From the NCBI GenBank assembly GCA_017548385.1, contig JAFZAE010000109.1, positions 1 through 52,699 on the forward strand: 52,699 bases of DNA, in the 5' to 3' direction. Made by a program: the position numbers and the translations under genes. Of this stretch, positions 1 to 52,699 are shown piece after piece. The stretch is from Prevotella sp. (GTDB lineage: Bacteria > Bacteroidota > Bacteroidia > Bacteroidales > Bacteroidaceae). How positions within the stretch are numbered: position 1 is the stretch's first letter; each line of letters starts with the position of its first letter. Below the pieces are notes generated by a model. It had not been told where the DNA came from. It saw nothing but the letters and a program-made list of their open reading frames with translations, and did not search any database.

Positions 1-87
1 CAGGATAGCCCTACAAGCCACACCCACAAGGACATCAATGACCACCAATGCCACAAGTACGATTACGCATCTTTTTAATAATTTCAT
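1..87 (-). CDS. N-terminus of a putative SGNH/GDSL-like membrane-anchored protein (partial)
   Basis: Only the first 29 codons are inside the window. The ATG at 85-87 begins a peptide MKLLKRCVIVLVALVVIDVL, a lysine/arginine start followed by one hydrophobic helix. It lies 4 nt after the stop of the MBOAT gene on the same strand. The same layout (MBOAT, then a protein beginning MKTLLSKLALLLVIVILCDF) occurs at 10416, where the downstream gene is SGNH-like. The identification rests on this position and the similar N-terminus; no catalytic motif is visible here. If correct, it would be the DltD/AlgX-like partner of the MBOAT enzyme, anchored in the inner membrane and facing the periplasm. Confidence 0.55.
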   Translation of the reverse strand, partial: MKLLKRCVIVLVALVVIDVLVGVACRAIL

Positions 88-91
88 ATTT

Positions 92-1543
92 TTAGAATTG
101 GAAATAGATGAACTGTCCTCCATCAAGCGCACCCATGAAAATGATATAAGCGATAATAGCCACAATAGAGGCAACACTCACAAAAGTGTTTTTTGAGTGC
201 AAAAAATTGACATCCCGTTTATACTCATCTTTGAATTCCTTGAAGAACATGATAAAGATTGATGGTATTCCAAGTACAACCAATTCCATCAGTCCTTCAT
301 GATGTATACGTCCGAATCCTCTTGAGAGATTTCCCAAAGTAGCAAAGAAGTCGGTCACAGACGCAGCCCTGAAAAGTAAAGCACCTATTACACAGAGGAT
401 GAATGTGAGCAGTCTCCGGCTCCACTTGTATACTTCGTTTTTCTTTAAATTATGCTTTTTCTCCATTTTCTTTCTTTTCTTTTCCACGGCAACAATCACA
501 ATAAGAATGAAACCATGATAGAGTCCGAAGAGAACAAAGGTCCAGTTTGCCCCATGCCATGCGCCAATAACCACCAAATTGATTAATGTAGCCAGATAAA
601 GCCCCCATGGTTGCCAGCTACGAAATGCCACAGTCAATGGCATGAAAATATAGTTAGTAATCCAAGATGTCAATGAGATGTGCCATCTTCTCCAATACTC
701 AGATACATTCTGTGCAAAGAAAGGTCGTTTGAAGTTTTCTGTCACACGGAATCCCATGATTCTCGCCACACCAATGGCCATGTCGGAATATCCTGCGAAA
801 TCAGCGTACATCTGTATCAAATACAGCACAGCAGCCACACAGATAGATGTGGCATTGTGATGACTATAGTTGTTGAGAATGGCATCTGTCCATGGTGAGA
901 GCCTGTCGGCAATACACATTTTGAGAAACATACCCCAGATTACTCTCTTAAAACCTTCAGAAAAATCATCTTCATTGAAATGTCTGCTTTTTGCCATCTG
1001 TGGCAAAAAGGTATTAGGTTTGTCGATAGGTCCCGACAGAATTGTTGGGAAGAAAGCCACGTATGCCGCGAATTGCACTGGATCACGCGAAGGTATAATG
1101 TTTTCCCTATGCACCTCGATGGGGTAGCTCATCAGTTTAAAGGTGAAGAAACTTATACCGATGGGCAATATAATATTGAAAGTCCCAATATTTGCATGGA
1201 TGCCAATGGAGTTGAATAGTTTGGCAAACTCAGTAACGAAAAAGCCAAAATACTTAAAATATAGCAAGACACCGACCCCTATTACAACTCCCAACGTTGT
1301 GAGCCACGAAGCTCTTTTGGGATTTGCAACGTTGTATTTGGCAATGGCAATCCCCAGGACATAGTACAGCCCAGTGACGACAGCCAATAGTGGAAGCATT
1401 TTCCAATCTGCCAATCCATAGAAGAAGTATGATGCTATCAGCAGCCACGTGTTCTGAGCTTTCGTGAATTTCCTGAGCAGTGTAAAATAGGGTATCAGGA
1501 AAACGAGGAAGAACAGCCAGAAATTGATGGAATTGACAACCAT
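92..1543 (-). CDS. MBOAT family O-acyltransferase (DltB/AlgI-like)
   Basis: A polytopic membrane protein of 483 residues, the usual length for AlgI/DltB-type MBOAT enzymes, which move an acyl group across or at the membrane onto a polysaccharide. The family blocks are visible: YADFAGYSDMAIG (about 246-258), WRRWHISLTSW (284-294) and GAWHGANWTF (327-336), with the invariant catalytic His330. Hydrophobic segments run throughout. The gene starts 7 nt after the acyl carrier protein gene and is followed 4 nt later by the SGNH-like gene, so the three are probably one transcript. The neighbouring carrier protein suggests the acyl donor is ACP-bound. The acceptor polymer is unknown. It is one of three MBOAT genes in the window. 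Confidence 0.93.
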   Translation of the reverse strand: MVVNSINFWLFFLVFLIPYFTLLRKFTKAQNTWLLIASYFFYGLADWKMLPLLAVVTGLYYVLGIAIAKYNVANPKRASWLTTLGVVIGVGVLLYFKYFGFFVTEFAKLFNSIGIHANIGTFNIILPIGISFFTFKLMSYPIEVHRENIIPSRDPVQFAAYVAFFPTILSGPIDKPNTFLPQMAKSRHFNEDDFSEGFKRVIWGMFLKMCIADRLSPWTDAILNNYSHHNATSICVAAVLYLIQMYADFAGYSDMAIGVARIMGFRVTENFKRPFFAQNVSEYWRRWHISLTSWITNYIFMPLTVAFRSWQPWGLYLATLINLVVIGAWHGANWTFVLFGLYHGFILIVIVAVEKKRKKMEKKHNLKKNEVYKWSRRLLTFILCVIGALLFRAASVTDFFATLGNLSRGFGRIHHEGLMELVVLGIPSIFIMFFKEFKDEYKRDVNFLHSKNTFVSVASIVAIIAYIIFMGALDGGQFIYFQF

Positions 1544-1550
1544 TTACGCC

Positions 1551-1790
1551 TTATAATTTTTTTAGGATGGAATCCACCATCTCTCCCACATTATTCCATT
1601 TCATAATTTCCAAGGATGTAAATTTCACCCCAAAATGTTTTTCCGTGGCCACAATGAGCTGAATATGGCTCAAAGAGTCCCATTCCTCTATATCATCGGC
1701 AGAAGTAGTGTCTGTAAGTTCTACATCCTCCAAGTCGAGTACATCACTAAAAATTTCGCTCAGTTGACTGAGAATTTCATTTCTATCCAT
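1551..1790 (-). CDS. Acyl carrier protein, dedicated
   Basis: A 79-residue acidic carrier protein. The phosphopantetheine attachment motif reads EEWDSLSHIQL, with Ser39 in the canonical D-S-L context; the length and helix pattern are typical of ACP/DltC proteins. It sits between an FkbH-like gene (179 nt upstream) and an MBOAT gene (7 nt downstream). FkbH proteins load small acyl groups, classically glyceryl from 1,3-bisphosphoglycerate, onto such carriers. It is therefore probably a dedicated carrier for a short acyl group later used by the MBOAT enzyme, not the fatty-acid synthesis ACP. It would act in the cytoplasm after activation by a phosphopantetheinyl transferase that is not in this window. 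Confidence 0.92.
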   Translation of the reverse strand: MDRNEILSQLSEIFSDVLDLEDVELTDTTSADDIEEWDSLSHIQLIVATEKHFGVKFTSLEIMKWNNVGEMVDSILKKL

Positions 1791-1969
1791 TCTTATTCAA
1801 TTATTTATTGTTATTATTCTTCTATGTTTACCATCTAGTTCACTAAATACATTAAATCAGAACTATTCACGAAACCGACTCCATCGCCTCCAAGCAAATA
1901 AAAGAGAAGAGAGCGAAAACAAAAGTCAATAAGAATATGTATTTTATCAAATAATAATATATAATATAA

Positions 1970-3706
1970 TTATTGCTTGACATCTATATAGCAAGTAAGA
2001 GACTGATAATTATCTAATATAAGTTCGTAAAGAAAGGTATCCCCTCCTTCTATCTTTTTGAATCCCAGCGAAGGATAATGTTGTTCCACCATTTTGTTTT
2101 TCGCTGTTGGGATATATTCTCCCACAATACGCCGGAACCCTGCATTTTTTGCCCTCTCCACCATTGTGTTAAGAGTAAAATTTTCCATACCACGTTTCAA
2201 CACCCTACAACTCATAAACCACGTATCGACAAAGAGCGAATCCTCGTCTAATGGTTTCATGATGACGACAGCAATCAACCCGTTGTCACCAAATCTATCT
2301 TCGAGTGTGAAACTCAAGTCGATAACATCTGGATTGTCAGCCATTGCCGCAATATCAGCCTCTGTATATCTGATGGTTCTCAGATTGAACTGGTTACTCC
2401 GCTGAGACAATTGTGCCACACGAGGCGTGTTAAATTTTGTGAACCCACTGACCGTAGAGACCATATTGAGCGATTTGAGAAAATCGGCCTCATTGGTAAA
2501 TGTTTTTGACAATGAGACACGTTTTGCCTCCACCTGATATTGTTTTGTCCTATCTTTATCCGCCTGACTATAGGAAGCCGTCTCGAAAAGATTGAGTGAA
2601 TACAGGTACTCTAAATACTCCCCTGGGTCTTCAGGCAATTCCGGCACCGTGATACCCTTAATGTTTTCCCTGACTATATTACGTTCAAAGGGATTGTCAT
2701 CCAAGAAAACCATAGAGTCGAAAGAGATATTAAGTATGCTCTGTATGGTGCGGATATTATCCACCTTTGTTTCCCAGTTGGCTTGGAACACAGCGATATC
2801 ATCAAGTTTTAAAATCATGTCAGGGTGTTTCTCGAAAGGCTCCTTGGCTGTATCTTCATTGTTTTTGGATGCAACACAAATAATTATTCCACGCTGTCGT
2901 AATTTTTTCACCCACATTTGGAATTCGGTAAAAGCCTTTCCTATACCCAAGCCATGACCTAAATTAATCCCTTCGATACCATCGTCGCCAATCACTCCTC
3001 CCCACACAGTATTGTCGAGGTCGAGAATGAGGCATTTTTTAAACTGTCCCTTGATGGCACACACGATATCCATCACCCTTGATGCCACAATAGGCAGAGC
3101 ATCAACGCTGAGCACCATCTCTGTACTCACATACACATTCGGAGTGAACATAAAATCTCGCCCATATTTGTTTTGAACAGCTGCAAGATCACACAAAAAG
3201 AGATTGGTGCATTTTTGTGATAGTAGCATCAGCCCTTCATTCAATTTTCTCACTTGCCAAGTAAAAGAAGAAGACACCTTATTGGCATAACTCCCAAAGA
3301 CGGTATCCTCGATTTCCGGATAATTGAAATAGACAATTATCTTATTAGCAAAAAAAGGATTTGTACAGATAGATTCCACAAATTGTAGCCTCTGTTCGGC
3401 GACATCTGCCTGTTCAGCCATAGATAACATACTATGGCACTCTCCCAATTTATGTGTGGATTGAAATACTACAATGAAATCAGCATCAAATTGATACAGT
3501 TCACTTGTAGGGTCAAGGAATTGTCGTTCAACTTGATTGTATTCAGCCTCAAATAAATCTATGTTGTATCCTCTTTCCACCCCCATTCCTTTAATGGCTG
3601 TACAGAGCAACTGGGTAGCCGTATCTCCCACCAACGCCATTTTTATACTGGGAAAAGTACTGGAGTCTTTTTTGAGATTCTTTTTGAGAGTTTTTAAATC
3701 AATCAT
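1970..3706 (-). CDS. FkbH-like HAD-IIIC protein (acyl loading onto ACP)
   Basis: 578 residues in the usual three-part FkbH layout: an N-terminal domain (about 20-215), a HAD-IIIC domain (about 222-370) and a GNAT-like C-terminal domain (about 420-578). HAD motif I is LILDLDNTVWGG, with nucleophile Asp229 and Asp231. Motif III lies in VASKNNEDTA and motif IV in FLDDNPFERN. FkbH homologues in polyketide pathways dephosphorylate 1,3-bisphosphoglycerate and load glyceryl on an ACP; some relatives load lactyl. The ATG at 3706 was chosen because an upstream in-frame extension starts only with TTG at 3730. A promoter lies at 3783-3813. The ACP and MBOAT genes follow, which suggests a glyceryl- or lactyl-type substituent. 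The exact acyl group cannot be read from the sequence. Confidence 0.88.
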   Translation of the reverse strand: MIDLKTLKKNLKKDSSTFPSIKMALVGDTATQLLCTAIKGMGVERGYNIDLFEAEYNQVERQFLDPTSELYQFDADFIVVFQSTHKLGECHSMLSMAEQADVAEQRLQFVESICTNPFFANKIIVYFNYPEIEDTVFGSYANKVSSSFTWQVRKLNEGLMLLSQKCTNLFLCDLAAVQNKYGRDFMFTPNVYVSTEMVLSVDALPIVASRVMDIVCAIKGQFKKCLILDLDNTVWGGVIGDDGIEGINLGHGLGIGKAFTEFQMWVKKLRQRGIIICVASKNNEDTAKEPFEKHPDMILKLDDIAVFQANWETKVDNIRTIQSILNISFDSMVFLDDNPFERNIVRENIKGITVPELPEDPGEYLEYLYSLNLFETASYSQADKDRTKQYQVEAKRVSLSKTFTNEADFLKSLNMVSTVSGFTKFNTPRVAQLSQRSNQFNLRTIRYTEADIAAMADNPDVIDLSFTLEDRFGDNGLIAVVIMKPLDEDSLFVDTWFMSCRVLKRGMENFTLNTMVERAKNAGFRRIVGEYIPTAKNKMVEQHYPSLGFKKIEGGDTFLYELILDNYQSLTCYIDVKQ

Positions 3707-3782
3707 TAAATTACAAGTTTTATCAAACAATCATTGTCTCTTCAACAAAGACTATCCTCATGAGAAATTATAAAATTGTGTG

Positions 3783-3813
3783 CAAAAATAATGAAAAACG
3801 AATAATAAACCAA
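3783..3813 (-). promoter_or_regulatory. Promoter of the FkbH-ACP-MBOAT operon
   Basis: On the minus strand there is a TATTTTTG element (3790 to 3783) matching the Bacteroidetes -7 consensus TAnnTTTG, with TTG (3813 to 3811) 20 nt upstream as the -33 element. Transcription would start near 3776, about 70 nt before the ATG at 3706. This is a pattern match only. Confidence 0.55.
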
Positions 3814-3957
3814 CAAATTACAATAATAAAATATCAATTTTCCCAAAAAGAACTTCGAATGGATGTTAACAGTATAAAAAACATAAAACTTGAAGTGGTC
3901 AAATGTAAAAAAGTGACAAAAACTCCGAAAAACTGAACAACAAATGTGTTTTTTTTA

Positions 3958-3965
3958 TATCTTTG
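3958..3965 (+). promoter_or_regulatory. Putative -7 element of the AraC-type regulator gene
   Basis: TATCTTTG matches the Bacteroidetes TAnnTTTG element and would place the transcription start near 3972, 22 nt before the ATG at 3994. No convincing TTG is seen at the -33 position. The site overlaps a possible upstream start at 3946, which argues against that longer reading. Confidence 0.55.
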
Positions 3966-3993
3966 TGGCATAATTACAGATAAAGAAAAAAAG

Positions 3994-4857
3994 ATGATAA
4001 ACATTACAGTGCCTCAAGCCAAGGAATTTATTGGTAAGAACTCATGTATCGGTGATGATTTAGCACTTTTTAGCCGTTTCGAAGATGTGCCATTAGCCAC
4101 AGATCCACGCAGGGTGAACTGCTTTTTTGTTGCTTTATGTCTTGAAGGCAGCGCTTGCTATACTGTTGATACGAAAGAACAGATGGTAAGAAAAAATGAC
4201 GTCATCGTGGTGAACGACGGTCAAGTTATTAGCGGCTATCATCTTAGCCCCGACAGCCGTGGCGTAGCAATTTTGGCATCAAATGATTTTTTTGCAGAAA
4301 TCATCAAAGAGGTTCATGAGATGTCACAATTGTTTTTGTTTGCCTACTCCAGTCCTGTTTTCAATTTGACCGACGACAAGGCAAAAGTATTCATGGAATA
4401 TTTCGATGTAATCAAAAGCAAAGTAGACGACAGCAGCCATCATTTCCGAACAGAATTGACCATGTCGTTGCTAAAGGCAATGATCTACGACATAGGCAAT
4501 GAAATATACCAAAAACAGATTAATGGTCCAAAACGTACACGTGCGGAAGTGATTTTTAATGACTTCATCACCCTGGTGAAAGAACACTTCCAACATGAGC
4601 GCCGTGTCAGTTGGTATGGTGAACAATTAAACATCACCCCAAAATATCTTTCCGAGACGGTGAAACATATCAGCCGCCGCACACCAAATGACTGGATAGA
4701 TTATTTCGTAACGCTTGAGATACGTGTGCTTTTAAAAAACACAACAATGAGTATCAAGGAAATTGCCGAACATATGCATTTTCCGAATCAGTCATTTCTC
4801 GGAAAATACTTCAAGGAACATGTTGGTACATCGCCGTCAAAATACCGACGTAGTTAG
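3994..4857 (+). CDS. AraC family transcriptional regulator
   Basis: 287 residues with an N-terminal cupin-like sensor region and a C-terminal AraC double helix-turn-helix (about 190-287). The first helix-turn-helix reads around YGEQLNITPKYLSETVK. The second, SIKEIAEHMHFPNQSFLGKYF, is followed by the typical GTSPSKYR end. An in-frame ATG at 3946 lies upstream of the promoter-like element at 3958, so the ATG at 3994 is preferred. The gene is divergent from the FkbH operon, with 287 nt between the two starts, so regulation of that operon is possible but unproven. It ends one base before the convergent DUF3109 gene. The effector is unknown. Confidence 0.9.
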   Translation: MINITVPQAKEFIGKNSCIGDDLALFSRFEDVPLATDPRRVNCFFVALCLEGSACYTVDTKEQMVRKNDVIVVNDGQVISGYHLSPDSRGVAILASNDFFAEIIKEVHEMSQLFLFAYSSPVFNLTDDKAKVFMEYFDVIKSKVDDSSHHFRTELTMSLLKAMIYDIGNEIYQKQINGPKRTRAEVIFNDFITLVKEHFQHERRVSWYGEQLNITPKYLSETVKHISRRTPNDWIDYFVTLEIRVLLKNTTMSIKEIAEHMHFPNQSFLGKYFKEHVGTSPSKYRRS

Positions 4858-4858
4858 G

Positions 4859-5449
4859 TTAGGGCAAATGCTGTGCTATCTTTACCAGTTCCTCATACCA
4901 TTCCTCACCAAATCTTCTGACAAGTGGCTGTTTAAGAAACTCATATAAGGGAATGTTCAGTTCTTGTCCCTTTTTCACTGCGTCAGCACATATTATCCAC
5001 CTATTATAATTTAGCGCCACCATCCCATTGGAGAGTTTTTTTTCCCTGATGGGATAAAGAGCACAACTAATAGGTTTGCAAAAACGGGTCTTCCCTACTC
5101 TAAAAGCTTTTTCGAGTGAGCACAAACAATATCCTTCTTTATAGCACGTAAACACACAATCTTTCCCTGCCACGATACTGGTGACAAGATCGCCCTCAGA
5201 ATCAGTATATGCAACGCCCTGTTTGTCGATGACGGTTTGGGCCGAAGCCGACAAGTCGCCCCACACTTCATCCAATACGTTTTCTATTTCTGCCACCTCG
5301 TCAATAGTGACAGGTGCCCCGGCATCGCCCTCGACACAACATTGTCCATGACATTTGCTGAGGTCACAACAAAAGCGTTCGGTGAGGATTTCTGGAGAAA
5401 GCAGGACATTGCCCACTTGTATGATTGGAAAGATTCTCTCTCTATTCAT
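4859..5449 (-). CDS. DUF3109 family cysteine-rich protein
   Basis: 196 residues and rich in cysteine. Clusters read CCDLSKCHGQCC (about 28-39), a middle C-x3-C-x5-C-x-C group (in DCVFTCYKEGYCLCS) and FCKPISCALYP near residue 140. This pattern fits DUF3109, a family common in Bacteroidetes whose cysteines resemble metal- or Fe-S-binding sets; its function is not established. The gene follows ung after 6 nt, and gpmI-ung-DUF3109 looks like one operon. It ends tail to tail with the AraC gene. It is probably a conserved housekeeping-type gene, not part of the glycan loci. Confidence 0.85.
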   Translation of the reverse strand: MNRERIFPIIQVGNVLLSPEILTERFCCDLSKCHGQCCVEGDAGAPVTIDEVAEIENVLDEVWGDLSASAQTVIDKQGVAYTDSEGDLVTSIVAGKDCVFTCYKEGYCLCSLEKAFRVGKTRFCKPISCALYPIREKKLSNGMVALNYNRWIICADAVKKGQELNIPLYEFLKQPLVRRFGEEWYEELVKIAQHLP

Positions 5450-5455
5450 AACACA

Positions 5456-6121
5456 TCACCAGATGACAGGTTGCATACCATGCTGAATCAAATAATTATT
5501 TGTTAGTGAGAAATGATGGTTGCCAAACCACCCTCCTCTGTTGGCCGACAATGGTGATGGATGCACAGACTGCAACACGAGGTGTCGCGAGCGATCAATC
5601 AGTGCAGCCTTGCTGCGTGCATAGCCTCCCCAAAGTATAAACACAAGGTGGTCTCTTCCATTATTGAGTGCACGGATAGCTGCATCAGTGAATTCCTCCC
5701 ATCCTTTGTGTTGGTGGCTTGCAGCAATATGTTCTCTTACCGTAAGTGTGGCATTTAACAGTAAAACTCCTTGTTGTGCCCATCTGGTAAGATTGCCTGT
5801 GAGGGGTATAGGTGTACCTAGGTCAAGTTCTATCTCCTTGAAGATATTAATAAGAGACGGTGGCATGGGCATGCCATCTGGCACCGAAAAGCTCAGTCCC
5901 ATGGCCTGCCCTTGCTCATGATAGGGATCTTGTCCAATGATGACAACCCTCACCTTATCAAAAGGACACAGGTTGAAAGCATTGAAAATCAACTTGCCGG
6001 GCGGATAACATCTATACTGTGCATATTCCTGTCGTACAGTATTTACCAATGCTGCGAAATATGGCTTTTCGAACTCACCAGCAAGTTGATTTTTCCATGT
6101 TTCTTCAATTTTAACATTCAT
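5456..6121 (-). CDS. ung: Uracil-DNA glycosylase (family 1)
   Basis: 221 residues, the normal size for family 1 Ung, which removes uracil from DNA in base-excision repair. The water-activating motif GQDPYH is at 63-68 (Asp65), the uracil-binding block LLLNATLTVR at about 120-129, and the DNA-intercalation loop VHPSPLS at about 186-192 (His187). All key residues are present. The gene starts 12 nt after gpmI and is followed closely by the DUF3109 gene, so it is likely co-transcribed from the gpmI promoter. The protein is cytoplasmic and has no signal peptide. Confidence 0.97.
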   Translation of the reverse strand: MNVKIEETWKNQLAGEFEKPYFAALVNTVRQEYAQYRCYPPGKLIFNAFNLCPFDKVRVVIIGQDPYHEQGQAMGLSFSVPDGMPMPPSLINIFKEIELDLGTPIPLTGNLTRWAQQGVLLLNATLTVREHIAASHQHKGWEEFTDAAIRALNNGRDHLVFILWGGYARSKAALIDRSRHLVLQSVHPSPLSANRGGWFGNHHFSLTNNYLIQHGMQPVIW

Positions 6122-6133
6122 ATCCTCAATCTG

Positions 6134-7660
6134 CTAAGGCCTGTCGATGATGAGGTTGCTACCCGTCATATCGTCTGGTTGTTCAAGCCCCATAATATGC
6201 AAGAGAGACGGAGCCACATCGGCTAATCGACCATCTCTTACGACTGCACTGTTGTTTTCAGTGACATAGATGAAGGGGACAGGATTGAGTGAATGTGCTG
6301 TATTAGGGGTACCATCAGGGTTGATAGCATTGTCGGCATTGCCATGATCTGCAATGATAATAGCCTCATAATCATTCGCTTTTGCTGCCTCTATAACATC
6401 GTGCACACAATGATCAACAGCCCATACAGCCTTGGCGATGGCATTGTAGACACCTGTATGTCCCACCATGTCGCCATTGGCGAAGTTCACCACAATAAAG
6501 TCATACATTCTTGTATTAATTGCTGCAACAAGTCGGTCTTTCACCTCGTAAGCACTCATTTCAGGTTTTAAGTCGTAAGTAGGCACTTTAGGGGAGGCTA
6601 CAAGTATACGATCCTCGTTCTCAAAAGGTTTTTCCCTTCCACCATTAAAGAAGAATGTTACGTGAGCATATTTTTCGGTTTCTGCCGTATGTAGTTGTTT
6701 TTTCCCACATTTTGAGAGATATTCGCCCAAAGTGTCTTCCACGTTTTCCTTCGGGAAGAGGATGTGCACACCTGTGAAATTGGCATCGTAGGGGGTCATA
6801 CAATAATATTGCAGTCCAGGGATGGTTTTCATGCCCTGCTCAGGCATATCCTGCTGAGTGAGTACGGTGGTCAGCTCTTTGGCACGGTCGTTGCGGAAAT
6901 TGATGAAAATCACCACATCCCCTTCCTCTATCACGCCATTGACTGTAGCATTATGAATAGGCTTGATAAACTCATCAGTGACATTTTCATCGTAGCTTTC
7001 CTGCATAGCCTGCAACATATTGTCACTTTGTTTTCCCTGCCCGTTGACAATCAAATCATAAGCCTCCTTGACACGTTCCCATCGCTTATCACGGTCCATG
7101 GCATAGAAACGCCCCACGATAGAAGCGATGTTTGCATCGTTTGCCTTACATACATTTTGTAATTGTTCAATGAATCCGATACCCGACCGAGGGTCTGTGT
7201 CACGACCGTCCATAAAACAATGAACGAAAGTCTGGTTTTTCAAACCATACTCCTTACCCACTTCAATGAGCTTAAACAGATGGTCAAGCGATGAATGGAC
7301 GCCACCATTCGACGTTAGCCCCATGAGGTGTAGTTTTTTCCCGTTCTCTTTGGCATACGAAAAAGCGGCCTTAACCTGTGGATTTTCCAAGATGCTGTTA
7401 TCTCTGCATGCTCTGTTAATTTTTACCAAATCCTGATAGACAACACGCCCCGCTCCGATGTTGAGATGTCCCACCTCAGAGTTTCCCATCTGACCATCGG
7501 GCAGTCCTACATCCTCTCCAGAAGCCTGTAGTTGGGAATGAGGATTAACTGCGTTGAGATAGTCCAAATAAGGTGTTGGTGTGTTGTAGATAACGTCTCC
7601 TTTTCCCTGTTTTCCGATACCCCATCCATCGAGTATCATAAGAAGTGCTTTTTTTGCCAT
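6134..7660 (-). CDS. gpmI: 2,3-bisphosphoglycerate-independent phosphoglycerate mutase
   Basis: 508 residues, as expected for cofactor-independent mutases of the alkaline-phosphatase superfamily, which interconvert 3- and 2-phosphoglycerate in glycolysis and gluconeogenesis. The N-terminal metal site ILDGWG contains Asp11. The phosphorylated serine is in [11 protein letters not shown] (Ser61). Further metal-site blocks are [13 protein letters not shown] and IADHGNADN. Start and end fit the family. It leads an operon with ung and the DUF3109 gene and is preceded by a good promoter at 7795-7825. It is a housekeeping gene, though it is relevant that FkbH enzymes use a nearby glycolytic metabolite. 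Confidence 0.97.
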
Positions 7661-7792
7661 AATTATTATTGATTTAGTTTTCTATATTCTCGATTACAAG
7701 TAGGTGTTCTAAAACATCTATAAATATTATTAATGTACTACATCAATTTTGTGTACTAGAGATGCTAATTAATAAAATATAACGTTTGCGGC

Positions 7793-7875
7793 TGCAAAGT
7801 TACGTAAAATCAAGCGCAGAACAAAATGAACTCGTTCATTTTTTATGCCGCGATGGAGTAACTTATCTAAAGTTA
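7793..7875. repeat. Promoter-associated intergenic repeat, copy A
   Basis: About 83 nt that align with 26045-26124 with only a few gaps. Shared blocks are TGCAAAGTTAC, GCAGAACAAAA, a GAAC/GTTC inverted repeat (here GAACTCGTTC at 7828-7837) and AACTTATC followed by AAAGT. On the minus strand it carries the gpmI promoter, and the inverted repeat sits just upstream of the -33 element. The two copies precede unrelated genes (gpmI and an MBOAT gene). It may be a mobile or recurrent promoter module, or a shared operator. Confidence 0.7.
7795..7825 (-). promoter_or_regulatory. Promoter of gpmI-ung-DUF3109
   Basis: Minus-strand TAACTTTG (7802 to 7795) is a match to TAnnTTTG, with TTTG (7825 to 7822) 19 nt upstream. 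Transcription would start near 7788, about 128 nt before the gpmI ATG. The inverted repeat GAACTCGTTC (7828-7837) lies immediately upstream and could bind a regulator. Confidence 0.7.
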
Positions 7876-7893
7876 ATGAAAAAACCGAAAATC

Positions 7894-7925
7894 TTTGTCT
7901 ATAATAAAAAAATAATATATCTTTG
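7894..7925 (+). promoter_or_regulatory. Promoter at the head of glycan block 1
   Basis: TTTG at 7894-7897 and TATCTTTG at 7918-7925, separated by 20 nt, form a textbook Bacteroidetes promoter. The predicted start of transcription is about 7 nt downstream, leaving a short leader before the ATG at 7945. It diverges from the gpmI promoter. Confidence 0.75.
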
Positions 7926-7944
7926 CACATCTTAAAAAATTGAT

Positions 7945-8949
7945 ATGATTGGAAAGAAAATTCTTAAGAAGATAAAAGTCGCTCATGCTATATGTCGCGA
8001 CAATTGGCAATATAGTGGAAAGTATTCCCGAGAGGGTGCTATCAAAAAGGCACGTTTGCCTTTATTTTTTGATATGCTTTATTCAGAGTTGTCCATCGGT
8101 TCCGATGTGCACAACTATTATATGTTTGGTTTTGAGAAACTAAGCAAGAAGGAGCGCCTTGAATGGATAACCAATCACATCAACGCCCATACAGCAGCCC
8201 GCCATTCCGGCAAGGATGTGTGGAAATTGTTTGAGGACAAGGCAAAGTTTAATGAACGATTCAAAGATTTTGTGAAAAGGCGTTGGCTTGACACCCGCAG
8301 TGCCACCACCGATGAAGTAAGCACATTCATCAACGACCTTGGCAGAGTCATTGTCAAGCCACTTAACATGTCGGCAGGTGAAGGAATTTATCTTCTTCAC
8401 GCTACAGAAAGCGACAAGATATCAGAATTAGAGTCACGTATCCAGGAAGGCCACCATTGTCTTTTGGAAGAAGTAAAAGAAAATGTTGCTGCACTTAAAG
8501 CACTTAATCCCACGTCGCTCAACACCATTCGTGTTGTGACATGCCTCAACAGCCAAGGTGAACTGCATTTCCTATGTACAGTCTTGCGTATGGGAAGCAC
8601 AGACAGTTGCATAGACAATTCCATTGGTGGTGGTGTTACCAGTTACATTGACATGAAAACCGGTTGTCTCAGCAGTCCTGCTGTTGACCGCAAGAGACAG
8701 TATTTCACCCACCATCCCCGCACTGGCATCGAACTAGTGGGGTATCAGATTCCTCATTGGGATGAGGTATTGGAATTTGCCCGTAAAATAGCCTACGTGG
8801 AACCCCGTGCACACTATGTGGGCTGGGACATTGCCCTTTGTTCCGACGGCATCGAGTTGATTGAGGGCAACATACCTCCTGGTGAGGGGATTATACAAGT
8901 ATGTGATCAAAAGCCGAAGCGGAGACAGCTGATGGAATATTTAGCATAG
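7945..8949 (+). CDS. Sugar-transfer-associated ATP-grasp protein (first of three)
   Basis: 334 residues resembling the 'sugar-transfer associated ATP-grasp' family, found in polysaccharide loci of many Bacteroidetes but of uncharacterised reaction. ATP-grasp enzymes join a carboxylate to an amine or thiol using ATP. Visible blocks are the nucleotide-binding lysine and flexible loop RVIVKPLNMSAGEGIYLL (about 138-155), SLNTIRVVT, the Gly-rich DNSIGGGVTSYID, and a C-terminal metal site in ELIEGNIPPGEG. There is no signal peptide, so it is cytoplasmic. It is the first gene after the promoter at 7894-7925. Downstream are an MBOAT/SGNH pair and a second homologue. It may attach an amino acid or other acid to a sugar, but that is inference. 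Confidence 0.85.
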   Translation: MIGKKILKKIKVAHAICRDNWQYSGKYSREGAIKKARLPLFFDMLYSELSIGSDVHNYYMFGFEKLSKKERLEWITNHINAHTAARHSGKDVWKLFEDKAKFNERFKDFVKRRWLDTRSATTDEVSTFINDLGRVIVKPLNMSAGEGIYLLHATESDKISELESRIQEGHHCLLEEVKENVAALKALNPTSLNTIRVVTCLNSQGELHFLCTVLRMGSTDSCIDNSIGGGVTSYIDMKTGCLSSPAVDRKRQYFTHHPRTGIELVGYQIPHWDEVLEFARKIAYVEPRAHYVGWDIALCSDGIELIEGNIPPGEGIIQVCDQKPKRRQLMEYLA

Positions 8950-8994
8950 TGGCATCATGAATGCGTGTGGATAATTTGACATTCATATTGTTTT

Positions 8995-10410
8995 ATGATT
9001 TACAACTCCTTTCTATTTATTGTACTCTATCCGATTATATTCCTGCTCTACTACGCCATCCCTGCGCAGTATGTCAGGGCACGCAACCTCTATCTTCTTC
9101 TTGCCAGTTATGCGTTGTATATCAGCTGGAGTGCCTCGCACGCCCTGATTCTGATGGGCGTGACGGTGGTCACTTGGCTCACGTCAAAAATGGTGGTCAA
9201 GTCACGTCGTCCAAAGACAGTCCTCACCGTGGGCATTCTATTAGCTTTATTTCCACTTCTATTCTATAAATATTTCAATTTCATCAACGATAGTATCAGC
9301 CAGTTGTTAGGATCGTTCGGTCTTTCCGTGCAACTTGCCGGTCTCAATTGGGCTATACCTGTTGGCATTTCTTTCTTTACATTTCAAGCCATTGGGTATG
9401 TCTTCGACGTATACCGTAAAAAGACAGACGTAGAAAATGACTTTCTTACATACGCATTGTTTGTCTCGTTTTTTCCATCCATTCTCTCTGGCCCCATCAA
9501 CAAAGCTTCATTGGTCATTCCACAACTCCGGGCATTGCGTCCATATCTGGACTATTCTAAAGCCGTAGCAGGAATGAAGATGCTGCTATGGGGAATGTTT
9601 ATGAAAGTAGTGGTGGCTGACCGTGTGGCCATCTATGTCGACATGGTGCTCCCTCAATATGAGCACTTCACAGGCACCTCATGCTTTGTGGCAAGCATAC
9701 TCTATTCCATTCAAATATATGCAGATTTTGGTGGTTATTCGCTCATGGCCATTGGCGTTGGCAAGACATTGGGTTTTGAGTTGACCGAGAACTTCCGTCG
9801 TCCCTACTTTTCATTCAGCGTGACAGATTTTTGGCGTCGCTGGCACATATCCCTTTCCACCTGGCTTCGCGACTACATCTACATTCCTTTGGGCGGCAGC
9901 CGCTGTAGCAAAGTGCGTAACTATTGGAATATCTTTGTCACCTTTCTGGTAAGCGGTATTTGGCACGGTGCCAACTGGACATTCATCGTATGGGGTATAC
10001 TTCACGGTCTTTTTCAGATTGTGGAGAAAATGCTTGGCGAGCAAAAATGCAGATACGGGGCATTAGGGCGTACGGTCAAGACCGTAATCACTTTTCTGCT
10101 CATCAATTTCGCCTGGATATTTTTCCGTATGCCAACCCTGGCAGATGCATGCGGAGTGATAGCAAGGATATTCAACTTCAGTCTTTCTCCCAAAGTCTTC
10201 TATGGTGACTTGCAGACACCGATGTTTATTCTTATCGGTATCCTGTTGTTACTGCTCAAGGATATCCGCGACGAGTTTTTCCCTCACCGTATGCCCCTCA
10301 TGACCAGCCGCCACACGGTGGTCAGATGGTTCACATACGTGACACTCATTTTGGCAATTTTGCTCATGGGTGTGTTTAGCAACGACCAATTTATATATGC
10401 AAACTTCTGA
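8995..10410 (+). CDS. MBOAT family O-acyltransferase (second copy)
   Basis: 471 residues with hydrophobic segments throughout and all MBOAT blocks: IPVGISFFTFQAIGY (121-135), YADFGGYSLMAIG (242-254), WRRWHISLSTWLRDYIYIPL (280-299) and SGIWHGANWTF with catalytic His324. Such enzymes O-acylate extracellular polysaccharides, usually with acetyl groups. The next gene, 5 nt downstream, is an SGNH-like protein, the usual partner. No dedicated carrier protein is adjacent, unlike the MBOAT gene at 92, so the donor here may be acetyl-CoA. The ATG at 8995 gives the normal N-terminus. Confidence 0.95.
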   Translation: MIYNSFLFIVLYPIIFLLYYAIPAQYVRARNLYLLLASYALYISWSASHALILMGVTVVTWLTSKMVVKSRRPKTVLTVGILLALFPLLFYKYFNFINDSISQLLGSFGLSVQLAGLNWAIPVGISFFTFQAIGYVFDVYRKKTDVENDFLTYALFVSFFPSILSGPINKASLVIPQLRALRPYLDYSKAVAGMKMLLWGMFMKVVVADRVAIYVDMVLPQYEHFTGTSCFVASILYSIQIYADFGGYSLMAIGVGKTLGFELTENFRRPYFSFSVTDFWRRWHISLSTWLRDYIYIPLGGSRCSKVRNYWNIFVTFLVSGIWHGANWTFIVWGILHGLFQIVEKMLGEQKCRYGALGRTVKTVITFLLINFAWIFFRMPTLADACGVIARIFNFSLSPKVFYGDLQTPMFILIGILLLLLKDIRDEFFPHRMPLMTSRHTVVRWFTYVTLILAILLMGVFSNDQFIYANF

Positions 10411-10415
10411 GACAG

Positions 10416-11348
10416 ATGAAAACACTTTTATCAAAACTCGCCCTGCTATTAGTCATTGTGATTCTATGCGATTTCCTCATTGGCAAATCCTTAGACCATG
10501 TGGTGAGCGCCATCACAACAGGAGGACAGGGACGCGACAACTACATCTGCGAAAAAAGTCAGGAAGACATCATGATATTCGGTTCCTCGAAAGCTGTCCA
10601 TCATTATAACTCAGGTATTATTGAAGACTCGTTGGATATGACATGTTATAATTGCGGAGAGGATGGGAATGGCATCCTTTTGGGTTACGGGCGTCTGCTG
10701 ATGGCCAAGGAGCGTCATCAGCCCAAAATCATCATCTATGACGTGGTGCCCAAATACGATCTACTCCAAAACGAGAACCACCAATATCTGGCGTGGCTAA
10801 AAGCCCACTACAATCGAGCAGGCATCGCAGGAATCTTTCACGACACCGACAACCTGGAGCGTTACAAAATGCACTGCTCATGCTATCGTCACAACTCTAA
10901 ATTTTTACAAAACCTCATTGTCTATTTCACCCATATTTCCACAGACGAAGGCATAAAGGGCTACCGTCCTCTACATGGCAAACTAAACACTATGAGAGTG
11001 AAGGAGCGCACATACAAAGAACATTACGACTACGACTCTGTGAAAATGAAATATCTCCATCAATTCATTGCACAATCAGCAGGTTCCAAATTATATTTTG
11101 TTGTCTCACCTGTATGGTATAGGATGGACACCACACAGACATCTGCCACCCAACCTCTAATAGAAATATGCCAGCGTGAGGGTATTCCATTTTTCGACTT
11201 TACCAATGACCCCAAATATGTAGGAAACGACACATTCTTTAAAGACGGCACACATCTTAATTCACAAGGTGCCAACGAATTCACCAAGGATTTGATACGC
11301 AAGATTAAAGAATACGAAAAGAGTCATTCTGACAAATGTAATAGCTGA
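10416..11348 (+). CDS. SGNH-like protein paired with MBOAT
   Basis: 310 residues. One N-terminal hydrophobic helix (about 5-22) looks like a signal anchor, which would place the rest in the periplasm. The SGNH block I equivalent is IMIFGSSKAVHHY (Ser near residue 58), and the C-terminal Asp-x-x-His block is KDGTHLNSQGANEF. These are the features of DltD/AlgJ/AlgX-like partners that complete O-acylation of a polymer started by MBOAT proteins. It follows the MBOAT stop by 5 nt. A related but divergent protein pairs with the MBOAT gene at 24578. Enzymatic activity is likely because the Ser, Asp and His are kept. Confidence 0.82.
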   Translation: MKTLLSKLALLLVIVILCDFLIGKSLDHVVSAITTGGQGRDNYICEKSQEDIMIFGSSKAVHHYNSGIIEDSLDMTCYNCGEDGNGILLGYGRLLMAKERHQPKIIIYDVVPKYDLLQNENHQYLAWLKAHYNRAGIAGIFHDTDNLERYKMHCSCYRHNSKFLQNLIVYFTHISTDEGIKGYRPLHGKLNTMRVKERTYKEHYDYDSVKMKYLHQFIAQSAGSKLYFVVSPVWYRMDTTQTSATQPLIEICQREGIPFFDFTNDPKYVGNDTFFKDGTHLNSQGANEFTKDLIRKIKEYEKSHSDKCNS

Positions 11349-11391
11349 GAAAAACGTCTCCAAATATACAACATTGTTTACCCCCAAACGT

Positions 11392-12528
11392 ATGAGCAAG
11401 AAAAAACTAAAGGATTTCTTTTTCGCCTCTGACGAGAAAATGAGAAACATCCTCGATAAAACTTCCCTGACCCACGCTATCTATGAGCATGTCATCCTGC
11501 CAATAGAAGCAAGTATCTTCAAAGCAGGCAATTACAAAATAAGTACCCGTTTCCGCTCAGAGCTTTCCAATGTCAGAGAGCTCTACTATACTCATGAAGA
11601 AAAGCAAAACCCTAAGTTGGCTCGCAAATTAGAAAAAAAGTTGGTCAAAGCCCATATTGCCCACAGGATGAAACCAGAGGAATACTTCCTCTATGGATTG
11701 CGCGGGAAAGACTACTGGGAACAAAAAGAATACCTCTCCGACGTAGAACGTAAAAACATCATCCTTCGTCACGGAGACCCTGCTGTTTACGAAGAACTCA
11801 ACAACAAAGACGTGCTTTATGAACATGCCAAGAAATACTTTCGTCGTGAGGCCTGCGTTATCGACACGAATGCCAGTAAAAGCGCTTTCACAGATTTTGC
11901 TCTCCGCCACAAAAAATTCTTTGTGAAACCCATTGATGGTACCTGGGGGAGAGGTGCGTCTATCCTCATGGCAAACACGACGGCAGAGGCAGAGGCTATC
12001 TTCGACAAACTTAGCAGGGAGGGAAGATGGTTTGTTGAAGAACTTATTAAACAAGTCCCAGAAACCGCCATGTGGAATGACACCAGTGTCAACACCGTGC
12101 GAATACCAGCTTTATACACACGCTCTGGTTGTAAGATACTACAGCCATTCCTTCGCACAGGTCGAAAAGGAGCAGTCGTGGACAACGCAGGTGGTGGAGG
12201 CATCTTTGCTGTCTTCGATGCCGAAACGGGTATTATTACCACAGACGGTGTTGACGAGCATGGGGGCCGTTATGAGCGTCACCCCGACTCTGGTATCGTT
12301 TACAAAGGCTGGCAGGTGCCACGGTATGAAGAACTCAAAGCCCTGACCGCCGAATTGCTTCATGCCCTACCCTCCCATCCTCGATACGTGGCATTCGATT
12401 TTGCCTTAACAGCAGAGGGATGGGTTTTGGTTGAGGGCAACTACAACGGACAGTTCGTCGGCCAAATGGCAGATCACCTAGGTGTTAGAAACGAATTTCT
12501 CAAATACTATCTCAGCGATCAACCATAA
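11392..12528 (+). CDS. Sugar-transfer-associated ATP-grasp protein (second)
   Basis: 378 residues from the ATG at 11392; an in-frame TTG at 11374 adds six residues but is less likely. It shares its plan with the genes at 7945 and 13477: a lysine/arginine-rich N-terminal part, then the ATP-binding loop FFVKPIDGTWGRGASIL (about 179-195), SVNTVRIPA, DNAGGGGIFAVFD, HPDSG, and the metal site WVLVEGNYNGQFVGQM near the C-terminus. It follows the MBOAT/SGNH pair after 43 nt, with the cytidylyltransferase next. The substrate is not evident. The family is defined by association with sugar-transfer loci, and a direct role in capsule modification is inference. Confidence 0.85.
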   Translation: MSKKKLKDFFFASDEKMRNILDKTSLTHAIYEHVILPIEASIFKAGNYKISTRFRSELSNVRELYYTHEEKQNPKLARKLEKKLVKAHIAHRMKPEEYFLYGLRGKDYWEQKEYLSDVERKNIILRHGDPAVYEELNNKDVLYEHAKKYFRREACVIDTNASKSAFTDFALRHKKFFVKPIDGTWGRGASILMANTTAEAEAIFDKLSREGRWFVEELIKQVPETAMWNDTSVNTVRIPALYTRSGCKILQPFLRTGRKGAVVDNAGGGGIFAVFDAETGIITTDGVDEHGGRYERHPDSGIVYKGWQVPRYEELKALTAELLHALPSHPRYVAFDFALTAEGWVLVEGNYNGQFVGQMADHLGVRNEFLKYYLSDQP

Positions 12529-12572
12529 AGACAGCCTACGAAGCAATTATTCATCAACGCAAAGCATCTCCA

Positions 12573-13286
12573 ATGAACATAGCAATAATCCTTGCAGGAG
12601 GCAGTGGTAGCCGTATCGGCGGCACATTACCCAAACAATTTCTCAGCGTGGCTGGGAAAAAAATCATCGAGCACACCATTGACGTTTTTGAGAACAACGA
12701 CTTAATCGACGAGATTGCCATAGTAAGCAAAAAAGAATATACGTCGGACGTGGAGCGTATTGTCACGACAAACCAATACCATAAGGTGAAAAAAATCCTC
12801 ACTGGGGGCAAGGAGCGCTACGACTCCAGTCTTGCAGCCATCTCTGCATATACCAACGACGATGACAATCTCTTGTTACACGACGCCGTACGCCCATTAG
12901 TGAACGACCGCATCATCAACGACTGCATCGAAGCGCTGAAAACCTACAGAGCCGTCGATGTGGCTGTTAATACCACCGACACCATCATAATGGTTGATGA
13001 TGACAACATCATCAAGACGATTCCCCCACGAGTTTCGCTTCGCAACAGCCAGACGCCCCAATGCTTCAAACGAGGCACCATACGTCGCGCATATGAACTT
13101 GCCCTCCAAGACCCTCATTTTGAGACAACCGACGACTGTGGCGTGGTGCATAAGTACCTGCCAAATGAACCCATCTGCGTAGTAGCGGGCGAAGTTTTCA
13201 ATCTAAAAGTAACTTATGCAGAAGACCTATTTCTGCTCGAAAGACTCTGCGAACAACGCAATAGTTCCAATATGAAGGAGACTTGA
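12573..13286 (+). CDS. IspD/TarI-like cytidylyltransferase
   Basis: 237 residues of the IspD/TarI family, which transfer CMP from CTP to a sugar- or polyol-phosphate. The CTP-binding start is AIILAGGSGSRIGGTLPKQF (4-23); further family blocks are TGGKERYDSS, LLHDAVRPL and NSQTPQCF. IspD makes CDP-methylerythritol; TarI and capsule homologues make CDP-ribitol or related CDP-polyols. Its place among glycan genes favours the second type, but no TarJ-like dehydrogenase is in the window. The chromosome's true ispD could lie elsewhere or be this gene. The product, a CDP-linked polyol, may be the donor used by a nearby transfer protein. Confidence 0.82.
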   Translation: MNIAIILAGGSGSRIGGTLPKQFLSVAGKKIIEHTIDVFENNDLIDEIAIVSKKEYTSDVERIVTTNQYHKVKKILTGGKERYDSSLAAISAYTNDDDNLLLHDAVRPLVNDRIINDCIEALKTYRAVDVAVNTTDTIIMVDDDNIIKTIPPRVSLRNSQTPQCFKRGTIRRAYELALQDPHFETTDDCGVVHKYLPNEPICVVAGEVFNLKVTYAEDLFLLERLCEQRNSSNMKET

Positions 13287-13351
13287 GAAAGTTGAGCATA
13301 TAACATCATGAGTCTGTCCGACACTTTGATAGAGAAGCAGAGTTTGATGTC

Positions 13352-13434
13352 ATAAAAGGAAGAACCTACAAAAAAGTATCATTATATTGGAAGATTGGGA
13401 AAAAAATCATATCTTTGCAACTGATTGGAAAAGT
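13352..13434 (+). repeat. Direct repeat with promoter, copy 1
   Basis: Aligns without gaps to 14618-14700 at a constant offset of 1266 nt. The last 43 nt (13392-13434 and 14658-14700) are identical and the upstream part is similar (shared AGGAAGAA and TACAAAAAAG). The two copies bracket a single AT-rich ATP-grasp gene, and each contains the same promoter. Confidence 0.9.
13387..13417 (+). promoter_or_regulatory. Promoter of the third ATP-grasp gene (repeat copy 1)
   Basis: TTG at 13387-13389 and TATCTTTG at 13410-13417 with 20 nt between. Transcription would begin about 13424, some 53 nt before the ATG at 13477. The same elements recur in copy 2. Confidence 0.75.
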
Positions 13435-13476
13435 TACTTTGACATATAACATTTACAAATAACAATTCGTTTAACA

Positions 13477-14538
13477 ATGAAATTCGGAGAAAACAAGGAC
13501 TGGGATAGAGAACATATTCTTAGTTCAAAAAGTGTCATTTATAAAATAACTGACAAGGTAAAAGATTTTAGAAAACAGGGATTCTCTATGACAGATAGTG
13601 CGTTTTATAACTTGGGAGTAAACGACTATCATGATTATATCTCAACATGGGAGTCTTATTCACCTGTTTACAGAAATCTCCAGCCATCAGGAATTGTCTC
13701 ATATGACAATCTTGTTTATAACAACATTTTTGATGACAAATATCTATTCTACATTGTTTTCAGTTCATTTGTAAATACACCGAAAATTTTCTCTTTAATC
13801 TATGATGGCAAAATTACGGATGTTGTGGATTCATTTGATTCCAACCATCTGTATGAATCTTTGTTGAGTCTCAATGGTGGTGTCATCAAATATCGTTCTG
13901 GTGCCAATGGATTTGGAATATATGTTTTCGATGTATACAATAATCGTTTGTTCTATAACAACAGAGAAATTTCTCATGATGATTTGGCTGAAATAGTAAG
14001 CAAATTTAAGTTTGGTATCATACAAGAAAAAATCGTTCAAGGCAAATTTGCTAAATCTCTTTTTGAAAAAACTATCAATACGATAAGAATCATCTCTATA
14101 AGATCAAAAAATGGAGTTGAACACGAGATTGTAGCAGCCATACAACGAATAGGTACAAATAGAAGTGCACCTGTGGATAATTTTGCACAGGGAGGAGGAT
14201 GTTCCATTATTGATTTAGAAACGGGTGTTCTTGGAACAGTTGGAAGAATAACTGAAAACGGTCCAATGTTCTCTGACAATCACCCAGATACTGGAAAAAC
14301 GATAAAGGGACTTATAGTCCCCAATTGGGATGAAATAAAGTCTGCTATTATTGGTTTAACAAGAAAACTACCATTCTTTTGTTATGCTGCCTGGGATGTC
14401 GTTGTTTGTGACGATGGAATAACCATTATCGAAATAAACAAGAGGTCTTCACTGGACGTTTTTCAAATCCACAAAGGTTTCCGCAACGAATTGTTAGGAC
14501 AAAGATACAAAGAAAATGGCTGGTTAGTAGACTTTTAA
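13477..14538 (+). CDS. Sugar-transfer-associated ATP-grasp protein (third, AT-rich)
   Basis: 353 residues. The plan matches the ATP-grasp genes at 7945 and 11392: GVIKYRSGANGFGIYVF as the nucleotide-binding loop, KTINTIRIISIRSK, DNFAQGGGCSIIDLETG, HPDTGKTIKG and the metal site ITIIEINKRS. Its codons favour A and T far more than those of its neighbours, and the N-terminal half differs from the other two. It is bracketed by direct promoter repeats (13352 and 14618), as if inserted as a single-gene cassette or left by a duplication. The protein is cytoplasmic. The substrate is unknown; it may alter the specificity of the same modification step as the other homologues. Confidence 0.83.
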   Translation: MKFGENKDWDREHILSSKSVIYKITDKVKDFRKQGFSMTDSAFYNLGVNDYHDYISTWESYSPVYRNLQPSGIVSYDNLVYNNIFDDKYLFYIVFSSFVNTPKIFSLIYDGKITDVVDSFDSNHLYESLLSLNGGVIKYRSGANGFGIYVFDVYNNRLFYNNREISHDDLAEIVSKFKFGIIQEKIVQGKFAKSLFEKTINTIRIISIRSKNGVEHEIVAAIQRIGTNRSAPVDNFAQGGGCSIIDLETGVLGTVGRITENGPMFSDNHPDTGKTIKGLIVPNWDEIKSAIIGLTRKLPFFCYAAWDVVVCDDGITIIEINKRSSLDVFQIHKGFRNELLGQRYKENGWLVDF

Positions 14539-14617
14539 AAGTATTTCCACAATCGATAAAAATAAGAGAGTGAATACCCTTTATCTCCGATTATCATTTG
14601 GACGAATAGTGTATATA

Positions 14618-14700
14618 ACAATAGGAAGAATATACAAAAAAGCATCTTTTTATTGATAGATTGGGAAAAAAATCATATCTTTGCAACTGATTGGAAAAGT
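14618..14700 (+). repeat. Direct repeat with promoter, copy 2
   Basis: The second copy of the repeat at 13352-13434, lying between the AT-rich ATP-grasp gene and the aminotransferase gene. It provides a fresh promoter for the downstream operon. The 330-nt gap 14539-14868 holds this repeat, then about 130 nt of unremarkable leader, then a 13-codon ORF. Confidence 0.9.
14653..14683 (+). promoter_or_regulatory. Promoter of the aminotransferase/ATP-grasp operon (repeat copy 2)
   Basis: TTG at 14653-14655 and TATCTTTG at 14676-14683, 20 nt apart, identical in arrangement to the elements in copy 1. The predicted transcript starts near 14690 and has a leader of about 180 nt before the aminotransferase ATG at 14869, longer than that for copy 1. 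Confidence 0.75.
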
Positions 14701-14827
14701 ATTAGTTCTGCGAGATGTTGCTTTTGTCTAAAAAAGCACAAACTTTCATGCGGATACGAATTACGTTTTCACCCCATTTTTGAATGATTTTTACTCATAT
14801 TGTCCCTACAATGTGAGGAGGAGAAAT

Positions 14828-14869
14828 ATGAAATATAGTTTACAACTCATCGATCATTATATCAAGTGA
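14828..14869 (+). CDS. Possible 13-residue leader peptide, coupled to the next gene
   Basis: A short ORF encoding MKYSLQLIDHYIK. It is preceded by GAGGAGGAG (about 14815-14823), an unusually strong Shine-Dalgarno-like run for this genome. Its TGA (14867-14869) overlaps the ATG of the aminotransferase gene by one base (TGATG), an arrangement that favours termination-reinitiation coupling. The alternative is that the purine run simply recruits ribosomes for the downstream gene. There is no homology evidence for the peptide itself. Confidence 0.4.
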   Translation: MKYSLQLIDHYIK

Positions 14870-15978
14870 TGATAAAAGATAGGATTACAGTCACATCCCC
14901 ACTTCTGCCTAACCTGGAAGAGTTGCACGTTATGCTGCAAAAGATATGGGAATCGAAGTGGATTACCAACAACGGTAGTTTTCACAAACTTTTGGAGAAA
15001 GAACTGGCAGATTATCTCAAAGTGCCCTACGTAAGTCTGTTCACCAACGGCACGCTGCCCTTAATCACCGCACTTCAAGCTCTACACATCACGGGTGAGG
15101 TGATTACCACACCCTATAGTTTTGTGGCCACCACACATGCCCTTTGGTGGAATGGTATCAAGCCCGTCTTTGTAGATATCGAATGGGAGACAGGATGCAT
15201 TGATCCCACAAAGATTGAAGCAGCCATCACACCAAAAACCACAGCCATCATGCCTGTGCATGTCTATGGAAAGCCTTGTAATGTGGCTGCTATCCAAAAG
15301 ATTGCCGACAAACATGGTCTGAAAGTTATTTACGATGCAGCTCATGCTTTTGGTGTCGAGGTAGACGGGAAAAGCATTTTGCTTGCTGGTGATATGTCGA
15401 CATTGAGTTTCCATGCCACAAAGGTGTATAACACCGTGGAAGGTGGAGCAATGATTATGCAAGATGAACAGACCAAACGCCACATCGACTATCTGAAAAA
15501 TTTTGGTTTTAAAAATGAGACAGAGGTTATAGCCCCTGGCATAAACTCTAAAATGGACGAGATACGCGCTGCCATTGGACTTCTTAACTTGCAGCAGGTG
15601 GACTTAGCAATCGAAGCACGACATCAGGTAGCAATAAAGTATCGAGAGGCATTACAGAACGTTGAGGGTATCTCTTTCTGGGATGACATGCCTGGCGTTC
15701 GCCACAACTACGGTTATTTCCCCATCTTCGTCGATGCTGCCCGTTACGGCATGACCCGCGATGAGCTATATTTTAAGATGAAGGAAGACGGAATACTAGG
15801 CCGACGTTATTTCTATCCCCTTATCAGTGAATTCTCAACCTACCGTGGTCTTCCAAGTGCCAGCAGGGAGAATCTTCCTATTGCCCATCGTATGGCAGAT
15901 ATGGTGATTTGCTTACCTATGCACCATCTACTTAGCGACGGAGACGTGGAACGTATTCTTAATCATATCGTGAAGTAA
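14869..15978 (+). CDS. DegT/DnrJ/EryC1/StrS family aminotransferase
   Basis: 369 residues from the ATG at 14869; a GTG three bases earlier is possible but would overlap the leader ORF more. It is a fold-type I PLP enzyme of the sugar aminotransferase family, which aminate keto-sugars bound to nucleotides. Asp156 in IYDAAHAFG binds the PLP nitrogen, and Lys185 in SFHATKVYNTVEGG forms the internal aldimine. GTLPLITAL near 61-69 fits the phosphate-binding region. The stop overlaps the next ATG (TAATG), so the downstream ATP-grasp gene is translationally coupled. An amino sugar precursor that is then amidated by ATP-grasp enzymes is a reasonable but unproven reading. Confidence 0.92.
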   Translation: MIKDRITVTSPLLPNLEELHVMLQKIWESKWITNNGSFHKLLEKELADYLKVPYVSLFTNGTLPLITALQALHITGEVITTPYSFVATTHALWWNGIKPVFVDIEWETGCIDPTKIEAAITPKTTAIMPVHVYGKPCNVAAIQKIADKHGLKVIYDAAHAFGVEVDGKSILLAGDMSTLSFHATKVYNTVEGGAMIMQDEQTKRHIDYLKNFGFKNETEVIAPGINSKMDEIRAAIGLLNLQQVDLAIEARHQVAIKYREALQNVEGISFWDDMPGVRHNYGYFPIFVDAARYGMTRDELYFKMKEDGILGRRYFYPLISEFSTYRGLPSASRENLPIAHRMADMVICLPMHHLLSDGDVERILNHIVK

Positions 15979-17186
15979 TGGCCGCAAAGAAACTTATGCT
16001 TCTCGGAGGCATCAGCTACTTAATACCGGCCATTGAAGCGGCTCATCGTTACGGTTGCCATGTCATCACGGCCGATTATCTTCCCGACAACATTGCCCAT
16101 CATTATTCCGACGAGTATGTCAACGTGAGCATCATCAATAGCGAGGCAGTACTACATGCCGCGCAAGAACGACAAATTGACGGCATCTTGTCGTTCGCCG
16201 TAGATCCTGGCGTAGTATCTGCGGCATACGTCGCCGAAAAGATGGGGTTGCCATTCCAGTGCAGCTATGAAGCTGCTTGCATTTTACAAGACAAAGCACG
16301 TTTCCGCCAGTTTCTGACAGCCAACGGATTTAATGTGCCGATGGCAAAAGGCTACTCAAGCCATGAAGATGCTCTTTCCGACACCAATCTTTTCCATTGG
16401 CCTGTCATTGTGAAACCTGTAGATTCTGCCGGCAGTAAAGGTGTTTCGCGAGTAGACACTCCCACACAGCTCCCCATCGCCATCGACCATGCTTTGACGG
16501 CATCTCCAAGCAAACGTTTCATCATCGAGGATTTCCTTGAGAAAGATGGCTTGTCTTGCGGCTCAGAAAGTTTTTTCGTAGGCGGCAAATTGTTATACAA
16601 TGCCTTTTACGACCAGTTCTTCGATAATGAGGCAGTCAATCCCTATACACCATCAGGTGAATGCTGGCCGTCGGATAAAGCTCAATGCCATCAAGAGGAG
16701 ATCCGGTCGGAACTTCAACGTCTAGGCAATCTACTTCAATTCGACACAGGCTTATTCAACATAGAATGGCGACTATGCACTGATGGTCGTGTATATCTTA
16801 TGGAAGTGTCACCCCGTGCTGGTGGCAACAGCTTGGCTGAACTGCTATGCCATGCCGCAGACATTGACCTCATCGATGCTGAAGTACGTAAAGCCATAGG
16901 GTTACCCGTGGGAGATATTCACGAGCCTCATTACCATGGTTATTTTTCCATCTTAGTGCTGCACAGTGAACGAACAGGAATATTTGACCGACTATGGATT
17001 GACAACGACTTTGCGCGTCTTCACCTCGTCAAATGCAATATAAACGTAGGATTTGGCCAAGAAGTTCATGCTTTCACCGGTGCAAACACCTCCATTGGAA
17101 CACTGTTTCTACGGTTCTCATCACACGACGAAATGGTATCTATGATGGAAAACTATCGTCAGTATGTAAAAATCATTTTGAAATAA
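15978..17186 (+). CDS. ATP-grasp ligase, carbamoyl-phosphate-synthase-like type
   Basis: 402 residues. An N-terminal Rossmann-like pre-ATP-grasp domain (KLMLLGGISYLIPAIEAA) is followed by the ATP-grasp core: WPVIVKPVDSAGSKGVSRV (141-159) binds the nucleotide, and YLMEVSPRAGGNSLAELL (273-290) supplies metal ligands Glu276 and Asn284. The C-terminal about 100 residues resemble the tail domain of carboxylate-amine ligases. It is coupled to the upstream aminotransferase (TAATG) and 19 nt before a second aminotransferase-like gene. Such enzymes join a carboxylic acid to an amine through an acyl-phosphate. It differs in type from the three sugar-transfer-associated ATP-grasp proteins upstream. Confidence 0.88.
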   Translation: MAAKKLMLLGGISYLIPAIEAAHRYGCHVITADYLPDNIAHHYSDEYVNVSIINSEAVLHAAQERQIDGILSFAVDPGVVSAAYVAEKMGLPFQCSYEAACILQDKARFRQFLTANGFNVPMAKGYSSHEDALSDTNLFHWPVIVKPVDSAGSKGVSRVDTPTQLPIAIDHALTASPSKRFIIEDFLEKDGLSCGSESFFVGGKLLYNAFYDQFFDNEAVNPYTPSGECWPSDKAQCHQEEIRSELQRLGNLLQFDTGLFNIEWRLCTDGRVYLMEVSPRAGGNSLAELLCHAADIDLIDAEVRKAIGLPVGDIHEPHYHGYFSILVLHSERTGIFDRLWIDNDFARLHLVKCNINVGFGQEVHAFTGANTSIGTLFLRFSSHDEMVSMMENYRQYVKIILK

Positions 17187-17205
17187 TAAATGGAGAATAG
17201 TAAAT

Positions 17206-18213
17206 ATGGCGAATTCTTCAAACAAAAACTATCAAAGTGATTCCAGTCCCTCCTCTTTACCCATTGGAGGCTATTTCTCTTTGGAACTACCATGGCATAT
17301 GGAATATCATAGCCAGGCTATTAGGCTCAACACTGGAAGAAACGCACTGGAGTATATTCTCAAACATAAGTCATATAAACGGATATACCTACCCTATTAT
17401 ATTTGTGAGGTGGTGATTGAACCACTGCACCGATTAGGCATCGACTACGTATTTTATCATATTAACACAAACTTTGAACTTGCAGAGGACATTCTTCTTG
17501 GTAAAGACGAAGCCTTGCTCTATGTGAATTACTACGGTTTGAAGCAGACATATATCGAGCAAATAGCCGCATATTATGGAAGTCAGCTCATCGTAGATAA
17601 CACCCAGGCATTCTACGACCGACCCATAAACGGAATCGATACATTCTATACCTGCCGTAAATTCTTCGGCGTACCCGATGGAGCCTACGCCTATACTCAC
17701 TTAGGCAATGATTCTGAACTCGACCAAGATGTGTCTTACAACCGTATGGAATTCCTCTGTAAGCGCATAGATCTCTCTCCAGAAGCGGGCTACAGAGATT
17801 TTCGCCTTGAAAGCGCCGCTTTGGCCGAGCAACCTGTCAGACGTATGTCACGACTTACCCAACGACTGATGTTGTCGATAGACTATGAAACAGCCGCCCA
17901 ACGTCGTCGAGCCAACTACACTGTCCTGGACCAATCTCTTTCTAACACAAACAGGCTACATTTTCCGCTGTCTGACAACGACGTTCCGATGATTTATCCT
18001 TATCTGCCTTCTGATGAAAACCTTCATGATTTTCTCATTAGTCATAAAATATATGTAGCACACTACTGGCCATGCGTGATGCAATGGTGTACTATCAACG
18101 ATATAGAATATATGCTTGCCCGTGATATGGTACCAATACCTTGCGACCAACGGTATAATAGCAACGACATGCAGCACATCATCAATCTAATTCATCAATG
18201 GAAGTCGATCTAA
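17206..18213 (+). CDS. PLP-fold aminotransferase-like protein (DegT-related, divergent)
   Basis: 335 residues with a divergent DegT-like fold. RLNTGRNALEYIL is the start of the large domain. Asp131 in LIVDNTQAFYD corresponds to the PLP-nitrogen ligand. CRKFFGVPDGAYAY provides Lys152 at the position expected for the PLP lysine. The C-terminal domain is shorter than in classical DegT proteins. It may aminate a sugar or act on another small substrate. The first 20 residues are polar and poorly conserved in character. Its end overlaps the next ATP-grasp gene by 16 nt, so the aminotransferase/ATP-grasp pairing seen at 14869-17186 is repeated here. Confidence 0.75.
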   Translation: MANSSNKNYQSDSSPSSLPIGGYFSLELPWHMEYHSQAIRLNTGRNALEYILKHKSYKRIYLPYYICEVVIEPLHRLGIDYVFYHINTNFELAEDILLGKDEALLYVNYYGLKQTYIEQIAAYYGSQLIVDNTQAFYDRPINGIDTFYTCRKFFGVPDGAYAYTHLGNDSELDQDVSYNRMEFLCKRIDLSPEAGYRDFRLESAALAEQPVRRMSRLTQRLMLSIDYETAAQRRRANYTVLDQSLSNTNRLHFPLSDNDVPMIYPYLPSDENLHDFLISHKIYVAHYWPCVMQWCTINDIEYMLARDMVPIPCDQRYNSNDMQHIINLIHQWKSI

Positions 18214-19475
18214 AAGGTAAACGGCTGCTCATCATGGGCGGCATGCGCATATCGTGCGAGATTGTACGTAAAGCGAAACAGATGGGAATACACACCATCG
18301 TGGCCGACTATTATCCCATAGAGAAATCTCCCGCCAAGGTAATTGCCGACGAGGCAGTCTGTGTAAGTGTAACGGATGTCGATGCAGTGACAAACCTGAT
18401 CAGACAAGAACACATTGACGGTGTGATGGTGGGATTCAATGACATGTTGCTACCTTATTATGCAGACATTTGTACGGTGAATGGCTTACCGTGTTATGGC
18501 ACGCGCGAGCAATTTGAAGTGTTGACCATCAAAGACCGATACAAAGCACTCTGTCGCCAGTTTGGCGTACCCACCATACCTGAATATAACCTAGACTCTC
18601 CAGACATCCGTTATCCTGTCTTGGTGAAACCATCCGATAGCAGTGGTTCACGCGGCATTAGTATCTGTCACAACCGACAGGAATTGCTTTTGGCAGTGGA
18701 GAAAGGAAAGGCGGCCTCTAAAAACGGGCGTGTTGTGATTGAACGCTATATGAATGGTCGTGAGGTAACGGTGTTTTGGACATTCCAAGATGGCCACTAC
18801 TATCTATCGGCCCTAGGCAACCGTCATGTAAAACAAAATCAAGGTGACGATGTCATCCCTCTACCTGTAGGCTATACATTCCCGTCTGTTTTCCTTCCCA
18901 AGTATCGTGCTGAAGTAGAAGACAAATGCAAGGCGATGTTTCGGCACTTAGGCATCAAAGATGGTATGATGTTTATGCAATGCAAAGTAGAAGACGGAAT
19001 TTGTTATCTATATGACATCGGTTATCGTCTCACAGGTTCTCTTGAATACAAGATATTAGAACGTGTCTGTGGCTACAACCCTTTAGAGATGATGATATGT
19101 CACGCTCTTACTGGGCACATGGGTAGCGAGGGCATCGCCCGCAAAGCCAAACCGGAATTCAGCACACCGGCTTTCAACGTATCATGTCTCTGTGCTCCTG
19201 GAACAATTGCCCGTATAGAAGGAGTAGATACCGTCAAACAGATGCCTGAGGTTGAGGATGCCGTGCTTGCCCACGTACCAGGAGAGACCATCACACCTGA
19301 AATGCGCGGTTTGTTGGCGCAGATTGCCGTTCGTGTACTGGGCAGCGTACACGAACGAGAACAAATACTACCTGTTATGCGTCGCATCCACGAAACCATA
19401 CATCTCATCAGTGAGGAGGGACAAGACCTTCTGCTACCTGGCATCGAAACTGAAGACATCAAAGGATATATATAA
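18198..19475 (+). CDS. ATP-grasp ligase (second of CPSase-like type)
   Basis: 425 residues. RLLIMGGMRISCEIVRKA starts the pre-ATP-grasp domain. YPVLVKPSDSSGSRGIS (139-155) is the nucleotide-binding loop, and YLYDIGYRLTGSLEYKI (270-286) is the metal-site region. Compared with the homologue at 15978, the residues equivalent to Glu276 and Asn284 are Asp273 and Ser281 at the same spacing, so metal binding may differ. The C-terminal domain is present. The gene overlaps the upstream aminotransferase-like gene by 16 nt and precedes an epimerase gene by 9 nt. The reaction is probably another carboxylate-amine or similar ligation. Substrates cannot be named. Confidence 0.86.
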   Translation: MEVDLKGKRLLIMGGMRISCEIVRKAKQMGIHTIVADYYPIEKSPAKVIADEAVCVSVTDVDAVTNLIRQEHIDGVMVGFNDMLLPYYADICTVNGLPCYGTREQFEVLTIKDRYKALCRQFGVPTIPEYNLDSPDIRYPVLVKPSDSSGSRGISICHNRQELLLAVEKGKAASKNGRVVIERYMNGREVTVFWTFQDGHYYLSALGNRHVKQNQGDDVIPLPVGYTFPSVFLPKYRAEVEDKCKAMFRHLGIKDGMMFMQCKVEDGICYLYDIGYRLTGSLEYKILERVCGYNPLEMMICHALTGHMGSEGIARKAKPEFSTPAFNVSCLCAPGTIARIEGVDTVKQMPEVEDAVLAHVPGETITPEMRGLLAQIAVRVLGSVHEREQILPVMRRIHETIHLISEEGQDLLLPGIETEDIKGYI

Positions 19476-19484
19476 CAACAGAAT

Positions 19485-20354
19485 ATGAGTACTATACTTC
19501 TGACTGGCGCCACGGGGTTTCTGGGACATCATCTTGTAAGAAGACAACTTGATGATGGCAACACTGTTATTGCCATATTGGGGCGCCCTGAAGACAAAGT
19601 AAATGCCTTGCCCTCACATCCACATTTGTCGGTATATCCTTGTAGCTGTCTGCGCTCCACGCATTTCGGTCATATCGACACACTCATTCACACAGCATTC
19701 TCCAGAGGGGAGAACATAGCGGGACTATCCGCATCACTCTCCTTCACCCGTGAGGTCATTGAAATGGTTAACAACTGCGACATTGAATCCATCATCAACA
19801 TTTCTTCACAAGGAGTATATAAAAAAATGCAACCAGGAGAAATGGCCAACGAAACAGGAACAGTAGAACCTGGAACTGCATATGGTCTTGCTAAATGGGC
19901 AGTTGAGAACATGTTGGACATCGGTTGCCATAAACCCTATACCAGTATTCGCATGGCCAGTCTGAGTGCCAATGCCCGTTTTCTCGATTTTTTTGTCAAG
20001 AATGTGACAACAGGAACCAACATTCAGGTGACGGCCCCCCATCAGTATGCTTCTATCATGGATGTCGCTGATGCCGTGACCGGCATTCAAGCTATCGCAT
20101 CTATACTCCCTCAACAACGATCTTCTATCTACAACCTTGGCCCAGGTGTACAGTATTCCATTGCCGAATATGCCAAAATGTGCATCAACCGTGGCCAAGC
20201 ATTTGGCTATTCTCCTGTAGAACTGACCATGACGGATAACGGCAACGATTTTGCCATCTGCATGGATTGCACACGATTGCAAGAACAGACAGGATGGAAA
20301 CCAGAAACGACAGCAGAGAAGATGATCGACAAGATGTATAAAAAAGGATTATGA
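19485..20354 (+). CDS. NAD(P)-dependent epimerase/dehydratase
   Basis: 289 residues of the extended SDR family acting on nucleotide sugars. The cofactor motif [11 protein letters not shown] is at 7-17. The catalytic region has [10 protein letters not shown] (Ser near 106) and [14 protein letters not shown] with Tyr-x-x-x-Lys. The C-terminal part is shorter than in UDP-glucose epimerases. It overlaps the acyltransferase gene by 4 nt (ATGA). It likely forms or modifies the nucleotide-activated amino sugar handled by the aminotransferases in the same operon; the exact sugar is not deducible. Confidence 0.88.
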
Positions 20355-21106
20355 ATCGGCTAAGACAAGTGACACGATATGCCTGGCAACATTCAGCAGA
20401 GGCAGCGCAGCAAGATGGCGCCCCAGGGCGATGGCATATTTTCAAGGATATGCTCTCCTGTTATATACATTACAAGATGTGGACCAACCAGTATCTGAAA
20501 GAGCGATTCCATCTACGTAGTGTGGAAGAACGGAAAGCCACTGCCTTGGAATACAAGGAGAAGAATAAAATCCGTGACGCCTGGCAGAAAAATTTCAGAG
20601 AAGAACGACGGTTTTTCATCAAATATGGCAGCAAAAAATATGAGCGTGCCTCACTTCGTGAAAAACGCAGAGAAGCATATATGCACCGTTACCATACTGG
20701 CACCCCCTTACAGGTGGAATACGATGTCAACCTCAGCCGGCAACATTATCTTAATGGCTCTATCACAATAGGCAATAATGTGCTATTGGCCAAACATGTC
20801 TTTATTGATTATTCAGGAGAGGTGATTATCAAAGACAATGTGAGAATTACCAACGGAGTTATCATCGAGACCCATCAACATGCTTTTCATTCCGATCCAT
20901 CACGGCCAAGAAGCGAGATATACCCCACAAGTCTGACCATTGAGGAAGGTGCTGTAATAGGCTCACGAGCCATCATCCTCTCATCATGTCATTATATTGG
21001 CCGGAATGCCAGGATTGGCGCCGGCGCCGTTGTGACAAAAGACATACCCGACTACAGTGTGGCAGTAGGTGTACCAGCAAAGGTCATCAAGACAATTAAT
21101 CACTGA
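20351..21106 (+). CDS. Left-handed beta-helix acyltransferase
   Basis: 251 residues. The first about 110 residues are charged and helical, with many Lys, Arg and Glu. The rest is a hexapeptide-repeat beta-helix typical of maltose O-acetyltransferase and NodL-type enzymes: [46 protein letters not shown], and the end [30 protein letters not shown] carries the usual catalytic histidine region. It would acetylate or acylate a hydroxyl or amino group on a sugar, using acyl-CoA, in the cytoplasm. It is coupled to the epimerase gene upstream (ATGA) and is 70 nt before the flippase gene. Confidence 0.88.
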
Positions 21107-21176
21107 CCTTTCACGACAACACCTAGGCACACGAACACCAACACAACAACAACTCAGCTTCTCCTAACAAACGTCT

Positions 21177-22622
21177 ATGGCAGAATCACTACAAAAGCGG
21201 ACAATGAAAGGACTAGTATGGACAAGCTTCGATAGTTTCTCGAAGTTTGGCATCAGGTTTTTGATATCTTTGGTACTTGCCCGCATCCTATCACCCAGCG
21301 AGTTCGGCCAGATAGGCATGCTTACGGTTTTTATCACTGTATCTCAATCTATCATTATCAGTGGTTTCTCTCAGGCTTTAGTTCGCAAGAAAGACCGGAC
21401 TGATGTCGACTGCTCCACTGTGTTCTATTTTAACATAGTGATAAGTATCGTGATGTACATTATCTTGTTTTTTTGTGCCCCTGCTATTGCCCACTTTTAT
21501 GAATTGCCGCAACTATGCCAACTACTCCGTGTCCTAGGTATAGTTCTAATCATAGACTCCTTTGGCGTGGTTCAACGTGCACTGTATACTGCTGCCATCG
21601 ATTTTAAGACAATAGCCAAGGTTGCACTTAGTGCCTCTATTGTGGCAGGCATCACCTCTTTGACTTTGGCATGGAGCGGTTTTGGTGTATGGTCATTGGT
21701 TTACCAACAAATTGTTTTTTCTATTTGTAGTCAGATTTTGTTGTGGTATTTCTCCAAATGGCGTCCGATATGGGCCTACTCTTGGAAATCATTCCGTGAG
21801 TTGTTCGCATTCGGCTCCAACCTGCTCATCAGCGGTTTGATAGACACCATCTACAAGAACATGTACACGCTCGTCATCGGTAAAGTCTTTTCCGCTGCCA
21901 GCCTGGGACAATATACCCGTTCAGCCTATTTCGCCAATCTCCCTTCACACAACCTGACACTCGTACTTCAACGTGTGTCGTATCCGGTGATGTGTGACAT
22001 ACAGAACGATGACATCCGTTTGCGCAAGAATTATCGTCTGCTCATCCGTATGTCTTCTTTTTTTGTATTTCCTGCAATGTGTCTCATGGCTGGTCTCTCA
22101 TATTCGCTCATCGAGGTAACCATTGGCCCGAAATGGCATTTTGCTTCCACTCTTCTCATCCCGATGTGCTTTGCCCGCATGTGGTATCCTGTTCACGTCA
22201 TCAACCTCAACCTTCTCAAGGTAAAGGGCCGTAGCGACCTTTTTCTTCGCCTTGAGATTTACAAGAAATTGATAGGAGTAATCATGCTTGTCATTAGCAT
22301 CCAGTTTGGATTGGTTTTTATGTGCTGGTCGGTTATCCTTAATTCAATCATCGCACTGATTATCAACACCCATTATACGGGCAAACTCATTAATGCCGGT
22401 TTCCTGCTCCAAATGCGTGACCTCGCTCCAACTCTAATACTCTCTCTCTGCATATTTGCTGTGGTCTTTATTGAGAACATCTTCATAACCAACAGCGTTA
22501 TCCATTTATTTGTAGGCATACTCACCGGCTTAGGCATTTACTATGCTGCAGTACGCTGGATGGGATTCTCAGAATACGACTATCTGATGCAAATCATCAA
22601 AAATAGGAAGAACAAGAAATGA
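21177..22622 (+). CDS. wzx: Polysaccharide flippase (Wzx/WzxC-like, MOP superfamily)
   Basis: 481 residues with about 12-14 hydrophobic segments and a short basic tail. The N-terminus TMKGLVWTSFDSFSKFGIRF and the segment SPSEFGQIGMLTVFITVSQS are typical of the WzxC/Polysacc_synt branch that moves lipid-linked oligosaccharides across the inner membrane. It is the only flippase in the window. The initiating transferase and polymerase are in block 2, so this flippase may serve both blocks. The following GT2 gene overlaps its stop by 4 nt (ATGA). Confidence 0.92.
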   Translation: MAESLQKRTMKGLVWTSFDSFSKFGIRFLISLVLARILSPSEFGQIGMLTVFITVSQSIIISGFSQALVRKKDRTDVDCSTVFYFNIVISIVMYIILFFCAPAIAHFYELPQLCQLLRVLGIVLIIDSFGVVQRALYTAAIDFKTIAKVALSASIVAGITSLTLAWSGFGVWSLVYQQIVFSICSQILLWYFSKWRPIWAYSWKSFRELFAFGSNLLISGLIDTIYKNMYTLVIGKVFSAASLGQYTRSAYFANLPSHNLTLVLQRVSYPVMCDIQNDDIRLRKNYRLLIRMSSFFVFPAMCLMAGLSYSLIEVTIGPKWHFASTLLIPMCFARMWYPVHVINLNLLKVKGRSDLFLRLEIYKKLIGVIMLVISIQFGLVFMCWSVILNSIIALIINTHYTGKLINAGFLLQMRDLAPTLILSLCIFAVVFIENIFITNSVIHLFVGILTGLGIYYAAVRWMGFSEYDYLMQIIKNRKNKK

Positions 22623-23479
22623 AAACCATTCCTGAAGTCTATATACACTGCATCACCTACAATCACGAGCATTTTATCCGCCGATGCCTTGATGGCTTTG
22701 TGATGCAGCAGACAAACTTTAAGTTTGTGGCCATCGTACATGACGACGCCTCAACCGACCATACCGCCGACATCATACGTGAGTATGCCGCAAAATACCC
22801 AGACATCATCCATCCCATCCTTGAGACAGAGAACCAATACTCCAAACACGATGGCTCACTAACCCGTATTATGGAGGAAAACACATTGCGTGGTGAGTAT
22901 GTGGCGATGTGTGAGGGTGATGACTATTGGACCGATCCATTAAAATTGCAGAAGCAATACGACCTCATGGAATCACATCCTGAATATAGTTTGTGTTTCC
23001 ATGCTCACGTCAACCAATATTCCGATGGGAGCAAGACTGAAATACGCCCCACTCAGATAAAGCCTTTTTACACCATAGAGGATGCCATCTTGAGCGGAGG
23101 TGGATTTATGGCCACCAGCAGCATACTCTACCGTTCCTGTTATGTGCGTGAGGAGGGGCGCCCCTCTTTCTGGTTTCATTGCCCTGTGGGCGATCTGCCC
23201 CGTATGCTCTTTCATGCATCGAAAGGCGAACTTGGCTACATCGACGAAGTAATGTCCGTCTATCGGGCAGGTTCAGCAGGTTCGTGGAACAGCCGCAACA
23301 GCACATGGAAAGTTCGCCGTCGGCATTTACACGCCATCATGAAGATGTACGATGCTTTTGATGAATACACCCATCACCAATACCATCAGACTATTAAGAG
23401 AAAGAAGTGGCTTAATATGAAAGGTCACTGGCGCCGCAATTTCAAATTATTACTAAGAAACCTCAAAATTAGACAATAA
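22619..23479 (+). CDS. Family 2 glycosyltransferase
   Basis: 286 residues with the GT-A fold. It has VYIHCITYNHEHFIRRCLDG at the N-terminus, HDDASTDHTADIIREYA (nucleotide-sugar binding; Asp pair near 42) and a DxD-like region CEGDDYWTDPLKLQKQ (about 98-113). It transfers a sugar from an activated donor onto a lipid-linked glycan in the cytoplasm. It is the only recognisable glycosyltransferase in block 1. It overlaps the flippase gene by 4 nt and ends 31 nt before a strong hairpin terminator. Confidence 0.93.
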   Translation: MKTIPEVYIHCITYNHEHFIRRCLDGFVMQQTNFKFVAIVHDDASTDHTADIIREYAAKYPDIIHPILETENQYSKHDGSLTRIMEENTLRGEYVAMCEGDDYWTDPLKLQKQYDLMESHPEYSLCFHAHVNQYSDGSKTEIRPTQIKPFYTIEDAILSGGGFMATSSILYRSCYVREEGRPSFWFHCPVGDLPRMLFHASKGELGYIDEVMSVYRAGSAGSWNSRNSTWKVRRRHLHAIMKMYDAFDEYTHHQYHQTIKRKKWLNMKGHWRRNFKLLLRNLKIRQ

Positions 23480-23510
23480 TAACGTAATCTCGTTAGAGTA
23501 CTTGTAATTC

Positions 23511-23554
23511 AATAAGACAGGGTCGGCTATACAAATAGTCGGCCCTGTCTTATT
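23511..23554. terminator. Bidirectional hairpin terminator
   Basis: Inverted repeat with 20-nt arms and a 4-nt loop. Every position pairs if two G-T wobbles are allowed. The 5' arm begins AATAAGACAGGG and the 3' arm ends CCCTGTCTTATT. It lies between the convergent GT2 (+) and SGNH (-) genes, so it can stop transcription from both sides. Confidence 0.85.
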
Positions 23555-23566
23555 AGGATATTGCTT

Positions 23567-24571
23567 TTACTTGTCATGATAGACGCGCGCCATAATGGTG
23601 TCGGCGATTGCTGGCAGGTAATGCGACCACTCATAATAATTATGATAGTCGCTGGTCCACTTGTTGACCCCTGAGAAGTCAAAGACACGATCTCGACCAA
23701 AAATATCATATAATATCTGAAGGTCGTTGGTATTGAGTTGTACCTGGTCGTATAGCGGACTGATTACGATTCTATAGTCAGTATGATGCTTGTCAAACAT
23801 ACGGCGAATGTCTCTTAACCCATCTCTCTGCCGTGGATTACTGAGATATTCCCTTGCCATGCTTGGTGTTTGTTTTTCCTTAAATTCTTTGAGACGACTC
23901 TTGTTATAATAATTTCCTGCAGCAATCAAACTATCCTCCCACAATCTCGGTTCTTCATTGGTCACTGGGTCATAATACTGGTAGTTGGTTCCTTTGGCAA
24001 GAAATCCTGTCATCTCTGGTGTAAACTTCCCTGTTAATTCGTATTTTGTCCAATAGTAGAGGAATCTCACATCCATCCATTGCACAAAATGTTCCGCATG
24101 AAAAGTGAGAAAATTACGATAATGGTCAAGTACAGGGGGCATAATGAAAGGCCTTCCATCCTGCTCAAGATGTCTTAACAACGTATAGTCCATCACCAAC
24201 AAAGCGTTACGAATCTTCTCCCCTTTTTCGTCAATCAGTCTGAGTTTATAATAAATACCGTTAATCGACCCTCCAGATTCAGAGAAGTGATAGCATGAAC
24301 TTTGCTGAGGAATATATTTCTTCCATTCTTCTATCCTATAGCAAAGGCTTCGTGAATTGCCAAAGATGAATGAGTCATAATGATGCTGCTTATATCTATT
24401 GAGATAATTCATGGTAGAGACAAAATTTCTATTGAGCGATCCACCATCACCCTTAATATAATAGATGTCGTAGTTCCAAATCACTTTAAAAGGATCAAAC
24501 CAAATATAGCATCCCAACAAGATCAGAAAAGGAATGGCAAACAATAAACTATTATTTATAAACCTTCTCAT
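23567..24571 (-). CDS. SGNH-like protein paired with MBOAT (third pair)
   Basis: 334 residues. The N-terminus has one hydrophobic helix (about 7-24), a likely membrane anchor with the body in the periplasm. The serine block is SFIFGNSRSLCYRI (near 70), and the C-terminal DYHNYYEWSHYLP could carry the Asp-His pair. This is the layout of DltD/AlgJ-like partners of MBOAT enzymes. It follows the MBOAT gene on the same strand by 6 nt. Its sequence differs clearly from the SGNH protein at 10416, so the two probably serve different acceptors. It may O-acetylate the polymer assembled by the surrounding glycan genes. Confidence 0.78.
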   Translation of the reverse strand: MRRFINNSLLFAIPFLILLGCYIWFDPFKVIWNYDIYYIKGDGGSLNRNFVSTMNYLNRYKQHHYDSFIFGNSRSLCYRIEEWKKYIPQQSSCYHFSESGGSINGIYYKLRLIDEKGEKIRNALLVMDYTLLRHLEQDGRPFIMPPVLDHYRNFLTFHAEHFVQWMDVRFLYYWTKYELTGKFTPEMTGFLAKGTNYQYYDPVTNEEPRLWEDSLIAAGNYYNKSRLKEFKEKQTPSMAREYLSNPRQRDGLRDIRRMFDKHHTDYRIVISPLYDQVQLNTNDLQILYDIFGRDRVFDFSGVNKWTSDYHNYYEWSHYLPAIADTIMARVYHDK

Positions 24572-24577
24572 AGGCTC

Positions 24578-26020
24578 CTAAAATTGGAAATAGATAAAAG
24601 TCTGTCCTGAACCTGCTGCCACGACAATCCCCATAATGATTAAATAATACACAGCCCATCTGACCATCCGATATTTAAACGGCCATATACCTGTAAATTG
24701 CAAAGCATGCTCCTTGTCTCGCTGCAGCCACTCCACAACCAGCAACGCGATGGCATATCCGAGATAATTCAACCCATATAGTGCTGAGATCTCCAACGGT
24801 TTATTGGTAAAAATATGGTATAAATAGTCCAGTGCCTGTGTCATATTCTCTGCCCTGAAAATAATCCAACCAATCACGGCAAGAGCAAATGTCAGTGTCA
24901 TTTGTAGGATTTCTTTCACATTGGGCAACCATCGTTTGTATGCCACTACATGCTGATATTTGGTATTGATACCCATAATATTATATATAGCGAGAAGGGT
25001 GGCATGAAAAAGCCCCCAGCATATAAACGTCCAGTTGGCTCCGTGCCATAAGCCGCTAACACCCCATACCACATAGATATTCCGGATGATTTTCCATTTT
25101 TCACATCTGCTGCCTCCCAATGGGAAATAGACATAGTCTCTGAACCAAGTCATCAGCGAGATATGCCAGCGTCGCCAAAACTCCGGAATACTTCTTGAGA
25201 AATATGGGTAATTGAAATTACGTTTCAAGTTGAAGCCAAACAGCCGGGCACATCCGATAGCAATATCGCTATATCCAGAGAAATCACAGTAAATTTGGAA
25301 AGTGAAGAGTACCCCTAACAAGATTAACGTCATCCCTGGCAGTTGCCCATAGTTGTTCCAATGCTCATTGACAATGGCGGCACAATTGTCTGCTACCACC
25401 ATTTTTTTCAAGAATCCCCACAACATTTGCCTACATCCATCGACAGCTTGGGCATAGTCGAATCGTCGGCTACGCTGAAACTGTGGCAGCAAGTTGGTCG
25501 CCCTCTCAATAGGTCCGGCTACCAACTGGGGGAAAAAACTGATGTAAGCGAAGAACTCTATGACATCATGAGTAGCGGGTAGTTTCTTTTGATACACATC
25601 GATGGTGTAACTTAATGCTTGGAATGTATAGAAACTAATGCCTACGGGCAGTATGAAATCGAGTGTTACCCAGTCCATCTTGTAACCCATGGACTGGAAA
25701 AGTGCGTCGAAATTCTCCATAAAGAAGTTGTAATACTTGAACACACAAAGTATCAACAAATTGAGAATGATATTTGCCGCACTGACAGCATGTTGTGCCT
25801 TTCTCTTCCCCTGAAAATGCTCAATGAGCAATCCGCTACCATAGCTGCAAAAAGAAGTGAGAACAATAAGCAAAAGAAAGCGCCAGTCCCACCAGCCATA
25901 GAACACATAGCTTGCGACAACAACAAAGAAGTTTTGCCATTTCCTTGTCCTGGACAACAGCCAATAGACCAGAAACACGACAGGTAAGAAAAGTAGGAAT
26001 TCAAATGAATTAAAGAGCAT
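24578..26020 (-). CDS. MBOAT family O-acyltransferase (third copy)
   Basis: 480 residues from the ATG at 26018-26020. A longer in-frame reading up to 26065 runs through the promoter at 26047 and is rejected. The typical N-terminus is MLFNSFEFLLFLPVVFLVYW. MBOAT blocks are LPVGISFYTFQALSYTID, YCDFSGYSDIAIG (about 244-256), FWRRWHISLMTWFRDYVYFP (281-300) and SGLWHGANWTF with His326. It is polytopic. It is transcribed with the SGNH-like gene from the repeat-associated promoter, independently of the plus-strand glycan operons. Its likely role is O-acylation of a surface polysaccharide in the periplasm. Confidence 0.95.
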   Translation of the reverse strand: MLFNSFEFLLFLPVVFLVYWLLSRTRKWQNFFVVVASYVFYGWWDWRFLLLIVLTSFCSYGSGLLIEHFQGKRKAQHAVSAANIILNLLILCVFKYYNFFMENFDALFQSMGYKMDWVTLDFILPVGISFYTFQALSYTIDVYQKKLPATHDVIEFFAYISFFPQLVAGPIERATNLLPQFQRSRRFDYAQAVDGCRQMLWGFLKKMVVADNCAAIVNEHWNNYGQLPGMTLILLGVLFTFQIYCDFSGYSDIAIGCARLFGFNLKRNFNYPYFSRSIPEFWRRWHISLMTWFRDYVYFPLGGSRCEKWKIIRNIYVVWGVSGLWHGANWTFICWGLFHATLLAIYNIMGINTKYQHVVAYKRWLPNVKEILQMTLTFALAVIGWIIFRAENMTQALDYLYHIFTNKPLEISALYGLNYLGYAIALLVVEWLQRDKEHALQFTGIWPFKYRMVRWAVYYLIIMGIVVAAGSGQTFIYFQF

Positions 26021-26044
26021 ATTCTTGTCTTCACTTTTTCGATA

Positions 26045-26124
26045 TGCAAAGTTACATAAAAACATGAGCAGAACAAAAAGAACAGTTCTTTTTTTTCAGA
26101 GAGGAACGAACTTATCCAAAGTAT
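26045..26124. repeat. Promoter-associated intergenic repeat, copy B
   Basis: Counterpart of 7793-7875 (see that entry for shared blocks). Here the inverted repeat is GAACAGTTC at 26080-26088, again directly upstream of the -33 element. The copy precedes the MBOAT/SGNH operon. Confidence 0.7.
26047..26077 (-). promoter_or_regulatory. Promoter of the third MBOAT/SGNH operon
   Basis: Minus-strand TAACTTTG (26054 to 26047) with TTTG (26077 to 26074) 19 nt upstream, the same elements and spacing as the gpmI promoter. The transcription start would be near 26040, 20 nt before the ATG at 26020. Confidence 0.7.
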
Positions 26125-26350
26125 CGAAAAAAACAATTAAATGAATGAACCGAAAACTCTATTTCTTTTCTAATTTTAAGATTCCCAGAAAAAATGTCTC
26201 TGTTACTGAAATGACATATGTTTTGTCGCATAATACGCTACATACCATTATTCATAGCCAAATATTATAAAAAATCAAAATCGACAGGCCATTTTTGGCG
26301 TTTTTTCTACTTTTTTTTGTTTTTTGCTATATCATTTGAAATATTTTACT

Positions 26351-26358
26351 TACCTTTG
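26351..26358 (+). promoter_or_regulatory. Putative -7 element upstream of glycan block 2
   Basis: TACCTTTG fits TAnnTTTG. The best TTG upstream (26324-26326) is spaced 24 nt away, which is not ideal. If real, the transcript has a leader of about 420 nt before the first gene at 26787. Confidence 0.45.
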
Positions 26359-26480
26359 CAACCTAAAGGCACGATTATGGTGTGTATTACTGCCAAGTTT
26401 TGGTCGTCTATGCACTTAGCCTGTAATGAAAGCAAATAAATAGTTGATGATTCCGAAAACTGCGAGAAGCAAAATGACAT

Positions 26481-26519
26481 TTGATTTCAAATCAAAGGGA
26501 TAAGCTATGCCTTATTCCT
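26481..26519 (+). other. Palindrome and hairpin in the block 2 leader
   Basis: TTGATTTCAAATCAA (26481-26495) is a perfect inverted repeat around one base. It is followed by a 9-bp stem, AGGGATAAG (26496-26504) with CTTATTCCT (26511-26519), one G-T pair and a 6-nt loop. TTGATTTCAAA recurs at 26526-26536. No T-tract follows, so a simple terminator is unlikely; a regulatory leader structure is possible. Confidence 0.4.
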
Positions 26520-26786
26520 CCATTATTGATTTCAAAACCCTGGTTTCTCATACGTGGTAGTTGGCTTCACCATGATTTTTACCATCTACTATCCGCTTTT
26601 TTGTCATCAAAGGCGGAGAAGGTTGATTGTGTCCATATACCAACATTGGTTTTTCAGCTATTTATTCACTTTCAGTCATTTACCCAGATTAATTCAACTA
26701 TCTATAACTTTCATTACTCCAAGTATTTATTCCACATCAAGTAACTCAAAGACACCATTACACAAAGTCCTCAAAAAGACGCTTTC

Positions 26787-27548
26787 ATGATGAAACGAAC
26801 AATAAACCTATTATGGACGGGAGGTCTCGACAGCACATGTCGTGTAGCAGAATTATCGCTTCATGATGTGATTGTCCAGCCCTACTATATTATAGATAAA
26901 GGGAGAAGCTCGACAAAATATGAGCTCAGGGCTATATCCAAGATTACCGACATGGTGAGAAAGAAGCCATCAACAAAATGTGAGTTACGCGATGTTATCA
27001 TCGTCGAGATGGACAGCATCCCTCCCATGGAGGACATTACATTGGCCTCAAAGAAATTGAGCTTGAAATACCATATTGGTACCCAATATGAATGGCTTGC
27101 TCGCTTTGCCCGCCAGAAAGGTCTGGTCATGGAGCTTGGTCTTCAAAAGAGTCCTCGTGGCAAATCTTATAATGCCATCATCGGTGAAAGTGTCTTAATA
27201 GAAGACAACACTGATGGCATTGTGCAATTGCGCATTGACAAAGAAAAATCCTCTAGGGAGATTTCACTTGTGTTCGGAGACATGCTCTTTCCAATGCCCA
27301 TGTTTGGGATGGAAAAGCCTGAGGAGGTTGAGGAAATGCGCCAGCTAGGGCTTGATGACTTGATACCAGAGACCTGGTTCTGCCACCGTCCGGTATTCGG
27401 TTTACCTTGCGGCTATTGTAGCCCATGCGATGATGCCCTCAACGAAGAGATGGCATACCGAGTTCCTCTTTCGGGCCGCCTATTAGGTTCTTTCCGTCGC
27501 CTCACCTACGACCCATTCATGAAAATCATCAAGAAAACCCGCCACTAG
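26787..27548 (+). CDS. QueC-like PP-loop ATPase with a zinc-ribbon motif
   Basis: 253 residues. The PP-loop is LLWTGGLDSTCRV (8-20), the SGGxDST-type ATP-pyrophosphatase motif. Four cysteines at 199, 208, 211 and 214 (C-x8-C-x2-C-x2-C, in CHRPVFGLPCGYCSPC) match the zinc site of QueC, which makes 7-cyano-7-deazaguanine. No other queuosine gene is near; instead it begins a polysaccharide operon. It may be a family member reused to activate a carboxylate or form an amide on a sugar or small molecule. Residues 42-48 and 62-68 (STKYELR, STKCELR) look like a small internal duplication. A leader of up to 420 nt precedes it. The function is open. Confidence 0.75.
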   Translation: MMKRTINLLWTGGLDSTCRVAELSLHDVIVQPYYIIDKGRSSTKYELRAISKITDMVRKKPSTKCELRDVIIVEMDSIPPMEDITLASKKLSLKYHIGTQYEWLARFARQKGLVMELGLQKSPRGKSYNAIIGESVLIEDNTDGIVQLRIDKEKSSREISLVFGDMLFPMPMFGMEKPEEVEEMRQLGLDDLIPETWFCHRPVFGLPCGYCSPCDDALNEEMAYRVPLSGRLLGSFRRLTYDPFMKIIKKTRH

Positions 27549-27637
27549 TAGCCATTAACCGTCACAATTATGGCAAGCCTTACGATGGAGTGACACCATT
27601 ATCCTTTGAGTGACAACTTGCCAAATCGATACGTAAC

Positions 27638-28849
27638 ATGCCCAATCAACCCTATATAGCGACAAATGCCGACAAATTTGTCTGGCTGATTACATTTATC
27701 TCATTTGTAAGCAACTTCCTTTTTGAGGCAGGAGACATGGGTTCTCCGATAGCCCTGATATGTACGTTGCTCATCTTGGTAAGTATCAATTTCAAATTTG
27801 AAGTGCAGATATTCCATTTGATGATTTTGCAGTTCACACTTTTTTGCTATGCTACAGCATTTTGGGCTATGGGTTATGCCTACGCGATAGACAAAGGGAA
27901 TCAACTATTTTTCATATTCATCCAAATCTCTATCCTCTACTCCTACTATAAGACTCTCCCCACCATTGACAAATTGTTAGAAATTGCCATGTATGGCGGC
28001 TATTTCGTTGTTTTTGTGGCATTTGTGTTTTTCGGCTCAGGGCGTTTTATTAATATGGGAGAAGGCAGTGCGCGTCTAGGTGGCTTTGGAAACGCCAACA
28101 CATTGGGTATGATGGCAGCCACCACAATCGTCATCAACTTGTATTACTTCATGGACAAGAAGCACAGAAAGCTTCTTCTCCTGGCAATCCCAGCCATCAT
28201 GGTCATTGCAGCTTCGCAGAGCAGGAAGGCTATTTTCATTTTAGTGGTTGGTACGTTAATTCTCTATTTCCTGAAAAATATACGAGGGAGGAAAGACAAC
28301 CTGCTTCCTGTGATGAAATTCTTTTTCTTCCTCGCACTTGTCATAGGATTGTTTGTGTTTCTTTCCAAAACAGGTATGTTTTCTGGTGCCATGCATAGAA
28401 TAGACGGTCTGATTGCATCAATTACTAATGAGGGTAACGTAGATAGTTCCACGAGCAAGCGTGAGTTTATGCGTGAGATAGGATGGATTCAATTCTCACG
28501 TACCCCTTTATTGGGTATTGGCATGGGATGCGCCCGTATTCTTGCAATGAAGGCGATGGATCTGGACTGCTATCTGCATTGCAACTACGCTGAGCTGGCT
28601 GCCGACGGTGGTATAGTAGGTCTTGTCTCATATTACATTATTTTCATCTACGCTTTCATCAAGGAAATGAAGTATTTCAAGGTGGATACCATGTCGTCGC
28701 TTATCATCACCCTGATTATCATTCGTCTGACAACCGACTGGGGTGCTGTGAGCTATTACAAGAAGACCACCTATTTTTATGTGATGATATACTATCTTCA
28801 CATCCTCTATTGCCAACAAAAGTATAAATTTATCAAAAAACCCAGATGA
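27638..28849 (+). CDS. wzy: O-antigen/capsule polymerase (Wzy-like)
   Basis: 403 residues with about 10-12 hydrophobic segments. Between them is a long hydrophilic loop (about residues 247-285) followed by FSRTPLLGIGMGCARI, the 'P-L-x-G-x-G' feature of O-antigen ligase/polymerase family proteins. There is no signal peptide other than the first membrane segment. It is the only polymerase candidate in the window. It joins repeat units at the periplasmic face of the inner membrane. Its stop overlaps the start of the next glycosyltransferase gene by 4 nt (ATGA). Confidence 0.85.
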   Translation: MPNQPYIATNADKFVWLITFISFVSNFLFEAGDMGSPIALICTLLILVSINFKFEVQIFHLMILQFTLFCYATAFWAMGYAYAIDKGNQLFFIFIQISILYSYYKTLPTIDKLLEIAMYGGYFVVFVAFVFFGSGRFINMGEGSARLGGFGNANTLGMMAATTIVINLYYFMDKKHRKLLLLAIPAIMVIAASQSRKAIFILVVGTLILYFLKNIRGRKDNLLPVMKFFFFLALVIGLFVFLSKTGMFSGAMHRIDGLIASITNEGNVDSSTSKREFMREIGWIQFSRTPLLGIGMGCARILAMKAMDLDCYLHCNYAELAADGGIVGLVSYYIIFIYAFIKEMKYFKVDTMSSLIITLIIIRLTTDWGAVSYYKKTTYFYVMIYYLHILYCQQKYKFIKKPR

Positions 28850-29907
28850 CCTACGACTTCCTACTACCGAATCTTGGTGCTGGCGGTGCCGAACGTATCA
28901 GCTTAATAATTGCCCGACTGTTAAAAAAAAGCGGGCAGGAAGTGCGATTCGTCAACTTAGGTCACGAGGGCGGTGAGATTTCGGAATGGCTGAAGCCCGA
29001 ATTTAATGTGGTATCTTTGAATTGTTCCCGGTCGCTCAAAGCCATTCCTGCTTTGGTGAGATTTCTCCGCAAGCACAAAGGTGACACGGTGTTTGCTAGT
29101 CGTGAGAATGCTTCTATAGCTGGTTTGATAGCATGCCGTCTGACACACAGTCCTATCATCCTTCGTTTACCCAACATGCCAAGCAATCAGTTACACCGCG
29201 GCGCAAAGGGACTTAAGCTAAGGATTATAAAATGGGTCAATAAGCGACTCTTTCGTCAAGCAAAGACGGTGATTGCCCAAACAAACGCTATGCGGGATGA
29301 AGCCATAGACTATTATGGTCTCTCACCTGAGAAAGTGGTAACCATCTATAATCCTGTCGACGCTGAACATATACACGCAAATGCAGCAAAAGGAGGCAAT
29401 CCTTTTACACATAGTGGCAAGCATTTTCTCTCAGTGGGCACAATAGACTTCCGCAAAGGTGTTGACGTGTTATTAAACGCTTTTTCAATCGTAAGAGACC
29501 AAATCCCAGATGCTACGCTCTCCATCGTTGGACGTAAAGAAGGCGAATATGCACGCAAGCTCATTGAGAAATGGGATGGGAAAGATAATGTGGAGTTTTG
29601 CGGATTCTTTGAGAATCCATATCCTCATATGGCACACTGTGATGTGTTTGTACTCCCTTCCCGGATGGAAGGCTTTCCCAATGTGCTGTTAGAGGCTATG
29701 TGCCTCAACAAGCCTGTTGTAGCAACCACCTGTCTACCCGTGGTAAGCCAATTAATAGAAGATGGTGTCAATGGATATGTATGTTCTGTAGACAATGCCG
29801 AAGAAATGGCCCAAAGTATGGTTAAGGCTTTGAATTTAAAGGATATACATAATACCTATACACTCTTTGACCATCAAAAACTGATTGAAGTGTTTTTACA
29901 TAAATAG
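28846..29907 (+). CDS. Family 4 glycosyltransferase
   Basis: 353 residues with a GT-B fold. The N-terminal Gly-rich loop LPNLGAGGAERISL (about 6-19) is typical of GT4, and the C-terminal nucleotide-binding block is CDVFVLPSRMEGFPNVLLEA (about 265-284), including the Glu-x7-Glu motif. SVGTIDFRKGVDVLLNAF starts the second domain. A retaining transferase adding a sugar to the lipid-linked repeat unit is expected. It is coupled to the polymerase gene by an ATGA overlap, and the GNAT gene follows after 5 nt. Confidence 0.93.
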   Translation: MTYDFLLPNLGAGGAERISLIIARLLKKSGQEVRFVNLGHEGGEISEWLKPEFNVVSLNCSRSLKAIPALVRFLRKHKGDTVFASRENASIAGLIACRLTHSPIILRLPNMPSNQLHRGAKGLKLRIIKWVNKRLFRQAKTVIAQTNAMRDEAIDYYGLSPEKVVTIYNPVDAEHIHANAAKGGNPFTHSGKHFLSVGTIDFRKGVDVLLNAFSIVRDQIPDATLSIVGRKEGEYARKLIEKWDGKDNVEFCGFFENPYPHMAHCDVFVLPSRMEGFPNVLLEAMCLNKPVVATTCLPVVSQLIEDGVNGYVCSVDNAEEMAQSMVKALNLKDIHNTYTLFDHQKLIEVFLHK

Positions 29908-29912
29908 TAGAT

Positions 29913-30536
29913 ATGACTATTCGCCAAGCCACATACGACGACCTTGGTGAGATTGCCAAAGTTCATGCACAATGCTTTCCACGGCATCTTTCAACCAGAA
30001 TAGGAGCTTCTAATGACTGCCATTTGCTGAGCCGTTTCTACAAGGAATTTATCGACGACAGCCCAGAACTCTTTGTTGTGGCTACAGACGACAATAATAA
30101 AATTGTAGGTTTTTGCATGGGGTACTATTTCACAAATGCCAACCAGCAATCGAATTATATCCGCCATAACCGCACACGTATACTCACCCGTATCACATGG
30201 TTATTGCTAAAGGGCGACCGTCTCGCATGGAAAAAACTTTTGTTACGTTTCAAGAAGCCTCATTATGTTGTTCTTAATCATAGCATAGACGCAGTGCCTA
30301 TCAGTGAAAAAGGTGACCTTCTATCCATCTGCACACTACCAGAATACCAAGGTAAAGGTTATGGTCAAAAGATGATTGAAGATTATCTGCTGAGGATGAA
30401 ACAACATGGAAGAAATATATGTCTGCTTTCCCTCTCCGTCAACAACAACAGGGCCTTACGTTTCTACGAGCGTAATGGCTTCAGTCCATACCGTAAGATT
30501 GGCACATCCTCAATTACTTACATGAAAAAGCTGTAA
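29913..30536 (+). CDS. GNAT family N-acetyltransferase
   Basis: 207 residues. The acetyl-CoA motif is ICTLPEYQGKGYGQKMIEDY (about 137-156), including Q-G-K-G-Y-G, and NNRALRFYERNGF near the C-terminus completes the fold. An insertion of about 35 residues around 75-110 (rich in Arg, Lys, Trp and Leu) lies between the first strands and the CoA site. In an operon with sugar genes it may N-acetylate an amino sugar. The aminotransferase at 37193 could make such a substrate. The donor might also be an acyl-CoA other than acetyl-CoA. Confidence 0.87.
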   Translation: MTIRQATYDDLGEIAKVHAQCFPRHLSTRIGASNDCHLLSRFYKEFIDDSPELFVVATDDNNKIVGFCMGYYFTNANQQSNYIRHNRTRILTRITWLLLKGDRLAWKKLLLRFKKPHYVVLNHSIDAVPISEKGDLLSICTLPEYQGKGYGQKMIEDYLLRMKQHGRNICLLSLSVNNNRALRFYERNGFSPYRKIGTSSITYMKKL

Positions 30537-30563
30537 ACATCCACCCAAAAGTTGCGGTCGAAT

Positions 30564-31487
30564 ATGCCAATCTCTCTTACACATTTACGCCTATGGTTCA
30601 AGATGCTTACCGGTCGCAGTGTCCTACACGTACGACAAGATTTAGGTAAGTGTTTTTCCACAGAGGAAATCAAAGGTTACTACAACGACATGACCGAGAA
30701 AGTCACAAGGCTGCCTCAATTACTGCAAACTAACGACCTTCCAACTCTGTGCATTTCAAAAGGCAAACGCATCGAGTTTCCCGTGGGCATCTTTCAATAC
30801 GGCTTGGGAGCCTATGACCTCTATCTTACCACTGGCGAGGATGTATACAAGAAAAAATTCTTACAATGTGCGGAATGGGCTTATCAGCACCAAGAATCCT
30901 CAGGTGCCTGGAATACGTTCCAGCACATCTACCCCAAACATCCCTACGGTGCCATGTCTCAAGGCGAAGGTGTATCCTTACTAATAAGAGGATTCACACA
31001 CGAGAAGAAGCAAGAATATCTAAATGCAGCACAGAAAGGCATCGACTTTATGTTGAGACCCATCACCGATGGTGGTACTACTCTCTATGAAGGTGAAGAT
31101 GTGATATTCAGGGAATATGCTCACCGCCCTGCGGTGTTCAATGGATGGATTTTTGCATGGTTTGGTCTATATGATTACGTATTGGTCACCCGAGATGAAG
31201 GCGATTACAAGACTCTTTTAGACCGTTCATGCGACACTTTCCTTCGTCGACTTCCCCAACTTTCCACCTGGTATTGGAGTAAATACGATTTTGATGGTCG
31301 AATAGCAAGTCCCTTTTACCATCGTCTACACATAGCCCAGATGCAAGCATTGTATCAAATGACAGGAGCAGAGGAATTTGGTTTGTATGCTGAAAAGTGG
31401 GCAAAGAATGCGTGCAACCCCCTAAAAAAGAGTATAGCATTCATTTATAAGGTTTTGCAGAAAATTGTAGAGAAGAAAATACCATGA
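30564..31487 (+). CDS. D-glucuronyl C5-epimerase-like protein (C-terminal domain type)
   Basis: 307 residues from the ATG at 30564; an in-frame TTG at 30552 is less likely. It is an alpha-helical toroid protein like the C-terminal domain of glucuronyl C5-epimerases, which convert D-glucuronate to L-iduronate in heparan-type polymers. Recognisable blocks are FPVGIFQYGLGAYDLY (about 71-86), the conserved PAVFNGWIFAWFGLYDY, and near the end WSKYDFDGRIASPFYHRLHI with LYQMTG. There is no signal peptide, so it would act in the cytoplasm, before export. No uronate-forming dehydrogenase lies in the window. An alternative is a related lyase or hydrolase of the same fold. It is coupled to the next GT by 4 nt. 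Confidence 0.78.
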   Translation: MPISLTHLRLWFKMLTGRSVLHVRQDLGKCFSTEEIKGYYNDMTEKVTRLPQLLQTNDLPTLCISKGKRIEFPVGIFQYGLGAYDLYLTTGEDVYKKKFLQCAEWAYQHQESSGAWNTFQHIYPKHPYGAMSQGEGVSLLIRGFTHEKKQEYLNAAQKGIDFMLRPITDGGTTLYEGEDVIFREYAHRPAVFNGWIFAWFGLYDYVLVTRDEGDYKTLLDRSCDTFLRRLPQLSTWYWSKYDFDGRIASPFYHRLHIAQMQALYQMTGAEEFGLYAEKWAKNACNPLKKSIAFIYKVLQKIVEKKIP

Positions 31488-32473
31488 GAGTTTTGCTCGT
31501 CTCAAATCAAGCATGCAATCCCCATGTCGTGGGCAATCCCATTCTGCATCGTATGAAAATGTCTTTATGCAACGACAATCGTGTGGAAAATGTAGATTTT
31601 GTCAGGTTTCGCAGTAAAAGCCCCATAAAAACATTGATGGAAATTCGACGTGAAGCCAAACAACACGACATTGTGCATGTACATTTTGGCGGTATTTACT
31701 CTTTACTAGTGAGATTTTTTCTCATAGGTAGAAAGTGTCACAAACTCATCACTTTTCACGGTACCGATATACATGCCAAAGCCATCAAAACCACAAAAAG
31801 TCGACTTCGCCGTACAAAGATACGTATCAATCAAAAAGCTTCCTTTGCCTGCATCAGGTGGTATGAGGCAGTAGGATTCGTATCAGATGAGATGAAGAAC
31901 TATGTGCCTTCAAGGCTTATGCGTAAGTTTATGAGTCGGATGTTCACCCAGCCATTAGGAGTGGATTACCAAGTGTTTACTCCCATTTCTCAAGAGCAAG
32001 CACGAAAGGAACTGGGTATTGATGGCGGATATCAGGTGCTCTTCTCTGACGTACACAATAGTTGCGTGAAACGACGTGATATAGCCCAAAAAATCGTATC
32101 AGAACTTGGAGAAAATTATCATTTGCTTGTCATGTGTGGTGTGAAGCCAGATCAAGTTCCTGTATGGATCAATGCCTGTGACTTTGTGTTACTTACTTCT
32201 GACGAGGAAGGTTCACCTAATATTATCCGAGAAAGCATTGCGTTGAACAAACGCGTGTATAGTGTGGATGTAGGCGATGCCCGTCGCCAGATTAAAGGTT
32301 TGCACAATTCGGCTATCATCAGCCGCGTACCAGAAGAAGCTGCCGACCAAATACGCCATTCCCTCAACGACACCTACACCGACAATAGCCGTGAGACCCA
32401 TCGAGAGATTATCGACTTCGACATCATAAACAAACATATCGTCGATATGTATGAAAGGATGATGGAGACTTAG
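31484..32473 (+). CDS. Family 4-type glycosyltransferase
   Basis: 329 residues with a GT-B-like plan. The N-terminal domain has HDIVHVHFGGIYSLLVRFF and LITFHGTDIHAKA (about 65-105). The C-terminal donor-binding block is CDFVLLTSDEEGSPNIIRES (about 229-248), with the E-x7-E spacing of GT4. It is slightly short but intact. It is coupled to the C5-epimerase-like gene by ATGA, so the sugar it adds may be the uronic acid or its neighbour. A 62-nt gap follows before the carrier protein gene. Confidence 0.9.
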   Translation: MRVLLVSNQACNPHVVGNPILHRMKMSLCNDNRVENVDFVRFRSKSPIKTLMEIRREAKQHDIVHVHFGGIYSLLVRFFLIGRKCHKLITFHGTDIHAKAIKTTKSRLRRTKIRINQKASFACIRWYEAVGFVSDEMKNYVPSRLMRKFMSRMFTQPLGVDYQVFTPISQEQARKELGIDGGYQVLFSDVHNSCVKRRDIAQKIVSELGENYHLLVMCGVKPDQVPVWINACDFVLLTSDEEGSPNIIRESIALNKRVYSVDVGDARRQIKGLHNSAIISRVPEEAADQIRHSLNDTYTDNSRETHREIIDFDIINKHIVDMYERMMET

Positions 32474-32535
32474 GAATTTGGCAGTAGCGACAATATATTT
32501 ATTTGATCATTTAAACACTATTATACATCACAAAT

Positions 32536-32760
32536 ATGCAAATTACAGAATTTATTGAGAAACTGGCAGAAGCAATTGAAATTGAAGATGTTGCCGCACT
32601 TAACTCAGATACAATTTTTAAAGATCTGGAAGAGTGGAGTTCGCTGTCGGTCATGTTAATAATAGCATTCTTTGATGAGGAATTTGACAAGTTAATAGAA
32701 GAGAAAGACATTCATTCGGCTGTTACAATCAATGATCTCTATCAAATAGCCACAGCATAA
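32536..32760 (+). CDS. Acyl carrier protein (second, block 2)
   Basis: 74 residues, acidic, with four-helix ACP character. The carrier motif is EEWSSLSVMLIIAF, where Ser36 should carry phosphopantetheine; the usual Asp before it is replaced by Ser. It is followed 2 nt later by a KAS III gene and then by an SDR and an acyltransferase gene. This implies a dedicated carrier for a short beta-keto or beta-hydroxy acyl chain, separate from fatty-acid synthesis. It is unlike the ACP at 1551 (D-S-L type), so the two carriers are probably recognised by different partners. Confidence 0.88.
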   Translation: MQITEFIEKLAEAIEIEDVAALNSDTIFKDLEEWSSLSVMLIIAFFDEEFDKLIEEKDIHSAVTINDLYQIATA

Positions 32761-32762
32761 TC

Positions 32763-33821
32763 ATGGCACTCATAGAATTTGAGGGTGTAGGTATCCGCGC
32801 ACTGGCGGGTTGTGTACCCAAGCGGATTATTCACAATTATGAATATACCGAATACTTTCCCTCCGATCAGGTGAAGGAAGTAGTTGACAAGGTGGGTGTC
32901 TTGGAACGACGTTTCGCCGACGATGCCACTTGTTCATCAGATCTGTGCTATGCTGCAGCTGAACAACTACTTGCCGACAACGAAATCGACCGTGCAGAAA
33001 TCGACCTACTAGTGTTTCTTTCACAAACGCCAGACTATCGTATGCCTGCCACCTCTATCATATTGCAACATCGGCTTGGTTTGCCCAACAGTTGTGTGGC
33101 ATTCGACATACAATTAGGCTGTGCAGGATTCTGCTATGCTCTCTCTGTGGTGTATAGCATGCTTCAAGGCGGGAATTTCCGCAAGGCACTGATTCTCGAC
33201 GGAGAGACACGTTCAAAAGTCTATTCACCCAAAGATCGCCGAAGTGCCTTTATCTTTGGCGATGCAGGTGTAGCCGCACTGATAGAACGCGATGCAAAAT
33301 TCGGCAAGAGCTGGTTTTCGCTTAATTCCGACGGATCACGCTACGATCTGATAATGATCAAGGGAGGCGGTTATCGCCATCCCAGCAGCATAGAGACACT
33401 TCGTGAGCAGGTAATTGACGAATATGGCAACATCCGTAGCGATGAACAAGGTTTCATGCGTGGTGGCGACGTATTCACATTTGTCATCAGGGAAATTCCC
33501 CGCGACATAAAGAAAACGCTTGAATTTGCTGGAATCGACAAAGACCATATAGACTACTATGTGTTTCATCAGGCCAACAACTACATCAACAGTTACATTG
33601 CCAACAAAATGAAACTCGACACAGCAAAGATTCCACATACAATAGAGAAGTATGGCAACACATCTTCCGTTTCTGTGCCCATCACCATCGTAAGCGAATT
33701 GAAAGACCAGTTGCAAGGCAAGAAAACCATCATGATGAGCGCTTTCGGCGTAGGTATGTCGTGGGCTACGGCTGTGGTGACATTTGTCGATTGCCACATT
33801 AGCAACATCGTAGAAATATGA
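32763..33821 (+). CDS. Beta-ketoacyl-ACP synthase III-like enzyme
   Basis: 352 residues, with the thiolase fold of FabH. The catalytic triad is intact: Cys120 in DIQLGCAGFCYAL, His269 in YVFHQANNYI and Asn299 in YGNTSSVSVP. FabH condenses acetyl-CoA (or another acyl-CoA) with malonyl-ACP to give a beta-ketoacyl-ACP. The adjacent ACP and SDR imply that the product is reduced in place. The gene is coupled to the SDR gene by a 4-nt overlap (ATGA). It is slightly longer than E. coli FabH (317). It probably belongs to an acyl side-chain pathway, not to housekeeping lipid synthesis. Confidence 0.93.
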   Translation: MALIEFEGVGIRALAGCVPKRIIHNYEYTEYFPSDQVKEVVDKVGVLERRFADDATCSSDLCYAAAEQLLADNEIDRAEIDLLVFLSQTPDYRMPATSIILQHRLGLPNSCVAFDIQLGCAGFCYALSVVYSMLQGGNFRKALILDGETRSKVYSPKDRRSAFIFGDAGVAALIERDAKFGKSWFSLNSDGSRYDLIMIKGGGYRHPSSIETLREQVIDEYGNIRSDEQGFMRGGDVFTFVIREIPRDIKKTLEFAGIDKDHIDYYVFHQANNYINSYIANKMKLDTAKIPHTIEKYGNTSSVSVPITIVSELKDQLQGKKTIMMSAFGVGMSWATAVVTFVDCHISNIVEI

Positions 33822-34579
33822 AAGACAATCCTTTCTCACTACAAGGAAAGACCGTGGTTATCACGGGTGCATCATCGGGGTTAGGCCGTGAATGTGCGTT
33901 TCAGTGTAGTCGTATGGGAGCAAAGATTGTCGCCCTTGGCCGCAATGAACAACGGCTTAATGACTTGACGAACAGTCTTGAAGGAGAGGGACATAAAATG
34001 TGGACCTTTGATCTTACCAACCTTGACGACATTAACAACTTAGTCAATGACATCCATGACAACTATGGCAAGATTGATGGTTTTGTCCATTCGGCTGGTG
34101 TTGAAAAGACAGCACCATCAAAACTGTTATCTCCTTCCGACTACGAGAATCTTCTTCGCGTCAATACAATCAGTGCATTCGAATTTATACGCCAGTTATG
34201 CCAGGTAAAGTATTTCAATCACGGAGGCAGCGTGATACTGATTGCATCTATCACAGCACTCATTGCCCGTAATGGTCTTACGGCATATTCTGCTTCTAAA
34301 GGAGCTCTCATCAGCGGTGCACGGACATTGGCACTTGAATATGCCAAACGTCGCATCCGTGTAAATACAATTTCACCCGGTACTATAAAGACGCCTCTCA
34401 TGGAACAATATCTTTCTACTCTGTCTGAATCAGACCGTGAAAAGCGTTTAGCAGGTTTTCCACTTGGCATCGGCAATCCCTCCGACATCGCCCATGCTTG
34501 TGTGTATCTGCTTAGCGATGCATCACAATGGATGACAGGGCAGAATCTCATCATTGACGGCGGATATACAATTAAATAG
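33818..34579 (+). CDS. SDR family oxidoreductase, FabG-like
   Basis: 253 residues of the classical SDR family. The cofactor motif is TGASSGLGREC (16-26). The active site is Asn116, Ser144 (LIASITAL), Tyr157 and Lys161 (YSASKGA). The end MTGQNLIIDGGYTIK fits FabG-type ketoreductases. It would reduce the beta-ketoacyl-ACP made by the upstream KAS III to a 3-hydroxyacyl-ACP. It overlaps that gene by 4 nt and precedes the acyltransferase gene by 5 nt. An alternative is a sugar ketoreductase, but the ACP/KAS III context favours acyl reduction. Confidence 0.9.
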   Translation: MKDNPFSLQGKTVVITGASSGLGRECAFQCSRMGAKIVALGRNEQRLNDLTNSLEGEGHKMWTFDLTNLDDINNLVNDIHDNYGKIDGFVHSAGVEKTAPSKLLSPSDYENLLRVNTISAFEFIRQLCQVKYFNHGGSVILIASITALIARNGLTAYSASKGALISGARTLALEYAKRRIRVNTISPGTIKTPLMEQYLSTLSESDREKRLAGFPLGIGNPSDIAHACVYLLSDASQWMTGQNLIIDGGYTIK

Positions 34580-34584
34580 AGGTA

Positions 34585-35226
34585 ATGTTCTTCAAAGTCA
34601 AATACACTTGCAAGGCACTGCGACAATCTTTCTCGTCGTTTCTCACTCGCTATATTTCACGTCCTGCACATTGGGGTGCACTTGGCAAGGGTTCGCATGT
34701 ACACAAGCCATCGATTGTAAGTGGACGTCAGCATATTTTCCTTGGGGACAACGTAAACATAGACTGGAACAATGTGCTCTATGTCACAAAGGGAAAATTT
34801 GTGATGGGCGATGACTCTGGTGCAGCCGTAGGGCTTACCGTAGTGACCGATAACCATGTGGTGGAAAAAGGTAAGACAATTCATGAGGGCGACAATGACA
34901 ATCTTCAAGGCGGTGAAGTGATTGTGGACGAAAGTGTCTGGATAGCTGCCAACGTGACGCTATTGTCGGGTGTACATATCGGACGGGGAGCTATTATCGG
35001 TGCCGGCACCGTACTGAGAAGTTGCAAAGTTCCTCCATACGCTATTGTTATCGGCAATCCGGGTAAGGTGATAGGTTTCAGATACACCCCTGACGACATT
35101 ATCCTCCATGAGCAGCAACTCTATCCCGAGGAGAAACGTCTCAGTCGTGACATTCTAGAAAAAAACTACCAAAAGTATTTCCGTTCACGTGTGAAGGATA
35201 TAGCATCTTTTGTCAAACTGCAATAA
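34585..35226 (+). CDS. Hexapeptide-repeat (LbH) acyltransferase
   Basis: 213 residues. The hexapeptide beta-helix begins near residue 40 (KPSIVSGRQHIFLGDNVNID) and includes EVIVDESVWIAANVTLLSG and HIGRGAIIGAGTVLRSCKVP, ending in YAIVIGNPGKVIGF. A helical tail follows. DNHVVEKGKTIHEGDN probably holds the catalytic His. It is the last gene of the ACP/KAS III/SDR set and may move the finished 3-hydroxyacyl (for example 3-hydroxybutyryl) group from ACP onto an amino sugar or hydroxyl. Acetylation from acetyl-CoA is the alternative. AGAGGT before the ATG is a clear Shine-Dalgarno-like site. Confidence 0.86.
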   Translation: MFFKVKYTCKALRQSFSSFLTRYISRPAHWGALGKGSHVHKPSIVSGRQHIFLGDNVNIDWNNVLYVTKGKFVMGDDSGAAVGLTVVTDNHVVEKGKTIHEGDNDNLQGGEVIVDESVWIAANVTLLSGVHIGRGAIIGAGTVLRSCKVPPYAIVIGNPGKVIGFRYTPDDIILHEQQLYPEEKRLSRDILEKNYQKYFRSRVKDIASFVKLQ

Positions 35227-35229
35227 CAT

Positions 35230-36129
35230 ATGAAAATTGTCAATATTGCCGGAGGGTTGGGCAACCAGATGTTTCAATATGCCTTTGCCGTCATGCTTCA
35301 GGATCATTTCCCCGACGAGCAGATTTTCATTGACACTCAACACTACCACTCGTTATTTTTCAAACGATTTGGCTCTGTCAATCTTCACAATGGCTATGAG
35401 ATAGACAAACTATTCAAGAAAGCAACACTGCCAATAGCCAGTTCCAGGGAATTACGGCGTGTGACACGATTTATCCCCAACTATGTATTGTCGCGTATAG
35501 CCCGCAAATTGCTTCCTGTGAAAAAAACCGAGTATGTAGCGCCCTACAGTGAAAGCTATTGCGTCTCACCTAATATCTATACCGATGGCGACCGCTATTA
35601 TGAAGGATATTGGCAAAGTGCACTTTACTATCAGGACATCCGCAAGCAATTACTCAATATATACAGTCACCCAACCCCCAATGAGTACAATAGCGAAATG
35701 ATTTCGCAAATAGAAAGTACTGATAGTGTGGGTATACATATCCGTCGTGGCGATTACCTCAACGCCCCTGAATTTGTCGGCATCTGTGATTTGCCATATT
35801 ATCAGAAGGCCATCAAACAAGTGAAATCCGATAAGAAACCACATTATTTCTATATCTTTTCCAACGATATTGACTGGTGTAAAGACAACATCACCCCTCT
35901 GCTCGATGGTAATGAAGTGATATTTGTGACAGGCAATACCGGCAAACAAAGTTGTTGGGATATGTTCCTGATGACCTATTGCAAGGACTTAATCATAGCC
36001 AACAGTTCATTCAGTTGGTGGGGAGCTTTCCTTAACAAGCGCTCACCACGTGTCTTCGCCCCAGATCCATGGATCAACCGTGACTGCCGCAAAGACGTCT
36101 ATGCCGAAGGATGGATAAGAATAAAATAA
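35230..36129 (+). CDS. Alpha-1,2-fucosyltransferase (GT11)
   Basis: 299 residues, typical of GT11. The N-terminal block GGLGNQMFQYAFAVML (8-23) and HIRRGDYLNAP (170-180) form the GDP-fucose-binding site. NSSFSWWGAFLNK near 255-267 is the third conserved block. It transfers L-fucose from GDP-fucose, generally in alpha-1,2 linkage to galactose or a similar sugar. The GDP-fucose genes manC, gmd and fcl are in the same operon, which fits well. There is no signal peptide, so it acts in the cytoplasm. Acceptor identity is not deducible. Confidence 0.93.
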   Translation: MKIVNIAGGLGNQMFQYAFAVMLQDHFPDEQIFIDTQHYHSLFFKRFGSVNLHNGYEIDKLFKKATLPIASSRELRRVTRFIPNYVLSRIARKLLPVKKTEYVAPYSESYCVSPNIYTDGDRYYEGYWQSALYYQDIRKQLLNIYSHPTPNEYNSEMISQIESTDSVGIHIRRGDYLNAPEFVGICDLPYYQKAIKQVKSDKKPHYFYIFSNDIDWCKDNITPLLDGNEVIFVTGNTGKQSCWDMFLMTYCKDLIIANSSFSWWGAFLNKRSPRVFAPDPWINRDCRKDVYAEGWIRIK

Positions 36130-36133
36130 ATAC

Positions 36134-37153
36134 ATGACTCCATTTGTATCCATAGTACTCCCCATTTACAAGGAGGAGAAATTCATAGAGCAATGCATCC
36201 TGTCCATATTGTCTCAGGATTATTCCCAAGACTGCATGGAAGTACTGTTTGTGGATGGTATGAGCCCAGACCGTACACGCGACATCATCAAATCGTATGA
36301 AGCGACCCATCCCAACTTCCATCTGATAGATAACCCAGAGAAGACTGTGCCGTACGCAATGAATAAAGGTATCACAGCCTCTAAAGGAGATGTGATAATA
36401 CGTTTAGATGGTCATTGTGTATATCCTGCCAACTATGTCTCGGTGCTTGTCAAGTACCTATTTGAATTAAATGCCGACAATGTTGGTGGTGTATGGCACA
36501 CACTTCCTGCCAAAGATACCGCAGAATGCCACGCCATTGCTATTAGCTCAAGCCATCCCTTCGGTGTGGGAGCATCAGAACATAAAATCGGTTCAAAGGA
36601 AATCAAGCAGACCGACACTGTACCTTTCGGATGCTTTAAACGCGAAGTCTTTGATAGAATCGGTTTATTCGATGAAGAACTTATACGCAACCAGGACGAT
36701 GAGTTCAATGCGCGTATCATCAAAAACGGAGGCAAGATATTTATCATCCCAGAAGTTGAAATCAATTACACCTCGCGCGACAGCATGCAGAAGATGCGCC
36801 GGATGTATTTCCAATACGGCTTATTCAAACCTCTGGTCAACAAAAAACTTGGTGCTCCTGCCACCATCAGACAGTTCTTTCCAGGTTTGTTTGTCATTGG
36901 TTTGGTTTTGGGTTTGATACTCAGTTTTGTATGCCGTTGGATAGCCTGGTGCTATATCGGTGTCCTGGCTTTATATCTACTTATCGGCATCGGCATTGGC
37001 ATCCAGAAAGCTATAAAGTATAAAAAAACCGCTTTAGTGTGGTATATGCCCTATACATTTTTCAACATACACCTTTGTTATGGTATTGGCTATCTTGTAG
37101 GCCTTTACAAAGTAATATTCAACAAGAAATTCTGTGTCCATACCAACAGATGA
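36134..37153 (+). CDS. Family 2 glycosyltransferase with membrane tail (ExoA-like)
   Basis: 339 residues. The GT-A domain (1-240) has VSIVLPIYKEEKFIEQCILS, FVDGMSPDRTRDIIKSY and IRLDGHCVYPANY (the DxD position), plus ETVPFGCFKREVFDRIG-type acceptor features and RNQDDEFNARI. The C-terminal about 90 residues carry two to three hydrophobic segments. This is the plan of succinoglycan ExoA-like transferases, which are attached to the inner membrane. It follows the fucosyltransferase by 4 nt and precedes the aminotransferase by 39 nt. It adds one sugar of the repeat unit. Confidence 0.92.
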   Translation: MTPFVSIVLPIYKEEKFIEQCILSILSQDYSQDCMEVLFVDGMSPDRTRDIIKSYEATHPNFHLIDNPEKTVPYAMNKGITASKGDVIIRLDGHCVYPANYVSVLVKYLFELNADNVGGVWHTLPAKDTAECHAIAISSSHPFGVGASEHKIGSKEIKQTDTVPFGCFKREVFDRIGLFDEELIRNQDDEFNARIIKNGGKIFIIPEVEINYTSRDSMQKMRRMYFQYGLFKPLVNKKLGAPATIRQFFPGLFVIGLVLGLILSFVCRWIAWCYIGVLALYLLIGIGIGIQKAIKYKKTALVWYMPYTFFNIHLCYGIGYLVGLYKVIFNKKFCVHTNR

Positions 37154-37192
37154 TTACAGACAATATAAAAACAAGACAATAACTACATCACA

Positions 37193-38404
37193 ATGAAAAT
37201 ACCGTTCTCACCCCCCTACGTAGATGAAAGCGTAATCAATGAAGTTGTTGATTCGCTTCGCTCAGGATGGATTACAACCGGTCCGAAAGTGAAGGCGTTG
37301 GAACAGGAAATCATTCGTCTTACAGGCACCACCGCCGCCTTAGGCGTAAACTCTTGGACTTCAGGCGCACTTATGATGCTCAGATGGTTTGGCATCAAAC
37401 CTGGCGACGAGGTGATTATTCCTGCCTACACATACTGTGCCACTGCTATGGCACCACTATGGACCGGAGCCAAAGTCGTGATGGTAGACTCCTGCGATGA
37501 TTTCAACATCTGTGTGCGTGCCATTCGTAAAGCCATTACACCAAAGACCAAAGTAATCCTCCCTGTGGATATTGCTGGATTCCCATGTGATTACAATGCC
37601 ATCATGTCGTTGGTACAAGAACCTGACATCAAGGCAATGTTTCATCCTGACAGCCCTGAACAGGAAAAGCTGGGGCGCATCCTTGTTCTCAGTGACTCTG
37701 CCCACTCTATCGGTGCCCGTTACAATGGCAAACACAATGGATCAGAAACCGACATTGTTATCTTTTCCCTTCATGCAGTGAAAAACATCACAACCGCTGA
37801 AGGTGGTGTCATCTGTTTCAATATGCCATATCCCTTTGACAATCAAAAACTGTACAAGGAACTACGTCTTATGTCGCTCAACTGTCAGACAAAGGATGCC
37901 TTCACCAAGAGCCAGGCCGGAGGCTGGCGTTACGACATTGTTGGCAAAGGAATGAAAGTCAACATGGCCGATATCAATGCCGCTATCGGACTCGCTCAGA
38001 TACGGCAATACGACAAATTACTTGCAGAGCGCAAGCGTATTTACAATTTATACGACGATGCTTTCTCCAAGACAGAGTGGGCCATCCTCCCTCCATCACT
38101 TCGGGATAATCGCGAGAGCAGTTATCATATCTATCCTCTTCGAATCAAGGATATCAATGAAACACAACGTGATGCTATTATTTCCGAAATCTCCAAGCAC
38201 GACGTAGCAGTAAATGTGCATTTCGTACCATTGCCAATGTTGAGTTATTACAAATCACTCGGCTACGACATCAAAAATTATCCACAAGCCTATCACAATT
38301 ACGAGCATGAGATATCTTTGCCTGTCTATCCTCAATTAGACAACGAGCAAGTGCAAGTAGTGATAGAGAATGTTATTAATGCCTACAAGAAAATAATACT
38401 GTGA
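37193..38404 (+). CDS. DegT/DnrJ/EryC1/StrS aminotransferase (block 2)
   Basis: 403 residues. PLP ligands are Asp168 in LVLSDSAHSIGA and Lys197 in IFSLHAVKNITTAEGG. The N-terminal RSGWITTGPKVKALEQEI and IIPAYTYCATAMAP blocks match capsule sugar aminotransferases, which install a 4- or 3-amino group on nucleotide keto-sugars. An insertion at about 140-165 (near PDIKAMFHPDSPEQEK) makes it longer than the usual 370-380. The end overlaps the sugar transferase gene (GTGA). The amino sugar it makes is a candidate for the first sugar loaded on the lipid and for acylation by the GNAT or LbH enzymes. Confidence 0.93.
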   Translation: MKIPFSPPYVDESVINEVVDSLRSGWITTGPKVKALEQEIIRLTGTTAALGVNSWTSGALMMLRWFGIKPGDEVIIPAYTYCATAMAPLWTGAKVVMVDSCDDFNICVRAIRKAITPKTKVILPVDIAGFPCDYNAIMSLVQEPDIKAMFHPDSPEQEKLGRILVLSDSAHSIGARYNGKHNGSETDIVIFSLHAVKNITTAEGGVICFNMPYPFDNQKLYKELRLMSLNCQTKDAFTKSQAGGWRYDIVGKGMKVNMADINAAIGLAQIRQYDKLLAERKRIYNLYDDAFSKTEWAILPPSLRDNRESSYHIYPLRIKDINETQRDAIISEISKHDVAVNVHFVPLPMLSYYKSLGYDIKNYPQAYHNYEHEISLPVYPQLDNEQVQVVIENVINAYKKIIL

Positions 38405-39006
38405 CATTACGAGAAATGATAAGATTCTTCGATGTATTACTATCGGGATTAGGGCTCATTATCCTGTCGCCCTTACTATTGGTGATTTATGTCATCATAC
38501 GTCTGAGTAGCAAAGGGCCAGGGTTTTATTCACAAAAGCGAATAGGGAAAAATGGTGTGCCTTTCAGGCTATACAAGTTCCGCTCTATGCGAACAGGTTC
38601 CGACAAAGGTCACCTCATTACAGTGGGCGGAAGGGATTCACGCATCACCAAAGTGGGATATTATATTCGCAAATACAAGCTTGATGAACTTCCCCAACTT
38701 TGGAATGTATTCATCGGACAGATGAGTCTGGTAGGACCACGACCGGAGGTTGAGCGCTATGTGCGGTTATATACTGCCGAGCAACGTGTAGTTTTGAGTG
38801 TCCGCCCTGGCATTACCGACTATGCCTCCATTGCCTTTTCTGAAGAGAATCTTATTCTTGGCCAGTCGGAAAATCCCGAGAAAATGTATATCAACCAAAT
38901 TATGCCTAAAAAAATAGAATACAATTTACAATATATCAACAACCGTACATTGGCTGAATATTTCAAAATTATCTTCAAAACATTCTGTAAGATTTTGAAA
39001 CATTGA
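38401..39006 (+). CDS. Undecaprenyl-phosphate sugar phosphotransferase (initiating)
   Basis: 201 residues from a GTG that overlaps the upstream stop; the ATG at 38416 would give 196. It is a monotopic bacterial sugar transferase of the PglC/WcaJ core type. It has an N-terminal membrane segment (about 9-32), then [20 protein letters not shown] (about 45-64, with the catalytic region), [31 protein letters not shown] and [12 protein letters not shown]. It starts repeat-unit assembly by moving a sugar-1-phosphate to undecaprenyl phosphate. It is the only such gene in the window and follows directly after an aminotransferase, as in loci that start with an amino sugar. Confidence 0.93.
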
Positions 39007-39022
39007 AAATTGAAGATAGAAA

Positions 39023-40150
39023 ATGAACAATACAGATAAATATTTCGAGTTACTCCGCTTCTGCCTAGACAAAGAAAAGCCTGTTCCTGAATGTATCAAG
39101 GATATTAAATGGCACGAACTTCTCGAATTTGCCATTAAACAAACCATAGTGGGAATCTTTGTCCCTGTCGTTTTGAAGGAAGACAAACGTATGACCTTGG
39201 AATCCTACCGTGGCAACAAACCATCTGATGAAGATGTGATGGAATGGGTTTTTGAGGCACATCGTCTTCGCAAATATAGTAAAATGGCGTTTGAACGCAC
39301 AACCAAAGCTTCGGAGTGGTTTTTAGAGAATGGCTTCCGCAATTGTATCCTCAAGGGGCAAGGCAATGCTCTGATGTATCCCGACCCTATGCTCCGTGCC
39401 ACTGGCGATATCGACATCTGGTGCGAGGGCGGCAGGGAGAAAGTCCTTGCATTTACCACGAAATATTACAATTCTCACAGCACCAGACTGCATGTGGATT
39501 TCCCTATGTTTCGTGATATCGACGTAGAGGTACACTTCCGTCCCTCAAGCATGATTAACCCATTTTCAAACAAGAAATTGTGGAAGTATTTTGAACAGGT
39601 GGCTGATAAGCAGTTCGGTAATGAGATATCATCCGCCGACGGGAAATACAAGTTTTTTGTGCCTACCAATGAATTCAATGTCTTCTATCAACTCGACCAT
39701 GTCTTCAGGCATCTTATGATAGGTGGCATCGGCATGCGTCAGATTATCGACTACTTCTATCTTCTGCGAAAAAGATACAACGATGGTGTTTCTCCTGAAG
39801 CCAATGCAGAATTACTTTCGACACTCAAGAAATTCCATCTGCTGAAATTTGCCAAGGCCATGATGTATATTATGAAAGACGTACTTGGCCTTGATGAGAA
39901 ATATCTCTATGTTGAACCAGATGAGAAAGAGGGCAAATACCTTTTAGAAGAAATCAACTATGGCGGCAACTTTGGAAAGTTTGAAACCCGTCTCGACGAG
40001 CTAAAAGGCGTAAAGGGCAATTTTAAACGTTTTCTCATCAGAGAGAAATTCAACTTGCGTCTTCTCTCCCATTATCCCAGTGAGACCATCTGGCGTCCCT
40101 TCAAGCATATGAAGAGACATTTTTTTCACGATGATGAAGATGAGGACTGA
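39023..40150 (+). CDS. Nucleotidyltransferase family protein (NTP_transf_5-like)
   Basis: 375 residues. The core NCILKGQGNALMYPDPMLRA followed by TGDIDIWCEGG (about 110-140) resembles the nucleotidyltransferase-fold family (PF14907 type) often seen in Bacteroidetes polysaccharide loci. D-I-D-I-W provides the metal-binding aspartates. HVDFPMFRDIDVEVHFRPSS gives the third acidic position. The C-terminal half is helical and basic. The family has no firm biochemical role; some members may transfer a nucleotide or a phosphate-linked group. It follows the sugar transferase by 16 nt and precedes the CapA-like gene by 20 nt. Confidence 0.82.
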   Translation: MNNTDKYFELLRFCLDKEKPVPECIKDIKWHELLEFAIKQTIVGIFVPVVLKEDKRMTLESYRGNKPSDEDVMEWVFEAHRLRKYSKMAFERTTKASEWFLENGFRNCILKGQGNALMYPDPMLRATGDIDIWCEGGREKVLAFTTKYYNSHSTRLHVDFPMFRDIDVEVHFRPSSMINPFSNKKLWKYFEQVADKQFGNEISSADGKYKFFVPTNEFNVFYQLDHVFRHLMIGGIGMRQIIDYFYLLRKRYNDGVSPEANAELLSTLKKFHLLKFAKAMMYIMKDVLGLDEKYLYVEPDEKEGKYLLEEINYGGNFGKFETRLDELKGVKGNFKRFLIREKFNLRLLSHYPSETIWRPFKHMKRHFFHDDEDED

Positions 40151-40170
40151 TTCCTTATTCGCTATACATT

Positions 40171-41310
40171 ATGATTAAGATAGCTATTGCCGGTGACTAC
40201 GTTCCCAAGAACCGAATAACCACCTTGATCAATGAGAAAGGATATGAGAAGGTTTTTGGTGAAATAAGGACTCTCAATGAGGCAATGGACTATCGCATTG
40301 TCAATCTTGAATGTCCCATAGTGGAAGGGGAAGCCTCTTCGATCAACAAAGTAGGTCCCACTATCTGTTGTCGGGAGTGCGACATCAAGTTGTTGAAATA
40401 CGGTCTGTTTGATGGTGTGACACTGGCCAATAACCATTTCTACGACTATGGTGAACAAGGCGTAAAAAATACGCTCGACGCACTGACAGCACAAGGTATT
40501 GACTATGTTGGTGGTGGACGTAATATCAAGGAAGCCTCGGCAACACTCTATAAGAGTTTCCATGGAGAAACGTTGGCCATTGTGAACTGCTGCGAACATG
40601 AATTCAGCATAGCCAATGAGAATAATGGCGGTTCCAACCCCCTTGACCCAATATCACAATATTACGCCATTGTTGAAGCCCGGGAAAAAGCTGACCATGT
40701 GATAGTCATCACCCACGGAGGGGTGGAGAAATACTGGCATCCCACACCGAGAATGCGCCAAACATACCGTTTTTTCATCGACATTGGAGCTGATGCTGTT
40801 ATCAATCATCACCAACATCGATACTGTGGAATGGAAATCTATAAAGCCAAGCCGATTTTTTATGGTCTTGGCAATTTTTGTTTTGACCTACCATGGTATA
40901 GACAAAACTCTTGGAATAAAGGTTACATGGTGATTCTACAACTAGAAGGTGAGCAAACAAAGTATCAAGTCAAGCCATACATTCAATGCAGTGAAACACC
41001 GGATGTCAGGTTTCTTCAAGGAGAAAAAGAGGAGAAATTTTTTGAACATTTTCAAAAACTGTCAGATACTCTTACTGATGATAAAGAGCTGATGCAAGCC
41101 TTTCAATGTTTGGTTGATGGGAAATCTGATGGTTTATCCACACTCTTGACTCCCTATTCCTCAAAACGTGCAAAATGGCTTTATCAAAAAGGGTTGCTAC
41201 CCTCTCTCTATCCCAAGAAGAAATGGCTGTCTTTACTCAATATGGTGGAATGTGAGTCACACCGTGAGAGACTCATACACTTTATCAAAAATAGAATAAA
41301 CAGAGAATGA
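40171..41310 (+). CDS. CapA-like metallophosphatase family protein (PGA_cap)
   Basis: 379 residues. Conserved blocks match the CapA family: IAIAGDYVPKNRIT, YRIVNLECPIVEGEASSI, GVTLANNHFYDYGEQG, VIVITHGGVEKYWHPT, INHHQHRYCGMEI and FYGLGNFCFD (Asp, Asn and His metal ligands). CapA is known from poly-gamma-glutamate capsules, and homologues occur in many polysaccharide clusters. No poly-glutamate synthase (CapB/CapC) is visible. There is no signal peptide, so it probably acts in the cytoplasm. The reaction is uncertain. The gene overlaps the next one by 4 nt (ATGA), so its product is made with the GH29 enzyme. Confidence 0.87.
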   Translation: MIKIAIAGDYVPKNRITTLINEKGYEKVFGEIRTLNEAMDYRIVNLECPIVEGEASSINKVGPTICCRECDIKLLKYGLFDGVTLANNHFYDYGEQGVKNTLDALTAQGIDYVGGGRNIKEASATLYKSFHGETLAIVNCCEHEFSIANENNGGSNPLDPISQYYAIVEAREKADHVIVITHGGVEKYWHPTPRMRQTYRFFIDIGADAVINHHQHRYCGMEIYKAKPIFYGLGNFCFDLPWYRQNSWNKGYMVILQLEGEQTKYQVKPYIQCSETPDVRFLQGEKEEKFFEHFQKLSDTLTDDKELMQAFQCLVDGKSDGLSTLLTPYSSKRAKWLYQKGLLPSLYPKKKWLSLLNMVECESHRERLIHFIKNRINRE

Positions 41311-42695
41311 TCATCGGTAAGCAACATTTTTCATTTGTATTATTGATGATTGTATTTGTGGCGGCAGTTAACAGCGTTCATGCCCAAGACAATATTCATG
41401 AACAATCTGATGGTTATGAGTGGCCTTCTGAACCCGCTGTGCTCAATAATCTTCACAAGTGGCAAGACCTGAAATTTGGCGTATTGCTACATTGGGGAAT
41501 ATATTCTGTACCAGGCATTGTTGAGTCATGGTCCATTTGCGATGAGAAATGGATTACACGCGACACGACAATGACCTATCAACAATACAAAGATTGGTAC
41601 TGGCATCTCGCCGATGAGCTATATCCCACCAAGTTCGATCCTGTACAATGGGCATCGGTAATGTCCGACGCGGGAATGCGATACATGATATTCACCACAA
41701 AGCATCATGACGGTTTTTGTATGTACGATAGTCAATACACCGACTTCACCATCACCAATCATGCTTTCTCAGACGATTCCCGATGCGATGTGCTACGTCA
41801 TGTACTCGATGCATTCCGCAACCGAGGATTCATGACCGGAACTTATTTCTCTAAACCCGACTGGCATTCCCCCTATTACTGGTGGGATGTATATAGCACC
41901 AAAGGGCGCAACGTGAACTATCCCATAGACCAGCATCCCTGGCGATGGCAACAATTCAAAACGTTCACATACAACCAAATTGAGGAGATCATGAGTCAGT
42001 ATGGGCATGTGGACATACTATGGCTCGACGGAGGATGGGTCTGCAAGGAGAACAACCAAGACATCGACATGCCACGTATCGCCACTATGGCACGTCGGTA
42101 CCAACCACATCTAATGATTGTCGACCGAACTATTCGAGGTCCCTACGAGAACTATCAAACCCCAGAACGCACCATACCTGACGAACAGCTTACTATTCCT
42201 TGGGAAAGTTGTATTCCCTTGAGCGACGATTGGGGTTACGTGAAGCATCCACACTGGAAATCGGCCAGCGACATCATCAACAAACTGGTGGAAATCGTAG
42301 CAAAAGGAGGTTCTCTCGCACTTGGTGTAGGTCCAACACCAGAAGGATTGATAGAACAAGAAGCCATTACACGTCTCCATGACATTGGCCAATGGCTGCG
42401 CTCCAACGGCAAGGCCATATACCACACAACGACAACGCCTCATTATCATGACGGCAACATCTGGTTTACCGCCTCTCATGATGGCAAGCATATCTATGCC
42501 ATCTATGTCCTTGACAAGGAGGAACAACTGCCCTGTCAGGTGTCTTGGACTGGCAACATTCCCCACAAGAGAAACGGTGTACGGCTAGTGAGCACTGGAC
42601 AACGATTATCATATAAGGTAGATGGAAACAACGTAACAGTTACAATCCCTAAAGGACTTCGCAAGGAGACCTTTGCCATGGATATCACCTTGTAA
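41307..42695 (+). CDS. Secreted alpha-L-fucosidase (GH29)
   Basis: 462 residues. A signal peptide covers about residues 1-26 (basic start, hydrophobic core, cleavage after VHA). GH29 blocks are GVLLHWGIYSVPG (58-70), FTTKHHDGFCMYDS (129-142) and DILWLDGGWV, where Asp241 is the expected catalytic nucleophile. NKLVEIVAKGGSLALGVGPT follows. It cleaves terminal alpha-L-fucose in the periplasm or at the cell surface. It is embedded in a locus that makes and transfers fucose, coupled to the CapA-like gene and upstream of the GDP-fucose genes. It might trim or recycle fucose from the polymer. The C-terminal beta domain appears short but present. Confidence 0.93.
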   Translation: MIIGKQHFSFVLLMIVFVAAVNSVHAQDNIHEQSDGYEWPSEPAVLNNLHKWQDLKFGVLLHWGIYSVPGIVESWSICDEKWITRDTTMTYQQYKDWYWHLADELYPTKFDPVQWASVMSDAGMRYMIFTTKHHDGFCMYDSQYTDFTITNHAFSDDSRCDVLRHVLDAFRNRGFMTGTYFSKPDWHSPYYWWDVYSTKGRNVNYPIDQHPWRWQQFKTFTYNQIEEIMSQYGHVDILWLDGGWVCKENNQDIDMPRIATMARRYQPHLMIVDRTIRGPYENYQTPERTIPDEQLTIPWESCIPLSDDWGYVKHPHWKSASDIINKLVEIVAKGGSLALGVGPTPEGLIEQEAITRLHDIGQWLRSNGKAIYHTTTTPHYHDGNIWFTASHDGKHIYAIYVLDKEEQLPCQVSWTGNIPHKRNGVRLVSTGQRLSYKVDGNNVTVTIPKGLRKETFAMDITL

Positions 42696-42764
42696 GAAAG
42701 GAAAGTTTTACGTTAACAAAAAAGAGACACTAAAGACAATCATCATATCAAATCCCAATCAGAT

Positions 42765-43826
42765 ATGGCAACATCCAATAATTATCTAGTCATCATGGCC
42801 GGGGGCATAGGCAGCAGATTCTGGCCTATGAGCACTTCAGAATGTCCCAAGCAGTTTATCGACATTTTGGGCGTGGGGCGGTCATTGCTTCAACTCACCT
42901 ACGACCGTTTCAATGGCATTTGTCCTCCAGAAAACATCTGGATTCTCACCAATGCCAAATATACGTCCCTCGTGCAAGAGCAACTTCCAGAAGTCCCCAC
43001 CAGCAATATACTGAGTGAACCATGCCGCCGCAACACCGCCCCATGTATCGCATACGTGAGCTGGCGCATCAAAAAAGAGAACCCTAAAGCCAATGTGGTG
43101 GTCACTCCCAGCGACCATATAGTCACAAACAGCACCGAATTCCGCCGCGTGGTACAATCATGTCTTAAATTCACATCCGAGACTGATGCCATAGTGACCC
43201 TTGGCATGAAGCCCACCCGACCAGAAACTGGTTATGGCTACATTCAAGCTGATTTGTCTTCCAGTTCGGCACGTAACAAGGAAATTTTCCGAGTAGACTC
43301 TTTCCGTGAGAAACCCGATCTTGAGACAGCCGAGAAATATATCCGCAACAAGAGTTATTTCTGGAATGCTGGCATTTTCATCTGGCGTGTTAGCACCATT
43401 GTCAATGCGTTCCGTATATATATGCCATCTATGTCGAAGATTTTTGAGAATATGCTCCCCATATTTGGCACACCTCAAGAGCAGGCTATCATCAATGAGC
43501 GCTATCCAGAATGTGAGAGCATTTCTGTTGACTATGCCATCATGGAGAAGGCTTCAGAGATATTCGTCTGTCCCGCCGACTTCGGCTGGAGCGATCTAGG
43601 CACATGGGGGTCACTCTTGATACAGAGCAAAAAAGACCTCTACGGCAATGGTCTTATTGGACAGAACATCTCTGTGTTCGATACACACAATTGCATTATC
43701 CATACTACCGGAGAGCATAAAGTGGTAGTGCAAGGCCTCGATGGTTATATCATCGCCGAAAAAGAAGGTACCTTACTTATATGTAAACTCAGCGAAGAGC
43801 AACGCATCAAGCAATTCGCAGAATAA
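42765..43826 (+). CDS. manC: Mannose-1-phosphate guanylyltransferase
   Basis: 353 residues of the single-domain type, without the isomerase domain of bifunctional ManC. The nucleotide-binding motif is [13 protein letters not shown] (11-23), followed by ECPKQF. Other blocks are [48 protein letters not shown] and [12 protein letters not shown]. It makes GDP-mannose from mannose-1-phosphate and GTP. The next two genes turn GDP-mannose into GDP-L-fucose. Phosphomannomutase and mannose-6-phosphate isomerase genes are not in the window. It is the first of the three GDP-fucose genes, 69 nt after the fucosidase gene. Confidence 0.95.
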
Positions 43827-43840
43827 TAACAACTATAGAA

Positions 43841-44917
43841 ATGAAAAAAGCAGCACTTATCACCGGCATCACAGGACAGGATGGTTCCTTTCTTGCTGAA
43901 TTCTTGATAGAAAAAGGTTATGAGGTACATGGTCTCCTACGTCGTTCCTCCTCATTCAACACTGGGCGTATCGAGCATCTCTATTTAGATGAGTGGGTGC
44001 GCGACATGAAGCGTGAGCGACTAGTCAACCTACACTGGGCAGACATGACCGACTCCTCGTCACTCATCCGCATCATCGGAGAGGTAAAGCCCACCGAAAT
44101 TTATAATTTGGCTGCGCAAAGCCATGTTAAAGTTTCTTTCGACGTGCCTGAATACACAGCCGATACCGATGCCATCGGTGTGCTACGCCTACTTGAGGCT
44201 GTACGCATCTGCGGACTCGATAAGACATGCCGTATCTACCAAGCATCGACCTCAGAGTTGTTTGGATTGGTACAGGAGATTCCCCAAAAAGAAACCACAC
44301 CTTTCTATCCACGCTCACCTTACGGTGTGGCCAAATTGTATGGCTATTGGATTATGAAAAACTACCGCGAGAGTTATGGAATGTACTGCTGCAACGGCAT
44401 CCTATTTAATCACGAGAGCGAACGCCGAGGTGAGACTTTCGTCACACGCAAAATCACACTTGCTGCCGCACGCATCGCACAAGGCTATCAGGATAAATTA
44501 TATTTAGGAAATATGAATGCCCTTCGCGACTGGGGCTATGCCCGTGACTATGTGGAATGTATGTGGCTGATGCTACAACAAGATGAACCCGATGATTTTG
44601 TCATTGCTACTGGTGAATACCATAGTGTGAGAGAATTTGCCACACTGGCATTCCAAGCTGTGGGTATTGAGTTGGACTGGAAAGGTGAGGGCGTCGAAGA
44701 AAAAGGCATAGACAAAGCCACAGGGCGTGTACTTGTGGAAGTCGACCCGAAATACTTCCGACCCGCCGAAGTAGAACAACTCCTCGGCGATCCCACCAAG
44801 GCACGTGAACAACTTGGTTGGAATCCACGCAAAACATCTTTCAAAGAATTGGTTCGAATCATGGTAGAACACGACCTACGATTTGTGAAAAAACTCCACT
44901 TAAAAGCAGAAATGTAA
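43841..44917 (+). CDS. gmd: GDP-mannose 4,6-dehydratase
   Basis: 358 residues, the normal size. The NADP-binding motif is [19 protein letters not shown] (5-23). The catalytic region has [10 protein letters not shown] (Ser/Thr and Glu near 136-140) and [12 protein letters not shown] with Tyr161 and Lys165. [18 protein letters not shown] is a hallmark of Gmd. It forms GDP-4-keto-6-deoxy-mannose, the substrate of the next enzyme. It starts 14 nt after manC and ends one base before fcl. All catalytic residues are present. Confidence 0.97.
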
Positions 44918-44918
44918 A

Positions 44919-46022
44919 ATGGTTCTTCCCAAATCATCAAAAATATATGTGGCTGGACACCATGGACTGGTTGGATCGGCTATTTGGAACAATCTGTTAC
45001 AACGAGGATACCATAACTTGATAGGCCGAAGCCACAAAGAACTGGATTTATTAGACAGTGTGGCCGTCAAGCAGTTTTTCGACGAGGAGCGTCCTGATGC
45101 CGTGGTGCTAGCTGCCGCCCATGTGGGGGGCATTATGGCCAACTTGCAATATCGTGCCGACTTTATCTATCAGAATCTGCAGATACAGCAAAATGTTATT
45201 GGCGAGAGCTATCGCCACGGTGTAAGCAAACTGCTCTTTCTTGGCAGTACCTGCATCTACCCACGTATGGCACCTCAGCCTATGCGCGAAGACGCCTTGT
45301 TGACATCCCCATTGGAATACACCAATGAGCCATACGCCATTGCAAAGATTGCCGGGCTGAAAATGTGTGAAAGTTTTAGCATCCAGTATGGGTGTAACTA
45401 CATCGCCGTAATGCCCACCAACCTCTATGGTCCAAACGATAATTTTCATTTAGAAAACAGCCATGTGTTGCCTGCCATGATCAGAAAGGTCTATCTGGCC
45501 AAATGTCTCAACGAAGGTGACATGGAACTTGTTCGAAAAGACCTTAACCTGCGACCCGTCGAAGGGGTGAGCGGGAAAAACAGCGACAAGGAAATCCTCG
45601 ATGAACTGGCAAAATTCGGTATAACACCTGAGGCCGTGACTTTATGGGGAACAGGTTCACCTCTCCGCGAATTTTTATGGAGCGAGGATATGGCCGACGC
45701 CAGCGTTCATGTGTTGCTTAACGTTGATTTCGCCGACACCCACGAGCCTGACGCCAAAGAGATTCGCAACTGCCACATCAACGTTGGTTCTGGTGTGGAA
45801 ATCAGCATACGTTCACTTGCCGAGAAGGTAGTGGCCGAAATTGACTTCCGTGGAGAATTGCGCTGGGATGCCAGCAAACCTGATGGTACACCGCGAAAAC
45901 TCACCGATGTGAGCAAGCTCCATTCTCTTGGCTGGCGACACAAGGTGGAAATCAATGAGGGCATCCACCGCCTATACGAATGGTATAAACAGGGAATCTG
46001 TATCAACCATCAGACACAGTAG
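44919..46022 (+). CDS. fcl: GDP-L-fucose synthase
   Basis: 367 residues; the extra length over the E. coli enzyme (321) lies mainly in an insertion around 200-230 (rich in charged residues), as is common in Bacteroidetes. The cofactor motif is YVAGHHGLVGSAI (10-22). Catalytic Ser110 (LGSTCIYP), Tyr139 and Lys143 (EPYAIAKIAG) are present. It epimerises and reduces the product of Gmd to GDP-L-fucose. This feeds the GT11 fucosyltransferase upstream in the same operon. The TupA-like gene follows after 8 nt. Confidence 0.96.
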   Translation: MVLPKSSKIYVAGHHGLVGSAIWNNLLQRGYHNLIGRSHKELDLLDSVAVKQFFDEERPDAVVLAAAHVGGIMANLQYRADFIYQNLQIQQNVIGESYRHGVSKLLFLGSTCIYPRMAPQPMREDALLTSPLEYTNEPYAIAKIAGLKMCESFSIQYGCNYIAVMPTNLYGPNDNFHLENSHVLPAMIRKVYLAKCLNEGDMELVRKDLNLRPVEGVSGKNSDKEILDELAKFGITPEAVTLWGTGSPLREFLWSEDMADASVHVLLNVDFADTHEPDAKEIRNCHINVGSGVEISIRSLAEKVVAEIDFRGELRWDASKPDGTPRKLTDVSKLHSLGWRHKVEINEGIHRLYEWYKQGICINHQTQ

Positions 46023-46030
46023 TCTGCAAC

Positions 46031-46921
46031 ATGAGTGGTTCAAGAGGTTTGTTAAAAAGGGCTGTGACGAAATTGTCACCAATATTTGGCGACAAGACAT
46101 ACATCAGCCTCATGTACTATCTCTATACCGGTCGCCGGCTCCATTTGGACAACCCACAAACCATGCGGGAAAAATTACAGTGGCTAAAGCTCAACTTCCG
46201 TGAGCCACTGATGACAACCTTGGTGGATAAACTAGCCGTGAAAAAATATGTTCGTGAGATTCTCGGCGATGAATTTGTCATCCCCGTTATCGAAGAGTGG
46301 GACTCTGCCGATGCGATAGACTTTTCCTCCCTACCCCACCAGTTTGTCCTCAAGACTACACATAGTGGCGGCAACACTGGGGTGGTCATCTGCAATGATA
46401 AGAAGAAACTAGATACAGAACGTGCACGCCAAAAGTTATCTACAGCAATGGGGGTGGACATCTATAAGCGCTACCGTGAATGGCCTTATAAGAATGTGAA
46501 GAAAAAAATCTTTGCTGAACAGTTTCTCGGCGACGATCTTACTGACTACAAGTTCTACTGCTTCAATGGCATAGCCGACAGTGTCCTCATCTGTGTTGAC
46601 CGCCAGAAAGGAGCCGTGAAATACTATTTCTTCGACCACGACTGGAATCTTTGCCGCTACAACAAATGGGGCGTTGAAGCACCTGCCGACTTTACACTCC
46701 CCCGTCCACAAACCCTTGACCGTATGTTTGAATTGGCCGCTAACCTGTCAAAGGGTTTTCCTTTTATCCGAGTAGATTTTTATGATGTGAGAGGGAAGAT
46801 ATACTTTGGTGAATTTACTTTTTATCCCTCCAGCGGATTCTCACTCAATGGCAGATTGGAAGAAACCGACAAATACTTTGGTAAATTAATTGACTTAAGT
46901 ATCGTCGGACCAAAGACATGA
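46031..46921 (+). CDS. TupA-like ATP-grasp protein
   Basis: 296 residues. It fits the TupA family of ATP-grasp proteins, named from teichuronopeptide synthesis and widespread in polysaccharide clusters. Blocks are NPQTMREKLQWLKLN, LVDKLAVKKYVREILG, HQFVLKTTHSGGNTGVVIC (nucleotide loop), DYKFYCFNG, and the end KIYFGEFTFYPSSGFSLNG with Glu as a metal ligand. It is cytoplasmic. It may add an amino acid or related acid to a sugar of the repeat unit; the substrate is not clear. It overlaps the following beta-helix gene by 4 nt (ATGA). It is the sixth ATP-grasp protein in the window, of a third type. Confidence 0.88.
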   Translation: MSGSRGLLKRAVTKLSPIFGDKTYISLMYYLYTGRRLHLDNPQTMREKLQWLKLNFREPLMTTLVDKLAVKKYVREILGDEFVIPVIEEWDSADAIDFSSLPHQFVLKTTHSGGNTGVVICNDKKKLDTERARQKLSTAMGVDIYKRYREWPYKNVKKKIFAEQFLGDDLTDYKFYCFNGIADSVLICVDRQKGAVKYYFFDHDWNLCRYNKWGVEAPADFTLPRPQTLDRMFELAANLSKGFPFIRVDFYDVRGKIYFGEFTFYPSSGFSLNGRLEETDKYFGKLIDLSIVGPKT

Positions 46922-48752
46922 GAAAACTGTTATTTTTATTTTCCCTGACACTGACTTCCATGAGTGCCACACTCATGGCACAAGTCAACAAAAAAACCGC
47001 CGAAGATTATCATCTCGGCGGTCTTTACATAGAAGATGATTCTGTCTATCATATCCGCCATGACATCGATCTTGGTGGTCAGTACATCTTTCTAAAAGAA
47101 GGAGCACCGATTGTCTCGGAGGGAGGTGTCATCGACAACGGCACATTGGTAGGAAACGGAACAAAGATTGTTGGTGATACCATCCGACAATTGTTTGGTA
47201 AAAACATTCATATCAGTGGAACGTGGGATGTGGTGGCTCACCCTGAATGGTTTGGGGCACGTGGTGATGGCATCGCCTACTGGAATTATCCCTTGCGCTG
47301 CTATGCTGGGAACATTGGCTCTGTAAATGTGTCAAAAACCGTTAGTCCCATTACTGTCAGCTATCCCTCTAGCCATATAGTCAACAAATCTCGCTGGGAA
47401 CATCTATCTGCCCATACCACCGACGATGTATTTCTCGACACCATCAATCATCGCTTTTTGCTTCTCAACAACGGTGTTTATTATGCGAAATGGGCAAACA
47501 GCCATGAATGGAACGACAAGACAAGTGGCAAGGCACGAACCAACATCGTTTATTCTGATATAAGTTGCCGTCGTTCTACCATATACCTCAACGGTCGGAT
47601 GGTGGATATCGACTCAACAATGACGAACGACGCCGAAGCTTTCAACCGTGCTATCATCCTTGGTAGAGGCAATGTGATTCTCCGTCCCGTCATATATTAT
47701 GTCAAGATGACAAAAGACACCCACACCCGTTATCACCCATGGAAGGCTTTCGACGGGTTCCATTTTAATGGCAATGGGGCAACGCTTTTATTACGCACTC
47801 AAAGTAAAGGAAACACGCAACAGATGTCGCCCGTGGCATGGGGATGGTTTTATCAATGTCACCACGGAGTGATAGAGAAACTAAACCTCCGTGCGCTACG
47901 TGACCGCGATGATGGTGCTCCAAGTGGTCACTATAGGTTGGACAGTGGCGACTCACGCATTATGGCCTTCTATATCACTGGCTGTGAGGACCTCACCTTC
48001 CGAGACATCACTTTCAAAGGAATGAGTCACGATTTTTGCATCAAGCGAGGAAGAAATAATAGCGGTGACAGCCGTGACATACACATTGACGGTTGGCATT
48101 CAGAGCAATTCACCCAAAACGTATTTGCCGGTGTCAGCAACTGCTACGTCAATCATGCCAACCTCACTCAGGCTCCATTGTTGGGCGAAGGAATGCATGT
48201 CATCTACGGGCAGTCATATCTAAAAGGTTTATATGTGACTAACGGCACATTCCGCCAAGGCGATGTCAACACCTCTGTCATGCTCACTTATCATGGGGGG
48301 ATTAAGAGTTCTTCATCTTGTCCCGACAACATTTATTATGACCATTGCATTATCGAAGGCGCACGAATGGCTCAAGGTGGTGGTGGACAACATCAAACCT
48401 TTCGCAACTGCATTTTCCGTCAGACCTTTGATAGTGTCTTGGTAAAAAGACCTGTTTCAACAAAGCTATCATTATCGGCACAGCTGTGAATTTTATCTTT
48501 GAAAACTGTAAATTCGAACTAAACAAGTCGGGGCTGATTAATTCTGACTTCACAAGTTCCAATCTTCAGATGGTTATGCGCAACTGTGAGGTGAATGCTC
48601 CCAACACAACAATTCCTCTGATAATCAGAAATGGTACAATTCAGTTGGAGAATTGTTCTTTTCGTTGTGGCAGTATGGTTCTCTCCAAACAATCATCTAT
48701 ACCCAAAGTTCGGAATTGCACAAAAAATGGTCAAGTAATACCCAACCATTAG
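46918..48752 (+). pseudogene. Secreted right-handed beta-helix protein, interrupted by a frameshift
   Basis: The intact part (46918-48489) has a signal peptide (1-21, ending LMA-Q) and a long body of short repeated strands typical of right-handed beta-helix (pectate-lyase-like) proteins. HPEWFGARGDG near 103-113 is a common motif in this class. At about 48444-48448 there is a run of five A. A sixth A would link ...SVLVK to KTCFNKAIIIGTAVNF and continue in frame to 48752, giving about 611 residues with further helix turns (NFIFENCKFEL, MVMRNCEV, IQLENCSF). So this is either a real frameshift, a phase-variable site or a base error. It may act on the exported polysaccharide, for example as a lyase or epimerase. 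Confidence 0.75.
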
Positions 48753-48808
48753 TCAGTAATAAACACATATCATCCTTCTCAATTTTCAATATTTTCACTA
48801 TCTACAAA

Positions 48809-49780
48809 TTGTATAAAAGTCAACAACAAAAAAAATACTTCGAATGGGTTGATGCCCTAAGGGCATTGGCTATTCTATTCGTTGTCTATTGCCATCGCGT
48901 CCAGCCTGATTCTTTTACCGTTTTTATCAATCCTATAAAAATGCCCTTATTCTTTGCATTATCAGGGTATCTGTTTCATATCAGACCAGGTGGGGATTTC
49001 GCTTTTTTCAAAAAGACCTTAACATCGTTAATTATTCCATGGCTATTTCTCGGTTTGATTCCACTAATTGCCAGTATCCCCTTTAAAGGTTTTTCTCATG
49101 TCTTCCAGTCAATGGTTGAACTGTTTACAGGCGAGTTGTTATGGTTTATGCCCTGTTTTATCATAGCCCAGATTATCTTTTATTATGTGATGAAACTGAC
49201 AAAGAATCATCTAATATTGACAATAATATCATTGATCATCGTCTCTGCTATTGGCTATACACTTAAGCAAAAAGAGATACTAAATACCTTCATGTTCAAT
49301 ATCGCCATGATAGTGCAGTTTTACTTTATGATTGGCAACTTATACAAAAGAATTGAAGCAAAATTAAGCAACCATCGTTTAAAATATGGTATAATTTTTC
49401 TCTTTTGCTATATTGTCATTGGTTATATTACTTATCCTAATGGCTGTACGGATATTCACAATGGCAGATTTATGTGTGTGCCCATTAGCGCATTAATGAG
49501 TATAGTTGGACTGTTGTCATTGTTTTTATTGTCTTCAAGTATCAAGAAATATCCCAAATACATTCTTTCCGTTGGCAAGAGTACATTGGTCATCTATATG
49601 CTTGACAGGTATTTGCTTATACCCTTTATGTATCTTTACAATTTTGACAATCCCCCCGGTTCACTTTACTTGATATTCATCGTTGCGTTGTTCTATACAA
49701 TCTATTCATCAACTATTAACGTGATGATAGCCAAAACTCTTAACAAATATATTCCATGGGCTACGGGAGGAAGAGGGTGA
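48809..49780 (+). CDS. Acyltransferase family 3 membrane protein
   Basis: About 323 residues if started at the TTG at 48809. The usual start of the family follows directly: YFEWVDALRALAILFVVYCH (His near 30 as catalytic residue), then KMPLFFALSGYLF and many hydrophobic segments. There is no in-frame ATG upstream; the open frame runs back to a TTG at 48653 that overlaps the beta-helix gene. The TTG at 48809 gives a protein of normal length. Acyltransferase-3 proteins acetylate or acylate sugars of O-antigens and other exported glycans at the membrane. It is the last gene of block 2 and ends 31 nt before a hairpin terminator. Confidence 0.82.
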   Translation: MYKSQQQKKYFEWVDALRALAILFVVYCHRVQPDSFTVFINPIKMPLFFALSGYLFHIRPGGDFAFFKKTLTSLIIPWLFLGLIPLIASIPFKGFSHVFQSMVELFTGELLWFMPCFIIAQIIFYYVMKLTKNHLILTIISLIIVSAIGYTLKQKEILNTFMFNIAMIVQFYFMIGNLYKRIEAKLSNHRLKYGIIFLFCYIVIGYITYPNGCTDIHNGRFMCVPISALMSIVGLLSLFLLSSSIKKYPKYILSVGKSTLVIYMLDRYLLIPFMYLYNFDNPPGSLYLIFIVALFYTIYSSTINVMIAKTLNKYIPWATGGRG

Positions 49781-49811
49781 TTAGTAATTAGAAGTTTGGA
49801 GTTAGAGATAT

Positions 49812-49850
49812 AGCAACAGCCTCGCCGTCTAAATCGGCGAGGCTGTTGTT
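49812..49850. terminator. Bidirectional hairpin terminator at the end of block 2
   Basis: Inverted repeat of 16-bp arms with one G-T pair: AGCAACAGCCTCGCCG (49812-49827) with CGGCGAGGCTGTTGTT (49835-49850), loop of 7 nt. It lies between the convergent acyltransferase-3 (+) and GH43 (-) genes. Confidence 0.85.
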
Positions 49851-49877
49851 ATTATGTTCTTGAACAAATGTCTCTCT

Positions 49878-50876
49878 TTAATCACTGACCATGGTTTGAA
49901 TATTTCCTTCTTCGTCGATATCGAGAGGCATCACTTTTAGGCTTCTGAGCCATGTTGTATCGTTGGAGGGCACACAATCGTGATGGAAAAGATACCATTT
50001 TCCTTTGTATTCCACGATACTATGGTGTGTGGTCCATCCCACCACAGGCTCCAATATCACGCCCTTAAAAGTAAATGGTCCGTAGGGATTGTCACCCACA
50101 GCATAGCATAGCAAGTGTGTGTCGCCTGTGCTATACGAGAAATAGTACTTGCCGTTCATTTTGTGCATCCATGAGGCCTCGAAGAAACGGTGTGGATCGC
50201 TGGCCTTCAGTGGTTTACCTTCCTCATCCACAATCACCACAGGTTTGGGAGCCTCAGCAAACTGTAGCACATCGTCGCTCATTCGTGCCACACGTGATGG
50301 CAATGGGTCCTCATCGCCCTCTGGCAACAATGTCGGCCTGAAATTGGCCTCCTCGCCCACAGAGGCGGCTGGCTTCAGTTTATTGTCTCGATACCACTGC
50401 AGCTGTCCACCCCAGATTCCGCCGAAATAGACATAAATCTGTCCATCGTCATCCTTGAAGACACAGGGGTCGATGCTGTAACTGCCAATGATAGGCGCTG
50501 GCTGAGGAATGAATGGTCCCTCGGGGCGGTCGGCGACAGCAACACCAAGGTGGAAAACACCAGTATAGTCCTTTGCCGAGAAGATGAGATAGTATTTGCC
50601 ATCTTTTTCCACCACGTCGTTATCCCACATCTGTTTCTCTGCCCATGGCACTTGGTCAACATCGAGAATTACGCCATGGTCGATAATTTCTCCCTCCATC
50701 ACATCATCCATCGACAGCACATGATAGTCGCGCATCTGGAAATGCCCGCCATCGTCATCGAAACACTCGCCGCTATCCCAGTCGTGAGAGGGATATACAT
50801 ACAAGCGGCCGTTAAACACATTAGCCGAGGGGTCGGCCATATAATCCTTTGGAAATAAATACCTTGACTTGCTCAT
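49878..50876 (-). CDS. xynB: GH43 glycoside hydrolase (xylosidase/arabinofuranosidase-like)
   Basis: 332 residues, five-bladed beta-propeller family. The three catalytic acids are visible: Asp15 (DYMADPSANVF), Asp136 (GSYSIDPCVFKDDDG) and Glu233 (HRFFEASWMHKM). There is no signal peptide, so it probably works in the cytoplasm on imported oligosaccharides. It is the last gene of a minus-strand group with a GPH transporter, GH10 and a small dockerin protein. In Prevotella bryantii, xynB encodes a GH43 beta-xylosidase/exoxylanase next to xynA and xynD, and the layout agrees. Arabinofuranosidase activity cannot be excluded. Confidence 0.88.
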   Translation of the reverse strand: MSKSRYLFPKDYMADPSANVFNGRLYVYPSHDWDSGECFDDDGGHFQMRDYHVLSMDDVMEGEIIDHGVILDVDQVPWAEKQMWDNDVVEKDGKYYLIFSAKDYTGVFHLGVAVADRPEGPFIPQPAPIIGSYSIDPCVFKDDDGQIYVYFGGIWGGQLQWYRDNKLKPAASVGEEANFRPTLLPEGDEDPLPSRVARMSDDVLQFAEAPKPVVIVDEEGKPLKASDPHRFFEASWMHKMNGKYYFSYSTGDTHLLCYAVGDNPYGPFTFKGVILEPVVGWTTHHSIVEYKGKWYLFHHDCVPSNDTTWLRSLKVMPLDIDEEGNIQTMVSD

Positions 50877-50922
50877 GTCTTTTCAAGTTTATGAGTTTAT
50901 AAGTTATTGGTTTATGGTACTA

Positions 50923-50940
50923 AGCTGCAGTGGTGCAGCT
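50923..50940. other. Small hairpin between dockerin and GH43 genes
   Basis: AGCTGCA and TGCAGCT arms with a 4-nt loop (GTGG), 7 bp, in the 94-nt gap. No T-tract follows on the minus strand, so it may be an RNA stability or processing element. No separate promoter is evident. Confidence 0.3.
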
Positions 50941-50970
50941 GTATACATGACTTTTTGAGTGTTTTATTTT

Positions 50971-51312
50971 CTATGTATAAAATGTGGGGCTGGCTTGGTC
51001 ACTTTCCATTAAAGGAATGTTATTATCATAGCCGTTACCCACTACGATATTCACCAAAAGGATGACATCGGCGATAGTAATGAGTTCGTCATGGTCTAAA
51101 TCTCCCTGCAACTGATCAAAGAAAGCAACTGACTGTCCTACAAGATAATTAACCATCACCATCACATCAGCAATATTAACGATACCGTTGCCATCCACAT
51201 CACCATTGGCTTCTATTCGATTAACGGTCAGCGAGGCAGTCCTCTGCGCCAAACTGTCCAGAGGAAAGATCGTCGCCAAGACCATCATTAAAGCCATGAT
51301 GTGGGTTTTCAT
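50971..51312 (-). CDS. Small secreted protein with two dockerin-type repeats
   Basis: 113 residues. A signal peptide covers about 1-22 (ends SLAQ). Two calcium-loop repeats follow: DVDGNGIVNIADVMVMVNYL (38-57; acidic/Asn ligands at 38, 40, 42 and 49) and DLDHDELITIADVILLVNIV (71-90; ligands at 71, 73, 75 and 82). The fixed D-x-D/N-x-D/N pattern and the spacing match dockerin type I repeats. No catalytic module is attached. It overlaps the GH10 gene stop by 4 nt (ATGA). It could be a free dockerin or adaptor that organises secreted enzymes, or a calcium-binding cap. No cohesin gene is visible in the window. Confidence 0.8.
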   Translation of the reverse strand: MKTHIMALMMVLATIFPLDSLAQRTASLTVNRIEANGDVDGNGIVNIADVMVMVNYLVGQSVAFFDQLQGDLDHDELITIADVILLVNIVVGNGYDNNIPLMESDQASPTFYT

Positions 51313-52418
51313 TTGAATAATTTAATAATCTTTTCAATAACAGGTTTTGGCTTATATTCGCGGTCGAAGAGCAAGGGATAGTTCGTACGCCCCTTGATTG
51401 GCCATCCATTGAGCCACGAGCCACCGTCGCTGATGCCCCACAGATTGACGCGGCTGATCTGCTCACGATGCTTGTAATAGATGTTGAAGAGAGCCATCCA
51501 ACGGTCGTCCAACTCTTTCTGCTTGGCAAATGGAAGGCCGTCGGTGTAGGGATTGTATTTCTGCTGCAACTCGTAGTTCTGATTGATGTCGGCACCACCA
51601 AAGCCCTGCGGGTTGGGCAGCACATTAATATCGAGCTCAGTAATCATCACTTTCACGCCACAGGCAGCAAAGGCATCTATTGACTTTTCATACTCTGCAA
51701 GGTCAGGATAGTCCAAGCCATTATGACTCTGCATGCCCACGCCGTCGATGCGCAGTCCCTTGTCTTTCAGGCTCTTCACCAGACGGCAGACGGCATCGCG
51801 CTTAGCTGCCCCCGACATGGAATAGTCGTTGTAGTACAATTCTGCATCAGGGTCTGCCTCATGAGCAGCGCGGAAAGCAATCTCGATGAACTCTTCTCCT
51901 AAGAGGTTGTAGAAGGGTGATTTGCGGAAGGAACCATCATCCATGATAGCCTCGTTCACCACATCCCAGCCGTGCACCTGGCCCTTATAATGCCCCACGA
52001 CCGTTTTGATGTGCTTGATGAGGCGCTCTTTCAGCACCTCCTTCGATACGGGAGAGGCTGCATAGCCATTAGTGAACCACCAGTCGGGAGCCTGCGAATG
52101 CCACACCAGACAGTGACCTAGCACCTTGAGATGATGATTTTGACAATAATTCACGAATTTGTCGGCAACGCGGAAATCAAAGATGCCCTCTGCAGGTGCA
52201 AGAGTCTCTGGCTTCATGCAGTTTTCTGCCACAGCACAATTGAAATGCTTATCCAACACGGCATCAGCTTCAGGCACCTGCCCGTCACTCTGCCACTGAT
52301 TTACAGCCGCTCCAATAAGGAAATACTTGCCGACTGCGTCTTTTAGTCCTTGCTGGGCCATGGATGCCAGAGGCATCATGGCCAGCAAGAGAGCGAATAT
52401 CTTATTATATTTATTCAT
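51309..52418 (-). CDS. xynA: Endo-1,4-beta-xylanase (GH10)
   Basis: 369 residues. Signal peptide about 1-21 (ends SMA-Q). The single GH10 domain is complete: ENCMKPETLAP, GHCLVWHSQAPDW, the acid/base Glu156 in HGWDVVNEAIMDDG, and the nucleophile Glu261 in VMITELDINVLPN. There is no carbohydrate-binding module. It cleaves xylan backbones outside the cytoplasm and releases oligosaccharides for import. The start overlaps the transporter stop by 8 nt, and the end overlaps the dockerin gene by 4 nt. The order transporter-GH10-GH43 is that of the known Prevotella xyn cluster. Confidence 0.95.
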   Translation of the reverse strand: MNKYNKIFALLLAMMPLASMAQQGLKDAVGKYFLIGAAVNQWQSDGQVPEADAVLDKHFNCAVAENCMKPETLAPAEGIFDFRVADKFVNYCQNHHLKVLGHCLVWHSQAPDWWFTNGYAASPVSKEVLKERLIKHIKTVVGHYKGQVHGWDVVNEAIMDDGSFRKSPFYNLLGEEFIEIAFRAAHEADPDAELYYNDYSMSGAAKRDAVCRLVKSLKDKGLRIDGVGMQSHNGLDYPDLAEYEKSIDAFAACGVKVMITELDINVLPNPQGFGGADINQNYELQQKYNPYTDGLPFAKQKELDDRWMALFNIYYKHREQISRVNLWGISDGGSWLNGWPIKGRTNYPLLFDREYKPKPVIEKIIKLFK

Positions 52419-52699
52419 TATTGCTACGTGCTTCTATTTCCTTGTTAATCTTATCTATGACATCATCCTCCAGTTCATACTTACTGATAATCCACATAGC
52501 AAGCAGCAAAAGAATAGCAGGAATGACACATACGAGCCAAAGGATACCCTCCTCGGCAAACGGAGTCTGGTCGATAACCTTGCTGTTGTAACCTACAAAA
52601 GCAAGCACAGCTGGGCCAACTATACTTCCGAAAGTCATACCAGCCTTGAAGAACAATCCCGTCAAGGCATTGACAATGCCCGAGATACGACGTCCTGTA
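52411..52699 (-). CDS. xynD: GPH-type sugar:cation symporter, C-terminal part (partial)
   Basis: The reading frame is open to the window edge, so only the last about 95 residues are seen. The motif GRRISGIVNALTGLFFKAG is typical of MelB/GPH (glycoside-pentoside-hexuronide) transporters, and two hydrophobic helices follow before an acidic C-terminal tail. The protein would import xylose oligomers or similar sugars with a cation. The stop overlaps the GH10 start by 8 nt, which implies co-transcription. The symbol follows the Prevotella xynD naming and is based on position. Confidence 0.78.
   Translation of the reverse strand, partial: TGRRISGIVNALTGLFFKAGMTFGSIVGPAVLAFVGYNSKVIDQTPFAEEGILWLVCVIPAILLLLAMWIISKYELEDDVIDKINKEIEARSNNE

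Follow-up and report, generated by a model that had tools for sequence, protein, structure and literature searches.

In the window analysed here (the whole 52,699-nt stretch of contig JAFZAE010000109.1 from a Prevotella sp.), a four-gene operon lies on the minus strand and encodes an FkbH-like protein, an acyl carrier protein (ACP), an MBOAT and, at the contig end, the start of an SGNH-like protein. We consider that it probably specifies a carrier-protein-fed MBOAT-SGNH system which O-acylates a predicted cell-surface polymer (probability roughly 0.7). This overall interpretation is supported by the co-conservation of the genes, by the marks of a probable carrier user in the MBOAT, and by the absence of an adenylating enzyme from the operons in a motif scan. 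No description of an FkbH-MBOAT surface acylation system was found in the open-access literature, which was judged partly by titles.

Organization of the operon

The FkbH-like glyceryl transferase/phosphatase gene occupies 1970..3706 (minus strand, as are all the features below) and encodes a 578-aa protein if translation begins at the ATG at 3706, while the open reading frame list extends it to a TTG at 3730. It is followed by the 79-aa dedicated ACP (1551..1790), the 483-aa MBOAT O-acyltransferase (92..1543) and the first 29 codons of the SGNH-like gene (1..87), a signal anchor truncated by the contig end. The first-pass annotation had described these genes as running in one direction with tight spacing. 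The spacing is indeed tight between ACP and MBOAT (7 nt) and between MBOAT and SGNH (4 nt); however, FkbH and ACP are separated by 179 nt (1791..1969), a slot without a minus-strand ORF of at least 50 aa. The FkbH identity, Ser39 of the ACP and His330 of the MBOAT were all confirmed, with profile matches over the cut-offs and the residues in place.

The loader protein matched Pfam FkbH_N (E 8e-83) and TIGR01686 (298.2 bits; cut-off 146.65), and its residues 12-390 matched PDB 3slr, the uncharacterized protein BF1531, with an E value of 5.7e-172. The HAD aspartate is encoded at 3020-3022 and the invariant cysteine at 2207-2209 (Cys508 counted from the TTG, Cys500 from the ATG). Among 80 related loci, the HAD motif was present in 79 and the C-terminal Cys motif in all 80. 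The domain, the HAD motif, the cysteine and the stand-alone ACP partner place the predicted protein in the FkbH glyceryl transferase/phosphatase family, whose activity, according to the available portions of two reports, is glyceryl loading from 1,3-bisphosphoglycerate (PMC8949500, PMC7489565). The ACP matched PF00550 (39.2 bits, E 8.5e-10, over the cut-off), carries its phosphopantetheine Ser39 at codon 1674-1676, and is one of three PP-binding matches in the genome. It was not recognized as a DltC: apart from the PP-binding domain and Ser39, its 12 structure matches at E 0.001 are named as ordinary acyl carrier proteins and none as DltC.

FkbH had been proposed to stand in place of an adenylating enzyme, and an AMP-binding motif scan of the 80 loci, which is not a family search, agrees in finding no such enzyme in the operons. 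The signature occurred in one locus, on the opposite strand and 7.2 kb before FkbH. The genome from which the window derives has eight AMP-binding matches. All of them are outside the window, and one, on another contig (C271), is some 11 kb beyond the SGNH gene.

The SGNH-type start, of which the window holds only 29 codons, was borne out by the nearest relative and by the same genome. In L036, the nearest relative, the SGNH-like gene at this place is intact and encodes 296 aa. Contig C271 opens with the remainder of the gene (positions 2-817; 89% identical to L036 over a 270-aa alignment), and its first 19 bases are identical to those that end the window on the minus strand. Gly57, Ser59, His272 and Asn274, which we take to be the catalytic residues of the SGNH blocks, are invariant in 22 of 22 relatives. 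Family models match the group weakly; the best for L036 is Lipase_GDSL_2 (E 0.011), and PF04914 (DltD) matches one of the 22 relatives (E 0.044). The label SGNH is therefore based on the invariant residues, the location downstream of the MBOAT gene and low-scoring GDSL matches.

Co-conservation of the genes in relatives

The compact operon is carried by rumen Prevotella and some related bacteria, including the isolates Prevotella aff. ruminicola Tc2-24, Prevotella sp. tf2-5 and Chryseobacterium sp. FH2 and c4a. Neighbouring genes were searched with six-frame profile searches around the 80 best-matching FkbH loci found in species genomes, and an MBOAT was counted as near when it lay in the interval from 3.5 kb upstream to 7.5 kb downstream of the point where the FkbH match begins. 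ACP was found at 77 of the 80 loci, MBOAT at 71, ACP just before MBOAT at 65, and SGNH beside MBOAT at 63; the respective numbers among the 65 loci whose downstream flank reached 6 kb or more were 65, 60, 58 and 54. Chance adjacency was rejected, since an MBOAT is near 71/80 FkbH loci but there are only three MBOAT matches in the 3.1-Mb genome of the window, all three inside the window.

The nine loci lacking an MBOAT in range comprise three on contigs ending within 2.7 kb, one ending within 5.4 kb, and five of the 65 long-flank loci. One genome (G005) has FkbH and ACP, and an MBOAT search of it gave no match. These loci, together with G005, imply that FkbH-ACP serves other ends too. In the reverse direction, four of the 30 MBOAT loci from 151 family genomes had an ACP upstream; FkbH lay within the flank at three of these and further upstream at the fourth (G075). 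The neighbourhood search called for by the first-pass annotation found the genes co-conserved.

Putative carrier-docking features of the MBOAT

The MBOAT matched PF03062 (67.5 bits, E 1.6e-18, over the cut-off) and the DltB structure 6bug (E 8.9e-34), with His288 and His330 (catalytic, codon 554-556) aligned to DltB His289 and His336. In a quick tree, for which the tool warned of long branches, 64 of 69 ACP-linked MBOATs fell in one clade (SH-aLRT 100), and the two other MBOATs of the window fell outside it. The PLGG[SNT] loop was present in none of the 65 MBOATs of the ACP clade, versus 33 of 37 non-ACP MBOATs. At this place the window protein reads MPLTV (residues 301-305; 629..643), a predicted carrier-docking stretch, where ordinary MBOATs mostly have [IF]PLGG. 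These counts include L070 with the ACP clade, although its contig stops before the ACP position, and score L110 as non-ACP since its ACP precedes FkbH. They omit L117 and L146, which represent a single PLGG-bearing gene, as well as the five ACP-linked MBOATs that fell elsewhere in the tree; of these five, only L098 retains PLGG. L110 is the sole non-ACP row of the 37 without a P[LM]GG loop. One MBOAT (G122) lies inside the ACP clade yet has no ACP and has PLGG. When fresh loci from the phylum were scored with a slightly wider motif, P[LM]GG[SNTG], loop and ACP state were concordant in 29 of 29, with two loop-less loci having ACP and 27 looped loci lacking it.

In the available part of PMC11035591, DltB residues 302, 305 and 306 are described as contacting DltC. 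The columns aligned with DltB Met302, Val305 and Ile306 ranked 20, 10 and 9 of 271 group-distinguishing columns; this comparison was not blind, as the role of the docking helix for DltC was already in mind before the stretch was inspected. Four of the six reported contacts could be aligned, and Arg317 ranked only 98. The linked genes, the clade and the docking-site columns suggest that the MBOAT may accept its acyl group from a carrier. The use of acetyl-CoA by the MBOAT had been named as a finding that would count against the proposal; the clade, the PLGG loss and the docking columns instead suggest a carrier-protein user, unlike ordinary MBOATs.

The C-terminus bears FIYFQF (95..112; putative shuttle Tyr480, codon 104-106), a match to the FXYXXF acyl-shuttle motif as defined in the accessible text of PMC12148441. 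FXYXXF was present in 65/65 ACP-clade and 37/37 non-ACP MBOATs. Since it is equally common in both groups, it speaks for the relay and not for the ACP.

Tailoring genes and the acyl group

In many relatives the slot between FkbH and ACP is occupied by VOC, by MaoC plus SDR, or by MaoC plus a split transketolase; in the nearest relative it holds a CotH-dockerin gene. VOC was found at 28 of the 80 loci and MaoC and/or SDR at 23, and VOC never co-occurred with the other tailoring genes (MaoC/SDR, split transketolase). The 28 include L036, also labelled VOC on the tree, where only 59 aa of VOC remain, encoded on the opposite strand; 27 loci therefore have a full VOC neighbour. The VOC enzyme of relatives keeps the glyoxalase-type metal-ligand positions.

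The operon of the window has no tailoring gene, and its genome has only a broken VOC (C271:2031-2312, 60% identity) plus one much weaker hit (31%, E 3e-4). The C271 relative has a frame change near its 3' end, lacks the last part, and has no ATG, GTG or TTG before the conserved first residues. No MaoC match was found in this genome (about 82% complete; search without a positive control). With no tailoring gene in the operon and only a broken VOC, unmodified glyceryl appears, from the gene content, to be the likeliest acyl group.

The earlier expectation of glycerate or lactate can be sharpened, as the tailoring genes predict different acyl groups among relatives, where they would alter the group on the ACP. 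VOC is proposed as a C2 epimerase of glyceryl-ACP, and MaoC plus SDR are proposed to dehydrate it to enol-pyruvyl-ACP and reduce this to lactyl-ACP. A glyceryl-to-lactyl conversion has precedent in polyketide loading modules (bryostatin, FR901464). One tailoring module per MBOAT clade was not upheld, because the module states require 17 changes on the MBOAT tree. L038, with MaoC plus SDR, and L039, with VOC, have FkbH, ACP and MBOAT that are 95%, 94% and 87% identical, respectively. We tentatively suggest a modular acyl alphabet, in which genes swapped beside the loader may rewrite the ester group made by one chassis (FkbH, ACP, carrier-docking MBOAT and SGNH). It is conceivable, but somewhat short of even odds, that no insert means D-glyceryl, VOC its epimer, MaoC plus SDR lactyl, and MaoC plus split transketolase something larger. 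Such rewriting would resemble that of polyketide loading modules, but for the cell envelope.

Proposed mechanism and alternative explanations

By family precedent, FkbH would dephosphorylate 1,3-bisphosphoglycerate and charge the phosphopantetheine arm of the ACP with D-glyceryl. Glyceryl-ACP may then dock at the cytoplasmic face of the MBOAT, like DltC on DltB. His330 would help the acyl group to move to Tyr480 of FXYXXF, with a chemistry modelled on PatA. Outside the membrane, the serine of the membrane-anchored SGNH-like protein would accept the group and esterify a surface polysaccharide.

The same machinery could transfer a group other than glyceryl, if a tailoring enzyme elsewhere, or the broken-looking VOC if active or misassembled, gave lactyl, L-glyceryl or another small hydroxy acid. 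The frequency of VOC and MaoC/SDR at related loci and the two VOC matches retained in the genome favor this; however, the defects of the C271 copy, the 59-aa remnant in the nearest relative and the lack of a MaoC match in the roughly 82% complete genome make it unlikely.

Two further explanations dispute the coupling or the target. The MBOAT-SGNH pair might O-acetylate from acetyl-CoA, as the other MBOAT-SGNH pairs in the window presumably do, with FkbH-ACP being a separate pathway which shares the operon. An MBOAT without an upstream ACP is indeed the rule (26/30 family loci and 27/29 phylum loci), but clade, PLGG loss and docking-site changes all track the ACP, and the G122 MBOAT, 50% identical to that of the window, combines PLGG and no upstream ACP with a genome lacking an FkbH match. 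We regard this explanation as very improbable. The product might also be a secreted small molecule or lipid, such as a tetronate-like natural product or an acylated lipid, since polyketide clusters are the best-known setting of FkbH-ACP pairs and MBOATs are able to acylate lipids. Nevertheless, the genes that recur beside FkbH are those for ACP, MBOAT and SGNH, and no PKS or NRPS was seen by eye in representative sequences of the commonest neighbour families listed. A KASIII gene within 3 kb before FkbH occurred only in L027, L032 and L033, all with distant FkbH proteins, and the operons were clean in the AMP-binding motif scan. A small-molecule or lipid product is thus improbable.

If surface acylation by a carrier-fed MBOAT-SGNH system is right, MBOAT-SGNH acylation extends beyond acetyl-CoA or ATP-activated amino acids, and glycolysis could directly supply the decoration of a Gram-negative envelope via an FkbH-loaded carrier. 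The absence of PLGG from the predicted carrier-docking helix is a candidate rule for distinguishing bacterial MBOATs fed by carriers from those fed by acyl-CoA. From the interchangeable tailoring genes, specific surface acyl groups would be expected in the isolates bearing the operon, so that glycan chemists would know what to seek.

Comparison with known systems

The operon had been called Dlt-like. This holds for the way it would work, but plain membership of the Dlt family was rejected: the MBOAT scored 194.9 bits with TIGR04091 against a DltB cut-off of 375, a motif scan gave no DltA in the operons, the DltD match was poor, and the Tyr motif lies in the MBOAT. The system resembles Dlt (DltA-DltB-DltC-DltX-DltD, teichoic acid D-alanylation) in its predicted cytoplasmically loaded carrier, putatively carrier-fed MBOAT and separate membrane-anchored outer partner, and three DltB carrier-contact positions are among those most distinguishing ACP-linked MBOATs. 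However, the loader is FkbH rather than an adenylating ligase, and FXYXXF lies in the MBOAT, whereas Dlt, as far as the available sources describe it, uses DltX.

With PatA-PatB and other MBOAT-SGNH polymer O-acetyltransferases (alginate, cellulose), it shares the adjacent MBOAT and putative SGNH genes, the invariant His and the C-terminal FXYXXF, and the window MBOAT has the features of this group (PF03062, His330 and FIYFQF). PatA, in the source portions at hand, uses acetyl-CoA; in the present system the MBOAT has a dedicated ACP gene beside it and lacks the PLGG loop. In the FkbH-ACP loaders of tetronate and methoxymalonate pathways (e.g. Mad7-Mad8), glyceryl enters a polyketide, whereas here the next genes encode a membrane acyltransferase and an SGNH-like protein. 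The Alm system (AlmE-AlmF-AlmG, glycine on LPS), likened to Dlt in the available part of PMC3783018, is also a carrier-mediated envelope acylation; it uses an ATP-activated amino acid and an LPLAT-type acyltransferase, in contrast to the FkbH and MBOAT of the present operon.

Organization of the operon and its interrupted fourth gene

The window spans contig C83 in full. Family models identified three genes on its minus strand, which are transcribed in the order FkbH (1970-3706), carrier protein (ACP, 1551-1790), and membrane acyltransferase (MBOAT, 92-1543). They are followed by a fourth, SGNH-like gene on the same strand, which runs off the contig after 29 codons. The gaps are 179 nt between FkbH and ACP, 7 nt between ACP and MBOAT, and 4 nt between MBOAT and the SGNH-like gene. 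ACP Ser39 and MBOAT His330, named by the first-pass annotation, were both found at these positions. The closest relative found, L036 (identity of FkbH 87%, ACP 91%, and MBOAT 89%), shares with the window the upstream genes GpmI, UDG, and YkgJ (labels by eye) and AraC (Pfam), and has a complete SGNH-like gene of 296 aa directly after the MBOAT gene. Furthermore, a second contig of the window's genome, C271 of G000, opens with the remainder of the fourth gene (270 residues aligned, identity with L036 89%), and the initial 19 bases of C271 match the last 19 of the window, minus strand. Since the gene is complete in L036 and its remainder opens C271 with a 19-base match, the SGNH-type start claimed earlier belongs to a real gene. 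C271 continues with a 360-aa gene, acyltransferase-3-like by eye, and beyond it, just past the operon and on the other strand, with a VOC relative that has a disrupted reading frame (L161; about 1978-2309, minus strand).

Co-conservation and distribution

The GTDB species-genome collection was scanned once with the FkbH protein, blind to neighbours, and the best 80 of the 94 relatives were kept (49-87% identical to the window's FkbH). In these best 80 of 94, which are mostly close relatives (16 groups at 70% FkbH identity, one with 58 loci), an ACP was in range in 77 loci (16/16 groups) and an MBOAT in 71 (10/16 groups), the ACP stood directly before the MBOAT in 65, and an SGNH gene adjoined in 63; the FkbH-ACP-MBOAT-SGNH neighbourhood is thus co-conserved. 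Restricted to the 65 loci whose downstream sequence reaches 6 kb or more, the corresponding counts were 65, 60, 58, and 54. The MBOAT was out of range in nine loci (L060, L063, L084, L090, L092, L106, L108, L112, and L113), three of which are contigs ending within 2.7 kb.

Among the best 80, the closest FkbH proteins of named genomes came mostly from uncultured Prevotellaceae carrying RUG labels, which we take to denote rumen assemblies. Chryseobacterium isolates carry the operon genes as well, as do MAGs with the labels Ferruginibacter, Mucilaginibacter, and Clostridium. FkbH is rare among the family and genus genomes examined: it exceeded the model cut-off in 7/151 family genomes and 0/14 control genomes, and was found at E 1e-20 in 6/60 genus genomes, with the window's own genome counted.

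The window MBOAT is predicted to be of the carrier-protein type

A tree built quickly from 109 MBOAT rows, with long branches flagged, placed 64 of the 69 ACP-linked MBOATs, the window's included, in one clade (SH-aLRT 100); the five outside it were L095, L098, L105, L107, and L109. The two other MBOATs of the window, MBOAT2 and MBOAT3, were placed among the MBOATs without ACP. Ordinary MBOATs have a PLGG loop after a conserved RRWH, and PLGG[SNT] was present in 33/37 non-ACP MBOATs versus 0/65 of the ACP clade. Of the four non-ACP rows without it, three read PLGGG or PMGGS, and in L110, the remaining one, an ACP is located ahead of FkbH; L098 is the opposite exception, being ACP-linked, yet with PLGG present. 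The MBOAT of genome G122 (L146, 6905-8398) shares 50% identity with the window's and falls in the ACP clade on a long branch. It has PLGG, its upstream region contains no ACP, and the genome gave no FkbH match. It would be a natural switch of donor type, perhaps by recombination.

When the search was reversed to start from MBOAT (118 of 151 family genomes with a match), an ACP was upstream in 4 of the 30 loci fetched. For a fresh-locus trial, the motif was widened to P[LM]GG[SNTG], and 29 new loci were fetched from 395 phylum genomes searched, 56 of them with a match. The loop was present in 27 loci, with ACP in none of these. The two loci lacking it both had an upstream ACP; FkbH was in view in one of them, and MaoC and SDR genes in the other. 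With only two positives, the trial says more about the ordinary type than about the new type. The clade placement, the loss of PLGG, and the agreement between loop and ACP in all 29 fresh loci support the earlier proposal of a carrier user, and the window MBOAT is predicted from its sequence to be of the carrier-protein type.

In the D-alanylation (Dlt) system, Met36 and Val39 of the carrier DltC contact Met302, Val305, Ile306, and Met309 of the MBOAT DltB, salt bridges connect DltC to DltB Lys312 and Arg317, and DltB Met332 is among the tunnel-blocking residues (excerpts of PMC11035591). The columns separating the two MBOAT groups were computed before these contacts were consulted, though with the helix already known as DltC-binding. 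Among 271 columns, the DltB contact positions 302, 305, 306, and 317 ranked 20, 10, 9, and 98, respectively, and the tunnel position 332 ranked 4; 309 and 312 fall in an alignment gap. A mean rank as low as that of the four aligned contact positions was obtained in 477 of 200,000 random four-position draws, and at 2 of 218 places when the identical spacing was slid along DltB. The catalytic His pair is unchanged.

Proposed loading by FkbH and tailoring of the acyl group

FkbH domains act on D-1,3-bisphosphoglycerate, which they load and dephosphorylate so that the carrier ends up with glyceryl (excerpts of PMC8949500 and PMC7489565). The HAD motif was found in 79 and the C-terminal Cys motif in all of the best 80 of 94 FkbH relatives, and we infer a role for this Cys. 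By motif scan only, an AMP-binding signature was detected in 1/80 neighbourhoods, where it is on the opposite strand at a distance of 7.2 kb. L026, L084, and L092 have FkbH and ACP with the MBOAT out of range, and aldo/keto reductase, hexapeptide transferase, and flippase-like genes were seen by eye in L026 and L084; the FkbH-ACP loader may feed another kind of acyltransferase in these three loci. Genome G075 has a second ACP-MBOAT-SGNH set (L147, 8524-11135). The sole FkbH match of this genome over the cut-off is on that contig too, at a distance of ~0.28 Mb, so a single loader may supply both transferases there.

In many relatives, the slot between FkbH and ACP, or the position immediately behind ACP, is occupied by extra genes; in a few (L089, L107, and L109), these precede FkbH. 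VOC was present in 28/80 loci (with the L036 remnant counted; FkbH and the MBOAT genes are on opposite strands in 12), MaoC and/or SDR in 23 (five of them with a split transketolase), and no extra gene in 29. VOC never occurred with MaoC or SDR (0/80; hypergeometric 5e-6, relatedness ignored). Pfam assigned one representative of each to Glyoxalase_4 (VOC), MaoC_dehydratas, adh_short (SDR), Transketolase_N, and Transket_pyr/Transketolase_C. In residue sets containing a few members from outside the operon, the conserved residues were VOC His7, Glu54, and His78 (32/32) and Glu127 (31/32), MaoC Asp33 and His38 (21/21), and SDR Tyr148 and Lys152 (25/25), which we take to be active-site residues from their roles in these families. 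The split transketolase pair (TktN and TktC), a C2-transferring enzyme, lies near FkbH and MaoC in L058, L062, L064, L089, and L103.

The best structure matches of VOC were 2qh0 and 3hdp, whose deposited names are lactoylglutathione lyase and glyoxalase-I; its match to the methylmalonyl-CoA epimerase model was below cut-off. As glyceryl-S-ACP is chemically analogous to the glyoxalase product lactoylglutathione, we propose that VOC would epimerise glyceryl-ACP at C2. MaoC and SDR would dehydrate glyceryl-ACP and then reduce it to lactyl-ACP, and the conversion of glyceryl to lactyl has precedent in polyketide pathways.

L038 (MaoC and SDR) and L039 (VOC) are 95%, 94%, 87%, and 81% identical in FkbH, ACP, MBOAT, and SGNH, respectively, and L054 is without the MaoC and SDR of L055, with 88-98% identity in FkbH, ACP, MBOAT, and (partial) SGNH. 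As these pairs show, modules are exchanged between operons; such swappable genes, which would tailor the acyl group, are an added surprise.

VOC accompanies FkbH outside the acylation operon too. The distant FkbH of the genus (30-39% identity) have different neighbours, e.g., VOC, joined in some by KASIII and SDR. VOC is directly upstream of a distant FkbH (33-38%) in L027, L032, L033, and L034, preceded by KASIII in the first three, and the only MBOAT in view is that of L033, 7.5 kb off on the other strand.

Acyl group and acceptor in the window

The window's slot contains no tailoring gene, and its genome, ~82% complete, gave no MaoC match in a search without positive control. The broken VOC of C271 could be an assembly fault; the VOC remnant of L036 is shorter still, and in the lineage of the window and L036 the tailoring step appears to be in decay. 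Given the slot without a tailoring gene, the lack of a MaoC match, and the broken VOC, unmodified glyceryl would be the first guess for the acyl group. In L036, the slot holds a gene for a CotH-dockerin protein (11758-13671).

Beyond the operon, the window contig also contains a Wzx/Wzy-type polysaccharide locus. Since the operon adjoins housekeeping genes in some relatives (e.g., SecA-like and FeoB-like, by eye), the acceptor polymer may be made elsewhere than by this locus. MBOAT2 and MBOAT3 each have an adjacent SGNH-like gene (310 and 334 aa, our own labels), at 8995-11348 and 23567-26065. Both MBOATs have the PLGG loop and neither has an ACP; the stretch in which they lie also encodes glycosyltransferases, Wzx- and Wzy-type proteins, ATPgrasp_ST proteins, and DegT aminotransferases. 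At 32763-33821, within the polysaccharide locus, is a KASIII (ACP_syn_III) gene, which suggests a further pathway that builds an acyl group for a sugar.

Proposed relay to the SGNH partner and comparison with Dlt and PatA-PatB

In the MBOAT PatA, the invariant Tyr of a C-terminal FXYXXF motif is acetylated and passes the acetyl group on to PatB, an SGNH protein; Dlt has this motif on a protein of its own, DltX (excerpts of PMC12148441). The window MBOAT ends in FIYFQF, and FXYXXF was present in 65/65 of the ACP clade and 37/37 of the non-ACP set. The SGNH relatives match known families weakly; Gly57, Ser59, His272, and Asn274 are invariant in them (22/22).

The observation and the main idea of the first-pass annotation both stand. 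Its likening to Dlt holds for how the system would work, and not for membership, since by the tests for a Dlt system it falls outside. The predicted donor side resembles that of Dlt, and the predicted acceptor side, with FXYXXF in the MBOAT itself, resembles that of PatA. The genes thus predict a novel form of surface acylation in which a carrier feeds an MBOAT-SGNH pair.
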